Assembly: GCF_025787225.1 (NCBI RefSeq)
Contig: NZ_CP090958.1
Coordinates: forward strand, 1,765,856 to 1,829,855
DNA from: Saxibacter everestensis
Lineage (GTDB): Bacteria > Actinomycetota > Actinomycetes > Actinomycetales > Brevibacteriaceae
Direction: 5' to 3'
Length of the DNA stretch: 64,000 nucleotides
The number at the start of each line of letters is the position of its first letter. Position 1 is the stretch's first letter. Below the pieces are notes generated by a model that worked only from the letters and a program-made list of their open reading frames with translations, did not search any database and had not been told where the DNA came from. This document shows positions 1 to 64,000 of the stretch, piece after piece. Made by a program: the position numbers and the translations under genes.

Positions 1-102
1 TGGCCGCGGGAGTCGCAGTTTGCGAAGAAGCCCGCTGGCCGCGCGAGTCGCAGGCTGCACGCCGTGCGGCCAGGTTCGACTCCGCGCGGCCGGGTTCGCG
101 CT
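1..102. repeat. GC-rich imperfect repeat and hairpin region downstream of pdtaR
   Basis: A 17-18 base motif beginning TGGCCGCG and ending GAGTCGCAG occurs at 1-18 and again at 36-53. A near-inverted copy (CGACTC, one bulged C, GCGCGGCC) lies at about 77-91, so 37-91 can fold into a long GC-rich stem. It sits just after the pdtaR stop and may act as its transcription terminator, although there is no clear U-tract. No coding capacity was recognised. Confidence 0.4.
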
Positions 103-756
103 TTAGCGCTTCTTACCCACCTGGGCGAGCACGGTCTCTGCCACCTCACGCATGGTGAGCCGACGATCCATCGAAGTCTTCTGGATCCAGCGGAACGCGT
201 CGGGTTCGGTGAGGCCCATGTTCTCGATCAATGAGGCCTTGGCCCGGTCGACCAGCTTGCGGGTTTCGAACCGGTCCTGCAGGTCGGCAACCTCGGATTC
301 CAGCGCATTGATCTCGGCGTGCCGGGACAACGCGATCTCCAACGCGGGCGCGAGGTCATTGGCAGTGAAAGGCTTGACCACGTACGCCATCGCGCCGGCG
401 TCCCGCGCCTTTTCCACCAGCTCACGCTGGGAGAAGGCGGTCAGCAGCACAACCGGAGCGATCCTGGCCTTGGTGATGCGTTCGGCTGCGGAGATACCGT
501 CCAGCACCGGCATCTTGATGTCCATCACGACCAGATCAGGACGCAGTTCCTCGGCGAGACGGATCGCCGATTCACCGTCGGCGGCCTCACCGACAACGTC
601 GTAACCGATCTCACGGAGCATCTCAACGATGTCCAGGCGGATGACGGCCTCGTCCTCGGCAACGACCACGCGTCGCACCGGGGCCACGCTGCTGGCGTCA
701 GCGGCAATGAACTGAGGGGATGCCGGGCTTGAGTCTGGTTCAGAATCTTGAGTCAC
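103..756 (-). CDS. pdtaR: ANTAR-domain response regulator (PdtaR-type transcription antiterminator)
   Basis: This 217-aa protein has an N-terminal receiver domain (about residues 29-145) and a C-terminal ANTAR RNA-binding domain (about 147-208). The receiver keeps the acidic pocket E34-D35, the phospho-acceptor D79, T106 and K128 (in VVKPF). The ANTAR helices carry the usual KLVDRAKASLIE and EAFRWIQKTSMDRR-like positions. In actinobacteria PdtaR is phosphorylated by the sensor kinase PdtaS and then binds dual-hairpin RNAs to prevent termination. No partner kinase is visible here, as is usual for this pair. The start is GTG, and a disordered 28-residue tail precedes the receiver. It is separated from tRNA-Leu by about 120 bp and reads away from it. 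Confidence 0.9.
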   Translation of the reverse strand: MTQDSEPDSSPASPQFIAADASSVAPVRRVVVAEDEAVIRLDIVEMLREIGYDVVGEAADGESAIRLAEELRPDLVVMDIKMPVLDGISAAERITKARIAPVVLLTAFSQRELVEKARDAGAMAYVVKPFTANDLAPALEIALSRHAEINALESEVADLQDRFETRKLVDRAKASLIENMGLTEPDAFRWIQKTSMDRRLTMREVAETVLAQVGKKR

Positions 757-877
757 GCTTCAATCCTAAACGCCACGGCAGGGCCAGCGTCACGGCGGCC
801 ACGCGATTCGTGCCACAGTGCACTTTTCGATATGCTGAACTAGGTTTTTCCGGCGTAGCGCCGCAAATGACCGATAG

Positions 878-959
878 GCCGGATTGGCGGAATTGGCAGA
901 CGCGCCGCACTCAAAATGCGGTATCGAAAGATGTGTGGGTTCAAGTCCCACATCCGGCA
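878..959 (+). tRNA. tRNA-Leu (anticodon CAA)
   Basis: A type II tRNA of about 82 nt. The acceptor stem pairs GCCGGAT (878-884) with ATCCGGC (952-958). The D-loop has TTGGC, the anticodon stem is CCGCA/TGCGG with loop CTCAAAA giving anticodon CAA, a short variable arm follows (TATC-GAAA-GAT), and the T-arm has GGTTCAAGTCC. CCA is not fully encoded (the genome reads ACCG). It decodes UUG. An insertion element begins about 10 bp after its 3' end. Confidence 0.95.
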
Positions 960-1017
960 CCGTGTGTGATGAGTCGGGACATCGTTTACGGATGAGTCGG
1001 GACATCGTTGACATAGA

Positions 1018-1056
1018 GAGCTCGCCTTGGTCTTCGGATCGGGGCGGGCTCTTTTA
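1018..1056 (+). terminator. hairpin terminator inside the left end of the IS
   Basis: GAGCTCGCC and GGCGGGCTC arms flank a GGTC-TTCG-GATC inner stem, followed by CTTTTATT. On plus it would stop read-through from tRNA-Leu; on minus it lies just after the transposase stop. The second IS copy has an even better paired version at 2360-2393. Confidence 0.6.
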
Positions 1057-2207
1057 TTGTCTGGGTTGGTAGTCGCGGTCGGGGTCGATGGTGAGTTCGC
1101 GGAGGATTTCTCCGGTGGTGGTTTCGGTGATGACTACGTCGCGGTTGTGGATGAGCATGAGCACGGGCTTGTGGGCGTGGGCGCGTCCGATGCCGATGTG
1201 GCGTAGGCGTGCGTTGTAGCGCAGGGAGATTTTTCCTGTGGTGTCGATGCGGTCGGTGCGGATCCGCCAGTGGCCGCCTTGCCGGGCGTTGAGGGGTTGG
1301 GCTTTTGGGGTGTTGTTGTAAACGTTGGCGGGTGTGCGTCGGTCCAGGGCGCGATGGGGGCGTTCGTGGTTGTAGATCTGCCGGAATTTTCCCAGTTGGT
1401 CGTTGAGTTCGATTAGGGTGTGCGCGGCGGGTTGACCGGTGAGCCATTTCTTCAGGGTTTGGTGGAAGCGTTCGATCTTGCCCTGGGTCTGCGGGTGTCC
1501 GGGTGAGCCGTTCTTCTGGGTGATGTTCAGGGCTGCGAGGAGCGTTTCGAAGCCGTTGCGTCCGCCTTTGCCGCCTGCGAAACGGGCGGTGTAGACGAGG
1601 CCGTTATCGGTCAACGTGGAGGCGGGGAGCCCGTAATAGCTGGAGGCTTGGGCAAAGGTGTTCACGACGACGGTTCCGGTCACGGGCCGGTAGGCGGTGC
1701 AGGCTAGTAGGTAGCGGGAGTGGTCGTCGAGGAAGTTGAGAATTTCTACGTCGGTGCCATCAGCCAGGGACCAGTGGGTGAAATCTGATTGCCAGGTCTC
1801 GTTTGGTTGGGCTGCTTCGAAGCGGTGGAGTGAGGTTTTGGGGCGTTTTTTCGGTTCCGGGGTGATCAGTCCTGCGGCGTGCAGGATGCGGCGGATGGTC
1901 GAGGTCGAGGGGGTGGCGTGTCCTTGGCGTTGTAGGTGCCATGCGATGGTTTGCGGGCCGGCGTCGAGCCCGGCAGCTTGGAGCTGCCTCGGAGGTGGAC
2001 GATTCTGGTGGCGATGTCATCCGGGGTGTGCTGTGGCACTGAATTTGGTCGTCGGGAACGTGGCTCGACCGCGCTCAGGCCGCCGGCCCGATAGCGGCGG
2101 ATCAACTCATGGACCCATTGCCGTGAGACGGCGTATTTGGCAGCGGCCTGGGAATGGCTCAACCCCTGCTCGGTAACGGCAAGAACGATGACTTTCTGCT
2201 TCGACAT
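1054..2207 (-). pseudogene. IS481-family transposase, disrupted by a one-base frameshift
   Basis: Read from the ATG at 2207, the N-terminal part (MSKQKVIVLAV...) has a helix-turn-helix domain with SHSQAAAKYAVSRQWVHELIRRY. The frame is lost after RIVHLR near position 1990. One missing base there restores RRQLQAAGLDAG and an open frame to the stop at 1054, for about 384 aa in total. The second frame holds the rve/DDE core: D in QSDFTHW, D in LTDNGLVYT and E in KIERFHQTLKKWL, then a C-terminal beta-rich domain. IS481 transposases are normally one ORF without programmed frameshifting, so this copy is probably inactive unless the missing base is a sequencing error. Confidence 0.85.
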
Positions 2208-2359
2208 AGGACATCGTTGCCCACCCCGAGTGTCAACGATGTCTCGACTCACCGGCAAAGCATCACTGTCAAGGATGTCCCGACTCAGCTGTCAACTATG
2301 TCCTGAAACTACACACCACGCTCTCCGCCCTTGTGATGAGTCGGGACATCGTTCACAAT

Positions 2360-2393
2360 GAGCCCGCCCTGGTCTTCGGACCGGGGCGGGCTC
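2360..2393 (+). terminator. hairpin in the left end of the deleted IS copy
   Basis: Perfectly paired GAGCCCGCCC/GGGCGGGCTC arms with an inner GGTC-TTCG-GACC stem-loop, followed by TTGTGTT. It is the counterpart of the hairpin at 1018-1056. It is a stable stem, but its T-run is poor. Confidence 0.5.
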
Positions 2394-2461
2394 TTGTGTT
2401 CAGCTGACGCCGTCCTGGCGTGGCGAGACCGCAAGATCGTTGACAGGCAGCGTAGCCCTGC

Positions 2462-2495
2462 TCTCGAATGTCAGAGTATCTCGAATGTCAGAGTA
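2462..2495. repeat. two tandem copies of a 17-bp repeat
   Basis: TCTCGAATGTCAGAGTA occurs at 2462-2478 and again immediately at 2479-2495, inside the deleted IS copy. This looks like slippage or a small duplication; no function is suggested. Confidence 0.8.
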
Positions 2496-2503
2496 GGGGT
2501 GTT

Positions 2504-2692
2504 TTAACCGCGCCTAAACGCACTTACTGTGTCATTGGGCACCGGCCATCCCCGATGAAGCCGGGTGCACGGGCGATCCAGGATCAGTTCGTGGACCCAG
2601 CGTCGACTGACGTTGTATCGGCGGCTACTGTCTGGGATACGTGTTGTTCGGTAACGGCCAGAACGATGACTTTCTACTTCGACATAGACCAT
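2504..2692 (-). pseudogene. remnant of transposase N-terminal helix-turn-helix
   Basis: The reading frame contains SSRRYNVSRRWVHELILDRP, clearly related to the recognition-helix region of the transposase at 1866-2207, but the flanking residues are scrambled and no DDE domain follows. It is a decayed fragment, not an expressed gene. Confidence 0.6.
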
Positions 2693-2766
2693 CGTTGCCA
2701 GTCCGGGGTGTGAACGATGTCCCGACTCACCGAGGGAAGTTCACCTGTGAACGATCTCCCGACTCA

Positions 2767-3084
2767 TGTGAGAGCGGTGTTAATCCCCTTCGTACTCGAT
2801 GTCAGCACGATTCGCGCCTGCGCCAGCATACGCGGACAGAGTTCCGTTTCGCCTCGCCTCACCCGTCCGAACCGCCGTCTGCAACAGGGGCCTCTGGGCA
2901 ATCCGCGTCTTCGGCATCCTTCGAAGGTAAGCGCACTTTCGGCGTCGGGCCGAGTTATCCACAGTCGTGCTCATGCGGAAACAGCGCGAAGTCCGGGGCT
3001 CGTAAGAAGAACGTTCGGCGAAAGCTGTCACCGTTAGTTCAGAATGGCGGTTTTTCAAAGCTCGGTTTGGCAGTTCAGCTGTTC
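2767..3084. other. 318-bp stretch without a recognised gene
   Basis: The sequence between the IS remnant and the tetR stop shows no convincing gene, RNA or long inverted repeat. Short overlapping frames exist on both strands (for example a 92-codon frame on minus), but their composition is Arg/Ser-rich and shadow-like and no family was recognised. It is probably eroded sequence next to the mobile elements. Confidence 0.5.
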
Positions 3085-3795
3085 TCAGATAGAACCGGCG
3101 GCGACCTGAAGTCCCGCGCCTGCCAGGTAGTTAGTGATGACGGTGGTGAACATTTCGTCCGGTTTCTCGGGTTCGTGCTGCCCAGTGAGTGCGTCGGACA
3201 GCAGCGGGTAATTCCCTGCCTGGACTACATCGGAGAGGTACTGTAAGCGGGCGTTCTCCCCGTCGGGGCCCTCCTTGGAGCTGGCGGCTGATGAGCGCTC
3301 ATTTTGTACGAATGCGGAGGTGATGGCCGTCATCATGGCCACGGTCTGCAGTTTCGCGGGGCCGGGCATGTCCACCAACTCCATAGCGGACAAGGCATGC
3401 TCCAGGTATCCGAGAGCGTTGGGTCCCATTGAGGGCCGGGTCAGCAGCAGCGGAGCCAGCCACGGGTGCCGGTGCATGATGGCCCGACCTTGCCGTGCCA
3501 GGTTCAGCAGCTGAATCCGAGGTGGTTCATCGGAGGGGTCAAGGTCGTATTCACTACTGACCGTGTCAACGATGAGTTCGATGAGCTCGTCGTGGGATTT
3601 CAGATACCGGTATAGGGACGCCGCGCCGGCCCCGATGCCGGCGGCCACGCGTCGGATGGACACCGCCGCCAGGCCGTCCCGGTCGGCGATATCGATCGCC
3701 GCCGTGGCAATCCCCGCGCGTGAGTGCTCTGGTTTCGGCCCGACCCCTGAACGCTCCGGCCGCCGCCAGACGTCAATGGGGTCATGTGAGGGCAT
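3085..3795 (-). CDS. TetR-family transcriptional repressor
   Basis: A 236-aa regulator. A longer frame runs upstream but overlaps the divergent glycosyltransferase, so the ATG at 3795 (MPSHDPIDVW) is preferred. The N-terminal helix-turn-helix (about residues 25-75) reads AAIDIADRDGLAAVSIRRVAAGIGAGAASLYRYLKSHDEL, the typical TetR pattern. The remainder is a helical ligand domain resembling the TetR_C group, with RHPWLAPLLLTRP. It is transcribed divergently from the glycosyltransferase, with a perfect inverted repeat between them, which suggests that it represses both itself and its neighbour. The ligand is unknown. Confidence 0.85.
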   Translation of the reverse strand: MPSHDPIDVWRRPERSGVGPKPEHSRAGIATAAIDIADRDGLAAVSIRRVAAGIGAGAASLYRYLKSHDELIELIVDTVSSEYDLDPSDEPPRIQLLNLARQGRAIMHRHPWLAPLLLTRPSMGPNALGYLEHALSAMELVDMPGPAKLQTVAMMTAITSAFVQNERSSAASSKEGPDGENARLQYLSDVVQAGNYPLLSDALTGQHEPEKPDEMFTTVITNYLAGAGLQVAAGSI

Positions 3796-3852
3796 ACCTG
3801 TTCCGCCTTTCGTCTGGCCGCTTAGGTTAGGTTCCGTACCTATTCCACTATA

Positions 3853-3885
3853 CGCTTGATTGCGAACTGTGATCGCAATCAAGCG
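3853..3885. promoter_or_regulatory. perfect inverted-repeat operator between tetR and the glycosyltransferase
   Basis: Two 13-bp arms, CGCTTGATTGCGA (3853-3865) and TCGCAATCAAGCG (3873-3885), are perfectly complementary around a 7-bp spacer. On minus, a TATAGT -10-like hexamer abuts the repeat at about 3847-3852. On plus, the repeat ends 15 bp before the glycosyltransferase start. This is the expected place for binding by the adjacent TetR protein. Confidence 0.75.
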
Positions 3886-3900
3886 GAATGAGAAAATTGC

Positions 3901-5121
3901 ATGCGGGTACTCATGATTACGCCAGGGACCCGAGGCGATGTCGCCCCGATGGCCGGGCTCGGCAGCAGACTTCGAGCCTTGGGGTTTGACGTCGCAATCG
4001 CGGCGAATGCCGCCTATGCCCCGCTGGTCACCGCAGCCGGGTGCGAGCACCGCGAACTGCCCGGTGACATGAGCCATCTGGTCAGTCCCGCCGCCCCAGG
4101 GAAGAAGGCCACGGGCGCGGATCTGCGCAGGTACATGCGCGAACTCGGTGACTACATGGACCTGGCCGCGACCGGAACACTTGCCGCGGCCGAGGCCGGC
4201 GCCGACGTGATCCTGGCAAATGCGATCGCTCCCTATGCCTACGACGTGGCTGAGGCCCTCGGCGTCCCTGCCATCGGCGCCCATCTGCAGCCGACCGAAC
4301 CCAGCACCGCCTACTCGCCCGTACTTCTTGGGACCGCCCGCAGCCTGGGTCCGGCGGGCAACAAGCTGCTCGGTTCACTGATATCCGCGGGAAAGGCACC
4401 CTACGACGCCCCGAGCGCCCGCATCCGCCAGGCCCTCGGGCTGCCCAAAAGGGCCCGGTCTGCGTCCGAACGCATCCGAAGGAAAGCCAACTGTCCCGTT
4501 CTCCACGGCATCAGCCCCGCCATATTTCCACGCCCGGCGGACTGGCGATCCGGACTCACCATGACCGGCTACTGGTGGCCAGAAACCGAGCCGGGCTGGC
4601 AGCCGCCCGCCGTGCTTCTCGAATTCCTCGCGGACGGACCGCCCCCGGTCTTCATCGGCTTCGGTAGCAGCGCAGCCCTGGACGCCGACTTCATGCTCAA
4701 CGCCGCCCACCGCGCGGGGGTACGCGCGGTACTGCAAGGCGTACAGGGTGCCTCCGGACCCGATGCCATCAGCATCGGATCCGTTCCGCACGAATGGCTG
4801 TTCCCGCAGACGGCTGCGGTGGTCCACCATGCCGGAGCGGGGACCGCCGCGGCAGGGCTGCGCGCCGGCGTGCCGACGGTCAGCCTGCCGATATATACGG
4901 ACCAACCTTTCTGGGCCGCACGGATCACGTCCCTCGGCGCGGGCCCGCGACCGGTCCCCTACAAGGAACTCACAACCGAACGGCTGGCCGCCGCCATCAC
5001 GCAGGCCACCACGACGCCGGCCTACGCCGCACGAGCACGCCAACTGGCGGCAAAGCTCGCAACGGAAGACGGAACTGCGCCCGTCGTGACAGCGCTGCGG
5101 ACCGCTGCGAAGCAGATGTAG
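3901..5121 (+). CDS. GT1-family (UGT/MGT-like) glycosyltransferase
   Basis: This 406-aa protein has the two-domain GT-B fold of family 1 glycosyltransferases. The N-terminus reads MRVLMITPGTRGDVAPMAGL (acceptor domain). The C-terminal nucleotide-sugar domain has the signature VVHHAGAGTAAAGLRAGVP followed by LPIYTDQPFWA. Enzymes of this group transfer sugars from NDP-sugars to sterols, macrolides, flavonoids or other hydrophobic acceptors; the acceptor cannot be read from the sequence. It stands alone on plus, divergent from a TetR gene with a shared operator, so inducible detoxification or tailoring of a small molecule is plausible. No strong ribosome binding site precedes the ATG. It lies in the accessory patch next to IS elements. 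Confidence 0.85.
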   Translation: MRVLMITPGTRGDVAPMAGLGSRLRALGFDVAIAANAAYAPLVTAAGCEHRELPGDMSHLVSPAAPGKKATGADLRRYMRELGDYMDLAATGTLAAAEAGADVILANAIAPYAYDVAEALGVPAIGAHLQPTEPSTAYSPVLLGTARSLGPAGNKLLGSLISAGKAPYDAPSARIRQALGLPKRARSASERIRRKANCPVLHGISPAIFPRPADWRSGLTMTGYWWPETEPGWQPPAVLLEFLADGPPPVFIGFGSSAALDADFMLNAAHRAGVRAVLQGVQGASGPDAISIGSVPHEWLFPQTAAVVHHAGAGTAAAGLRAGVPTVSLPIYTDQPFWAARITSLGAGPRPVPYKELTTERLAAAITQATTTPAYAARARQLAAKLATEDGTAPVVTALRTAAKQM

Positions 5122-5186
5122 CGCGCACGGCGAAAGCTCAAAACCCGGACTTCGGTGCGGGCGAAACGCGTATGTACAGACTGACT

Positions 5187-6686
5187 CTAGGCCGGGCGTG
5201 CCTTCTGCGGGCCGTAGCCTTCGATCGCCAGGTCAGCGTCGGTGTCGTCGGCGAATGCCGGCGCAACACCCTTGATCGCGTCGCCCATCTTGTGCACCCG
5301 GAGCGCATTCGTCGAGCCGGTGAGTCCCGGCGGTGAACCGGCAACCATGACCGCCAGCTCGCCTTCCTTCGCCTCGCCATTGCCGAGCAGGATGGTGTCG
5401 ACCTGCCGGGCCATCTGATCGGTGTGCTTGACCTGCTGGGCGATGAAGGTGTGCACTCCCCAGGTCAGCGCCAGCTGGTTGCGGACGTCTTCCACCGGCG
5501 TAAACGCCAGCAGCGGCAAACGTGGCCGCAACCTGGACATCCGGCGCACCGAGTCGCCCGACTGGGTGAATGTGCACAGCAGCCGGACGTCGAGCAGCTC
5601 ACTGATCTCGACGGCAGCCTTCGTGATGGCGCCACCGCGGGTATGCGGCAGGGTGCCAAGTGGGGCAATCCGGTCCAGGCCGTGTTCCTCGGTCGATTCG
5701 ATGATCCGCGCCATAGTGCGGACCGCCTCGATCGGGTACTTTCCGACCGATGTCTCGCCGGAAAGCATGAGTGCGTCGGCGCCATCCAGGACGGCGTTGG
5801 CACAGTCCGAGGCCTCGGCGCGGGTCGGCCTCGCCTCGGAAATCATCGACTCAAGCATCTGGGTCGCGACGATGACCGGCTTAGCCCGCTGGCGCGCCAG
5901 CGTGATGGCGTCCTTCTGCACGATCGGCACCTGCTCGAGAGGAAGCTCAACACCCAGATCGCCGCGGGCGACCATGATGCCGTCGAAAGCATCGACGATC
6001 TCGCTGAGGTTCTCCACCGCCTGCGGCTTCTCGATCTTGGCGATGACCGGGACGACCCGGCCCTCTTCGGCCATGATCGCGTGCACGCGGTCGACATCGC
6101 TGGCATTGCGAACGAACGACAGCGCAACCATGTCGAAGCCCATCCGCAGGCCCCAGCGCAGATCGTCCTCGTCCTTTTCCGACAATGCCGGCACGCTTAC
6201 CGCGACCCCGGGAAGGTTGAGGCCCTTGTTATTGGAGACCGTTCCCGCGATCTCGACCGTGGTGACCACGTCCGTTGCGGTCACTTCCGTGGCCCGGAGC
6301 CGAATCCGGCCATCGTCGATCAGCAGCGGATCACCGACGTTCACGTCGCGCGGCAGGCTCTTATGCGTCGTGCCGACGATGTCCTTGTCTCCGGGTACGT
6401 CGTTGATCGTGATCGTGAATGTATCGCCGGTGTTGAGCACGACCGGGCCATCGGCAAAGCGGGCCAGGCGAATCTTCGGGCCCTGCAGGTCGAGCAGCAC
6501 GCCGACCGCCCGACCGGAGTCTGCCGCCGCCCTGCGCACCGAGCGGTAGATCTCCTCATGCGTCGCGTGGTCGCCATGGCTGAGATTGAAACGTGCGACG
6601 TCGAGCCCTTCGGCGACGAGTGCACGTAAATGTTCATAGGAAGAGGTAGCCGGCCCGAGGGTTGCTACGATTTTTGCGCGTCTCAT
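5187..6686 (-). CDS. pyk: Pyruvate kinase
   Basis: This 499-aa cytoplasmic enzyme converts phosphoenolpyruvate and ADP to pyruvate and ATP, the last step of glycolysis. The N-terminus has KIVATLGPATSS and the substrate residues R32, N34, S36 and H37 in ARFNLSHG. The catalytic lysine lies in IAKIEKPQA, the metal-binding segment in MVARGDLGVELP, and the family signature in DGADALMLSGETSVGKYP. The C-terminal allosteric domain is complete. A good AGGA ribosome binding site precedes the ATG. It is the last gene of the minus-strand run that contains gltBD, about 80 bp after gltD, so it probably has its own promoter. Confidence 0.97.
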   Translation of the reverse strand: MRRAKIVATLGPATSSYEHLRALVAEGLDVARFNLSHGDHATHEEIYRSVRRAAADSGRAVGVLLDLQGPKIRLARFADGPVVLNTGDTFTITINDVPGDKDIVGTTHKSLPRDVNVGDPLLIDDGRIRLRATEVTATDVVTTVEIAGTVSNNKGLNLPGVAVSVPALSEKDEDDLRWGLRMGFDMVALSFVRNASDVDRVHAIMAEEGRVVPVIAKIEKPQAVENLSEIVDAFDGIMVARGDLGVELPLEQVPIVQKDAITLARQRAKPVIVATQMLESMISEARPTRAEASDCANAVLDGADALMLSGETSVGKYPIEAVRTMARIIESTEEHGLDRIAPLGTLPHTRGGAITKAAVEISELLDVRLLCTFTQSGDSVRRMSRLRPRLPLLAFTPVEDVRNQLALTWGVHTFIAQQVKHTDQMARQVDTILLGNGEAKEGELAVMVAGSPPGLTGSTNALRVHKMGDAIKGVAPAFADDTDADLAIEGYGPQKARPA

Positions 6687-6767
6687 GTTTCCTAACCCTA
6701 GTCGCTAGTGAGTCATCGATGTTTGGCAAAGTGCTGTAAAGCGTGCGGGCCTCCTGGAAGGTCCGCT

Positions 6768-8235
6768 CTATGGGACGTTCAGCGCCCGCGTGCTCGGTCG
6801 CACAGGGGCAGGCAGCGTCGTGCTGCCCGACAGCCAGCGATCAACCTCTGCAGCGCATGCCCGCCCCTCGGCTAGGGCCCAGACGACGAGCGACTGACCC
6901 CGTCCGGCGTCCCCGGCGACGAAAACGCCCTCGTGCTCGCTCATGTAGGTTTCATCCCGGGCAAAGGTCCGGGATCTCGACGAAGCCTCCGAGCGGCCGC
7001 CGCCATCAAACTCCTGATCGAACTCCGCGCGTTCGGGGCCGGTGAAGCCCAGCGCGATCAACACGAGGTCCGCTGGGATCTCATGCTCGGTGCCGGACTT
7101 CGGCAAGCGTTGGCCATCGACGAAGTGGGTTTCGGCAACCTTGAGCGCCCGTACATACCCGGAATCGTCGGTAAGGAACTCGACTGAGGACGCCAGGTAC
7201 TTGCGGTCGCCGCCCTCCTCATGGGCGCTGCTGACCTCGAAGAGTCGTGGATCCAACGGCCATGGCTCGTGATCTGGCCGGCTGTCAGGCGGACGGTGGC
7301 CGATCGCCAGGGACGTCACGCTCTCCGCCTGCTGGCGCAGCGCCGTGCCAAGGCAGTCGGCACCTGTGTCACCGCCACCGATGATCACGACATTCTTGCC
7401 GGTCGCCACGATCTGATCGTCGACCGTGTCACCGGCCTGCACCTTGTTCGACGGGGTCAGGTAGTCCATAGCGAAGTGGATGCCCTCGGCGTCCCGGCCA
7501 GGGATCGACAGGTCACGGGGCACTGTGGCCCCGGTGGCGACGATGACGGCATCGAAACGGGCCCGTAGCTTCACCCAGCTGAAGTCTGAGCCGATATTGA
7601 CGCCCGGCCGGAACCTGGTTCCTTCGGCCTGCATTTGCTCGATCCGGCGATCGATGTGGTGCTTCTCCATTTTGAAGTCGGGGATGCCGTAGCGCAGCAG
7701 ACCGCCAAGCCGATCGTCGCGCTCGTACACCGCGACGGTGTGCCCGGCCCGGGTCAGCTGCTGTGCGGCGGCGAGACCCGCGGGCCCGGAGCCGACGACG
7801 GCTACCGTCTTCCCGGTAAGCCGATCCGGGATCTTCGGTATCACCAAACCGTTTTCCCAGGCCTCGTCGATGATCGACACTTCGACCTGCTTGATCGTGA
7901 CGGCAGGCTGATTGATGCCGAGAACACACGCCGACTCGCACGGGGCCGGGCAGACCCTACCGGTGAATTCCGGAAAGTTGTTCGTTGAATGCAGCAGCTC
8001 GATGGCGGTCCGGTTATCACCACGCCAGGTAGCGTCGTTCCACTCCGGGATCAGGTTGCCGAGCGGGCAGCCGTTATGGCAGAACGGCACCCCGCAGTCC
8101 ATGCAACGCCCGGCCTGTCGGGTCAGCTGGTCCTTGTCCCGCTGCTCGTACACCTCGCGGTAGTCCATGATCCGCACCGGCACTGGACGACGAGCTGGCA
8201 GTTCACGCTTGCGGGTGGTGAGAAATCCCCTGGGA

Positions 8236-8243
<8 letters not shown>
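6768..8243 (-). CDS. gltD: Glutamate synthase (NADPH), small subunit
   Basis: The beta subunit of GOGAT passes electrons from NADPH through FAD and iron-sulfur clusters to GltB. From the ATG at 8243 ([10 protein letters not shown]) it is 491 aa. A cysteine-rich N-terminus (C47, C50, C55, C59, then CPAPCESAC) binds [4Fe-4S] clusters. An FAD-binding Rossmann motif follows ([15 protein letters not shown]), then the NADPH-binding [14 protein letters not shown]. The start overlaps the end of gltB by 8 bp and is preceded by GGAGG, so the subunits are translationally coupled. A frame extension upstream to 8276 lies inside gltB and was rejected. Confidence 0.96.
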
Positions 8244-12873
<4,630 letters not shown>

Positions 12874-13112
12874 AAGCACCGTCCTTTTATGCTCCGGGCG
12901 TCTTCAGTAAGACACGGGTCATCAGCAGCTGCAACCCGCTAGCGGGCATCGGGACGGCGCTGTCCTTTACGATCGAGCTCCTGCGTTAGCTGGTTCTCTT
13001 GACGCCGGCAGGGATGGTGCCGACTACATCAGAGCGCATACATGGATCATCGGTACGTGCCATCTACGCGTTTGCCCAGAATACAACATTTTTCGTCTCA
13101 AGGAATAAGACA
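12874..13112 (-). promoter_or_regulatory. gltBD upstream region
   Basis: This 239-bp gap between the lgt stop and gltB is AT-richer than its surroundings around 13060-13110 and probably contains the gltBD promoter. No operator or riboswitch with recognisable conservation was found, and the -10/-35 elements cannot be assigned confidently. Confidence 0.35.
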
Positions 13113-14135
13113 CTAACCGTCCGAAGCGTGACCCCTGCCCTGCTTCTGATCCGCCTCGCGGCGCGCGCGTCTGCTCAGCTGCGGTTCGGAGGCGACTCGC
13201 AGCGCGTCGCCGCGGCCGGTGGCCAGCTCGTCAACTGAATCCGTCGTCGATTCGTCAACCGAAGCGGAATCCGTAGCGGGCTCCCGACCGGGAAGGTACA
13301 CGCTTGGTTCTATCTCACGATGCTTGCGGCGACTGAGATAGAACATCGCGGCACCGAGCGCAAAAACAAGTATTGAGGTCCAGACGTTGAGCCGGAGCCC
13401 CAGCACGAGTTCCGCGTCGTCGATCCGCAGGGCTTCGATCCACACCCGGCCGAGAGTGTAGTAACAGACGTACGCCCAGAACACCTGACCCCAGGCCAGA
13501 CGGAACTTGCTGCCGAGCCAGAGCAGGAGGACGACGCCGATCACATTCCAGATCGATTCGTACAGGAACGTCGGATGGAACAGTGTCCCCTCCGTGTATT
13601 GCGGGCCTGGCCAGTTCGGGTTGATCCCGCCGTCGGTGAGGTAATCGATCTGCAAACCCCAGGGCAGAGTGGTCGGCGCGCCGAACAGCTCCTGGTTGAA
13701 CCAGTTGCCCCAGCGTCCGATGCCCTGCGCGAGCAGAATTCCAGGTGCCGCAGCATCGAGGAACGCGGGTAGCCGGACGCCGCACCGTCTGGCGCCGATG
13801 TAGGCGCCGACGACGCCGAGCACGACCGCACCCCAAATGCCGAGTCCACCCCGCCAGATCTGCGGGATCAGCGTGAGGTCGCCGTCCGGGCCGAAGTAGG
13901 CGTCAGGCGAGCTGAACACGTGATACAGTCGGCCGCCGATGATGCCAAGCGGAATCGCCCAGATGGCGATGTCCCAGATGTGGTCCTCTTTGCCACCGCG
14001 AGCCTTCCAGCGCCGGTTCGTCAGCCAGAGGGCCGCGCCGATTCCGGCCAGGATGCACAGCGCGTAGGCATGAACGGTGAAACCACCGATGGAGAACCCG
14101 CTCCATCCCGGACTTGGAATACTCGCGAGGTACAT
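13113..14135 (-). CDS. lgt: Prolipoprotein diacylglyceryl transferase
   Basis: This 340-aa multi-spanning membrane enzyme transfers diacylglycerol from phosphatidylglycerol to the lipobox cysteine of prolipoproteins. The family hallmarks are present: the N-terminal IPSPGWSGFSIGG, HAYALCILAG, GGRLYHVFSS and the Lgt signature GIGRWGNWFNQELFG. About 65 charged, Ser/Thr-rich residues follow the last helix, an extension common in actinobacterial Lgt proteins. It begins two bases after the trpA stop, so it is the terminal gene of the his/trp transcript. The siderophore-binding lipoprotein at 62926-63909 is an example of its substrates. Confidence 0.95.
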   Translation of the reverse strand: MYLASIPSPGWSGFSIGGFTVHAYALCILAGIGAALWLTNRRWKARGGKEDHIWDIAIWAIPLGIIGGRLYHVFSSPDAYFGPDGDLTLIPQIWRGGLGIWGAVVLGVVGAYIGARRCGVRLPAFLDAAAPGILLAQGIGRWGNWFNQELFGAPTTLPWGLQIDYLTDGGINPNWPGPQYTEGTLFHPTFLYESIWNVIGVVLLLWLGSKFRLAWGQVFWAYVCYYTLGRVWIEALRIDDAELVLGLRLNVWTSILVFALGAAMFYLSRRKHREIEPSVYLPGREPATDSASVDESTTDSVDELATGRGDALRVASEPQLSRRARREADQKQGRGHASDG

Positions 14136-14137
14136 AG

Positions 14138-14950
14138 CTACTTTCCGACCGGTTTCTTGGCGACGGCCAGCGAGCCGGCGAGCTCGCCAGCCAGCTTGCC
14201 TGCTGCCCCGACGCCATCGGCGTCGAGGGCACGAATCAGCGCCGAGCCAACGATGACGCCGTCAGCGTACTCACCGACTTCGGCGGCCTGCGCCGGGTTG
14301 GAGACGCCAAGGCCGACGCAGACGTTGGCGGCTCCCGCGGCGCGGGTGTCGTCCACCAGGCGTCGGGCGTGTTCGCCAACCGCTGTACGGGTTCCGGTGA
14401 CACCCATCGTCGATGCCGCGTAGACGAACCCGCGACTCGCGGCGGCAGTCATTGCCAGTCGCTCCCTTGTCGAGGACGGTGCGACCAGAAAGATCCGGTC
14501 GAGCCCGTACTGGTCGCTTGCAGCGATCCAATCGTCGGCTTCGTCCGGAATCAGATCGGGTGTGATCATTCCGGCGCCGCCTGCGGAGGCAAGGTCGCGC
14601 GAAAACGCGTTGACCCCGTAGCGCAGCACCGGGTTGTAGTAGGACATCACGACGACGCCCGCGCCGGTGGCGGAGACCTCTTCCACCGCTCGCAGCACGT
14701 CCCTGGTGCGGACTCCCCCGGCAAGCGCCACCTCGGCGGCGTGCTGGATGACGACGCCATCCATGCCCGGATCGGAATACGGCAGGCCGAGTTCGACGAT
14801 GTCGACGCCGGCCGCGACGATCTCCTTCGCTGCCTTGATCGACGTGTCGACATCGGGAAACCCGACCGGCAGGTAACCGACCAGCGCGGCGGGCCGGCCG
14901 TCGGCACGGACCGCATCGAGTACGTCGGCTGTGCTCCGGACTGCGCTCAC
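14138..14950 (-). CDS. trpA: Tryptophan synthase alpha chain
   Basis: This 270-aa TIM-barrel subunit cleaves indole-3-glycerol phosphate to indole and glyceraldehyde-3-phosphate. Catalytic E53 and D64 lie in [14 protein letters not shown]. The phosphate-binding loop lies in the C-terminal [29 protein letters not shown]. Its ATG overlaps the trpB stop by 4 bp (ATGA), so the two tryptophan synthase subunits are translationally coupled. Confidence 0.97.
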
Positions 14951-16170
14951 AGTTGCTCAGCTCCCTCGTCGAGCAGCTCGAACCAGCGGGCTGCGGTATT
15001 GACATCCTTATCGCCGCGACCGGAGAGGCTCACCAGGATGACGGACTCCGGGCCCAGTTCCTTGCCGAGGTCGATCGCTCCGGACAGTGCATGCGCGGAT
15101 TCGATCGCCGGGATGATCCCTTCCGTCTCACAGAGCAGCCGGAACGCGTCCATCGCCTGGGTGTCAGTCACCGGACGGTACTCGGCGCGGCCGGAAGCCG
15201 CCAGCCAGGCATGCTCCGGGCCGACGCCGGGATAGTCCAGCCCGGCCGAAATCGAGTGGCTTTCGAGCGTTTGGCCGTCCTCGTCCTGCAGCATCAGCGA
15301 GTGGGCTCCGTGCAGCACGCCGGGAGTCCCCTGGGTGATTGTCGCGGCATGCCGAGCGGTGTCGACGCCATCCCCCGCCGCCTCGCAGCCGATCAGCCGG
15401 ACCTGGGCGTCATCGATGAACGGATGGAAAATTCCGATCGCGTTCGAGCCTCCGCCAACGCAGGCCACCACGGCGTCCGGCAGACGTCCGGTGATCTCCT
15501 GGACCTGTTCCCGGGCTTCGACCCCGACAATCCGCTGCAGATCGCGAACAAGCGCCGGGAATGGATGCGGACCGGCGACGGTGCCGAACAGATAGTGTGT
15601 CGTTTCGACCGAGGCAACCCAGTCACGGAACGCCTCGTTGATCGCATCCTTCAGCGTCTGCGAACCGGCTTCGACCGCGACAACCTCGGCACCGAGCAGA
15701 CGCATCCTGGCTACGTTGAGCGCCTGCCGGCGGGTGTCCTCCGCGCCCATGTAAATGGTGCAGTCGAGGCCCAGCAGCGCCGCCGCCGTGGCGGTGGCCA
15801 CTCCGTGCTGGCCGGCCCCGGTTTCCGCAATGACCCGGGTCTTACCCATCCGTTTCGTCAGCAAAGCCTGACCGAGCACGTTATTGATCTTGTGTGAACC
15901 GGTGTGGTTCAGATCCTCACGCTTCAGCAGGATCCTGGCGTTTCCGGCATGCTCGGCGAAGCGAGGCACCTCGGTCATGATCGAGGGCCGTCCGGTGTAT
16001 GTCCTGTGCAGTTCGTTCAGTTCGGCAATGTATTCCGGGTCGTTCGAGGCCTTCTGATACGCCGCGTCTATCTCGTCGAGCGCGGCGATAAGAGCTTCCG
16101 GAACGAACCGGCCGCCGAAGTCGCCGAAGTAGGGTCCATTCGAACGAGCAGGTGAAGCAGATTCGTTCAC
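14947..16170 (-). CDS. trpB: Tryptophan synthase beta chain
   Basis: This 407-aa PLP enzyme condenses indole with serine to make tryptophan. The PLP-binding lysine is K94 in HTGSHKINN. The N-terminal [14 protein letters not shown] and the glycine-rich phosphate loop GGGSNAIG are typical. It overlaps trpA by 4 bp and starts directly after trpC. Confidence 0.97.
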
Positions 16171-17013
16171 TTAACTTTCTCCATCCAGCGACGCGGGCGT
16201 CGATTCGTAGGTGGCCTGTTGCCGGGCGGCACTACCCGCGGCGATGAAGTCGCGGACGTTGGCCTCGGGCTCGCCGCCGGTAACCAGCGCCTCACCGACC
16301 AGCACGAGTTCAGCGCCGGTCGCCGCGTAGTCCGCGACATCCTCGGCGTTCCGCACCCCGGATTCCGCGACAGCTAGCGCGCCACGCGGAATTGCATGCA
16401 CGAGCGAACCGAAGATGGCGCGATCGACATCCAGGGTTTTCAGGTCGCGGGTGTTCACCCCGATCAGAGTCGCGCCAGCGGCGACGGCACGAGCGATCTC
16501 CGCCTCGGTGTGTGCCTCGACCAACGCGGTCATACCGAGACTCTCGGTGAGTTTCAGCAATGCTGCCAACTGCGCGTCGTCCAGTGCCGCCACGATCAGC
16601 AGCACCACATCCGCACCCCAGGCCCGGGACTCCCAGACCTGGTACTCGGAGACCACGAAGTCCTTGCGGAGCACCGGAACCGACACGGCGGCACGAACGG
16701 CCTTGAGATCGGCGAGCGATCCGGAGAAACGTCGCATCTCGGTGAGCACGCTGATGATCGCCGCTCCGCCGCGTTCATAGGCCGCGGCTAGCGAGGCGGG
16801 ATCCTCGATCGGGGCCAACGCACCTTTTGACGGCGACGACCGCTTGACCTCCGCGATGATCTTCAGGTCCGGGTTCGAGCGCAGCCTCGACATGACGTCG
16901 AGTGCCGGAGTGGCGAACTCCAGCTGCTCCTTGAGCTGCTCGAGCGGCAGCGCTCGCTCACGGGCTTCGAGATCCTCCCGGACTCCCGCAATGATTTCCT
17001 CCAGAACCGTCAT
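16171..17013 (-). CDS. trpC: Indole-3-glycerol phosphate synthase
   Basis: This 280-aa TIM-barrel enzyme makes indole-3-glycerol phosphate from carboxyphenylaminodeoxyribulose phosphate. [13 protein letters not shown] contains the catalytic lysine, and [13 protein letters not shown] and [12 protein letters not shown] are further signatures. The ATG at 17013 ([15 protein letters not shown]) matches the family start. A GTG at 17040 would overlap the upstream HGxxPAAW gene by 14 bp and is an alternative. TrpF activity is not encoded nearby; in many actinobacteria the HisA homologue supplies it. Confidence 0.94.
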
Positions 17014-17026
17014 CGCACCGGCCGGC

Positions 17027-17317
17027 TCAGTGCCGGGCACTGGTTCGCGAGCCGCCGACGCCGAAGCCGACCCTGCGCAGAATCCAGCCCACGATCAGCC
17101 CGACGACAGCGACGGCCATGCCGATCCAGAACACGGTCACCGACGCCAGGAAGAATGCCGCGGCACTGATCAGACAGCCGCCCAGCATGATCAGCACCGT
17201 AGTCCAGCCTGCGATGGAATGGCCGTGGCCAAGTGATTCCGGCACGGCTGCCGCGACCTGCTCCTCGGTCAGGCGGTACTTGGCGTTTTCTGGCATATCA
17301 GCTGTGGGCGTGCTCAT
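17027..17317 (-). CDS. HGxxPAAW-family small membrane protein of the trp cluster
   Basis: A 96-aa protein with the motif HGHSIAGWT at about residue 31 and two predicted membrane helices (about 38-59 and 63-83). Short proteins of this type recur beside trp genes in actinobacteria, but their role is unknown. It lies between the Trp-associated membrane protein and trpC. A membrane-linked role in tryptophan synthesis or transport is inferred only from its position. Confidence 0.8.
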
Positions 17318-17366
17318 TGTTCTCCTTGAGGTGAAAGTTCACATGCATTGTCTCATGCTGTACGGA

Positions 17367-17978
17367 TTAGGACGGATCCTCGCCCCGGGTCTGGGCATCC
17401 CAGGAGTTAGCCGGGTCGAGTCCGTCATCGGCGGCGTCCGCATCGGCAGGCGGCCTGGTCTGCGCACGCTCGAACCGGGATGAGGTGTCCCAGCCTCGGG
17501 ACATCACCGCCGCCGTAACGGTGCCAATCAGGAACAAAGCACCGACTACAAGAGCTACGTAAGGCCAGGCGCTGAGGCTGACCTGGTCGGCGACCACCTC
17601 GAGACCGGTCGCGGCCCGAACGGCGGGCACGCTGGCCCGACCTGGATCGACGATCACGGACACCGTCGAGGCGAGCCAGGCGGCGCCGATGCCGAACAGG
17701 ATGACGAAGCCGACGACACGACCGATCCGCCGGGCGATGCTCAGGAACAGTGCCGCGGCAACTCCGGCCAACGAAACGGCCAGCAGGACCTCGGAAGCCT
17801 CCGATCCGGCAACAATTATCTGCTGGGTGCCTCCGGCCGGCGATGCCAGTTCTGTGAGCAGCCACTCCCGGGTCGCGGTCAGGAACATCGCCCCGGCAAG
17901 CACGATCAGGATAAGCACCCAGGCGCCCTTGCCGAAACGCTGACCGCCCGAACGTCCGGCTCCGGATGCCCGGCTCAT
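17367..17978 (-). CDS. Trp biosynthesis-associated membrane protein
   Basis: A 203-aa protein with four predicted membrane helices (about residues 19-38, 62-80, 85-108 and 136-160) and a hydrophilic acidic C-terminus. The order trpE - this protein - HGxxPAAW - trpC is the standard actinobacterial arrangement, and TREWLLTEL near the first helix fits that family. Its start overlaps the trpE stop by 4 bp. Function unknown. Confidence 0.85.
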   Translation of the reverse strand: MSRASGAGRSGGQRFGKGAWVLILIVLAGAMFLTATREWLLTELASPAGGTQQIIVAGSEASEVLLAVSLAGVAAALFLSIARRIGRVVGFVILFGIGAAWLASTVSVIVDPGRASVPAVRAATGLEVVADQVSLSAWPYVALVVGALFLIGTVTAAVMSRGWDTSSRFERAQTRPPADADAADDGLDPANSWDAQTRGEDPS

Positions 17979-19501
17979 CTGACGGTCCGCATGGTCTGCG
18001 CGATGGCGACCGCCCGCAGGACGGCGGCCGCCTTGTTCTCGGATTCGATGATCTCGGTCTCCGGCACCGAGTCGGCCACGATTCCGCCTCCGGCCTGGAC
18101 GTGGGCGTAGCCATCCTTGAGCAGCGCTGTGCGGATCGCGATGGCCAGGTCCAGGTCGCCGGTGAAGTCAAGATAACCGACCACTCCGCCGTAGACGCCG
18201 CGGGAAACGGGTTCCAGCTGGTCGATCAGCCGCAGCGCCCGGGGTTTCGGCGCGCCGGAAAGCGTTCCGGCCGGGAACGTGGCCCGGAGCACGTCGAAGG
18301 CGGAATAGTTCGGGCCGAGTCGGCCGATCACCGTCGATACGAGATGCATGATGTGGCTGTAGCGTTCAATTTCCATGAACTCCACCACCTCGACCGTGCC
18401 TGGCCGGCATACCTTCGACAGGTCGTTGCGGGCCAGGTCGACAAGCATCAGGTGCTCGGCCCGCTCCTTGGCGTCTTCCAGCAGTTCCGCGCCCAGCCGC
18501 TGATCGTCCTCCGGCGTCGAGCCGCGCGGGCGGGAACCGGCAATCGGATGGGTTATCACTTCGGTTCCGGTGACCTTGACCAGCGCCTCGGGTGAGGAGC
18601 CGACGATTGCGTAGCCCCGGCCGGCCGAGTCCTGCAACGACAGAAGGTACATGTAGGGACTCGGATTTGAACCACGCAGGATGCGGTACACCTCAAGCGG
18701 CTCCACGTCGCAGGGCAGGTCGAACCGCTGCGCCAGGACCACCTGGAAGACCTCACCGTCCACGATGGCTCGCTTGCCTGCCTCGATGGCGGCGACGTAG
18801 TCATCGTGCGTTGTCCGGTTCTTCAGCTCAGGTTCGGTATGCAGGTCGGCAACCGAGACAGTGGATGCCGCCGGCTGGGCAAGCGCCGTGGTCATGGCGT
18901 CGAGCCGGTCACAGGCATCTTGATACGCCTCGTCGACGCGATCTGCGGTGTTATCGACGTTGACCGCGTTGGCGATCAGCAGCACGGTGCCTTCCAGATG
19001 GTCGAATATCGCAAGGTCCGCGGCCAGCATGAGTGACAGCTCAGGAATCTGGAGTTCGTCGATCGGCCCGTGACCGAGCTTTTCCCATCGGCGCACTACA
19101 TCCCAGCCGAAGTAGCCGACAAGTCCGGATGTCAGCGGTGGCAGATCATCGTGACGGTCGGTAGCGAGTGCGGCGAGCGTCGCCGCCGCGGCCTCGAGTG
19201 GGTCGCCGCTGGTCGGGATGCCGGCCGGCGGCGTGCCGAGCCAGTGTGCCTGGCCGTCCCGCTCAGTCAGGGTTGCCAGCGACCTCACACCGACAAACGA
19301 ATAGCGGGCCCAGGTGCCACCACCTGAAGACTCCAGCAGGAAGGTGCCGGGCGCGCCGTCGGCGAGTTTGCGGTACAGGCCGACGGGAGTTTCGGCATCG
19401 GCGATAAGCCGACGCGTCACCGGTATCACCCGGTGGTCTGGCGCAAGCGCGCGGAACTGTTCGAGGGTGAGGCTAGCTCCACCCAGAGGCGACTTCTTCA
19501 T
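17975..19501 (-). CDS. trpE: Anthranilate synthase component I
   Basis: This 508-aa enzyme makes anthranilate from chorismate using ammonia or glutamine supplied by TrpG. The chorismate-binding domain is complete, with [44 protein letters not shown] and [12 protein letters not shown]. The N-terminal regulatory region has [15 protein letters not shown], where the LLES motif belongs to the tryptophan feedback site. No trpG or trpD lies nearby. It overlaps hisI by 4 bp upstream and the Trp membrane protein by 4 bp downstream. Confidence 0.96.
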
Positions 19502-19878
19502 TCGGACCGCTCCCCTGCGACCGCAGGTATCTCCCGGCCGTCAAAACAGGTCCGCGTTCCGGTGTGGCAGGCAGCGCCGACCTGGTCGACCTTGATCAGC
19601 AGGGCATCACCATCACAGTCGATGGCGACTGACTTCACCAGCTGGATGTTCCCCGAGGTGTCGCCCTTGCGCCAGTACTCCTGCCGGGACCGGGAGAAGA
19701 ACGTCACCCGACCTTCGGTGAGGGTGCGGCGAAGCGCCTCGTCATCCATCCAGCCCAGCATCAGCACCTCGCCGGTATCGACTTGCTGGATGACGGCAGC
19801 CACCAGCCCTGCCTCGTTTCTTTTCAGGCGCGCGGCAATGGAGGTCTCGGTCTCGTCCGCAGTACTCACGGTATCCAT
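19498..19878 (-). CDS. hisI: Phosphoribosyl-AMP cyclohydrolase
   Basis: A 126-aa enzyme for the third step of histidine synthesis, hydrolysing PR-AMP. The metal-binding motifs CDGDALL and [12 protein letters not shown] are present, as is the [19 protein letters not shown] block. The ATG at 19878 ([10 protein letters not shown]) is preferred; the frame continues to 19944 but would then run into the divergent promoter region. It is the first gene of the his/trp operon and diverges from the gene at 19943. Confidence 0.94.
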
Positions 19879-19942
19879 CTTCCCAGACAGTCGCCGGTCC
19901 GCTGGCATGAGGCCGCGGGCAACAGTGTGACAGGATCGCAGC

Positions 19943-20590
19943 ATGCAGGAACTACGTGCGAAAAATGCCCGAAACGACCTCGCCGACCTGTTGCTGCGCA
20001 GCGGTCCGAATGCTCCGACTCTGTGCGAGGGATGGCAAACGGCAGAGCTAGCCGCGCATTTGTGGCTGCGCGAGGCGCGCCCCGGGGTTTCGTTGCTGGC
20101 CGCAGTCCCCGGCCTGCGGGACTTCAGCGAACGCCGGCTGGCCGAAACTGCCTCGGAGGCTCGAAGCGGATCCGGCTACCCGAAGCTGGTGGATCAATTC
20201 CGTTCCGGGCCGCCAGTGTTCAGTCCTTTCGCCGTGCCTGCCGTTGACCGGGCCGCCAATCTGCTTGAGTACTTCATTCATTACCAGGATGTCGCGCGGG
20301 CGGTCGCCGAGGAGCCGGCCGTCCTTGCCGAGGATTACCGCGAGGCCGTCTGGCGTGGGTTCGGCCGTGCTGCCGGCGCACTGTACTTCCGCGGCCTCCC
20401 GGTCGGCGTTGTCGTCCGCCGCGAAGATGGCCCGCGTCGGCGCTTCGGGCCGGCCAATAAGCCGTCGGTGGTTCTCACCGGCGAGCTGGAGGACCTGGTG
20501 CTGTTCTGCAGCGGCCGCGAACAGGCCGCTGCTGTTGAGATCGGCGGCGATCCTTCGGCAATCGATGAGTTTCACGCCGCCCGAGGCTAG
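19943..20590 (+). CDS. TIGR03085-family protein (DinB/mycothiol-maleylpyruvate isomerase fold)
   Basis: A 215-aa protein that begins [35 protein letters not shown]. This is the helical bundle with a conserved His found in mycothiol-dependent and DinB-like metal proteins. A second conserved segment, [15 protein letters not shown], may supply another metal ligand. Such genes commonly lie next to hisI or hisF in actinobacteria. Substrate and role are not known; a mycothiol-dependent reaction is only a family-based possibility. Confidence 0.75.
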
Positions 20591-20666
20591 ACGCGGGCAC
20601 TAGACGCCGGGCAAAGCTAGGCGCCGGCGGAAAAGGACGCGAGCATTGCGCTGGAGGACGGAAAGG

Positions 20667-20728
20667 ATCGCGAGCTCGATGTCAGAACGCGCGCGTATCC
20701 AGCCGCGTTCTGACATCGAGCTCGCGAT
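20667..20728. terminator. 25-bp perfect palindrome between convergent genes
   Basis: Arms at 20667-20691 and 20704-20728 are perfectly complementary over 25 bp, with a 12-base loop. The flanking genes (TIGR03085 on plus, hisF on minus) converge here, so a bidirectional terminator is the simplest reading. However, there is no U-tract and the stem is unusually long, so a mobile or extragenic palindromic repeat is also possible. Confidence 0.55.
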
Positions 20729-20798
20729 TTCCGCAACGTCCCCGAGCCCAGGAGTTCCGTTTCCACGCGGCCATGACTGCCCGGCAGCCACCTACGGT

Positions 20799-21593
20799 TC
20801 ATCGAACCTGGATGCCGTCCGCGCGCAGGGCCGCTTTGACCTCTGCGATCGTGACCTCGCCGAAGTGGAATATGCTGGCCGCCAGCAGCGCGTCGGCACC
20901 CGCACGGACAGCTGGCGCGAAGTGGTCCGCCGCCCCGGCGCCTCCACTGGCGATCAACGGCACCGACACCGCGGCACGAGCGGCTGAAATCAGCTCCAGG
21001 TCGAACCCCTCTTTGGTTCCGTCCGCATCGATCGAGTTGAGCAGCACCTCGCCGACCCCGAGGTCCTCGGCCTGGCGAATCCAGTCGATCGCATCGATTC
21101 CGGTCCCCCGGCGCCCGCCGTGAGTGGTGACCTCGAAGCCGGACGCCGTCGCCGGTCCGGCCGGCTCGCCGCCATCGCCATCCGCTCGGGTCCGGCGGGC
21201 GTCCAGTGAGAGCACCAGCACCTGGGTTCCGAACCGCGCGCTGATCTCGCCGATCAGTTCCGGCCTGGCCACCGCGGCGGTATTCACAGATACCTTGTCC
21301 GCGCCCGCCCGCAACAAGCGGTCGACATCATCCGCACTCCTGATCCCGCCGCCGACGGTGAGCGGGATGAAGACCTGCTCGGCCGTCGCCGAAACCACGT
21401 CATACGTGGTGGCCCGATCGGTGCTCGAGGCTGTGACGTCAAGGAACGTCAGCTCGTCGGCGCCCTGGGCGTCGTAGGCATGAGCCAGTTCGAGCGGATC
21501 ACCGGCATCGCGCAGGCTCAGAAACTTCACGCCCTTGACCACGCGACCGGCATCGACATCAAGGCATGGGATAACCCGGACTGCTAGCGACAT
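20799..21593 (-). CDS. hisF: Imidazole glycerol phosphate synthase, cyclase subunit
   Basis: A 264-aa TIM barrel that, with HisH, converts PRFAR and ammonia to imidazole glycerol phosphate and AICAR. Both catalytic aspartates are present: D12 in [14 protein letters not shown] and D131 in LSLDARR. The phosphate-binding loops VGGGIRS and IASGGAG are present. Residues about 134-150 carry a short insertion ([14 protein letters not shown]). The usual neighbour hisA/priA is absent, so the his genes are scattered in this genome. Confidence 0.96.
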
Positions 21594-21602
21594 GATCCCA
21601 GC

Positions 21603-23123
21603 CTACGCAGTTTCGCTACCGAGTCCGAGCTGGCGGTAACGCCGGAGCCGCTGCTCGAAACGCGGCGCCGATTCTTCTTGCATCAGCCGAAGCACCTCAT
21701 ATTCGAGCGCCTGTCCGACGCGTCGGCAGAATTCTTCCGGCTCGTCGGCGGCATCGTCGTGCTCCGGAATTATCCGATCGACGACTCCGCTCGCCAGCAG
21801 GTCGAGGGCGCGCACTCCCTGAGCGGCAGCCATATCCGCGGCCCGGTCGATAGTTCGGTGCACGATCGCGCTTGCGCCCTCAGGCGGCAGCGGTGAGAGC
21901 CAGCCGTTCTGGGCGCACAACACCCGGTCGGCCGGAACCAGAGCCAGCGCGCCGCCCCCGTTGCCTTCGCCCAGCAGCACCGAAACGGTGGGTGAGCTCA
22001 GCATCACCAGGTCGGTCAGTGAGCGGGCGATCTCGCCGGCCAGGCCACCCTCCTCGGCCTCCTTCGAAAGCGCGGCGCCGGGCGTGTCGATAACTGTCAC
22101 CAGCGGCAGATTCAACTCCTTGGACAGCCGCATTCCCCGGCGCGCTTCACGCAGCGCGGCGGGACCCATCGGTTCGTTCTTCGACTGCCCGCGCCTGTCC
22201 TGGCCGAGGAAAACGCACGGTGCGCTGCCGAACCGGGCCAGGGCGAGGATCAAGCCGGGATCCTTCTCGCCCTCACCGGTGCCGTTCAGCGGCAGCACGT
22301 CCCGGGCCGCATAACGCAACAGCTGGCGCACGCCTGGGCGGTCCTGTTTACGTGACCGGGTGATCGATTCCCAGGCCGGGGTGTCCGGGACGTCGACGTC
22401 CTCGGGCGCAGACGTGGCCGGCAGAGTTTCCTTGGGGGCCATCAGGACGCTGAGCACCCGGTCGACGGTGTCCGATATCTTTTCCGGCTGGATCACGGCA
22501 TCGATCAGCCCACGGCGGTGCAGGTTCTCGCCGGTTTGCACGCCCTCGGGGAAGGTGTCGTCGTACAGTGCCTCGTACACCCGCGGGCCGAGGAAGCCGA
22601 TCAAGGCTCCAGGCTCGGCGACCGTGACGTGCCCGAGCGAACCCCAGGAGGCGAATACGCCGCCGGTAGTTGGATGGCGCAAATAGACCATGTATGGCAG
22701 GCCGGCCCGGCGATGGGCTGCGACCGCGGCGGTGATCTTCACCATCGAAAGGAAGGCCAGCGTGCCTTCCTGCATCCGGGTACCGCCGGATGCCGGTCCG
22801 GCCAGCAGAGGCAAACCCTCGGCAGTGGCGCGCTCGATCGCCTTGACCAGACGTTCCGCGGCGGCAAGCCCGATGGATCCGGCAAGGAACCGGAACTCGC
22901 AGGCGACCAGTGCCACGCGTCGGCCCCGGATCAGGCCTTCGCCGGTGATCACCGACTCGTCGACCCCCGACTTTTCCCTCGCGGCAGCTAGCTCCGCGGC
23001 ATACTCCGCGCTGATAGTGCCGGCAATCCGAACCGGCGGTTCGTCCCAGGAGATGAACGTGCCTTCGTCAACGGCGACGTCGAACAGTTCGCGTGCGCCC
23101 AGCCTGCGCTTCTTCTCAGCCAT
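21603..23123 (-). CDS. Fused acyl-CoA carboxylase carboxyltransferase (beta-alpha, AccD-AccA type)
   Basis: A 506-aa protein with two crotonase-like carboxyltransferase halves. The N-half (about residues 1-240) resembles AccD, with GPASGGTRMQEGTLAFLSMVKI and MVYLRHPTTGGVFASWGS. The C-half (about 270-480) resembles AccA, with VTVIDTPGAALSKEAEEGG and EGNGGGALAL. The N-terminal CxxC zinc ribbon of bacterial AccD is missing. It would transfer CO2 from carboxybiotin to an acyl-CoA, but no biotin carboxylase or carrier gene is adjacent. The ATG at 23123 gives an 8-bp overlap with the CoA-transferase gene. Frame upstream of that ATG is only a shadow of the neighbour. Confidence 0.85.
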   Translation of the reverse strand: MAEKKRRLGARELFDVAVDEGTFISWDEPPVRIAGTISAEYAAELAAAREKSGVDESVITGEGLIRGRRVALVACEFRFLAGSIGLAAAERLVKAIERATAEGLPLLAGPASGGTRMQEGTLAFLSMVKITAAVAAHRRAGLPYMVYLRHPTTGGVFASWGSLGHVTVAEPGALIGFLGPRVYEALYDDTFPEGVQTGENLHRRGLIDAVIQPEKISDTVDRVLSVLMAPKETLPATSAPEDVDVPDTPAWESITRSRKQDRPGVRQLLRYAARDVLPLNGTGEGEKDPGLILALARFGSAPCVFLGQDRRGQSKNEPMGPAALREARRGMRLSKELNLPLVTVIDTPGAALSKEAEEGGLAGEIARSLTDLVMLSSPTVSVLLGEGNGGGALALVPADRVLCAQNGWLSPLPPEGASAIVHRTIDRAADMAAAQGVRALDLLASGVVDRIIPEHDDAADEPEEFCRRVGQALEYEVLRLMQEESAPRFEQRLRRYRQLGLGSETA

Positions 23124-24429
23124 TGCTGCCGGGCCCCTGCTCGATCGTGCCGGAATCAGTTTCGCCGTTATCGAGCGCGCCGTCATCGACCGTGCTGGTT
23201 CCGACGTCCGTCGATAGTCCGAGCCACGACCGAATGGCTTCCTCATGCTGGTTGAGCAGCGGCGGCGTGTTGTGCTTTTCGCGGGTCGTCTCGTGCTCCC
23301 CCGCCTGGTCGGCGCCGAAGAATCGCAGCGGCGGACCGGGCAGCCGGATGTCGCCAAGCACCGGATGCTCGACGTCGACGATGAGCTTCTGCGCTTCGAC
23401 CTGGTCCCAGGCGTACACCTCATCAAGCGAACGCACCTTGCCGGCCGGAACACCCGCATCGGCGAGGATCGCCAGCAGTTCTTCGCTCTGATACGTCGAG
23501 AACGCCTTCTCGATCGTCTCGATCAGCGCTGGACGATTCGCTACCCGGGCGGGATTGTTCTCAAAGCCCGGCGTCTCCGGGTCGAGGTCGAACCTGGTGC
23601 AGAGCCGATTCCAGAGCCCCTGGCTTCCCACGCTGATCTGCACGGCGCCATCGGCGCAGTGGAACAACCCGTACGGTGCTATCGAGGGGTGGTGGTTGCC
23701 GGCGGCACGCGGTACCTCGCCGGCCACGGTGGCCCGGGTGCCCTGGAAGGCGTGCACGCCGACGATGGCGGCGATCAGCGAGGTGCGGACGATCTGGCCG
23801 CGCCCGGTGCGTTCACGCTGCAGCAGCGCGGAGACGACCCCAAAGGCGCCATACATGCCGGAGAGCAGGTCGGCGATTGGCACACCGACCCGCTGCGGGT
23901 CATCCGGCCCTGAACCTGTCAGCGACATCAGACCTGCTTCGCCCTGGGCGATCTGGTCATACCCGGCCCGGCCGCCTTCCGGCCCGTCGTGGCCGAATCC
24001 CGTGATCGAGAGCACCACAAGCCTGGGATTGATTTCCAGCAGCCGCGACATCGAGAAGCCGAGCCGGTCAAGCACTCCGGTCCTGAAATTCTCAAGCAGC
24101 ACGTCCGCGCGTTCGACCAGTTTCGTCAGGACTTCCTTGCCATCCTCGGACTTCAGGTCCAGTGCGATGGATTCCTTGTTCCGGTTGCAGGAAAGAAAGT
24201 AGGTTGCCTGCTTGTCGTCCTCGGGACCGACGAAGGGCGGACCCCAGTTGCGGGTGTCGTCGCCATGTCCAGGGGTCTCGACCTTGATCACCCGTGCCCC
24301 GAGGTCGCCGAGCATCATTCCGGCGTGCGGGCCGGCCAGCGCGCGGGTCAGGTCGACGACCGTGTATCCGGACAGCGGTGAGGCGTCCTCGGCGGGGCGG
24401 GGCGCTTGGGTATCGGGCGATGATGTCAT
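23116..24429 (-). CDS. CaiB/BaiF-type (family III) CoA-transferase
   Basis: A 437-aa enzyme that moves CoA between carboxylic acids. The N-terminal Rossmann part has VVDLTRALAGPHAGMMLGDLGARVIKVE. The catalytic aspartate is D158 in GYDQIAQGE. The second domain has LLAILADAGVPAGKVRSLDEV and the late IRLPGPP segment. The acidic C-terminus (about 40 residues) is not conserved. Coupling to the carboxyltransferase gene suggests joint use in acyl-CoA activation or dicarboxylate metabolism, which also fits the decayed SLC13-type carrier just upstream. The substrate is not identifiable. Confidence 0.9.
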   Translation of the reverse strand: MTSSPDTQAPRPAEDASPLSGYTVVDLTRALAGPHAGMMLGDLGARVIKVETPGHGDDTRNWGPPFVGPEDDKQATYFLSCNRNKESIALDLKSEDGKEVLTKLVERADVLLENFRTGVLDRLGFSMSRLLEINPRLVVLSITGFGHDGPEGGRAGYDQIAQGEAGLMSLTGSGPDDPQRVGVPIADLLSGMYGAFGVVSALLQRERTGRGQIVRTSLIAAIVGVHAFQGTRATVAGEVPRAAGNHHPSIAPYGLFHCADGAVQISVGSQGLWNRLCTRFDLDPETPGFENNPARVANRPALIETIEKAFSTYQSEELLAILADAGVPAGKVRSLDEVYAWDQVEAQKLIVDVEHPVLGDIRLPGPPLRFFGADQAGEHETTREKHNTPPLLNQHEEAIRSWLGLSTDVGTSTVDDGALDNGETDSGTIEQGPGSNG

Positions 24430-24460
24430 CGGTGGACCTGCTCTTTCTTCTCTTGTCGTC

Positions 24461-24781
24461 TTACAGCCAGCCTGGAACCACGAGGACCAGCCGCGCGATC
24501 AGCGGACCGACGGCGACAACTACGGCACTGTAGCTCAGGATCTGCTTGTAGAACCGATCGCGGTCAGTGCCCTTGGCATTGGCAAGTGCAAGTACCAGCG
24601 CCCCGTTGGTTGAGAACGGTGAAACGTCGACGATTGTCGATGAAACGGCAAGGGCCGCGATCATTCCTACGGCTCCAATCTCACCACCCAGCAGGAACGG
24701 CACTGCCAGCGGGATGGTCGCCGCGAGGATTGCGGTGGAGGAAGCGAACGCGGAGACGGGCGTCAGTCTCCTGTTCGGGAG
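24461..24781 (-). pseudogene. C-terminal fragment of an SLC13/DASS-type carboxylate transporter
   Basis: The frame encodes about 105 residues with TPVSAFASSTAILAATIPLAVPFL, then SSTIVDVSPFSTNGALVLANA and a last membrane helix. This is the C-terminal half-repeat of a divalent-anion permease. The sequence upstream of about 24781 no longer matches and runs straight into the 3' flank of the PH-domain gene, so roughly three quarters of the gene is missing. An initiation at the GTG at 24703 would give only 80 aa. It is a deletion remnant of what may once have been the transporter for the CoA-transferase substrate. Confidence 0.75.
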
Positions 24782-24837
24782 GAGATTCGGGGACTGAAAT
24801 TCCTATTGCATCGCCGAACCTAGCGCTCCGAGCCGCC

Positions 24838-25299
24838 TCAGCGGGGATTTCCGGCCGTCCCCAAACTGTCCACCAGCGAGCTAAGGCGTTCAGCCTCCCG
24901 CAAGCCGTATTCGCCGTCGGCGCGCTGGATCGCCATCACAGCGAGCGTCGTCCCGTCCGCCAGGTCGAGGGTGACCCAAGGGTCGCCGCTCAGGTATTCG
25001 AAACGGACCGCCACGATCTCGGCCCAGGTCAGCCTGCGCGCGCGAACCAGGTTCCGCACGTAAAGGCCGGATCCGGACGGCCGGGCCCGCACCGAGACCA
25101 TCCAGAGCATGATGCCGACGAAAAGCGCCCCGAGACCGAGCAGGCTCAGTTGGTCGAACAGGTCGAATCCTTCGACACCTTCGCCCCGGAGGCCGATGCC
25201 GATCACGATGAAGCCGAGCATCACGATCACTGCCAGCGGAATCATCACGAACCTGGCTCGCCGCGGCGCGAATACGCGTAACTGTTCGCCATCCGGCAT
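24838..25299 (-). CDS. PH-domain membrane protein next to hisG
   Basis: A 153-aa protein with two N-terminal membrane helices (about residues 16-36 and 48-68), followed by a bacterial PH-like domain (GLYVRNLVRARRLTWAEIVAVRFEYLSGDPWVTLDLADGTTLAVMAIQ). This arrangement behind hisG is common in actinobacteria. It begins only two bases after the hisG stop. Function unknown. Confidence 0.8.
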   Translation of the reverse strand: MPDGEQLRVFAPRRARFVMIPLAVIVMLGFIVIGIGLRGEGVEGFDLFDQLSLLGLGALFVGIMLWMVSVRARPSGSGLYVRNLVRARRLTWAEIVAVRFEYLSGDPWVTLDLADGTTLAVMAIQRADGEYGLREAERLSSLVDSLGTAGNPR

Positions 25300-25301
25300 G
25301 G

Positions 25302-26147
25302 CTACATCCGGCAGGCGTGAATCGTGCTGACCAGGATGGCGCGCGCTCCGACGCTATAGAGCGCGTCCATCACCTTGTTGCTGTCTTCCCGGGTCACCAT
25401 GGAGCGCACCGCCATCCACTGCGGATCATGCATGGCGGACACAGTCGGCGATTCGAAGCCGGGAGTCAGCTTGATTGCCTCGTCGAGCAGGTCCGTGGGA
25501 ACGTCATAGTCCATCAGGACGTATCGACGCGCGACCAGCACGCTTTCCAGCCGGCGCGCCAGCACCTGCACGGCCTGGCTCGGTTCCGTGTCTTTGCGGG
25601 AGATCAGCACTCCCTCACTGTCCAGCAACGATTCGCCGAACACCTCAAGCCCGGCTGCCCGAAGGGTCGATCCGGTTTCGACCACGTCGGCAATCGCATC
25701 GGCAACTCCGAGCTGGATAGACACCTCTACCGCTCCATCCAGCTTGACCGGGGTCGCGCTCACGCCACGACGCTCCAGGTCGGCCGCCACCAGGGTCGGG
25801 TAACTGGTAGCGATCCGCAGTCCCTCCAGCTGACCGATGTCGGTGAACTTGCCGGCCGGGCCCGCGTAGTGGAACGTCGAGCTGCCAAATCCAAGCGTCG
25901 CGATCTCCTGAGCGTTCGCGCCCGAGTCGAGCAACAGGTCGCGGCCGGTGATGCCGACGTCGAGGATTCCTTCGCCGACGTAGACAGCGATATCCCGGGG
26001 ACGCAGGAAAAAGAATTCAGCGTCGTTGTCCGGGTCGGCCCGGACGAGTTCCTTCGAGTCACGGCGACGGCGGTAGCCGGCTTCCTCGAGCATAGTCGCG
26101 GCGGCCTCTGACAGGGCGCCCTTGTTTGGTACCGCAATGCGGAGCAT
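25302..26147 (-). CDS. hisG: ATP phosphoribosyltransferase, long form
   Basis: This 281-aa enzyme catalyses the first committed step of histidine synthesis, ATP plus PRPP to PR-ATP. MLRIAVPNKGALSEAA, LRPRDIAVYVGEGILDVGITGRDLL and the PRPP loop region VETGSTLRAAGL are typical. The C-terminal ACT-like domain (about residues 210-281) marks the long, histidine-inhibited form that needs no HisZ. It lies 40 bp after hisE. Confidence 0.96.
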   Translation of the reverse strand: MLRIAVPNKGALSEAAATMLEEAGYRRRRDSKELVRADPDNDAEFFFLRPRDIAVYVGEGILDVGITGRDLLLDSGANAQEIATLGFGSSTFHYAGPAGKFTDIGQLEGLRIATSYPTLVAADLERRGVSATPVKLDGAVEVSIQLGVADAIADVVETGSTLRAAGLEVFGESLLDSEGVLISRKDTEPSQAVQVLARRLESVLVARRYVLMDYDVPTDLLDEAIKLTPGFESPTVSAMHDPQWMAVRSMVTREDSNKVMDALYSVGARAILVSTIHACRM

Positions 26148-26187
26148 GTTGATAAAGTCCTTGGCGTCTTAAGTGGGTGGTGAGCAC

Positions 26188-26451
26188 CTAGAGGTGGGTG
26201 TTGATGTCGTCGAGGGTCAGTCCCTTGGCGACCATCAACACCTGAAGATGGTAGAGCAGCTGCGAAATCTCCTCGGCTGTCTCCCGGTCGGACTCATACT
26301 CGGCAGCCATCCATACCTCGGCGGCTTCCTCGACAATCTTTTTGCCGATCGCATGCACTCCTGCGTCCAGTTCTGCGACGGTTTTCGACCCTGCGGGACG
26401 ACTGGCGGCTTTTTCCTGGAGTTCTGCAAACAGGGAGTCGAAGGTTTTCAC
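26188..26451 (-). CDS. hisE: Phosphoribosyl-ATP pyrophosphatase
   Basis: An 87-aa MazG-like enzyme that removes pyrophosphate from PR-ATP. The metal-binding [16 protein letters not shown] motif and [14 protein letters not shown] are present. The GTG at 26451 gives the family N-terminus [15 protein letters not shown], with GGAGG just upstream although the spacing is short. A TTG at 26490 is possible but lacks a ribosome site. It lies 35 bp after ribM. Confidence 0.95.
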
Positions 26452-26486
26452 ACCCTCCAGCCTAGTGCCTGCCGGAATCTCACGGC

Positions 26487-27143
26487 TCAAGGTGCTCGTA
26501 AGTCGGACGCCGAGGCGTACGGCGACGACGCAGTTTGCCGGCTCCGGCGAGCCCAGTCGCGCAGTCCGATGATCACCATGACCAGGAAGATCAGATAGAC
26601 CGCGCCAGAGAAGACCAGGCCGCCGCTAACTGCCAGCGGGATGCCGACCAGATCGACGGCAAGCCAGACGAACCAGAACTCGACAATCGCCCGGCCCTGC
26701 GCGTACATCGCGACAAGGCTGCCGATGAAGATATAGGCGTCCGGGATCGGAGACCAGGACAGGTTCCAGATGTGCAGTATCGAAGCGAACAAAGCGGTGC
26801 CCGCGAGCAACGCGACAATCAGCAGCACCCGCTCCTTCCGGCTGGCCCAGCGCACGGTGACCGAACCCGATTCCGCCTTGCTCTTTCGCCACTGGGTCCA
26901 CCCCCAGATCGCGGCCGCAACGATGACGACCTGCCGGGAGGCGTTTCCGCCAAGGCCTGCTGACATGCTGGCCGAGAACAACAGGATCGAACCGAGTATC
27001 TGGACCGGCCAGGACAGAATATTGCGTCGCAGCGCCAGAACCACGGTCAACAGGGCGAAGACATTGCCGAACAAGTCGGAATAGGGCACGGGCCTGCCCA
27101 ACAGTTCGAAAGCCGGGGTGTTCAGCCAGCTGAATATGTCCAT
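26487..27143 (-). CDS. ribM: PnuC-like riboflavin transporter (RibM/PnuX)
   Basis: A 218-aa membrane protein of the PnuC family with about seven helices. The core shows [30 protein letters not shown] and [45 protein letters not shown]. PnuC homologues usually move nicotinamide riboside, but those under FMN riboswitch control in actinobacteria (RibM) take up riboflavin, and this gene follows such a switch. The ATG at 27143 (MDIFSW) is preferred because AGGA lies directly upstream; another ATG is four codons earlier. hisE and hisG follow closely and may be partly co-transcribed. Confidence 0.88.
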
Positions 27144-27267
27144 GGTGTTCCTCATCGGTCGCGTTCAAAACACGGTCCGGGGTACCATCAAGGATTCGGA
27201 TCGACGCCAACGACGGCGCAACCTGACCCTCGGCGCGAGCGGCGGTTCGACATGCCGATCGCGTCGC

Positions 27268-27396
27268 GTGCATCCTCCCATCCGGACTTTAACCGTCGGT
27301 CCCGGAATTTCACCGAGTCAACCGGCACCCCGAAAGGTGCCGGGTCGCGGACTATAACCGCCGGTTCGGACTTTCACCGACCCCGGAGCACGTACT
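27268..27396 (-). promoter_or_regulatory. FMN riboswitch (RFN element)
   Basis: On minus the conserved blocks appear in order: GGTCGGTGAAAGTCCGAACC, GGCGGTTATAGTCCGCGACC, a variable hairpin with complementary GGCACC/GGTGCC arms, GTGAAATTCCGGGACC, and GACGGTTAAAGTCCGGATGG ending in GAGGATGCA. These are the joining segments of the RFN aptamer. About 120 nt separate it from the ribM start, room for an expression platform. FMN binding should reduce expression of the transporter. Confidence 0.95.
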
Positions 27397-27431
27397 TATT
27401 GCAGGCTTACAGCTTAACGCAGGGCGGCTGT

Positions 27432-28100
27432 TCAGTGCCCGCCGCAGCGCGCTTGAGCCAGCTGCCGCAGCTCGTCCACGGCGGCGGCGGGTTTCTCAGC
27501 GGAGTACACTGCGGAGCCGGCCACGAAAACATTTGCTCCGGCGTCTGCCGCGCGCTCGATTGTCTTCGCCGAGACGCCACCGTCTACCTGCACCCATACG
27601 TCGAGGTTCGCCGCGGAGATTGCCGCGCGGGTTCGCTGGATCTTCGGCAGGCAGACGTCGAGGAATTGCTGACCGCCGAAGCCGGGCTCGACGGTCATGA
27701 TCAGGATCATGTCGAACTCGCCGAGCAGGTCCAGGTACGGCTCGATCGGGGTCGCAGGCTTCAGCGCTATGGCGGCCCGAACACCCTTCGATCGCAGCTC
27801 CCGGGCAAGCCGAACCGGCGCCTTAGCCGCTTCAGCGTGGAAAGTCACCGATGCCGCGCCGGCTTCGGCGTAGGCCGGGGCATGCAGATCGGCATTCTCG
27901 ATCATCAGGTGCGCATCCAGCGGGATCGGCGATACCTTGGCCAGACGCTCGACGATCGGCAGCCCCAGGGTCAGGTTCGGCACGAAATGATTGTCCATCA
28001 CGTCGATGTGCGCGTAGTCCGCTGCTGAGATCGCTGCCAGCTCGGATTCCAGGTTCGCGAAGTCAGCGGACAGAATACTCGGATTGATTAGAATTCCCAC
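27432..28100 (-). CDS. rpe: Ribulose-phosphate 3-epimerase
   Basis: A 222-aa TIM barrel that interconverts ribulose-5-phosphate and xylulose-5-phosphate. The metal and catalytic residues are in [24 protein letters not shown] and [21 protein letters not shown] and [12 protein letters not shown] complete the active site. The GTG at 28100 starts the protein at the family position; a longer frame upstream is not conserved. The FMN riboswitch of ribM begins about 36 bp after its stop. Confidence 0.95.
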
Positions 28101-28110
28101 GACACCGACT

Positions 28111-28290
28111 CTATCCAATGTCCGCCGACGGCGTCCCCTCGTCCCATACCGGAACATGGCCCCGTGCCGGAACGTCGTCCCCACGGGCCACGGCCGGCTG
28201 CGGTAATCCCGCCGCCTGCGGTAACGGGCCGGGCGGGAACGGCAGCGCCTGCGGCAGCAGCAGCGGACCGTACCAGCCGGCGTGCCGCAA
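28111..28290 (-). other. possible small ORF between rsmB and rpe
   Basis: A frame of 59 codons from a TTG at 28290 ends 11 bp before rpe. Its codons are almost all G/C-ending and it reads as a Pro/Leu-rich peptide ([18 protein letters not shown]...). The start codon is weak, there is no clear ribosome site and no family was recognised. It could equally be non-coding GC-rich spacer. Confidence 0.25.
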
Positions 28291-28321
28291 CCTGATCGCG
28301 ACTGACCGGCAGCGACGACCC

Positions 28322-29770
28322 TCAGGCGCCGGTCTTGCGCAGCAGCGCCAGAAACATCCCGTCGGTTCCGTGCAGATGCGGCCACAGCTGGGCGAATCGC
28401 CCAGAACCTGCGCCGATGTTGGTGCCGGCAACTGTGTCAAGCGCCTGGGGCGCATCAAGCACTTCGAGGCCGGGGGTCGACTTCATCACGTCCTCGATCA
28501 CCGCAATCGTCTCTGCGGCGTGCGGCGAGCAGGTCGTGTACGCCACGACTCCGCCGGGCCGGACAGCCCTGATGCCGGACTTGAGCAGTTCGCGCTGGAC
28601 CGGAGCCAGTGCCGGTATGTCGGCCGGCAGACGTCGCCATCGCGCCTCGGGCCGACGACGCAGTGCGCCCAATCCCGTGCACGGCACATCGATGAGGACC
28701 CGGTCGTACTGATCCGGAAACTCAGTGCCGAAGTCGCGGCCGTCTCCGGTCAGGATTTCGTGGTCGCCGCGGTGCGGTTGCAGCGCCTGCACAACGAGCT
28801 TGGAACGGTGTTCGCTGAGCTCGACCGCGGTGAGCGTCGCGCCTCGCTGATCGCCGATCGCCGCAAGCAGTGCGCTCTTACCGCCGGGGCCGGAGCACAG
28901 GTCGAGCCAACGCCCGGTGTTCCGCGCTTCGTCGATCTCGGGCACCAGCAGAGCCTGAGCCACCAGCTGAGACCCCTCGTCCTGCACCCGGACCAGCCCG
29001 GAGCGCACGGACGGGAACGATGCTGGCTCCCGGCCGGCCGCCAGCGCGGCTACCGGAGACCATCGGCCGGGCTCGGCACCCTCGTCGAGCAGGTCCTGTA
29101 CCGCTGTCAGCCCCGGCAGGGCCGTGAGCGCAGGCGTCGCCGGTACGTTGTCCGCAGCCAGCAGGGCTTCGAGCTCCTCAGCCGGACGACCGTGCGCAAG
29201 CAATGCCTGCCGGAAGGCCCGGATGATCCATTCCGGATGTGAGCTGCGCGCCGCGAATGCTGCCGCCTCAGACATGCCTTCGGTTGCCTTGGCCGGCCAG
29301 TCTTCTGCCGGAACTTCGGAAATACGCCGCAGCACCGCATTGGCGAACTTCGACGGGCCAATGCCCAGCTCCGACCTGACCAGGCCTACTGTCGAATCCA
29401 CGGCGGCATGCGCGCCAACCCGCATCGCGAGCAGCTGGTGCGCGCCCAGGCGGAGCGCGTTGAGTAAGGGCGGCTGGATGTCGGCAAGCGCCCGGTCGGT
29501 GCAGCGAGCGATCACGGCATCGTAGTAGCCCTGTCCACGCAGCGTGCCGTAAGTGAGTTCGGTGGCGAAGCCCGCATCGCGGCCGCTGAGTCGACGCCGG
29601 CTCAACAGCCCGGGTAGCACCAGGTTGGCGTAGGCGTCGTCCTCGGTCACCGCCTGCAGCACCGCGTACGAGACGGCGCGCGGTGCGTCGGCGTGCCTTG
29701 TCCGCTGCGATGGCGCGGTGGCGGTGCGTTCAAGCTTCCCCGGTTGAACCGGCCTTGGTCTGGGGCTCAT
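28322..29770 (-). CDS. rsmB: 16S rRNA (cytosine-967 C5)-methyltransferase, RsmB/Sun type
   Basis: A 482-aa protein. The N-terminal NusB-like RNA-binding domain (about residues 30-165) precedes a SAM-dependent methyltransferase domain with [15 protein letters not shown] (SAM loop), [20 protein letters not shown] (catalytic PC motif) and a second cysteine in [13 protein letters not shown]. It modifies small-subunit rRNA in the cytoplasm. It overlaps the fmt stop by 4 bp, the conserved fmt-rsmB pair. Confidence 0.95.
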
Positions 29771-30735
29771 CGGGTCTCCTCGGTATCTGTGTCGGTGGCC
29801 AAGGCTGCATCGGTGGCCAAGCCGCCGTCGGTATCGAAAGCTTGTGCGCCGCCGCCGCGCATCCAGTCGATGGCCGTCATCCAGCCCTTACCCGGCGGGT
29901 TCACCTTGCCGAGCCGGACCGGGTGAGTGCCGGTACCGACCAGCACCTCCGAGCTGTCCGCGACGATTCGTCCCGGGACGATCGGCCCGGCATCGGACCT
30001 CACGGTCACCGGAGCGATCTTGCAGCGTTCGCCGGCGAGCAAAGTCCAGGCTCCGGGGGCCGGGGTGGTGCCCCGGATCGTCCGGTCGATCTGCTCGGCG
30101 GTGTCTTGCCAGTGAATCTGGGCGTCCGCGCTCACCACTTTGGCAGCGTGCGTCCCGCCGGCCGGCTGCTCACTGGGCGTGGCAGTTCCCGCGGCTAGCT
30201 GGGTCAGGCTCTCCAGCAGCAGCCCGGCGCCATCGACTGCGAGGCGCTCCAGTAGAGCGCCGGCGGTGTCCTGATCAGAAATCGCTGCGCGGGAAGTACC
30301 CAGCACCGGCCCGGTGTCCAGGCCTTCGTCGAGCTGGAAGACGCTGACACCTGTTTCGGAGTCTCCAGCCATAATGGCGCGCTGCACCGGGGCAGCTCCG
30401 CGCCAGCGTGGCAGCAGGGAGAAGTGCAGGTTCAACCACGGCGCGATCGCCAATGCCCGAGGACCCACGATTGCGCCATACGCGACAATCGGCACGGCAT
30501 CCGGCCGGAATCCCGCAAGCGCGTCCAGAACGTCGCCTCGCAGGCGGGACGCTTCAACTACCGGAATGCCGAGTTCGATGGCGCGCGCCTTCACCGGGCT
30601 TGCGGTCAGAATCCGCTTCCGCCCGACCGGAGCATCCGGCCGAGTGAGCACCGCGACGACGTCGTGCGCGCTTTCGGCCAGGACGTTCAGTGAGGGAAGA
30701 GCCACCTCCGGGGTACCTGCAAATATCAAACGCAC
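29767..30735 (-). CDS. fmt: Methionyl-tRNA formyltransferase
   Basis: A 322-aa enzyme that formylates initiator Met-tRNA using 10-formyl-tetrahydrofolate. The catalytic region includes LNLHFSLLPRWRGAAPVQRAI. The N-terminus is RLIFAGTPEVALPSL, and the C-terminal tRNA-binding domain includes PGPAPGAWTLL-like residues (TTPAPGAWTLL). The start is GTG. It lies between priA and rsmB, with a 4-bp overlap with rsmB. Confidence 0.96.
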   Translation of the reverse strand: MRLIFAGTPEVALPSLNVLAESAHDVVAVLTRPDAPVGRKRILTASPVKARAIELGIPVVEASRLRGDVLDALAGFRPDAVPIVAYGAIVGPRALAIAPWLNLHFSLLPRWRGAAPVQRAIMAGDSETGVSVFQLDEGLDTGPVLGTSRAAISDQDTAGALLERLAVDGAGLLLESLTQLAAGTATPSEQPAGGTHAAKVVSADAQIHWQDTAEQIDRTIRGTTPAPGAWTLLAGERCKIAPVTVRSDAGPIVPGRIVADSSEVLVGTGTHPVRLGKVNPPGKGWMTAIDWMRGGGAQAFDTDGGLATDAALATDTDTEETR

Positions 30736-30756
30736 CGTCGTATCCTACCTACTTGC

Positions 30757-32919
30757 TCACAGTGAGTGGATTCCGTCGACCTGTACGTGCACGATCTCCG
30801 GGTCCTTGCGGGCGGACCGGGTCGCCACAAGATGGCGCAGCTGCCTGGTCAGCCCGGGGCCGTCCGCGTAGCTGAACCGCAGGATCAGTCGATAATCATC
30901 GTCCGGCGCCCCGGGCCGCGGCGCTCCCCCGGCAGAATGCTCGGTCGGCGCGGGCCCGAGCACATCAACCGATTCGGGCAGCTCAAGTGCCGACAACGCC
31001 TCATTGAGGGCCGTGGAAGCACCGCTGAGCGTCGCCACCCGTAGCGACGGCGGAAGGCGTAGCTCGCGGCGTTCCACAAGTTCACGCGAGGCATAGCCGG
31101 AGGGATCCCACCGAATCAGACCGCCAGCAGTCGTGGGTTCGTCAGCAGTGAGCAACACGGTTCCCCCGCGTGTGGATGGACGGACCAGCGCCGCCGCGCC
31201 GAGCCAGCGCCGCAGTGCCTGCTCCCCCGCACGCAGGCCGGGTAACGACAGCAACTGTTCCCCATCGAGCAGGACCGCGGCTGCGTAGCCCCGGTCCGCG
31301 ATCGGCTCGGCGCCGACCGTGGCAACCACGATGGCCGGTCGATCGGGCACGCTGTGCAACACATGGTCTCCGCCGGAACGCACCATCGGGATTCCGGGGA
31401 ATGCCCTGCCGAGTTCCTCGGTTGTCCGGTCCGCGCCGATCACAATCGAGCGAAGAGAGGTGCCTTCACATTCGGGGCAGTGAAAGTCGCCGGCCGGTTT
31501 CCCGCACCAGCCGCAACTGGGCGCCTGATCCGGGCTCGCTTGCCGAAGCGGCCCGGCGCACTCCGAGCAGCGTGCCGATCGACGACAGGTGCCGCAGGCC
31601 AGGGCAGGCAGGTAGCCGGCACGGGGAACCTGGACCAGGACGGGTCCCGGCTCGTGTTTCTGGCGCTTTTCCAGGCCGAGCGCCGATCGGAAGATTGCGA
31701 AGGCCGCATCGGGAAACCGATTGCGCGCGCCGGAGTCGCGGTCCGGATCGGGCTGCACGACGCGTGGAGTGTTCTGCCGCAGCGTCTTGCGGTCGGGCTT
31801 CAGGTCGACGCACCAGCCGAGTTCGACGAGCCGCTGTACGTTGGTGCTGCGCGAGTAGCCGGCCAATAGCACGCCCGCGTCGTTCTGGGCCGCGCGCATC
31901 ATCAGCACGTCCCGGGCGTGCGGGTAAGGCGCCCGCTGCTCGGCCAGCAGGTCGTTGCCCTCGTCCCAGCAGACAACGAGTCCCAGATCGGAAAGCGGGG
32001 CGAACGCGGCCGCCCTGGTACCGATCACGATCCTGGCGCCCGCGGTCGCCGGCCGGAGCAGCACGCCCAGGAATGAAGCGTATCGGTCGGCGGGACCCTC
32101 ATCGGCGCTGAGCCGGACGAAGCCGGCCGGGCCGCACTCTGCGGTCAGCGCGTCGGCGAGCACAGTCAGATCGCGATAATCGGGCGCAACGATGAGTGCC
32201 GATCGTCCGGAACGCTGAACGGCGGATGCCGCCCGGGCCACCAGCGCGGCCCAGCCCGTGCCAGGGGCGTCGCCGGGGATCGCGGTCAGCGCCGCCCTCG
32301 GTGCCTGCCCTTCGGCCAGGTGCCGCAGGAATGCGGCGCCTCCCCCGTACGCAGACCAGTCTCCCGGCGCCAGGTCGCCGGCGCGGATAGCGGTCTCAGA
32401 CCCAGCAGACCCCTGCGACTCCTTCAGGATCTGCTTCTCCGTCCGGGCGTGACGCGGCGGAATCGCCAACCGCAGCACGTCGGAACGCGTACCCGCGTAT
32501 CGGTCGGCCACGGCCTCGGCAAGCCCCAGTACCTCACGCGTCAGTATCGGCACGGGTGAGACGACTCTGCCCAGGGTGGTCAGCTCGCCGACGTGATCAG
32601 TCTCGGCCTTCCGGCAGACAATGAAGCCGTCGACATCGCGGCCGGCGAAACGCACCCGTACCCGCACACCGAACTGTGCGTCGGCATCCTGGTCGGCGGA
32701 GACATAGTAGTCAAAGACCCGGTCCAGATGCGGAACCGGAGCGTCGATCAGAACCTCGGCGATGTGGTTCTCAGCGGCAAGCTCGATGCCATTGCTTGTG
32801 CTGCCGGAGCTGACCGCCGGGGTCAGCAGACCGTCGAACAGCCCGGTTTCCGCAGCATTGTCCGGTCGCCCTGCGGCCGGAACCGCTGCGGGCGAGGAAT
32901 CGCTCTGCGGAATGGACAT
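30757..32919 (-). CDS. priA: Primosomal protein N' (PriA), actinobacterial form lacking helicase motifs
   Basis: A 720-aa protein related to the replication-restart factor PriA. The N-terminal DNA-binding domain (VLIDAPVPHLDRVFDYYVS) is recognisable. So is the zinc-binding cysteine set (CGTCRRSARCSECAGPL, CGWCGKPAGDFHCPEC). The ATP-binding loop is degenerate: where GxGKT/S is expected there is IPGDAPGTGWAAL, and no DExx box is evident. Actinobacterial PriA proteins are known for this loss, so it probably does not unwind DNA. It precedes fmt by 21 bp. Confidence 0.9.
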   Translation of the reverse strand: MSIPQSDSSPAAVPAAGRPDNAAETGLFDGLLTPAVSSGSTSNGIELAAENHIAEVLIDAPVPHLDRVFDYYVSADQDADAQFGVRVRVRFAGRDVDGFIVCRKAETDHVGELTTLGRVVSPVPILTREVLGLAEAVADRYAGTRSDVLRLAIPPRHARTEKQILKESQGSAGSETAIRAGDLAPGDWSAYGGGAAFLRHLAEGQAPRAALTAIPGDAPGTGWAALVARAASAVQRSGRSALIVAPDYRDLTVLADALTAECGPAGFVRLSADEGPADRYASFLGVLLRPATAGARIVIGTRAAAFAPLSDLGLVVCWDEGNDLLAEQRAPYPHARDVLMMRAAQNDAGVLLAGYSRSTNVQRLVELGWCVDLKPDRKTLRQNTPRVVQPDPDRDSGARNRFPDAAFAIFRSALGLEKRQKHEPGPVLVQVPRAGYLPALACGTCRRSARCSECAGPLRQASPDQAPSCGWCGKPAGDFHCPECEGTSLRSIVIGADRTTEELGRAFPGIPMVRSGGDHVLHSVPDRPAIVVATVGAEPIADRGYAAAVLLDGEQLLSLPGLRAGEQALRRWLGAAALVRPSTRGGTVLLTADEPTTAGGLIRWDPSGYASRELVERRELRLPPSLRVATLSGASTALNEALSALELPESVDVLGPAPTEHSAGGAPRPGAPDDDYRLILRFSYADGPGLTRQLRHLVATRSARKDPEIVHVQVDGIHSL

Positions 32920-33043
32920 GCCTCCATTTCAGCAGACGGTACCGACAGCAGCGGCAGAGAGTCAGCGATGTCCGGGTCCGGTAAGGTTCCGGGCCGAAGT
33001 AGCTTACGAAACCCGGACCTCGAAGCCGATCCCCGAATGCGTG

Positions 33044-34276
<1,233 letters not shown>

Positions 34277-34300
34277 TTGATGAAGCTTAGCTTCTACCAA

Positions 34301-35620
34301 TCAGGAACGGAGAACGCCCAGGGCGTCGATGACGGCATGTGACACAGCGAGCTTGCTGCCGTCGGCAGAACCGATAACCTCCGGTTCACCTCCGGGCCGG
34401 CGACGGGCCAGGATGTCGACCCGGTTGCCATCGGTGCCAAAGCCAACACCTGTGCCAACCTTGTTGACCACCAAGAGGTCGCAGCCCTTGGCCTCGAACT
34501 TCTTCCTGGCGTGGTCGAGCACTGTCCCGTCGGCATCCCCTGTTTCGGCCGCGAAGCCGACGATGACCTGATCAGTGACGGAGCGATCCGACCTGGCCTG
34601 GACCAGAGACCGCAGGATGTCAGGGTTGCGGACCAGCCGCAGGGTCAGTTCTTCGTTCGCCGAGGTCTTCTTGATCTTTGTTGTCTCGACGCTCGCCGGC
34701 CGATAGTCGGCGACGGCCGCGCTCATGATGACGATGTCCGCCTGCGCGGCCTCGCGCAGCATCGCTTCGGCCAGTTCCGCGGCGCTGGACACCGGCACGA
34801 GCGAAATGCCGTCCGGCGGAGGGACCTCGAGGTTCGCGCCGACCAAGGTGACCTGACCGCCCCGTGCCAGCGCTGCCTTCGCAAGGGCGACACCTTGGCG
34901 CCCGGACGAGTGATTGCCGAGGTAGCGGACCGGATCCAGCGGCTCCCTGGTGCCGCCCGCGCTGATCAGTACCCGAGTGCCGGCCAAATCGGATCCGCGG
35001 CCGGCCGGTTCGCCATCGTCGGCAGACGCCGAGCCGGTTTCAGCCGACCCGGCAGCCGCCGACCCGGTTGCAGACGACGACCCGGTTTCAGCCGACCCAA
35101 GCAGCGCAATCGCCGCAGCGTAAATCGCCTCTGGTTCCGGCAGCCGTCCCGGGCCGGAGTCCGCACCGGTGAGCCGACCGGAAGCCGGCTCGAGCACGTT
35201 GATACCGCGGGAGCGCAGGGTGGCGATATTCGCTCGGGTCGCGGGGTGCTCCCACATCTCGGTATGCATAGCCGGCGCCATCAGCACCGGGGCCGTGCAG
35301 GTAAGCAAGGTCGCCGTCAACAGGTCGTCGGCCATACCGTGCGTGGCCCTGGCCAGCAGGTCGGCCGACGCCGGAGCGACAACTACCAAATCGGCGTGAC
35401 GGCCGATCCGTACGTGCGCCACCTCGGGAATGTTCTCGAACACATCCGCCGAAGCTGAATGTCCGGAGAGCGCTTCCCAGGTGGCGGCGCCAACGAAGTT
35501 CAGGGATGCCGCCGTGGGCACCACCTGCACGTCGTGACCAGCTTCGGTGAACTTCCGGAGCAGCAGCGCCGACTTATATGCGGCGATACCTCCGGCCACG
35601 CCCAGGACGATGCTGGCCAC
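34301..35620 (-). CDS. coaBC: Bifunctional phosphopantothenoylcysteine decarboxylase / synthase
   Basis: A 439-aa fusion enzyme for two steps of CoA synthesis. The N-terminal flavin domain CoaC (about residues 1-180) shows VLGVAGGIAAYKSALLLRKF and APAMHTEMWEHPAT. The C-terminal CTP-dependent CoaB domain (about 215-439) shows VLISAGGTREPLDPVRYLGNHSSGRQG and the lysine-containing AAVADYRPASVETTKIKK. The linker (about 180-215) is a Ser/Ala/Gly/Thr repeat (GSAETG, ATGSAAAGSAETGSAS) not seen in most homologues. It follows rpoZ closely. Confidence 0.95.
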   Translation of the reverse strand: MASIVLGVAGGIAAYKSALLLRKFTEAGHDVQVVPTAASLNFVGAATWEALSGHSASADVFENIPEVAHVRIGRHADLVVVAPASADLLARATHGMADDLLTATLLTCTAPVLMAPAMHTEMWEHPATRANIATLRSRGINVLEPASGRLTGADSGPGRLPEPEAIYAAAIALLGSAETGSSSATGSAAAGSAETGSASADDGEPAGRGSDLAGTRVLISAGGTREPLDPVRYLGNHSSGRQGVALAKAALARGGQVTLVGANLEVPPPDGISLVPVSSAAELAEAMLREAAQADIVIMSAAVADYRPASVETTKIKKTSANEELTLRLVRNPDILRSLVQARSDRSVTDQVIVGFAAETGDADGTVLDHARKKFEAKGCDLLVVNKVGTGVGFGTDGNRVDILARRRPGGEPEVIGSADGSKLAVSHAVIDALGVLRS

Positions 35621-35631
35621 GGGGTGAGCGT

Positions 35632-35895
35632 TTACTCGCCGGCAGGCACGTGGTCCGAACCGACGACGAGGCCGGCCTCGATCTCACGCAGCGCAATCGA
35701 GAGCGACTTCTCGTTGAGTTTGGTTGCCACCAGCGGCCCGACATTTTCCAGCAGGCCGTCCTGTAGCTGTGAGTAATAGGCATTGATCTGCCGGGCCCGC
35801 TTAGCACCCTGAATGACCAACGCGTACTTGGAATCGGTGATCGCAAGCAGATCGTCGATCGGTGGGTTGGTGATGCCTTCTGGCGTTGCAGACAC
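35632..35895 (-). CDS. rpoZ: DNA-directed RNA polymerase omega subunit
   Basis: An 87-aa RNA polymerase assembly subunit. The conserved pieces are [34 protein letters not shown] and the C-terminal [15 protein letters not shown]. It sits between gmk and coaBC, the usual order. The alternative longer reading frames here are shadows. Confidence 0.93.
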
Positions 35896-35948
35896 AAAAT
35901 CTCCGTTTAACAGTTGAGTGTGTTCGGCAGCCGCCCGGCTGCCAAGGT

Positions 35949-36524
35949 TTACGAGTCCGAACCAGCGCTATGCGGGTCGACTCCCATTAATGATACGAGT
36001 TCTTCAGCCGCTTTCCGAATGTCGTGATTGACGACCGTCGTGTCGAACTCGGATTCAGCCGCCAGTTCGACCCGCGCTGTGTCCAGGCGTCGCTCCTGCT
36101 CCTCCGCGGATTCGGTGCCGCGGCCGATCAGCCGGCGCACCAATTCCTCCCAGGAGGGTGGGGCAAGAAACACGAAGTGTGCCTCCGGCATGGTCTCCTT
36201 CACCTGCCGGGCTCCCTGCAGATCGATCTCAAGCAGCGGAGCCTTGCCTTCCGCTAGGGCCTCACGCACCGGCGCCACCGGCGTGCCGTAGCTATTACGA
36301 CCGTGCACGACCGCCCATTCGAGCAGCTCGCCGCCGGCAATCATCCGGTCGAACTCAGCCTGACTGACGAAGTGATAGTGAACGCCGTCGATCTCTCCGG
36401 GCCGCGGGGCCCTGGTGGTTGCCGAAACAGACAGCCAGACGTCCGGATAACGGCCACGAACGAACGCCGAGACAGTGCCCTTGCCAACTGCTGTGGGTCC
36501 TGCCAGAACTGTCAGTCGGCTCAC
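35949..36524 (-). CDS. gmk: Guanylate kinase
   Basis: A 191-aa enzyme that phosphorylates GMP to GDP. The P-loop GPTAVGKGT is present, along with the GMP-binding [38 protein letters not shown] and [12 protein letters not shown]. It overlaps mihF by 4 bp, a hallmark actinobacterial pair. Confidence 0.96.
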
Positions 36525-36838
36525 GGATTGTCGAAACGTTCAACGAGCGCGGCAACCTGATGAGTGCCGAGGCCGCGAAGCCTCCGGGTCGGCGCAATGC
36601 CAATGTCTTCCATAATCTGCGCCGCGCGCACCTTTCCTACTCCTGGCAACGATTCCAATAGGGCCGAGACCCTCAGCTTGCTCAATGCGTCATCGTTGCG
36701 CGAGCGCTCGATCACCTTTGCCACGGAACCGATGCCCCGCTTCAGTTCACTTTTCACTTCTGCCCTGATTCGCCGAGCATCGGCGGCTTTGGCCAGCGCA
36801 TCAGCACGCTGCTCGGCCGTGAGCGGAGAGAGCGCCAC
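36521..36838 (-). CDS. mihF: Actinobacterial integration host factor (MihF)
   Basis: A 105-aa nucleoid-associated DNA-binding protein found in actinobacteria, unrelated to HU-type [38 protein letters not shown] matches the family N-terminus, and [35 protein letters not shown] forms the helix-hairpin-helix/H2TH DNA-binding core. It shapes chromosomes and was first known as a mycobacteriophage L5 integration cofactor. About 158 bp separate it from pyrF; that gap probably holds its promoter. Confidence 0.95.
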
Positions 36839-36996
36839 CAGGACTCCTATTCGACGATATTCAAAAACACTTCGATGGGGTTTCGCGTGTCACTACGAGG
36901 GAATTCGCTTGTCAGTCATACCTATCACAAGGCCCAGCCCGTGCAACAGTACGAGCCACAGCCGGATTCTAAGCAAGGCAGTTCAACCAGCTCAGT

Positions 36997-37866
36997 CTAG
37001 TCAGTCAGCGAATCGAGTTCGGCGACCGCATCGAAAACGGCTTGCCGCAGCGCCGCCGGGTCCGGCCCGTGGGCGAGGATCGCACGCGATGTGGTTGGCA
37101 GCAGCTGACCGTTCGAGGCCGACAGGCCGAACACCGCTCGCAGCTCATCCGGTCCCGCACCCTGCGCACCCACCCCGGGCGCAAGCAGCGGTGCCGCCGT
37201 CTCCGCGAGGTCGATTCCGAGCTTCCGGACCGCGTCGCCGACAGTGGCGCCGACGACCATGCCTACCGAGCCGAGCTCGCCGCGCCGCCGGGCATCCGCG
37301 TTGGCCTCCGCCACGTCGCGTGCGATGGTGGCGGCAACGCTTCGTCCCTCGGGTCCGGTGGCGTGCTGCACGGAGGCTCCCTCCGGGTTCGAGGTCAACG
37401 CCAGCACGAAGACTCCCCGCTCGTTGTCCGCCGCCATCTCGAGCGCGGGCTGCAGTGAACCGAAACCCAGATACGGCGAAAGCGTCACGGCGTCGCCGGC
37501 CAGGGACGACATCGGGCCGAGATATGCCTCGGCATATGCCGTCATCGTCGAACCGATATCGCCCCGCTTGGCGTCGACCAGGCTGAGCACGCCGAGTTCC
37601 CTTGCCAGGCTCAGGGTGTCTTCGAGCGCGGCAACGCCCTGCGAGCCGTGCCGTTCGTACAGCGCTGACTGCGGCTTGACCATCGGAACCAGGTCGGCAA
37701 GCGATTCGACCACGATCCGGCTGAACTCCGCCACGCCGCGCGCGGAATCCGGCAGGCCCCAGGCCGCGAGCAGCCCGGGGTGCGGATCGATCCCAACCAC
37801 GAGGCTGCCGCGTTCGGCGACCTTCGAGGCCAGCCGAACGCCGAAGCTACTCATCGTTTGCCCCAT
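36997..37866 (-). CDS. pyrF: Orotidine 5'-phosphate decarboxylase (type 2)
   Basis: A 289-aa TIM-barrel enzyme for the last step of UMP synthesis. The type 2 active-site motif is [22 protein letters not shown], and the N-terminal [30 protein letters not shown] and GVGAQGAG are present. It overlaps the carB end by 16 bp and is the last gene of the pyr operon. Confidence 0.96.
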
Positions 37867-40800
37867 TCCTGCAGCGACTTGACCTTGAACGGTCCGGCCT
37901 TGACCACCTCGATCGCGCTCACTGCGGCCGAGAACGCCTGAATCGTCGTCATCGTCGGGCAGTTGACCGAGGTCGCCGCGGCGCGTATCTCGTAGCCGTC
38001 GGCCCGGGCCGAGCGCCCGGACGGCGTATTGAGGATCATCTGCACCTCGCCGGCCAGGATCCGGTCGATGATGGTTGTGCCGTCATCGCCCGCCCCCTCA
38101 TCGGAAGCCTTGCGCACCGGTGTGGAGGCGATGCCGTGCCGACGCAGCACTGTCGCGGTCCCATCGGTCGCCAGCACCTCGAAGCCGAGGTCAACCAGGC
38201 GCTTCACCGGAAGAACCATCGAACGCTTGTCCGCGTCGGCCACCGAAACGAAGACCCGGCCGGACTTCGGCACATTGGTCGATGACGCTTCCATGCCCTT
38301 GGCGAACGCGGTCGGGAAGTCGACGTCGATGCCCATCACCTCACCGGTGGATCGCATTTCCGGCCCGAGCACGCTGTCAACGATCGCGCCGTCGGCGGTG
38401 CGGAACCGCCGGAACGGCAGCACGGCCTCCTTCACCGCGACCGGGGCGTCCAGTGGCAGCATGCTGCCGTCGCCGTGTGCGGGCAGCAGCGAACCCGGTT
38501 CGCGCAGCTCCTTGATGGTGCGGCCGATGGCGAGTAATGCCGCTGCCTTGGCCAGCGGGACAGTTGTCGCCTTGGAGACGAACGGGACGGTGCGCGATGC
38601 ACGCGGGTTCGCCTCAATCACGTAGAGCACGTCGGCGGCCAGGGCGAACTGGATGTTCAGCAGCCCCTTCACGTCGACGCCCTGCGCGATGGCAAGCGTC
38701 GATTGGCGCACCCGTTCCAGCACGTTTTCGCCAAGGGTCACCGAGGGCAGCACACAGCCGGAGTCACCGGAGTGAATTCCGGCTTCTTCGATGTGCTCCA
38801 TGATCCCGCCGATGTACAGGTCCTCGCCGTCGTAGAGCGCGTCGACGTCGATCTCAACCGCGTCATCGAGGAACTTGTCGACCAGCACCGGCCGGTCGGG
38901 AGACACCTCGGTCGCCGAAGCCATGTACGAACGCAGCTGCTCCGTGTCGTAGACGATCTGCATGCCGCGTCCGCCGAGAACGTAGGAGGGCCGGACCAGC
39001 ACTGGGTAACCGATGTCCTCGGCGATCCGTTGCGCGCCGACGAACGATGTCGCGGTGCCGTTCTTCGGTGCCAGCAGCCCGGCGTTATCCAGTACCTCTC
39101 CGAAGGCCCCGCGGTCCTCGGCCAGGTCGATCGCCTCCGGCTGGGTGCCAAGCACGGGAACACCGGCCTGCTTCAGCCGGTCAGCGAGGCCCAGCGGGGT
39201 CTGGCCACCTAGCGTGCAGATCACGCCGAGCACAGGTCCCGCCTGGCATTCGGCGTGATAGACCTCAAGCACGTCCTCGAAGGTCAGCGGTTCGAAGTAC
39301 AGCCGGTCGGCGGTGTCGTAGTCGGTCGACACTGTTTCCGGGTTGCAGTTGACCATGACCGTCTTCAGCCCGGCCTCGCGGATCGCCATCGTTGCGTGCA
39401 CGCACGAATAGTCGAACTCGATGCCCTGGCCGATCCGGTTCGGCCCGGAGCCGAGGATCAGCACAACTGGTTCTTCCCGCGGGGCGACCTCGGTTTCCTC
39501 GTCGTAGCTCGAATAGTGATAGGGCGTCGTCGCCTCGAACTCCCCCGCACATGTGTCAACCGTCTTGTAGACCGGGCGCAGCCCTAGCGCATGCCGGACC
39601 CCTCGGACAACGTCCTCGGGCATTGTCCGCAGCTGGCCGATCTGCACATCGGAGAAACCGTGTCGTTTCGCGATGGTCAGGGTCGCTGTATCCAGTTGCG
39701 GCGCCGAGGCGATCTGCTCGGCGATTTCGTTGATCAGCTGGATCTGGTCCAGGAACCACGGGTCGATGTCGCAGGCCTCGTGCACCTCCTCGACCGACAG
39801 CCCGGCACGAAGTCCCTGCTGGACTGCGATCAGCCTGTCCTCGGTGGCGTGCCCGATCCTGCGCAGGATGTCTGCCCGGGCATCGGCGTCATCGATGTCG
39901 ATGGCTGAGCCGTTCCAGTGGAAGGTCGCGCCCTTCTTCTCCAGGGAGCGCAGCGCCTTCTGCAGCGCCTCGGTGAAGTTCCGGCCGAGCGCCATCGCCT
40001 CTCCGACCGACTTCATCGTCGTGGTCAGCGTCGGATCGGCAGCCGGGAACTTCTCGAAGGCGAAGCGCGGAACCTTGACCACAACGTAGTCAAGGGCAGG
40101 TTCGAAGGACGCCGGAGTGACCTTCGTGATGTCATTCGGAATTTCGTCAAGGGTGTAGCCGACAGCGAGCTTCGCCGCGATCTTCGCGATCGGAAAGCCG
40201 GTGGCCTTCGACGCCAGGGCCGAGGACCGCGAGACGCGCGGGTTCATCTCGATCACGATGATCCGGCCGTCGTCCGGGTTGATCGCGAACTGGATGTTGC
40301 AGCCGCCGGTATCGACGCCGACCTCGCGGATCACGGCGATGCTGACGTCGCGCAGCCGCTGGTATTCCCGGTCGGTCAGGGTCAGCGATGGCGCAACTGT
40401 GATCGAGTCGCCGGTGTGCACGCCCACCGCGTCGACGTTCTCGATGGAACACACGACGACGACATTGTCTGCCCTGTCGCGCATCAGCTCGAGTTCGTAT
40501 TCTTTCCAGCCGAGAATTGACTCTTCCAGCAGCACCTCATGGGTGATCGAGTCCTGCAGACCGGCGCCGGCGATCCGGCGCAGGTCCTGCTCGTTGTAGG
40601 CCATTCCACTGCCGAGGCCGCCCATTGTGAACGAGGGCCGGACAACCAGCGGATAGCCGAGCTGCCCGGCGGCCTCCAGGCAGTCCTCCATGCTGTGACC
40701 GATGTAGGACCGGGCGACTTCGGCGCCGCAGCGTTCCACCACGCCCTTGAACAGCTGCCTGTCCTCACCCAGCTGGATCGCGGCGATGTTCGCGCCGATC

Positions 40801-41144
40801 AGCTCGACGTCGTACTTTGCGAGCGTTCCACGCTCATCCAGCGCAATTGCCGCATTCAGCGCAGTCTGGCCGCCGAGCGTCGGCAGCAGCGCGTCCGGAC
40901 GCTCCTTGGCAATGATCGTCTCAATAACTTCCGGCGAGATGGGCTCGACGTAGGTGGCGTCGGCAATCTCCGGGTCGGTCATGATTGTCGCGGGATTCGA
41001 GTTGACCAGGATGACTCGCAGGCCCTCGCCGCGAAGTACGCGACAGGCCTGGGTTCCGGAGTAGTCGAACTCGCAGGCCTGGCCGATTACGATCGGTCCG
41101 GAACCGATCACCAGGACGCTTTTCAGGTCTGAACGAAGTGGCAT
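37851..41144 (-). CDS. carB: Carbamoyl-phosphate synthase large subunit
   Basis: This 1097-aa enzyme makes carbamoyl phosphate from bicarbonate, ATP and the ammonia passed from CarA. The two homologous ATP-grasp halves begin at [21 protein letters not shown] and [35 protein letters not shown] and [15 protein letters not shown] are their nucleotide loops, and the last 150 residues are the MGS-like allosteric domain. The carA stop and carB start share one base (TAATG), giving tight coupling. Confidence 0.97.
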
Positions 41145-42310
41145 TAGTGGATCTCCTCGTCGTGAGCGTTGGCCATCAGATCGAGGAAACGATCGAACAG
41201 ATAGCGGGAATCATGCGGTCCGGCCGCGGCCTCGGGGTGATACTGCACCGAGAAGGCCGGCCGGTCGATGCAGCGCAGGCCCTCGACGACATTGTCGTTG
41301 AGGCAGACATGGCTGACCTCGACCATGCCGTAGCGGCCGTCGTCGTAGGGCGCCGTGCTCGGCGCGTCGACCGGGGCGTCGACCGCGAAGCCATGGTTCT
41401 GCGAGGTCACCTCGACCTTCCCGGTCGCCCGGTCGAGCACCGGCTGGTTGATACCGCGGTGCCCGAACCGCAGCTTGTACGTGCCGTAGCCAAGCGCGCG
41501 GCCCAGCAGCTGATTGCCGAAGCAGATACCGAAGAACGGCATGCGGTCATCCAGCACGGACCGCAGCAGCTCGACCTGCCGGTCGGCCGTCGCCGGGTCG
41601 CCGGGCCCGTTGGAGAAGAACACGCCGTCCGGGCCGAGTTCGCGAAGCTGCTCAGGGGTCGTCGCGGCCGGAAGCACATGTACTTCTACTCCGCGTTCGG
41701 CCAGCTGAGCGGGCGTCATCGTCTTGATCCCGAGGTCGATGGCGGCAACCGTGAATTTTTTGGTGCCCTTGGCCGGCACGATGTACGAGGTGCCGACCGA
41801 GACTTCCTCCGCCAGCTGGGCGCCCTTCATCGGGGCGGCGCCACGCACGGCTTCCAGTAGTACGGCGTGCGGCTGCATCGCGGCATCTCCGGAGAAAATC
41901 CCTACCCGCATAACGCCGCGGTCGCGCAGGTGCCGGGTCAGAGCGCGGGTGTCGACGCCGGAAATACCGACGATTCCCTGCCTGGCAAGGCGCTCGTCCA
42001 GGGTCTCGGTTGAGCGCCAGTTCGACGGCCGGCGCGCGGCGTCGCGGACGACGTAGCCCGCGGCCCAGAACCTGGACGATTCGTCGTCCTCGTCGTTGAC
42101 TCCGGTGTTTCCGATGTGCGGAGCGGTCTGGATGATGACCTGCCGGTGGTACGACGGATCGGTCAGGGTTTCCTGATACCCGGTCATGGCGGTGACGAAA
42201 ACAGCCTCACCGACTGTCGAACCGATCGCGCCGTAGCCTGCTCCGTGGAAGGTACGTCCGTCTTCGAGCAGGAGCGTTGCGGGGTGCGTTGCTTGGGTTG
42301 CGGTACTCAC
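41144..42310 (-). CDS. carA: Carbamoyl-phosphate synthase small subunit
   Basis: The 388-aa glutaminase subunit of CPSase. The N-terminal domain has [18 protein letters not shown] and [17 protein letters not shown]. The class I amidotransferase triad lies in [17 protein letters not shown] (Cys) and [13 protein letters not shown] (His and Glu). The GTG start overlaps the upstream PH-like gene by 4 bp. Confidence 0.96.
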
Positions 42311-42801
42311 GATTTCTCCGGTACTAGTTCTGAAATTGCCTGCTTGAGTGCTGGTCGATGCTCTGCCTGACGGGTCCGGAATCCGGTGTCAACGAGCTGT
42401 TTGCCCAGTCGCCAGCTCACTACGACGAGCCCGTCCTTTTCGACGAACTTGCCGGCCATGCCACTTTCCGTCCGGACCGAGCGGAGCTTGCCGACCGGGA
42501 TGAAGAAGTCGGAGACTCCGCTGCGGCGCCACACCAGGCCCTCGGGCCGGACCTCCACGGTGGCGTCGGTGCGGATTCCGAGCTGGTGCACGGCGATCCG
42601 GTCGAGCCAGTCGCCTTCCGTCGTGGTGGCGACATAGCTGCCCGGCACTACCAGGATGGCATCGCCGAGCGATTGCGGCACCGGGTCGGGAGCGGCGATT
42701 TCGGCCTGTCGTTTCAGCCGTCCTCGCCAGCCAAGCCACAGCAGCAGGAAGAGCAGCGCTATGACGGCTACCGCGATGAGAACCGGGATCAGGCGGTCCA
42801 T
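42307..42801 (-). CDS. Small membrane-anchored PH-like protein between pyrC and carA
   Basis: A 164-aa protein with one N-terminal membrane helix (about residues 5-24) and a soluble domain that includes [29 protein letters not shown]. Many actinobacteria, including Mycobacterium, have such an uncharacterised membrane protein between pyrC and carA. It overlaps pyrC by 13 bp and carA by 4 bp, so it is made with the pyrimidine enzymes. No activity is known; none of the residues suggests an enzyme. Confidence 0.8.
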
Positions 42802-44114
42802 TCGGCGCCGCCTTCCTCGCTGATCACATGCGGTGTCCCCAGCGCCCCATCGGCCACGACCGGATGCCCGTACAGGAATGTGTGCCGGATCGATCCGCTG
42901 AGTTCGAGCCCGGCGAATGGCGTGTTCCGGCCGGCCGTGGCCATCGTTGCGGCATCCACGGTGAACTGCCGGTCGGGGTCGATCAGCACCAGTTGCGCGG
43001 CGTCACCGGCGGCGAGCCCGCCACCCTGCTGCTCCAGGCCGGCAATCTCGGCCGGCCGGGTCGACAGCACCCGGGCCAGGTCCGGCCAGGTCATCAGGCC
43101 GGTGTCGATCATCGCTTTTTTGACGATCGGCAGGGCGGTCTCCAGACCGACCATGCCCATTGCCGCGGCCGACCACTCGCAGCACTTGGCCTCTTCAGGG
43201 TGCGGGGCGTGATCGGTGGCAACGATGTCGATCGTCCCGTCGGCGAGCCCCTCGCGGACGGCTTCGACATCGCGCGCCGTTCGCAGCGGCGGGTTGACCT
43301 TGTAGACCGGGTCGAAGCTGCGCACCAGTTCATCCGTCAGCAGCAGATGGTGCGGCGTGACCTCGGCCGTGACATTCACCCCGCGGGACTTCGCCCAGCG
43401 GATGATGTCGACCGATCCGGCCGTCGACACGTGACAGATATGCAACCGGGAGCCGACGTGGTCGGCTAGCAGCACATCGCGGGCGATGATCGCCTCCTCG
43501 GCCACCGCTGGCCAACCAGGCAGTCCGAGAGTCGCGGAGACGGCGCCTTCGTGCATCTGGGCACCCTCGGTCAGCCGTGGCTCCTGGGCATGCTGCGCGA
43601 TGATGCCGTCGAATGCCTTCACGTATTCAAGTGCCCGGCGCATCAGCAGTGGGTCATGCACGCACATTCCGTCGTCGGAGAAAATGCGAACCCGGGCGGC
43701 CGATTCGGCCATCGCGCCGAGTTCGGAAAGTCTGGTCCCGGCCTGGCCGAGGGTAACGGCGCCTATCGGCCGCACTTCTGTGTAGCCGGCGCGCTGGCCG
43801 AGCCGCCAGACCTGTTCTACGACGCCTGCTGTGTCGGCGACCGGAGCGGTATTGGCCATTGCGTGCACCGCGGTGAAGCCACCCATCGCCGCGGCCCGTG
43901 ACCCGGAGAGCACCGTCTCGGCATCCTCGCGTCCCGGTTCGCGCAGGTGGGTGTGCAGGTCGACGAAGCCGGGCAACGCGATCAGGCCGGTTGCGTCGAT
44001 CTCGGTCGGCGTTTCGGCTCCTGGGCTGAATACATCGACGAACCGGCCATTCTCGATCCGGAAATCTGTGCCGGCTCCGCCAAGTGGGGACGCGTTACGG
44101 ATCAGGTAGGTCAT
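42789..44114 (-). CDS. pyrC: Dihydroorotase
   Basis: A 441-aa zinc-dependent amidohydrolase that cyclises carbamoyl aspartate to dihydroorotate. The metal ligands appear in [15 protein letters not shown] (HxH), in [12 protein letters not shown] and in [14 protein letters not shown] (Asp and His). [11 protein letters not shown]-type spacing in [15 protein letters not shown] supports the class I form. Overlaps pyrB by 4 bp. Confidence 0.96.
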
Positions 44115-45091
44115 GGCAGCTCTTTCTGTGGGTGGTCCGCGGCAAGCAGCAGGTACAGCACGGCCATCCGGACCGAGACGCCGTTGGCGACCTGCTCGAT
44201 GACGGTCGACTGGGCCGAGTCGGCTGCGGCCGCGCAGATCTCGAAGCCACGGTTCATCGGGCCGGGATGCATGATCAGCGTCCGATCCGCCAAGCGGGAG
44301 AGTCTGGTCTCGCCGAGTCCCCAGCGTTTGGAGTACTCGCGCGCCGAGGGGAAGAACGATGCCTGCATGCGTTCCTGCTGCACCCGGAGCATCATGATCG
44401 CGTCCAGTGCCCCGTCGTCGATGACGCCGTCCAGGTCGTAGCTGACCTCGCAGGGCCAGGAGTCGACGCCGACCGGCAACAGCGTTGGTGGCGCCACCAG
44501 GGTTACCTCGGCGCCGAGCGTTCGCAGGAGGTGGACGTTCGACCGGGCGACCCGGGAGTGCAGAATGTCCCCGACGATCGCGACTCTAGCGCCGGCCAGG
44601 TCGGCACCGGTTGCTGCGGTGTTCCCGTCGCCTCCGACCAGATGACGTCGCATCGTGAAAGCGTCGAGCAATGCCTGGGTCGGATGTTCATGGGTGCCGT
44701 CTCCGGCGTTGACGATCCCGGCATCGATCCACCCGGCCTGTGCCAGCCTGGCCGGAGCGCCCGAGCCGGGGTGCCGGATCACCACGGCGTCGGCGCCCAT
44801 CGCTTCGAGAGTTTGCGCCGTGTCCTGCAGACTCTCGCCCTTGGACACGCTCGAGCCCTTGGCGGCGAAGTTGATCACGTCCGCCGACAGCCGCTTTGCC
44901 GCGGCTTCAAAGGAGATCCGGGTCCGGGTGGAGTCTTCGAAGAACAAATTCACCACGGTACGGCCGCGCAACGTAGGCAGCTTCTTGATATCCCGTCCGG
45001 AAACGGCGGCCATCTCTTCGGCGATGTCGAGCGTAGCGATGGCGTCTGCACGACTGAGGTCTGCGGTTGAAAGCAGGTGGCGGTAACTCAC
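44111..45091 (-). CDS. pyrB: Aspartate carbamoyltransferase catalytic chain
   Basis: A 326-aa enzyme that joins carbamoyl phosphate and aspartate. The carbamoyl-phosphate site is [25 protein letters not shown] and [19 protein letters not shown] are the other substrate segments. No pyrI is present, as expected in actinobacteria. Its start overlaps pyrR by 4 bp. Confidence 0.97.
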
Positions 45092-45636
45092 TGGTCACCG
45101 CCGGAAATCTCGACGGTGTCTTCGCCATCCAGCTCGGCAAGCCGGACCTGTACCCGCTCATCCGCGGCGGTTGGCAGGTTCTTTCCGACGTGATCGGCTC
45201 TGATCGGCAACTCGCGATGTCCGCGGTCGACCAGGACGGCGAGCCGCACCACGCGGGGGCGTCCCAGGTCCGAAAGCGCGTCCAAGGCGGAGCGAACGGT
45301 GCGCCCGGAGAACAGGACGTCATCGACGAGCACGACTGTCTTGTCGTCGATACCGCCCTGCGGGAGTTCAGTGGGAGAGATGCTCCGGATGGGCTGCCGG
45401 TGCAGGTCGTCGCGGTGCATCGTCACGTCGAGCGATCCGACGATGGCGTCGGCATCAACGCTGGGTTCGATCTCCGCAATCCGCTGAGCCAGCCGGCGAG
45501 CCAATGGGACGCCGCGGCTGGGAATGCCGAGAATGACCAGGTCCTCAGCGCCCTTGTTGTGCTCGAGGACTTCGTGCGCGATTCGGGCTATCGCCCTGCG
45601 GATTTCGGCAGCATCAAGCACTTGGCGTGCACGCAT
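45088..45636 (-). CDS. pyrR: PyrR pyrimidine operon regulator / uracil phosphoribosyltransferase
   Basis: A 182-aa phosphoribosyltransferase-fold protein with the PRPP loop [22 protein letters not shown]. In response to UMP it binds pyr mRNA and lowers expression of the operon; it may have weak UPRTase activity. It is the first gene of the operon pyrR-pyrB-pyrC-PH-like-carA-carB-pyrF. A PyrR-type RNA motif overlaps its own ribosome binding site, consistent with translational autoregulation. Confidence 0.95.
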
Positions 45637-45675
45637 GCGTCATCCCCCTTCCCCGCCTCACTGGACGGCACTTAA
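45637..45675 (-). promoter_or_regulatory. putative PyrR-binding RNA element at the pyrR ribosome binding site
   Basis: On minus the leader reads GTCCAGTGAGGC, then GGGGAAGGGGGATGAC just before the pyrR ATG. This resembles the conserved PyrR loop (UCCAGAGAGG followed by AAGG). The Shine-Dalgarno stretch GGGGGA is part of or next to the motif, so bound PyrR could block translation. No terminator-antiterminator pair is evident. Confidence 0.65.
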
Positions 45676-45720
45676 AGGAGCTGTGTTGCCACAACTGTAG
45701 CAACGCGTCAGACTCTGGAC

Positions 45721-46131
45721 CTAAAGGCCCAGGCTCGGCTTGAGGTCCATGATCCTGCCGAGCAGTCCGTTGACGAAGTTCGGCGACTCGTCGGTGGACA
45801 CCAGGCGTGCCAGGTCAACCGCCTCATCGAGTGCGACTTTGTCCGGCACATCGTCGTTGTAGAGCACCTCCCAGGCACCCACCCGCAGGATGGCCCGGTC
45901 AACTGCGGGCATCCGCTGCAGCGACCACCCCTGTGAGTAGGTTTCCAGGTACTCGTCGATCTCGTCCTGATGCGCCGCGACACCCTGCACGATTTCCGCG
46001 GCGTACGCGCGCATCGGGTATTCCGTGTCGGTGCTGCGTTCCTGCAACATAGCCAGCGGCGCGATCTCTCGCTGCTCCGCTTCGTACAGAACGTCCAGTG
46101 CGCGCTTACGCGCCTTGCTGCGGGCACTCAC
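45721..46131 (-). CDS. nusB: Transcription antitermination factor NusB
   Basis: A 136-aa all-helical RNA-binding protein that, with NusE (S10), supports rRNA antitermination. [52 protein letters not shown] and [11 protein letters not shown] are family signatures. It overlaps efp by 4 bp; the pair is conserved. Confidence 0.95.
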
Positions 46132-46691
46132 TCGTTAACGCGCCCCAGGTAGTCGCCGGAGCGGGTGTCGACCTTGATCTTGGTGCCCTGCTCAATGAAC
46201 AGCGGTACCTGGATCTCGTAACCTGTCTCCAGCGTCGCCGGCTTGGAGCCGCCGGTCGAGCGATCTCCCTGCATGCCAGGTTCGGTATAGGTGATCTCGA
46301 GGACGACGGACGGCGGCAGCTCGACGTAGAGCGCTGCGCCGTCGTGGAAGGCGATCTGGATAGTGTTGTTCTCAAGCAGGAAGTTGGCGGCCGATCCGAC
46401 CACCGTCTCGGTGATGCTGTACTGCTCGTAGTCGCTGTTGTCCATGAAGACGTAGTCGGTGCCGTCATGGTAGAGGTACTGCATATCGCGGCGATCGACG
46501 TTCGCGGTCTCGACCTTGGTGCCGGCGTTGAACGTCTTGTCGACGGTCTTGCCCGACAGCACGTTTTTCAGCTTGGTCCGGACGAACGCCGGACCTTTGC
46601 CGGGCTTGACGTGCTGGAACTCAGTGACAGACCACAGCTGCCCTTCCAGATTAAGCACCATGCCGTTTTTCAGATCATTAGTCGAAGCCAC
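46128..46691 (-). CDS. efp: Translation elongation factor P
   Basis: A 187-aa, three-domain protein that rescues ribosomes stalled at polyproline. The domain I loop reads [10 protein letters not shown] with K32 at the tip, the PGKGP form seen in actinobacterial EF-P, which is thought to work without modification. The C-terminal signature [36 protein letters not shown] is complete. It is followed by nusB with a 4-bp overlap. Confidence 0.96.
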
Positions 46692-46711
46692 GCGATTTCT
46701 TTCCCTTGTCT

Positions 46712-46759
46712 AGCCCGAGTCTTATCCAGCCCGAGTCATATCCAGCCCGGGTCTTATCT
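46712..46759. repeat. three tandem 16-bp repeats upstream of efp
   Basis: AGCCCGAGTCTTATCC (46712-46727), AGCCCGAGTCATATCC (46728-46743) and AGCCCGGGTCTTATCT (46744-46759) lie end to end, 20 bp before the efp start. They could affect the efp promoter or leader, or be neutral slippage. The rest of the 46692-46851 gap shows only a weak CCTAGGTGA/TCACCCCAGG stem after aroQ. Confidence 0.75.
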
Positions 46760-46851
46760 GACCGAGCCTTGCCTGGCGGCGGGGGTCAGCCTGGGGTGAT
46801 TTTTTCGAACCTCACCTAGGGTACCCGGTCTGCGCATCAACCCATTAACCG

Positions 46852-47307
46852 TTAGCGGCGATCATCAGTCTCCGGCTCAACGGGCAGGCTCGAGATCGCC
46901 AGCCGGTAGGAATGAAAACCAAAGCCGGCGATGGTGCCGGTCGCAACACCGCTGATCACGCTGTTGTGCCGGAACGCCTCACGGCTGGCCGGGTTGGTCA
47001 GATGCACCTCGACGAGCGGCAGCCCGGAGCCGGACACCTGGGCACAGGCATCGCGCAGCGCGTAGGAGTAATGGGTGAACGCTGCCGGGTTCAGGATCAC
47101 CGGCGTCCGCGAATCGACCGCCTCGTATAGCCAGGAAATCAGCTCGGCCTCATCGTTGGTTTGGCGCACCTCGGCTGAGTAGCCGTGTGAAGCCGCCTGA
47201 TCGACACAGAATTTCGTCAGCGACACGAAATTCTGCGCGCCGTAGACGTCCGGTTCGCGGCTGCCGAGCCGGCCGAGATTGGGCCCGTTGAGTATCAGAA
47301 CGCGCAT
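46852..47307 (-). CDS. aroQ: 3-dehydroquinate dehydratase, type II
   Basis: A 151-aa dodecameric enzyme of the shikimate pathway. The active-site residues are seen in LNGPNLGRLGSREPDVYG (Arg and Tyr), ILNPAAFTHYSYALRDA (Asn and His), VEVHLTNP and FRHNSVISG. The ATG at 47307 is the family start; a TTG three codons earlier is less likely. It is separated from aroB by the membrane protein gene. Confidence 0.95.
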   Translation of the reverse strand: MRVLILNGPNLGRLGSREPDVYGAQNFVSLTKFCVDQAASHGYSAEVRQTNDEAELISWLYEAVDSRTPVILNPAAFTHYSYALRDACAQVSGSGLPLVEVHLTNPASREAFRHNSVISGVATGTIAGFGFHSYRLAISSLPVEPETDDRR

Positions 47308-47332
47308 AGTGGCCAACTATAGCTTTCGCCAT

Positions 47333-48124
47333 TCATCCGGTCGTTTCCTGATCTGCGGGCCGGGCCCTGTAGGCGAAGGCCATCCACCACCAGAGCAACG
47401 CACTTATCGCGATGACGAGAAGCAATCCGAGCACGCTGAGACCGATGCCGAGTGCACCAAGTGCCGCGAATTGGCCGGACACTGCATCCTGATCGGCCCC
47501 ACCTGCCTCGATACTGGAGCCAACGGCGACCATGGCAACCACGAACATACTGGATAGCACGGTCCAGGCAAGCGGCCAGAGGAAAACTGAAAGTAGCAGG
47601 TTGACGCCGAAGTTGATGCCGGTGCCGGACCACGACACGGCTTTCGGCCGATGGACGTCTGCAGCACGCATCACCGCCCGGCCGATCCAGAGCCCGGCCA
47701 GAAAGAATGCCACACCGACGAAGCAGGCGGCCACCGTGATCGCGGCTGCGACGATCCAGCCGGACCGGTCCAGCCCGGCGAACAGACTCTCTGACTCGCT
47801 CAACTCGCCAGTGGCCTCGACAAAAGCGGCGAACATAACGAAGGCCAGAACACTGCCGACAGCTCCGAGAACAGTGATGCCAAGCAGCTGCAGCGGCCCG
47901 GCGATGCCACCGGCCCAAAGCGCCGCGGAACGTTGCCGCCGAGACAACGGCGGCCTGGGCGGCCGGTACACCGGCGGATACGGCTGGTAGTAGACCGGCT
48001 GGTAATACACCGGCTGGTAGTAGGCCGGCTGCTGGTAATAGGGCTGCTGCGGCCCGTACCCCGGCGGTCGACCATAGGGCTGGGGAGCGGGCGGCGGCCG
48101 GTTGGGTTCAGGTGGCAGCGTCAT
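47333..48124 (-). CDS. Pro/Tyr-rich membrane protein between aroQ and aroB
   Basis: This 263-aa protein begins with about 60 residues rich in Pro, Tyr and Gln, including repeats of YYQPVYYQPVYYQPYPP. About four membrane helices follow (roughly 70-95, 110-140, 160-195 and 215-245). Such PxxY-rich N-terminal tails are frequent in actinobacterial envelope proteins. No enzymatic motif was seen and the family was not recognised. It lies 15 bp after aroB, so it is probably co-transcribed, but there is no evidence for a role in aromatic synthesis. Confidence 0.75.
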   Translation of the reverse strand: MTLPPEPNRPPPAPQPYGRPPGYGPQQPYYQQPAYYQPVYYQPVYYQPYPPVYRPPRPPLSRRQRSAALWAGGIAGPLQLLGITVLGAVGSVLAFVMFAAFVEATGELSESESLFAGLDRSGWIVAAAITVAACFVGVAFFLAGLWIGRAVMRAADVHRPKAVSWSGTGINFGVNLLLSVFLWPLAWTVLSSMFVVAMVAVGSSIEAGGADQDAVSGQFAALGALGIGLSVLGLLLVIAISALLWWWMAFAYRARPADQETTG

Positions 48125-48139
48125 AGCTTCAGATTCTAG

Positions 48140-49270
48140 TCAGCCCAGCTGGACCGCGCCGCCGCGTGGCGCCTCGGCTGCAACCTCCTGGAATGCTGCA
48201 AACAGCAGTGCGGGATCCGGGCCTTCAAGGGTAGTTGGCCGGGCCAGGTCATCGAGCACCACGAAACGCAGCAGTGCACCGCGGGCCTTCTTGTCGCGTT
48301 TCATCGAGTCCAGCAACTGGTGCCAACGGTCGGCGCGGTAGGTCAGGGGCAGCCCGAGCTTGCGCAGGATATCGCGTTGCCGGTCCACTACGGCGTCCGG
48401 AAGTCCCCTGGTGAGGCTGGACAACTCGGCGGCAAACATCATGCCGACCGAAACTGCGGCACCGTGCCGCCACTGGTACCGTTCGGCAAGCTCAATTGCG
48501 TGGCCGAGCGTGTGCCCGTAATTCAGGATCTCCCGGCGACCGGTCTCCTTGAGGTCCTCGCTGACCACGGAGGCCTTCACCGCGATGGCCCGCTCGATCA
48601 GTTCGCGCAGCACGGCGCCGCCGTGGTCCGAGATGTCGTCGAGCGAATTGTTCTCCAGCAGGTCCAGGATTGCGGGATCGGCGATGAATCCGGCCTTGAC
48701 CACCTCGGCCATTCCGGTGAACAACTCGTTTCTTGGCAGCGTCGCCAGCGTGTCGACATCGACGACGACGCCGGCAGGCGGGTGGAAGGCGCCGACCAGG
48801 TTCTTCCCTTCGGCCGTGTTGATTCCGGTCTTGCCACCGACGGCGGCGTCGACCATGCCAAGCAGGGTTGTCGGCACGTGCACCACCTTGACGCCTCGAA
48901 GCCAGGAGGCGGCGACAAAGCCGGCCAGGTCGCTCACCGCTCCCCCGCCGACCGAAACGACGGCGTCGGACCGGGTGAAGTCGGACTGACCGAGAACGCC
49001 CCAGCAGAACGCGGCGACCTGAATGTGCTTGGCCTCCTCGGCATCTGGAATCTCGGCCGCCACGGCCTCGTACCCGCTAGCGGCAAGATCCTCGCGCACG
49101 GCATCGCCAGTGGTGCGCAGGGCGCGCGGGTAGACCACCAGGACCTTCCTGACGTGCTCGCCGAGCAGGCCGGGAAGCTCACCGAGCAGGCTGCTGCCGA
49201 CCAGAACCGGATAGCTCTGGTCGCCACCGACCTCGATCCGGCGTGGTTCCGCTGCGTTCTCGCTACTCAC
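48140..49270 (-). CDS. aroB: 3-dehydroquinate synthase
   Basis: A 376-aa NAD- and zinc-dependent enzyme, the second step of the shikimate pathway. The NAD-binding [20 protein letters not shown], the catalytic [20 protein letters not shown] and the metal-binding [11 protein letters not shown] are present. It overlaps aroK by 4 bp. Confidence 0.96.
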
Positions 49271-49908
49271 TGGTTCTCCGTTCGTGGTGTCTGTTCAGGT
49301 TCCCGGGCCAGGTCCTGCAGGTAGCTTTTTGTGTGGACCGAGGCGATGGCCTCAAGGATGCGCGAAACCACCGCTCCCGGTGGCGCGTTGGACGCTGTCA
49401 CAGTGACGCTCGCGACCTCGTGGTACAACGGGGTGCGTTCCTTCACGATTGCCCGCCAGCGGTCCAGCGCAGTGGCAGACTCCGAGTTGAGCAGCGGCCG
49501 GGAATTGTTGTTGATCCGGGTGGCCACCGTCTCGGCATCGATGTCGATCAGCACGACGATAACGCTCGGGTGCTTGAGCTGCGCCCTGGTGTCAGGGTGC
49601 AGGATGGCGCCACCGCCGAGTGAGACGACGCCGGGCCGGCGGACGAGTTCCTGGATCGCGTCATCGACTGTCTGGCGCTCCAGGTCGCGGAATCCATCTT
49701 CGCCGTACACGAGGAAGAGGTCTCCGATGGTGCCCCACTTCGCGACCAGCATCGCGTCGGTGTCCCGCATGCTGACGTCCAGCTTCTCGGACAACATCCG
49801 GCCCACCGTGGTCTTTCCAGCAGCTGGCGGTCCGATCAGCACGATGCGGGCCGGTGGCCGGGCAGACGGATTGAGCGGCGGTGACGGTTTGGGAACTGGT
49901 CTGGACAT
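49267..49908 (-). CDS. aroK: Shikimate kinase
   Basis: A 213-aa kinase with P-loop [14 protein letters not shown], the shikimate-binding DTDAMLVAK and RDLERQTV, and [12 protein letters not shown]. The ATG at 49908 gives [11 protein letters not shown], a proline-rich tail of about 20 residues before the fold. The frame upstream of it is a shadow of aroC. The C-terminus is about 25 residues longer than usual. Located between aroC (2-bp gap) and aroB (4-bp overlap). Confidence 0.95.
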
Positions 49909-49910
49909 CG

Positions 49911-51098
49911 CTAACTCTGCAGAGTTGCCGGGATGTTCCGCCGGTAGGTGTCGATATTGCGTGCGGTCTCGGCCACCGAGTCCCCGCCGAACTTCTCCAC
50001 GACGGCGTCCGCAACGACCAGGGCGACCATGGCTTCCGCCACGACGCCGGCCGCAGGAACCGCGCAGACATCCGAGCGTTGATGGTGGGCCTTGGCGTTC
50101 TGCCCGGTTGCGACATCGACTGTGGCCAGGGCGCGCGGAACAGTCGCAATCGGCTTCATCGCCGCCCGAACCCGCAAGACATCTCCGGTGGACATGCCGC
50201 CCTCGGTTCCGCCGGCACGACCGGTCGAGCGTCCGATCCTGCCGCCGGTGGTCTGAATTTCGTCGTGTGCCTGGCTGCCGCGCCGGGCGGCGGTGCGGAA
50301 ACCATCGCCGATTTCGACGCCCTTGATTGCCTGGATCCCCATCAGGGCTCCGGCGAGCCGGGAGTCGAGCCGGCGATCCCAGTGCACATGCGAGCCCAGG
50401 CCGGGAGGAGTGCCGTACGCGAGCACCTCTACGACTCCGCCGAGGGTGTCGCCGGCTTTTTTGGCGTCGTCGACCTCGGCGACCATCCGGGCCGAGGTGT
50501 CCTGATCGAAGCAACGCATCGGATCGGCATCCAGAGCGTCGACATTGTCTGCGGTAGGCAGCTCGGTACCCTCGGGGACCATGACGGGACCGATGCCGAC
50601 GGTGTGCGAGACCAGCGTGATCCCGAGCTCGGCGAGGAAGGAAGACGCGACGGCGCCGAGAGCGACCCGGGTCGCCGTCTCCCGTGCGGAGGCACGTTCG
50701 AGCACGGGCCGCGCCTCGTCGAAACCATACTTCTGCATGCCGACCAGGTCGGCGTGGCCGGGCCGTGGCCGGGTCAAGGGTGCGTTACGCGCCTGTTCGG
50801 CGAGTTCATCGGGATCGACCGGGTCGGCGGACATCACCTGTTCCCACTTCGGCCATTCGGTGTTTCCGACCTCGATGGCGACCGGGCCGCCCTGGGTCCG
50901 TCCATGCCGGACGCCCCCGATCAGCCGCACGGCGTCCTGTTCGAACGACATCCGGGCGCCGCGACCATAGCCGAGCCGACGGCGGGCCAGTGCGGCCTGG
51001 ACCTCCTCAGTCGTGATGGGCACGTGGGCCGGAAGGCCCTCAAGAATTCCGACGAGGGCAGGGCCGTGTGATTCCCCTGCGGTAAGCCAACGCAACAT
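49911..51098 (-). CDS. aroC: Chorismate synthase
   Basis: A 395-aa FMN-dependent lyase that makes chorismate from [32 protein letters not shown], the FMN-contact [15 protein letters not shown] and [15 protein letters not shown], and the C-terminal [22 protein letters not shown] are hallmark segments. The ATG at 51098 is the family start; an upstream in-frame codon was rejected. Confidence 0.97.
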
Positions 51099-51100
51099 AG

Positions 51101-51835
51101 TCACGATCCTACTGAAAGCCAGAGGCTGCCGATGACGGCCGTCCACGCACCGAGCAGCAGGAACGGGCCATAGGCGATCGGATCGGTGCCACGGCGGCGT
51201 TTCGTCACGAGCAGGGCGGCTGCGGCGAGCCCGGCGAACAACACGCCGGCATAGACCGCGCCGATCACGGTGAGCCAGGAGCTGAAGCCGGTGATGATGC
51301 CGATCGGCAGCATCAGTTTCACGTCGCCAAGGCCAAGGCCTGACCGCGGAATCAGGTAGATCACCGCGAACAAGCCGGCCAGCAGGATAGCGGCAAGGAA
51401 CGGTCTGAGCAGTTCCGGCGCGGGGAGCGCAAAGCCGGCACCTGTCAGCGCGCCCACCCCGGCCAGCAGCAGGACCAGCCCGGTCATCGGGAGAACTATC
51501 CGGTCAGGCAACCGGTGCAGCCTGACGTCGAAGTAGGCCAACGCCGGCGTCGCTCCGGCCAGAACGGCCACCGCCGTCATTTGGGCTGCCATCCGCAGTG
51601 TCAGCATCGGCTGGGGGTCGATGGCGGCTTCCGCCACTGGGCCTCTGCTCAGCAGATAACCGCCGCACAGCACCGCGGCGACAACTGCCGTGACGATCTG
51701 CCAGCGCAGCGGCGCGCGTCGACCCGGCCAGCCGAGCAGCGGCCAGTCCTGGTCGCCGACGATCTTCCGGGCGAAAGCGCCGATCAGCAGGGACACTCCG
51801 ATGGCAACAATCAAACCCAGGAACGCGTCAGGCAT
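51101..51835 (-). CDS. Prepilin peptidase (A24 family, short form)
   Basis: A 244-aa membrane aspartyl protease with six to seven predicted helices. The two catalytic aspartates are D103 in [12 protein letters not shown] and D171 in [11 protein letters not shown] (the GxGDxKL motif). The N-terminal cysteine-rich methylation domain of PilD is absent, as in short actinobacterial forms that process Flp/Tad or type IV pilins. No pilin genes are nearby. It overlaps aroE by 8 bp and ends two bases before the aroC start. Confidence 0.88.
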
Positions 51836-52820
51836 CGTTGGCTGAGCCGTCGGCGCTGGGGTCGTTGCCGGGCTGATCATTGGAGATCTCGGCAAGCATC
51901 GCGGTTTCGACCCGATGCCGGATCTCTTCCTCGGCCAGGCCATGCAGCGGGTCGCTGTGATCGGCGATCCTGGCCGCGGCGCGGGCAAATAGCACGAACT
52001 GCTCCACAGCCTGGAACACCAGCATGTTCAATCCGTCTATCGGCACGGCGCCGGATTGCTGCCAGGCGATCAGCAGCGGACTGAGTCGTCGGGCGTAGGC
52101 GACGTCGAGCAGTGCGCGGGATGAATCGGCCACGATTTCATCGTCGGGAGCGATGACGTCGTAGGGCAGGATACGGGCGCTGAGCTCGTCGGCCGCGCCC
52201 GCGGGAAGGGTCGAGATGACCGAGTCGTGCTCGGCAGGTTCCCAGTCGTCGAGCGGCCGCACTGAAAGACTCGCACCCAGCAGGTCCGCCGTCCGTTTCA
52301 CTGCCTCGGTCCTGGCGAGATTCCGCACGAATACCTGAATCTCGCCGGCGCCGAGGCCGATCAGCGCCGCAACGGCGGACGCCGCGGTGGCGCCGCCGCC
52401 AAGCACTGCGGGCCGGTCGAACCGCGCATCAGGAGCGACGAACCGGAAGGCACGCTCGATGCCGAGCACATCTGTGTTGTACACCTGGCCCCTGCCGGGA
52501 ACGGCGTCGCGCCCCGCAGTGGCCGAGCCGGCAAGCACGACGGTGTTACCGGCGGCAGTCGCGGCGGCGACCCGGTCGACCTCACCGGCAGTCTGGTGCA
52601 AGCGGATCAGTTCCTGCTTCAGCGGCATGGTCAACGAGAAGCCAAGGAAATCGGCGTGCTCGGTCAGGAAGTCGCCGAGCTGATCGGCATCCAGTTCATA
52701 CGCCTCGTATTGCCAGTCGTTGAAGCCGCAGGCGGCATAGCCGGCGCGGTGCAGCCGAGGAGACAGGGTGTGCGAGATCGGCTTGCCGAGCACACCGGCC
52801 CGGAACCGGTCCTTGCCCAC
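51828..52820 (-). CDS. aroE: Shikimate dehydrogenase
   Basis: A 330-aa NADPH enzyme of the shikimate pathway. The substrate-binding LGKPISHTLSPRLHRAG, catalytic K68 in TMPLKQ and D117 in NTDVLG are present. The NADP loop is VLGGGATAASAVAALIGLG. It is about 40 residues longer than usual because of an acidic tail ([20 protein letters not shown]). One base separates it from mltG. Confidence 0.95.
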   Translation of the reverse strand: MGKDRFRAGVLGKPISHTLSPRLHRAGYAACGFNDWQYEAYELDADQLGDFLTEHADFLGFSLTMPLKQELIRLHQTAGEVDRVAAATAAGNTVVLAGSATAGRDAVPGRGQVYNTDVLGIERAFRFVAPDARFDRPAVLGGGATAASAVAALIGLGAGEIQVFVRNLARTEAVKRTADLLGASLSVRPLDDWEPAEHDSVISTLPAGAADELSARILPYDVIAPDDEIVADSSRALLDVAYARRLSPLLIAWQQSGAVPIDGLNMLVFQAVEQFVLFARAAARIADHSDPLHGLAEEEIRHRVETAMLAEISNDQPGNDPSADGSANDA

Positions 52821-52821
52821 C

Positions 52822-53967
52822 TCAGCCTCCCGAATCGTCAGACTGGTGGTCCCGCAGCCATTCCTGGTACTTCTTCACGTTCTTCTGGTGGTCCGCGTAG
52901 TTGTCGGCCATCAGCGTCTCGCCGGTTTCCGGGTTGATAGTCACCCAGTACAGCCAGTTCCCCTCGGCGGGGTTCAACGCAGCCTCGATGGTGTCAGCAC
53001 CCGGTGAATTGATCGGGCCGACGGGCAACCCCTTGTTCAGGTAGGTGTTGTACGGCGACTCCGTCTTCCGTTCGTCCTTGGTTGTGCTCGCATCGGCGCG
53101 CGCCCCGTGGATATAGGCGATCGTGGAGTCCAGCTGCAGGAATCCGGCTGTTTCCTTGTTGATCTTCGGGTCCAGCCGGTTCTGCAGCGCGCGGGAAACC
53201 TGGGCGCGCGCTTCTTCGTTATTGGGCGCCTCGACCTGGATCAGGCTTGCCAGTGTCAGGACCTTGAGTTCGTCCTTTTCCTCGACGCCATGCTTCTTCA
53301 GCTGTTCCTTCAGCCGGTCGACCATCGACTGCACAATGGCCTTGGCCTTTACGTCTTCCTTGATGTCGTATGTCGCAGGGTAAAGGAACCCTTCCAGGCT
53401 AGGCAGCTCCTTCGGAAGTCCGTACGTTTCCGGTTTCGCGTTGACTGCGGCGTCGACCTCGTCCTTCGACAGGCCGGTGGCCAGCTGAATACGTTCACTG
53501 ATCTGCTTGAGCCGGAAGCCCTCGGGGATGGCGACCTTGTCAAGGGTGGGCGGATCAATCAACCGGTCGTATGCGGCCTGGGCGCTCATCTGCTTCTTCA
53601 TCGGGTACACGCCGGCCTGCAGTGGCTTCTTGCCGGCTTCGACCGCCTTGATGAACGGCTTCGAGGCCTTGATCACGTCGGCCTCCAGCAGGATGTTCGC
53701 CACAGTGCGGCCAGAGGAGCCCTCCGGGATGTCGATGACCACCTCGCCCTTGCCATCACCGGTGTAATCGGCGTTGCTCACGCCGAACTCTGCGGCGATG
53801 TTCTTCAACGGCCCGACGACGAAATAGCTTGAGGCTCCGAGCAAAGCCAGCACCACGACGAGGATCGTGAGCGACCGGCGACGATGGTGGCGGCGTCTGC
53901 GCCGGCGCGCGTTCTCCTGCTTTCGGGTTTCCTCGGCACCGAGCTCACCGATCTGTAGCTTCGACAT
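52822..53967 (-). CDS. mltG: Endolytic murein transglycosylase MltG
   Basis: A 381-aa inner-membrane enzyme that cuts nascent peptidoglycan and is thought to terminate glycan chains. A very basic cytoplasmic tail (ARRRRRRHHRRRSL) precedes a single membrane helix (about residues 33-52). The YceG domain follows, with IPEGSSGRTVANILLEADVI (LysM-like), TLASLIQVEAPNNEEARAQVSRALQNRL (catalytic Glu) and LQLDSTIAYIHGA. It sits in the alaS-ruvX-mltG-aroE order common to actinobacteria. Confidence 0.95.
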   Translation of the reverse strand: MSKLQIGELGAEETRKQENARRRRRRHHRRRSLTILVVVLALLGASSYFVVGPLKNIAAEFGVSNADYTGDGKGEVVIDIPEGSSGRTVANILLEADVIKASKPFIKAVEAGKKPLQAGVYPMKKQMSAQAAYDRLIDPPTLDKVAIPEGFRLKQISERIQLATGLSKDEVDAAVNAKPETYGLPKELPSLEGFLYPATYDIKEDVKAKAIVQSMVDRLKEQLKKHGVEEKDELKVLTLASLIQVEAPNNEEARAQVSRALQNRLDPKINKETAGFLQLDSTIAYIHGARADASTTKDERKTESPYNTYLNKGLPVGPINSPGADTIEAALNPAEGNWLYWVTINPETGETLMADNYADHQKNVKKYQEWLRDHQSDDSGG

Positions 53968-53975
53968 CGAAAGCC

Positions 53976-54473
53976 CTATCGCCCTTCCTGGGTATCTGGC
54001 GCGGCGCCCCCGGTGACCAGGTCACCTGGCGCCCGTCCTGTCTGTCGTTCCATATCGACGGCGTGCTGCAGGATGATGACCGCTGCGACCGCATCGACAA
54101 CCTTACGCTGCTTCCGCCCGGAAACTCCGGAGGTTCGCAGCGCACGGTGCGCGTCGATCGTTGTCATGCGTTCGTCGACCATTCTGACCGGCACTGGCGC
54201 CACCGATGACGCCAGCCGCCGGGCGTACTCGGTCGCCAACTCGGCCGCCTTGCGTGGCGTGCCGTCAAGCGACCGAGGCAGGCCGACGATGACCTCAAGC
54301 GCATTACGCTCGGTCACTTCCTCGGCTATCCGCCTGATGTCGGAACTGCTGCCACTGTCGTCCCGCGGGAGGCTTTCAACCGGAGTTGCCAGGATGCCGT
54401 CCGGATCGCAGGCCGCGAGCCCCACCCGAACCGACCCGACATCGACACCGAGCCGGACACCGCGACGGAACAT
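53976..54473 (-). CDS. ruvX: Putative pre-16S rRNA nuclease (YqgF/RuvX)
   Basis: A 165-aa RNase H-fold protein. The acidic D11 in RLGVDVGSVRVGLA is conserved, as are VIVGLPRSLDGT and the DERMTTIDAHRAL segment. Bacterial homologues (YqgF) process the 5' end of 16S rRNA; the Holliday junction resolvase name is historical. The ATG at 54473 is preferred over the longer frame into alaS. It lies 4 bp after alaS. Confidence 0.93.
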   Translation of the reverse strand: MFRRGVRLGVDVGSVRVGLAACDPDGILATPVESLPRDDSGSSSDIRRIAEEVTERNALEVIVGLPRSLDGTPRKAAELATEYARRLASSVAPVPVRMVDERMTTIDAHRALRTSGVSGRKQRKVVDAVAAVIILQHAVDMERQTGRAPGDLVTGGAAPDTQEGR

Positions 54474-54477
54474 GCGC

Positions 54478-57147
54478 TCAGGCCGCCTGTCGGGCGCGCA
54501 GATCCGCCGCGACGGCTTCCAGAGCCGCGGGAATGGCCGCGATGTCGGAACCGCCTCCCTGCGCGAGGTCCGGCTTACCGCCACCACCGCCACCCAGAAT
54601 GCCACAGGCAATCCTGACCAGGGCGCCGGCTTCGACTTTCAGGTCCCGGGCCGCCGCGGTCGTTGCGATGACGATCAGTGGACGCGACTTGCTGACGCCG
54701 GTAACGGCAACCACGCCGGGCGCGTCGCCGAACCGCTGGCGTACGTCAAGGGCAAGTGTCCTGAGGTCGTCGGCGGAGCTCACCTCGCCAAGGTCGGCAC
54801 GGGCCAGCGCGACCTTGCCGATCTGCTGTGCGGACGCGATCAGTTTGCCTGCGCCGGCGAGTACCTCCGCCTTGCGCAGCTGGTCGATCTGGCGTTCGGC
54901 GTCCCTGACCCGGTCGAGCAGCGACTGCACGCGTTCGGTGACTGAATCTGCCGGCACCTTCAGCAGCTCGGTAAGCGAACTGACCAGGGCGCGTTCCTTA
55001 GCCAGATTGCGGAACGCATCCATGCCGACCGACGCCTCGATCCGGCGCACGCCGGAGCCGATCGACGCCTCACTGAGCAGGGAAATCGGGCCCACCTGCG
55101 ATGAGTGCGCCACGTGGGTACCTCCGCAGAGTTCGCGCGACCATGGGCCACCGATATCGATGACCCGGACGGTATCGCCGTACTTCTCGCCGAACAGCGC
55201 CATCGCTCCCGAGGCCCTTGCCTCATTGAGCGACATGTACTCGGCCGTGACGCCGAGGTCCTGCCGGACGGCAAGGTTAGCGACCTCTTCGATTTCGGCA
55301 CGTACTGCCGGCGTCAGTGTCGCGTTGTAGGAGAAGTCGAACCGCATGTAACCGGACTCGTTGTGTGAACCCGCCTGGACCGCTCCTGGCCCGAGCAACT
55401 GGCGCAATGCGGCATGCACGAGGTGGGTCGCGGAATGCGCCTGGCAGGCACCGAGACGGCGGTCGGCATCGACGGCGGCGAGCACGTCTTTGCCTGGCTG
55501 CAGCACGCCCTCGGTGATTTCTGCCCGGTGCACAACAAGGCCCTTGACCGGCGACTGCACGTCGAGCACTTTCGCGGCGAAACCGTCGCCGCTGATCACG
55601 CCGAAGTCGGCGGCCTGGCCACCGGATTCCGCGTAGAAAGGGGTCTGCTCAAGCACTATGTCGACTGTCGATCCAACCTCGGCGAGCTCTGTGCGCCGCC
55701 CCTCGCTGACCAGCCCGCGGATCTTCGAATCCTGGCTTAGCGATTCGTACCCGACGAACGGGGTTTCGCCGATATCGCGGAGTTCACGATAAGCCGAGGT
55801 GTCGGAAACTCCGCCGGTCTTCTTGGCCCGCGCATCGGCTTTCGCCCTGTCGCGCTGTTCGGCCATCAGGGTACGGAATCCCTGCTCGTCAACCGAAACG
55901 CCCTGTTCCGCCGCCATCTCGAGTGTCAGGTCGATCGGAAAGCCAAATGTGTCGTGCAGCGCAAACGCCTTGTCGCCACTGAGCGTGTTGCTGCCACCCC
56001 GGACTCCGGCAACTGCCTGGTTCAGCAGCGCGGTTCCTGACACCAGCGTGCGCAGGAAGGCTTCCTCCTCCGCATAAGCAATGCGCGAGATCCGGTCGAA
56101 GTCGCTTCCGACCTCCGGGTACGAGCTCTGCATGGCGCCCCGGGAGGCGGTCAACAGCGACGGCATAGCGGGTTCTTCGACGCCGAGCAGCCGCATCGCC
56201 CGAACCGCGCGGCGGATCAGCCGGCGCAGGATGTAGCCGCGCGCCTCATTGCCTGGGGTGACGCCGTCCGAAATCAGCATCAGCGCGGACCTGACGTGGT
56301 CGGCGACGACCCGAAGCCTGACGTCATCCTCGTGGTTTGCGCCATAAGTCCGGCCGGACAGTTTCGAAGCTGCCTCGATGACCGGGAACACCTCGTCGAT
56401 CTCGTACATGTTCTCGACGTCCTGCAGCAGGAACGCAACCCGCTCAAGGCCCATCCCGGTGTCGATGTTCTTCTTCGGCAGCTCCGCCACCACGTCGAAG
56501 TCGACCTTGCTGCGTACGTTCTCGAGCTGGTACTGCATGAACACGAGGTTCCAGATTTCGATGTAACGGTCCTCGTCGGCCTCGGGGCCGCCTTCGGACC
56601 CATAACCCGGGCCACGGTCATAGTAGATTTCCGAGCATGGGCCGCCTGGTCCGGCCTGACCGGTGTGCCAGTAGTTGTCCGCCTTGCCGCGCCGCTGAAT
56701 TCGTGACTCGGGCAGGCCCGCGATCGACTGCCACAGCCCAAATGCCTCGTCATCGTCGTGATAGACGGTGGCCCACAGCCGGTCCGGGTCGAAACCGAGA
56801 CCGCCGTCGGCCTGCGGCGTCGTCAGCAGCGCCCAGGCGAACTCGATCGCTTCGGCCTTGAAATAGTCACCGAAGGAGAAGTTGCCGTTCATCTGGAAGA
56901 ACGTGCCGTGCCGGGTGGTCTTGCCGACCTCGTCGATGTCGTTGGTGCGCACGCACTTCTGCACGCTGGTCGCCCGGTTGAATGGCGCCGGCTCGCGACC
57001 GGTCAGATAGGGAATGAAGGGCACCATGCCTGCGACGTTGAACATGAGCGTCGGGTCGTCGCTGATCAACGACGCTGAGGGCACCACTGTATGGCCGCGA
57101 CTTTCAAAGAACTGCAGCCACCGGCGCTTGATCTCAGCCGTTTGCAT
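54478..57147 (-). CDS. alaS: Alanyl-tRNA synthetase
   Basis: An 889-aa class II synthetase. The aminoacylation domain has MFNVAGMVPFIPYLTGR and NGNFSFGDYFKAEAIEFAW. The editing domain has the zinc ligands HSATHLVHAAL (about residue 570) and CGGTHVAHSSQVG (about 672). The C-Ala domain has the glycine-rich GGGGGGKPDLAQGGG. The ATG at 57147 (MQTAEIKRRWLQFF) is the family start. It is transcribed after the two small membrane-protein genes and before ruvX. Confidence 0.97.
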   Translation of the reverse strand: MQTAEIKRRWLQFFESRGHTVVPSASLISDDPTLMFNVAGMVPFIPYLTGREPAPFNRATSVQKCVRTNDIDEVGKTTRHGTFFQMNGNFSFGDYFKAEAIEFAWALLTTPQADGGLGFDPDRLWATVYHDDDEAFGLWQSIAGLPESRIQRRGKADNYWHTGQAGPGGPCSEIYYDRGPGYGSEGGPEADEDRYIEIWNLVFMQYQLENVRSKVDFDVVAELPKKNIDTGMGLERVAFLLQDVENMYEIDEVFPVIEAASKLSGRTYGANHEDDVRLRVVADHVRSALMLISDGVTPGNEARGYILRRLIRRAVRAMRLLGVEEPAMPSLLTASRGAMQSSYPEVGSDFDRISRIAYAEEEAFLRTLVSGTALLNQAVAGVRGGSNTLSGDKAFALHDTFGFPIDLTLEMAAEQGVSVDEQGFRTLMAEQRDRAKADARAKKTGGVSDTSAYRELRDIGETPFVGYESLSQDSKIRGLVSEGRRTELAEVGSTVDIVLEQTPFYAESGGQAADFGVISGDGFAAKVLDVQSPVKGLVVHRAEITEGVLQPGKDVLAAVDADRRLGACQAHSATHLVHAALRQLLGPGAVQAGSHNESGYMRFDFSYNATLTPAVRAEIEEVANLAVRQDLGVTAEYMSLNEARASGAMALFGEKYGDTVRVIDIGGPWSRELCGGTHVAHSSQVGPISLLSEASIGSGVRRIEASVGMDAFRNLAKERALVSSLTELLKVPADSVTERVQSLLDRVRDAERQIDQLRKAEVLAGAGKLIASAQQIGKVALARADLGEVSSADDLRTLALDVRQRFGDAPGVVAVTGVSKSRPLIVIATTAAARDLKVEAGALVRIACGILGGGGGGKPDLAQGGGSDIAAIPAALEAVAADLRARQAA

Positions 57148-57238
57148 TTTCTGGTGTGCCTTTCTTACGAGCTCGCCGGTTACCGTAACGCCGCTGCGGC
57201 GCAGGGTAAGAGCGTGTCGATCGTGGGTTCTGTACTGC

Positions 57239-57511
57239 CTAGGATAGGTGGGAGGCCGGGGACTCGAGCAGACTCTTCGCCCGGTCGGGGGCGATCTCGC
57301 CCTCGTCGGCCCCGAGCGCGACCCGGAGCTCGGCTTCACGCTCGTTCATGCCGCGTCGTATCGATTCGCCGAAGTCGCGAATCGCGTCCGCCAGCGTGGA
57401 CGCCTCGCCGGCGATTGCCGAACCGGTGAGGAACTTGGTCTTCCTGGACAGCTGACGTACAGCGACGACGCCGACGGCGACGCCGACACCCAGCCAAAAA
57501 ATTCGTTTCAT
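57239..57511 (-). CDS. Small membrane protein (DUF6167-like)
   Basis: A 90-aa protein with one N-terminal helix (about residues 4-20, RIFWLGVGVAVGVVAV) and a charged, helical remainder (AIRDFGESIRRGMNEREAELRVAL). Small genes of this type usually follow a DUF948 gene and precede alaS in actinobacteria, exactly as here. Function unknown. Confidence 0.75.
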   Translation of the reverse strand: MKRIFWLGVGVAVGVVAVRQLSRKTKFLTGSAIAGEASTLADAIRDFGESIRRGMNEREAELRVALGADEGEIAPDRAKSLLESPASHLS

Positions 57512-57558
57512 AGCTTCGTCCTGATTCCTTCGTGGACCTTACAAGTCTTGGGCGCGGT

Positions 57559-57912
57559 TTAGCGGCGCTTGCGGCCGCGGACGGCCTGGCGGACTCCGTA
57601 GCTGAAGGCCGCGACCTTCACGACCGGCGAGCCAAGCGTCGCCGCGAACAGCGAGGTCAGCGCCGAAACGTTCGCCGACATTTCGGAGACGTTGGTCGTG
57701 ATGCCATCGACCTTCTCGAGTTGCTTGTTCGTGGTCGATACCGTGGAGGTGACCTCGGTCAGCAGTGGCGAGGCGCCATCCCCGACATCCTTGATCGCCC
57801 GGCGAGCCTCATCAAAGACCTTGCCGAGCTTGAGCAGTGGCACGGCCATCAGGCCGACCAGGATAGCGAAAACACCGGCCGCGATCAGCCCTGCAATGTC
57901 TCCTCCGGTCAT
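57559..57912 (-). CDS. DUF948-family membrane protein
   Basis: A 117-aa protein with an N-terminal membrane helix (about residues 6-27) followed by a helical segment rich in Ser/Thr/Val (VTSTVSTTNKQLEKVDGITTNVSEMSANVSALT), probably a coiled coil. It matches the DUF948 pattern. The C-terminus is basic (RQAVRGRKRR). It is about 47 bp upstream of the DUF6167-like gene and they are likely co-expressed. Confidence 0.8.
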   Translation of the reverse strand: MTGGDIAGLIAAGVFAILVGLMAVPLLKLGKVFDEARRAIKDVGDGASPLLTEVTSTVSTTNKQLEKVDGITTNVSEMSANVSALTSLFAATLGSPVVKVAAFSYGVRQAVRGRKRR

Positions 57913-57983
57913 CTTCCATCTCCCTTGAAAAAACGTCTGGTCACAAACACTCCCCCAACACTACAGTTCTGCGTAAACCAAAA

Positions 57984-58014
57984 GCGCCACGCCATCGAAA
58001 CGATGACGTGGCGC
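57984..58014 (-). terminator. Intrinsic terminator after rpsD
   Basis: On minus, GCGCCACGTCATCG and CGATGGCGTGGCGC pair with one mismatch around a TTT loop, followed directly by TTTTGGTTT. It lies 15 bp after the rpsD stop. Confidence 0.85.
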
Positions 58015-58028
58015 CTAAGGCGTGCTAC

Positions 58029-58655
58029 TTAGCGGGCGTAGTGCTCAACAACCAACTGCACTTCGCAGGTGATTGGAACTTCGACGCGCTGAGGGCGGCG
58101 TACCAGCTTGGCCTGGAGCTTCTCGATGCTTACGTCGAGGTAGCCAGGAACGGTAGGCAGCACATCGCGGTGTGCACCAGCTGCTGCAACCTGGAACGGC
58201 GGCATCTGTTCGCTGCGGGAATGAACGTGAACCAGCTGACCTGGCTTGACCCGGAACGACGGGCGGTCGACACGTTCACCATCAACCAGGATGTGGCGGT
58301 GCACAACCAGCTGACGAGCCTGCGCAATCGTGCGGGCGAAGCCCGAGCGCAGGACAAGAGCGTCGAGGCGCATTTCGAGGAGCTCGACCAGGTTTTCACC
58401 GGTCAGTCCCTCCGCGCGACGAGCTTCCTTGAAGAGATTCAGCATCTGAGCTTCGCGGATCCCGTACTGGGCGCGAAGACGCTGCTTTTCCTTGAGACGA
58501 ACAGAATAGTCACTGTCCGCACGGCGCCGGGCGCGGCCGTGCTCACCTGGGGGGTACGGGCGACGCTCGAAGTACTTGACTGCCTTCGGTGTAAGAGGCA
58601 GGCCAAGCGCCCGGGATGCCCGGGCCTGACGCCGCGTACGTGCTGGTGCTGTCAC
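58029..58655 (-). CDS. rpsD: 30S ribosomal protein S4
   Basis: A 208-aa primary rRNA-binding protein. RRPYPPGEHGRARRRADSDYSVRLKEKQRLRAQYGIREAQ and the S4 RNA-binding domain (ALVLRSGFARTIAQARQLVVHRHILVDGERVDRPSFRVKPGQ) are present. The N-terminal zinc-binding cysteines are absent (C-minus form, zinc-independent). It stands alone, as in many actinobacteria, rather than with rpsM, rpsK and rpoA. It diverges from the iron-box gene at 58723. Confidence 0.96.
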   Translation of the reverse strand: MTAPARTRRQARASRALGLPLTPKAVKYFERRPYPPGEHGRARRRADSDYSVRLKEKQRLRAQYGIREAQMLNLFKEARRAEGLTGENLVELLEMRLDALVLRSGFARTIAQARQLVVHRHILVDGERVDRPSFRVKPGQLVHVHSRSEQMPPFQVAAAGAHRDVLPTVPGYLDVSIEKLQAKLVRRPQRVEVPITCEVQLVVEHYAR

Positions 58656-58681
58656 GATGTCCTTTCACGGATTCGATTACT

Positions 58682-58701
58682 TTAGGTTAGCCTTGCCATA
58701 A
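58682..58701. promoter_or_regulatory. IdeR/DtxR-type iron box upstream of the DUF2470 gene
   Basis: TTAGGTTAGCCTTGCCATAA agrees at about 14 of 19 positions with the IdeR/DtxR consensus TTAGGTTAGSCTAACCTAA; its left half is perfect. It is 21 bp before the start of the gene at 58723 and so probably covers its promoter. It also lies about 27 bp upstream of rpsD, which is less likely to be its target. Confidence 0.7.
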
Positions 58702-58722
58702 GACGACTGAGAAGGTAATCAA

Positions 58723-59544
58723 GTGACTCATCGAGTTCTTCATAACCAACCGAGCGCCGCCGAAGTGGCAAGGACTTGCTTGTCCGGAATCGGTACCGCT
58801 GTCCTGACATCCGCCCGGACCCCGGTCTCGATTCCCGTGTTGCACGCCGAAGCACAAGATGGAAAAACCATTCTTGTTGCTGATGCCGAATCTTTGGCCG
58901 CGGTGAAGATAAATCTCCCGCATATCGGAACGTCGTATTCAGACATCCCGGCACTACTGCAAATCCGGTCACTGGCGCCGATAGAACAGCTTAGCGTAAC
59001 TCGGGCGATAACGCTCATTTCGGGAACCCTGGCAAGCCTGCCGGCGCACTACGTATCCACCGCCCTGCGCGCCCGTTGCAGCGGCCTGCGGCTCGGCGAA
59101 GTCGTCGGCCATCGGGCGGCGTCAAGGCTGCTGACCTTCACCCCCGAGTCCTGCGATGTGCTGATCGGAGATGAGTACTCCGAACTTCCGATCGGGGACA
59201 TTCTCGCCGCTACGCCGGACCCGCTCGCCCACGAGGAGCAGGCCATCCTGTTGGATGTCGTCGATCAGACGGCCGGTCAGTGGGAAGGATTCCTGGAACT
59301 GAAAGGCACCGCACGCGGATCGAAGGACGCCGCGGACGCCGGGTCGGTGCCACTGCGCAATATCGCCTCGGCACGCCCGATCGGAATCGACCGGCACGGC
59401 CTGACGCTGATCTGCCACTGGTTCGACCGGGAGCCGGCGACGCTGCGCGTCCCGTTCCCGCAGCCGGTTCGCGACGGCGGCGAAGCGCTGGATGCGGTCC
59501 GGTTCCTGCTGATGGCGCACCAGGTGGCGGCCAGCTCGGGCTGA
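58723..59544 (+). CDS. DUF2470-containing protein, probably iron/heme related
   Basis: A 273-aa cytoplasmic protein. The N-half (about residues 10-165) is HugZ/FMN-binding split-barrel-like (ARTCLSGIGTAVLTSARTPVSIPVL, LHAEAQDGKTILVADAES). The C-terminal DUF2470 domain (about 185-270) includes ARPIGIDRHGLTLICHWFDREPATLRVPFPQPVRDGGEALDAVRFLLMAH. Related proteins take part in heme-iron handling. The GTG start is preceded by GAGAAGG. The adjacent IdeR box means it is probably made under iron limitation. No heme oxygenase motif was identified, so its reaction is unknown. Confidence 0.72.
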   Translation: MTHRVLHNQPSAAEVARTCLSGIGTAVLTSARTPVSIPVLHAEAQDGKTILVADAESLAAVKINLPHIGTSYSDIPALLQIRSLAPIEQLSVTRAITLISGTLASLPAHYVSTALRARCSGLRLGEVVGHRAASRLLTFTPESCDVLIGDEYSELPIGDILAATPDPLAHEEQAILLDVVDQTAGQWEGFLELKGTARGSKDAADAGSVPLRNIASARPIGIDRHGLTLICHWFDREPATLRVPFPQPVRDGGEALDAVRFLLMAHQVAASSG

Positions 59545-59589
59545 GTCGGTTGTCTGCCAGCTACCGGTGGTGTCGATGCCGTCCGGGAG

Positions 59590-61038
59590 TTATGGCAGAT
59601 CGGCCTCGGGCCGAGAGGCCTCGGGTCGTGCGGCCTCGTTCCGGGAGGCCTCGTTCCGGGAGGCTGAGACACTTTGGCCCGCTGTGCCGCGGACGATCTC
59701 TCGCAACCGATCCAGTCGCGCCGCGACATCACGTTCCGCGCCGTGATCGGTCGGCCGGTAGTAGTCGCGGCCAACCAGCTCATCCGGCGGGTACTGCTGC
59801 TCGGCGACGCCATGCGGGTGGTCATGGGCGTAGCGATACCCGGCGCCGTGGCCCAGTTCCTTGGCCCCTGGATAGTGCGCGTCCCGCAGCTCGTCCGGCA
59901 CGCTGCCTGCTTTGCCGGCGCGCACATCGGCGATAGCGGCGTCCAAAGCGAGATAGGCAGCATTGGACTTGGGGGCAGTTGCAAGGTGCACGACCGCCTG
60001 AGCGAGCGGAATTCTGCCTTCGGGCATGCCGAGCATCTGTACCGCTTCGGCCGCCGCGACAGCGATCGGAAGCGCGGACGGGTCCGCCATGCCGATGTCT
60101 TCCGACGCCGAGATCATCACCCGACGCGCGATGAAGCGTGGGTCCTCCCCCGCCTCGATCATCCGGGCCAGATAGTGCAGCGAGGCGTCGACATCCGAAC
60201 CTCGGATCGACTTGATGAACGCACTCGTCACGTCGTAGTGCTGGTCGCCCTGCCGGTCGTAGCGCAGCACCGCGCGGTCCAGTGCCTGCTCGGCGTCGGC
60301 AACGGTCAGCGTCGCCGACTCTCCACCCGTAACCCGGGAAAGCGACACTCCCGCCGCGGCCTCAAGCGTGGTCAGCCCTCTGCGGGCGTCTGCCCCGGCC
60401 AGCTGCACTAGGTGTGCAAGCGCCTCGTCGTCGACCTGGACTGTCGAGTCCAGGCCACGCTCGTCCTCGATCGCACGCCGTAGCAACGCCTCGATGTGGC
60501 CGTCATTCAACGGACGAAGGGTCAACAGCAGGGACCGGGACAGCAAGGGCGAGATCACCGAGAACGACGGGTTTTCGGTGGTCGCTGCGACCAGCACGAT
60601 GAGCCGGTTTTCGACCCCGGGAAGCAGCGCGTCCTGCTGCGCCTTGGTGAAACGGTGAATCTCATCCAGGAACAGCACGGTTGTCATGCCGTAGAGGTCG
60701 CGGTCGTTCCGGGCGCCCTCCATCACCGCGCGTACGTCCTTGACCCCCGCGGTTATCGCGGACAGCTCGACGAACTTCCGGCCAGGAGCGCGAGAGACCA
60801 CGTGGGCGAGGGTGGTCTTACCAGTGCCGGGTGGCCCCCAGAGAATTATCGAGCTTGGACCGACCCGAGCATTTTCACCGGCTTCGACCAGCCGGCGCAA
60901 CGGCGACCCGGGTGCGATCAGGTGCTCCTGGCCGAGCAACTCGTCGAGAGTTCGGGGCCGCATCCGCACTGCCAGCGGAGCGTGCGAGCTCACCCCGGCG
61001 ATCGCATCCTCGTGCTGGGTGGAAAACAGGTCTGCCAT
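59590..61038 (-). CDS. rarA: Replication-associated recombination protein A (RarA/MgsA)
   Basis: A 482-aa AAA+ ATPase that acts at stalled replication forks. Walker A is [11 protein letters not shown], Walker B is [10 protein letters not shown], with the sensor segment [18 protein letters not shown]. The tetramerisation domain includes [38 protein letters not shown]. The C-terminal 25 residues are a repetitive tail ([24 protein letters not shown]), encoded by nearly identical 15-bp units. The ATG at 61038 (MADLFS) is preferred over 61068. Its upstream region is the first copy of the 540-bp-offset duplication. Confidence 0.95.
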
Positions 61039-61087
61039 GCTGATGACTCTATCCGCCGGCACCGACATCCAGGTTCGGAGTGTGCCC

Positions 61088-61212
61088 TTGCCGGCCTGAA
61101 TAGCTGGGTGTTGTAGGGAGACCTATCGGCTCTTCCCACTGTCAGTGTCCCCGCCTAGAGTTCCTGCTATGACACATAGCTTTCAGATCACCGTCGATTC
61201 GCCACAGCCGCA
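61088..61212 (+). repeat. first copy of a ~125-bp direct duplication (repeats at 61628-61752)
   Basis: 61088-61212 aligns without gaps to 61628-61752, an exact 540-bp offset, with about 8-10 substitutions. The repeated piece contains the codons for the C-terminal AGLNSWVL of the unknown ORF, then a promoter (TAGAGT at 61156-61161) and the first 10-11 codons of the VOC gene. Confidence 0.9.
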
Positions 61213-61222
61213 GAAACGATGA
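61169..61222 (+). pseudogene. truncated VOC-protein N-terminus acting as a leader ORF
   Basis: A 17-codon ORF (MTHSFQITVDSPQPQKR, stop) copies the beginning of the VOC protein at 61709 (MTYSFQITVDSSQPHEL). Its stop overlaps the ATG of the next ORF as ATGA. The TAGAGT hexamer ends 7 bp before its ATG, which would give a leaderless transcript. It therefore looks like a captured promoter plus leader peptide for the ORF at 61219. Confidence 0.7.
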
Positions 61223-61656
61223 CTAGTTCTCCAGATGAGGACGCGCTGATTGAGGCGATTACCTCGGCAAGGATCGAAGATGCCATCGCCTTGGCGGCAC
61301 GGTTGAACCCGGACGTTCTCTTTGATCTGATCTTCGACGCCACCGATGACCAACCCGCGGAGGAGTTCCTCACATTCCTCATGGCATACGCGGATCATGC
61401 CGAGAGCGACTATCAAAAGTTATGCATACTCGACACTGCCCGAAGTCTCCTCGTGACGTCGCTATCTCCGTTGAAGGACGCAGATCGGCGAGCCCTTGAA
61501 ATCAATTTCAGGTCGTGCGAGCTGACCCGCGAACTGCTGATTTCCAGCTTGCGCGACTTGGAGCACTTCACTCACACCCCTGAGATGTTGCTGACTAAAG
61601 AGCAACAAGCCAGATACCGGCAGTATGTTGCCGGCCTGAATAGCTGGGTCTTGTAG
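61219..61656 (+). CDS. Unrecognised small acidic helical protein within a tandem duplication
   Basis: A 145-aa protein of no family I recognise. It is acidic and predicted largely helical (EEFLTFLMAYADHAESDYQKLCILDTARSLL, SCELTRELLISSLRDLEHFTHTPEMLLTKEQQARY), with no signal peptide, membrane helix or catalytic motif. Its base composition is clearly lower in GC than the neighbours. Its start overlaps the truncated VOC leader by ATGA. The codons for its C-terminal AGLNSWVL are also found in the first repeat copy at 61088-61113, so a paralogous copy once lay upstream. An immunity-like or regulatory role is conceivable but not shown. Confidence 0.6.
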   Translation: MTSSPDEDALIEAITSARIEDAIALAARLNPDVLFDLIFDATDDQPAEEFLTFLMAYADHAESDYQKLCILDTARSLLVTSLSPLKDADRRALEINFRSCELTRELLISSLRDLEHFTHTPEMLLTKEQQARYRQYVAGLNSWVL

Positions 61657-61752
61657 GGAGACCTATCGACTCTTCCCACTGTCAGTGGCCCCGCCTAGAG
61701 TTCCTGCTATGACATACAGCTTTCAAATCACCGTCGATTCATCCCAGCCGCA
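61628..61752 (+). repeat. second copy of the ~125-bp direct duplication
   Basis: Gapless partner of 61088-61212. Here the three parts are intact: the end of the unknown ORF, the TAGAGT promoter (61696-61701) and the genuine start of the VOC gene at 61709. This copy therefore looks ancestral and the 61088 copy derived. Confidence 0.9.
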
Positions 61753-62140
61753 CGAGCTCGCCGATTGGTGGGCGGAGACCCTGGAGTGGGAAGTGGAACC
61801 ATCCGACGAAGCCTTCATTTCCTCCATGGTCGAGCAAGGCTACGCATCCGAGGCCGACACTATGAGACACAACGGCACGCTCGTCTGGAAGGCCGGCTCC
61901 GGGATCCTGCCGCCGGGCGAGGCGTCGACGGCCGAGCGCATCCTGTTCCAGTACGTGTCTGAGCCAAAGACCGTGAAGAACCGGATGCACCTGGATCTGC
62001 GGGTCGGACCGGAGAACCACGCCCGGATCCGCGCCGCCCTCGAAGCCCGCGGCGCAACTTTCGTCCACGACGGCGCACAGGGCCCCTACAGCTGGGTCAC
62101 GATGCAGGACCCACAGGGCAATGAGTTCTGTCTGACCTGA
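61709..62140 (+). CDS. VOC-family (glyoxalase-like) protein
   Basis: A 143-aa protein with one glyoxalase-like vicinal oxygen chelate domain. It begins TYSFQITVDSSQPHELADWWAETLEWEVE and ends WVTMQDPQGNEFCLT, with conserved beta-alpha-beta repeats and HLDLRV in the second half. A single-domain protein would dimerise. Substrate unknown; such domains serve glyoxalases, resistance proteins and dioxygenases. The promoter hexamer TAGAGT 7 bp before the ATG suggests a leaderless mRNA. The first codons are duplicated upstream at 61169. Confidence 0.85.
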   Translation: MTYSFQITVDSSQPHELADWWAETLEWEVEPSDEAFISSMVEQGYASEADTMRHNGTLVWKAGSGILPPGEASTAERILFQYVSEPKTVKNRMHLDLRVGPENHARIRAALEARGATFVHDGAQGPYSWVTMQDPQGNEFCLT

Positions 62141-62181
62141 GCTGGCAGCGCGGCTTCGATCCTTTCTATGCTTACGAGATT

Positions 62182-62199
62182 GTTTACATTCCTGTAAAC
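62182..62199. promoter_or_regulatory. inverted repeat upstream of the toxin-antitoxin pair
   Basis: GTTTACA (62182-62188), TTCC spacer, TGTAAAC (62193-62199): a perfect 7-bp inverted repeat, 7 bp before the antitoxin ATG, in an AT-rich pocket. This is the expected site for autoregulation by the antitoxin. Confidence 0.7.
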
Positions 62200-62206
62200 T
62201 GAAGGC

Positions 62207-62449
62207 ATGCTGCGAGTAAGTGATGACACACGCGAGCAGGTACAGCGCCTCGCCCGAGACGAGTTCGGGGGCGCGAGTGCCGATGAGACGATCCGACGCC
62301 TGCTCGATGAACACTGGGAGGCCGCCGCGCTCGCGGCCGTCGAGCGGTACCGGATCGACAACCCGCAGGGCTGGGCCGACTATCTCGCCGCGGCCGAGAA
62401 CCTGGCAGGGGCGGACGCGCCAATCACCGACGAGTGGTCGCCGAGTTGA
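62207..62449 (+). CDS. Type II antitoxin (MazE-like, ribbon-helix-helix type)
   Basis: An 80-aa protein beginning MLRVSDDTREQVQRLARDEFGGASADETIRRLLDEHW, the pattern of a small ribbon-helix-helix DNA-binding domain. A flexible acidic C-terminus (ENLAGADAPITDEWSPS) would bind the toxin. It overlaps the toxin gene by 16 bp and is preceded by an inverted-repeat operator. Its role is neutralising the MazF-like toxin and repressing the operon. Confidence 0.85.
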   Translation: MLRVSDDTREQVQRLARDEFGGASADETIRRLLDEHWEAAALAAVERYRIDNPQGWADYLAAAENLAGADAPITDEWSPS

Positions 62450-62793
62450 GCCGACCGCCCATTGAGCCTGGCTCCGTGTGGTTCTGCGACTTCGACCCGG
62501 TCCGTGGTCGCGAGCAAGGCAAGGATCGACCCGCTCTGGTGGTCTCCTCAGCATTCCATTTGAACCTGACCCGCGGCGCGCTGGTGTCGGTGCTGCCGCT
62601 GACGTCGGTAGAGCGGCCTGGTTGGCTGCATCGGATTCCGGTCGCCAATGCGAGTGGATGGGTGATTACCGAACAGGTTCGGACCATAGCTATGGAGCGC
62701 TTTCGCAGGCCGGCGCCGGAGATCACACTGGCCAAGGACGAACTCGCCGAGGTGCGGCGAGTGCTCGCGAAGATGCTTCTCATCTCGTCCTGA
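62434..62793 (+). CDS. MazF/PemK-family endoribonuclease toxin
   Basis: A 119-aa protein of the CcdB/PemK fold. Conserved segments are EPGSVWFCDFDPVRGREQGKDRPALVVSS (including the Arg of the active site), VSVLPLTSVERPGWLHRIPV and GWVITEQVRTIAMERF (with the catalytic Thr region). Such toxins cut single-stranded mRNA. GTG at 62434 gives the full N-terminus; a TTG at 62446 is an alternative. It pairs with the antitoxin immediately upstream. Confidence 0.88.
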   Translation: MVAELSRPPIEPGSVWFCDFDPVRGREQGKDRPALVVSSAFHLNLTRGALVSVLPLTSVERPGWLHRIPVANASGWVITEQVRTIAMERFRRPAPEITLAKDELAEVRRVLAKMLLISS

Positions 62794-62925
62794 AGGACTC
62801 AGCGTGGCAAGGCCCGCTGCTTGCGCCCGTCTGTGATGCTCGGCGTGCGACGTGCCGGATGCCGTCCTGGTCTCGCTTCCAGGCCCCGCATCAGGCTGGC
62901 ATGTGAGGCCGAGAACCAGCGCTAC

Positions 62926-63909
62926 CTAGCGGAAGTCGTCGACTCCCCACTCCTTCGCGATGTCGTCGAGCGTCGCGTTCGCGCCCTGAATGCTGACCGA
63001 GGAAATCCAGACGTCTTCATCGACCTTGACTACCGCACCGGTCAGTGACTTCCATAGCGGGCTGGACTCGAACTCCTTGGCTTGGCTGGCTGCGGCCGGC
63101 AGTTCATTCGCCGTTTCATTGACAAAGATCTTCTGCGCGTCCGCCTGCTCTAACTGTTCCAACGATAGTGGCGTGAAGATCTCAGCTTCGGTATCCGGTT
63201 GGCCCTTGGGCCTGGGGATTCCGGTCGCCGCCATGATCTCTCCGATGAAGGAGTTACTTGAATACAGTCGCGCGGTATCTTCCCCTGCGAAGCGCACCAT
63301 CGAGTAGCTGGCGTCCGGATGCTCCGCGAGCACGGCCGAGCCAACCTTCTTCGCCCGCGCCTCGAATGCCGCTATCTCGTCCTTGGCGCGCTGCTCCTCG
63401 CCCATCGCCTTACCGAGCAGCAGGATGTTCTCTTTCCAGGTTGGGCCGGTTGTCTCGCTGAAAACCGTGGGCGCGATCTTGGTGAGCTCCTTGTAGTTCT
63501 TCTCGTCGCGCACCTTGGCCGAGACGATCAGATCGGGTTCCAGCGCAATGATCTTCTCGAGGCTTGGCTCGCCCAGCTGACCGAGATTCTCGGCGTCCTT
63601 GTTTTCCTCAGGCACGCTGCCGAGGTACACCGGAAACACATCGGCCTTCGGGTCGTAGACGGTGTATCCGAGCACTTCGCCGCCAAGCAGCAGCGTCGCA
63701 TCCTTGTAGCTGGAGTCGAGGGTAACGATGCGCTTCGGCTTGCTGTCGATCGTGGCCGTGCCCATGGCGTGTTCGATGGTGACCGGGAAGCCCTCGCCTC
63801 CGGTCTCCGCAGCAGGAGCGGAGTCCTTGGGGGTAGAGCAGCCTGACAGCACCAGGCTGAGTCCGCCGAGAGTGGCCACGGCCACTGAGAACACATGTCG
63901 TCTGCGCAC
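62926..63909 (-). CDS. Iron-siderophore ABC transporter substrate-binding lipoprotein
   Basis: A 327-aa lipoprotein. The signal peptide (RRRHVFSVAVATLGGLSLVLSGC) ends in a lipobox with C24 as lipid anchor. The mature part is a class III periplasmic-binding fold (FepB/FhuD type) with PKRIVTLDSSYKDATLLLGGEVLGY, LEPDLIVSAKVRDEKNYKEL, and LYSSNSFIGEIMAATGIPRP. It delivers ferric siderophores to an ABC permease, whose genes probably lie past the window edge or elsewhere. An IdeR/DtxR-type box lies about 29 bp upstream of the start. It converges on the toxin gene. Confidence 0.93.
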   Translation of the reverse strand: MRRRHVFSVAVATLGGLSLVLSGCSTPKDSAPAAETGGEGFPVTIEHAMGTATIDSKPKRIVTLDSSYKDATLLLGGEVLGYTVYDPKADVFPVYLGSVPEENKDAENLGQLGEPSLEKIIALEPDLIVSAKVRDEKNYKELTKIAPTVFSETTGPTWKENILLLGKAMGEEQRAKDEIAAFEARAKKVGSAVLAEHPDASYSMVRFAGEDTARLYSSNSFIGEIMAATGIPRPKGQPDTEAEIFTPLSLEQLEQADAQKIFVNETANELPAAASQAKEFESSPLWKSLTGAVVKVDEDVWISSVSIQGANATLDDIAKEWGVDDFR

Positions 63910-63937
63910 GGGAGGTCTTTCTGTAGGAAAATGAGAC

Positions 63938-63956
63938 TAATGGTAGCCTAACCTAA
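63938..63956. promoter_or_regulatory. IdeR/DtxR-type iron box upstream of the siderophore-binding protein
   Basis: Read on minus, TTAGGTTAGGCTACCATTA matches 16 of 19 bases of TTAGGTTAGGCTAACCTAA. It lies 29-47 bp before the lipoprotein start, the expected promoter position. Iron-dependent repression by an IdeR/DtxR protein is predicted. Confidence 0.85.
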
Positions 63957-64000
63957 TGGAGCGGCGGCGCGCACTCGGTGCACACCGCCGCTTCGTCCGC

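Follow-up and report, generated by a model that had tools for sequence, protein, structure and literature searches.

How newly arisen genes come to be expressed is a standing question, and the locus examined here poses it in a form in which the likely source of the promoter can still be made out at a distance of 540 bp and the regulon concerned is definable from sequence. Within the window, that is, the whole 64,000-nt stretch of Saxibacter everestensis DNA that was analysed, a segment of 125 bp occurs twice on the forward strand, as copy 1 (61088–61212, +) and copy 2 (61628–61752, +). Pairwise comparison of the two copies gave nine substitutions in 125 nt (93% identity) and no gaps at an exact offset of 540 bp, which bears out the repeat that the sequence-only reading had reported. 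The ends of the repeat are sharp, as six ten-base blocks beyond each end match at just 0–5 of 10 positions, and a search of the organism's own genome (4,048,523 bases, one contig) recovered the full-length repeat at these two places only, the other six matches being 14–23 bp long. The repeat search grouped the two copies as one family with two members, and a 21-mer taken from it occurs twice in the window versus 0.00 expected. Each copy holds, in this order, the end of the frame (AGLNSWVL-stop) of an orphan ORF designated X or, in copy 1, of an X-like frame, the hexamer TAGAGT and the start of the frame of a VOC gene, as had been read earlier, but the 10–11 VOC codons then proposed were too few: copy 1 carries the first 14 VOC codons, and the VOC-derived identity reaches the second base of codon 15 (61169–61212, 44 nt, six differences). 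Changes between the copies fall on 2 of 52 intergenic positions and 6 of 44 positions in the leader codons, a difference that is not significant (p = 0.14).

Two trivial sources of such a repeat were considered and rejected. An assembly artefact is unlikely, given a genome assembled as a single contig and two copies that are not identical (9 of 125 sites changed). A mobile element or target-site duplication was likewise set aside, since the profile-named ORFs between rarA and aspS (VOC, a PemK-type toxin and a siderophore-binding protein) are not transposases or integrases; moreover, target-site duplications are usually shorter than 125 bp.

Inspection of the sequence common to both copies indicated that TAGAGT, previously taken as the promoter by itself, makes up just the −10 region of a longer element with the order TGTCAGTG, 8 nt, TAGAGT, 7 nt, ATG; TAGAGT is indeed present in both copies, but the DNA-damage class of the promoter had been missed. 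The boxes and the 7-nt spacing are identical in the two copies despite the nine differences overall. The copy 1 promoter lies at 61140–61161 (+; TGTCAGTG-N8-TAGAGT with an ATG 7 nt downstream) and the copy 2 promoter at 61680–61701 (+; VOC ATG 7 nt downstream), and the third site of the cluster, at 61046–61067 on the minus strand, faces away from them towards rarA. All three are exact matches to TGTCRGTG-N8-TANNNT and are the only ones in the window, in which 0.01 would be expected. As given in the published extracts, the consensus of RecA-independent DNA-damage promoters is tTGTCRgtg-8 nt-TannnT (PMC5656591), and the UV-inducible recA promoter of Streptomyces rimosus has a like arrangement, TTGTCAGTGGC-N6-TAGggT (PMC2375139). 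PafBC is described as the activator of these RecA-NDp promoters (PMC6789036, PMC8223512, PMC11804915); it acts via the RecA-NDp motif according to its in vivo binding sites (PMC6789036), is activated by ssDNA, and has a −26 motif described for it (PMC11804915). Judged from its sequence, the assignment of the copied promoter to the published RecA-NDp/PafBC class is well supported.

Across the organism's own genome, 33 exact TGTCRGTG-N8-TANNNT sites were found versus one for the reversed control pattern, and the pattern was present in 36 of 39 genomes, own included, with the own genome holding the most sites. The downstream genes were read for 30 of the 33 sites. The 30 include rarA, X and VOC themselves; another 17 were scanned with profiles, which named recA, dinB, uvrA, uvrB, dnaE, an AlkZ-like glycosylase, a gyrB-type topoisomerase, a protein that contains a UvrB-interaction domain and reads as Mfd, and further a YgjP-like protein, a GNAT protein and seven DUF222 proteins. 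That leaves ten sites: two lie before DUF222 genes included in this count, and the other eight were read without a profile test, several genes of the latter group reading as having no repair role; one of the sites read precedes no convincing gene. By profiles, pafB (WYL, WCX) and pafC (HTH_PafC, WYL) adjoin each other within the pafA cluster, the pafB call resting on WYL plus WCX and on the position before pafC. When distances of 4–10 nt past the −10 box were searched, an ATG or GTG was located 6 or 7 nt past the box at 17 of the 30 sites, a leaderless geometry; 16 of these 17 starts open an ORF of at least 59 codons, the sole exception being copy 1, whose ORF has just 17 codons. Two side observations belong to this set of sites, namely that seven DUF222 genes sit behind PafBC-type promoters, and that double sites 93 bp apart occur at two places of contig C1 (848501/848594 and 3003341/3003434).

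Copy 2 is in functional position at the beginning of the VOC gene (61709–62140, +), which encodes a protein of 143 aa matching the profile PF18029 Glyoxalase_6 with 80.5 bits at a cut-off of 23.6. For comparison, 80 named VOC homologues were used, which are mutually related and were chosen by similarity and are thus not independent. A TANNNT lies 5–9 nt upstream of 70 of the 78 usable VOC starts (two of the 80 homologues being without a usable start), versus 2.3% of all 13,764 ATGs that these loci contain. A PafBC-type box (no more than one mismatch) was found at the start of 14 of the 80 (11 Blastococcus, 2 Actinoalloteichus and 1 Segeticoccus) and at no other of the 13,736 ATGs there. Since VOC homologues of these three genera carry it, the promoter is probably the VOC gene's own. 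In the Arthrobacter-type homologues (Arthrobacter, Pseudarthrobacter and Paenarthrobacter, judged from record titles; n = 53), 50 retain a TANNNT, and a TGTCRGTG box was found in none, even with three mismatches allowed; with the box in 14 of 80 homologues but in none of these 53, the link of VOC to DNA damage is therefore lineage-limited. In some actinobacteria, a pfam18029 gene has been reported to lie upstream of siwR, which encodes a genotoxic-stress regulator (PMC10693628), and the family has thus been tied to genotoxic-stress loci before, though not via PafBC in what is described there.

The same homologues bear on the direction of copying. His-Glu-Leu at VOC codons 15–17 is invariant in all 80 of them and is replaced in copy 1 by Gln-Lys-Arg, and codon 3 is His in copy 1, as in 1 of 80 homologues, versus Tyr in copy 2, as in 10 of 80. 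Because the invariant triplet is absent from copy 1 and its His at codon 3 is rare, copy 2 is taken as the likely source; alternatively, copy 1 could have arrived already diverged.

Downstream of copy 1 lies X (61219–61656, +), an ORF of 145 aa with gene-like codon use. Its GC content is 54.6% versus 64.9% for the window, with 57/39/68% at the three codon positions. An ORF as long as X was obtained in just 3 of 2000 shuffles of its region, and its codon score of 0.10 per codon was reached in none of 1000 shuffles (maximum −0.10), although it is below those of the neighbours (VOC 0.32, an antitoxin-like ORF 0.26 and the toxin 0.17). On these grounds X looks coding. Searches for its relatives gave no significant match among protein families (Pfam best E 0.17, NCBIfam none, PADLOC none, PHROGs best 0.15) or PDB sequences (best 0.21), and Foldseek against the PDB returned nothing at E 0.001 (best 0.62); an AlphaFold model of X, made without an alignment, is mostly helical and with a mean pLDDT of 60 too weak to use. 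No relatives were found in plasmids, phages and viral contigs, nor in genome contigs, the viral and genome-contig scans being of a kind that detects close relatives only. Among 60 genomes of the family X occurs in the own genome only. Weak matches appeared in 3 genomes besides the own among 396 of the order and in 6 among 394 of the class, and with per-genome E-values of 0.0005–0.006 these were taken as chance for so many genomes and rejected as true relatives.

Within its own genome, X had no paralogue even when matches up to E = 10 were admitted, and flanks of up to 4 kb on either side of the 80 named VOC homologues (the best 80 of 86 confirmed) contained no X-like gene. No relic of X or VOC was seen in the 49-bp interval that separates rarA from copy 1 either; the ungapped comparison gave 25 of 49 matches, where shuffles averaged 23.2 and 24 of 200 reached 25. 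These results leave unsupported the earlier claim that a paralogue of X once stood upstream. Nor is one needed, as the shared AGLNSWVL-stop is just the last eight codons of X: a patch starting near the X end carries them along, or an inserted ORF reads into the flank, and a lost paralogue is not required in either case.

Copy 1 stops 6 bp short of the X start codon, and the ATG behind its promoter, 7 nt past the −10 box and so within the 6–7 nt seen at 17 of 30 sites, is the predicted start of a leader ORF of 17 codons plus stop (61169–61222, +; MTHSFQITVDSPQPQKR), the TGA of which overlaps the X ATG as ATGA. The sequence-only reading had described a VOC gene cut off after 17 codons and fused by ATGA to a 145-aa ORF; the join holds, but only 14 codons are VOC-derived and the last three differ. 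By eye, no evident Shine-Dalgarno sequence precedes the X ATG. Leaderless small ORFs coupled via RTGA to the next gene have been described in Mycobacterium tuberculosis (23 of 220; PMC4633059), and the ATGA join is therefore a known mode of coupling. With 17 codons and an ATGA overlap, the leader falls within the definition of such small ORFs (5–50 codons, RTGA overlap with the next ORF).

The genes around the repeat were also compared with other loci. The rarA (MgsA) gene, encoding an AAA+ recombination factor, lies at 59590–61038 on the minus strand, was identified by the MgsA_C profile and faces away from the repeat. At other rarA loci a RecA-NDp/PafBC-type promoter with at most one mismatch was found in 0 of 29 (59 genomes searched), although the site of rarA here is exact, and with the motif absent at 29 of 30 rarA loci, the rarA link is therefore special to this genome. 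Downstream of VOC follow an ORF judged antitoxin-like from its position alone (62207–62449; no family in the profile scan), a MazF/PemK-type toxin (62434–62793) and a gene for a siderophore-binding protein, past which aspS, as read from the sequence, lies beyond the window end. None of rarA, aspS, rpsD, toxin–antitoxin or siderophore genes was found beside VOC in the 80 named loci (up to 4 kb each side, best 80 of 86). Two further features of the surroundings were observed. A perfect inverted repeat, GTTTACA-TTCC-TGTAAAC (62182–62199), stands directly before the antitoxin-like ORF and may be the toxin–antitoxin module's own operator. At the 3′-end of rarA, three imperfect 30-nt repeats in 15-nt steps (59601–59660) give the protein a repeated EASRNEA/RPEA tail.

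Taken as a whole, the model that a leaderless DNA-damage (PafBC) promoter together with a VOC-derived leader was copied before the orphan X, placing X in the regulon, is in our judgement probable. According to this model, the VOC gene is probably an old PafBC target with the leaderless promoter TGTCAGTG-N8-TAGAGT-N7-ATG, and the 125-bp patch, from eight codons before the X end to VOC codon 15, would have been copied once more upstream, ending before the X start. Transcription of X is predicted to start on the ATG itself, at position 61169, and ribosomes would first translate the 17-codon, mostly VOC-derived leader, halt at its TGA and restart at the overlapping X ATG. Activation of PafBC by ssDNA would then induce X, VOC and the divergent rarA together, and X would have been brought under the DNA-damage response by the copy. 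The earlier proposal that recombination built a new transcription unit thus remains the natural reading, with the orphan ORF receiving a copied promoter and leader peptide. As for the history, that the patch was copied in a single event is plausible, although we rate it at slightly less than an even chance.

Other histories, and other ways of reading the promoter, can be weighed against this model. It is improbable that the locus is what remains of an array in which an X-VOC pair was tandemly duplicated and then lost all but the last codons of the first X and everything past codon 14 of the first VOC, so that a remnant promoter was left before the second X. Such an array would account for the X frame end and the VOC start standing in correct order and spacing within copy 1, but it needs one duplication and two deletions where other routes need fewer steps, and the paralogue, the relic in the 49-bp left flank and the X-like gene near the 80 VOC homologues that were searched for were all absent; neither a second X nor a remnant of its body, the mark of a tandem X array, was present in the own genome or the left flank. 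Somewhat unlikely, too, is an arrival of X from outside, in which incoming DNA with X and a diverged 125-bp copy recombined homologously with the resident rarA–VOC region at one end and was joined to it illegitimately at the other; here the 7% difference between the copies would be allelic, and the X end may be captured flank. The AT-rich X (54.6% GC versus 64.9%) without relatives in the family (1 of 60, the own genome) points in that direction, as does the finding that VOC is never beside rarA in the 80 homologue loci, so that the rarA–aspS stretch looks like a site of gene acquisition. On the other hand, low GC is usual for orphan genes of any origin, and the donor state was not found in the own genome, the one genome in which the 125-bp DNA was searched.

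Separate from these three histories is the question of whether the copy does anything at all. X could be decaying or unexpressed, with copy 1 driving a useless leader only, and the lack of relatives, a codon signal weaker than that of the neighbours and the low mean pLDDT of 60 fit such an inert copy. We nevertheless give it a rather small chance, as X keeps its 145-codon frame (3 of 2000 shuffles) and a codon score unmatched in 1000 shuffles, and the boxes and 7-nt spacing are unchanged though the copies differ at 9 of 125 positions. Finally, a factor other than PafBC, such as ClgR, might mainly read the promoter box, given that ClgR has been reported on the recA P1 region of M. smegmatis (PMC5656591). 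This is very unlikely, as PafBC is reported to act through the RecA-NDp motif (PMC6789036) and both pafB and pafC are encoded here.

Set beside known systems, the sites resemble the actinobacterial RecA-NDp/PafBC promoters of the recA P1 type in their boxes, 8-nt spacing, repair-gene neighbours and accompanying pafB and pafC, and differ from the usual ones in that two of them are mutual copies, one serving an orphan via another gene's leader. The leader resembles the leaderless RTGA-coupled small ORFs (PMC4633059) in its ATG at the predicted 5′-end, its 17 codons and its ATGA join; unlike those described there, it is derived from the adjacent enzyme gene as a shortened copy, so that its origin is visible, and its 5′-end is a predicted one. 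The direct repeat and fixed spacing recall tandem gene duplication arrays, in which respect the locus differs by having the promoter patch alone doubled, not X or VOC. Among the matches listed for literature on PafBC (with glyoxalase, leaderless, duplication and horizontal transfer), on gene birth with promoter capture and on promoter copying, this arrangement was not reported.

The model predicts that X, VOC and rarA rise together upon DNA damage, with 5′-ends at their ATGs. The VOC (PF18029) family is a likely member of the DNA-damage regulon in some actinobacterial genera. We hold it as a tentative possibility that a young orphan gene was wired to the DNA-damage response in one recombination step, the patch giving a leaderless PafBC promoter and a translated leader together, by which a gene lacking a ribosome-binding site of its own would have acquired regulated transcription and translation at once. 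If the model is true, copying a leaderless promoter along with a few codons can provide the transcription start as well as the translation start, and leaderless promoters may be portable cassettes that recruit new genes into actinobacterial regulons.
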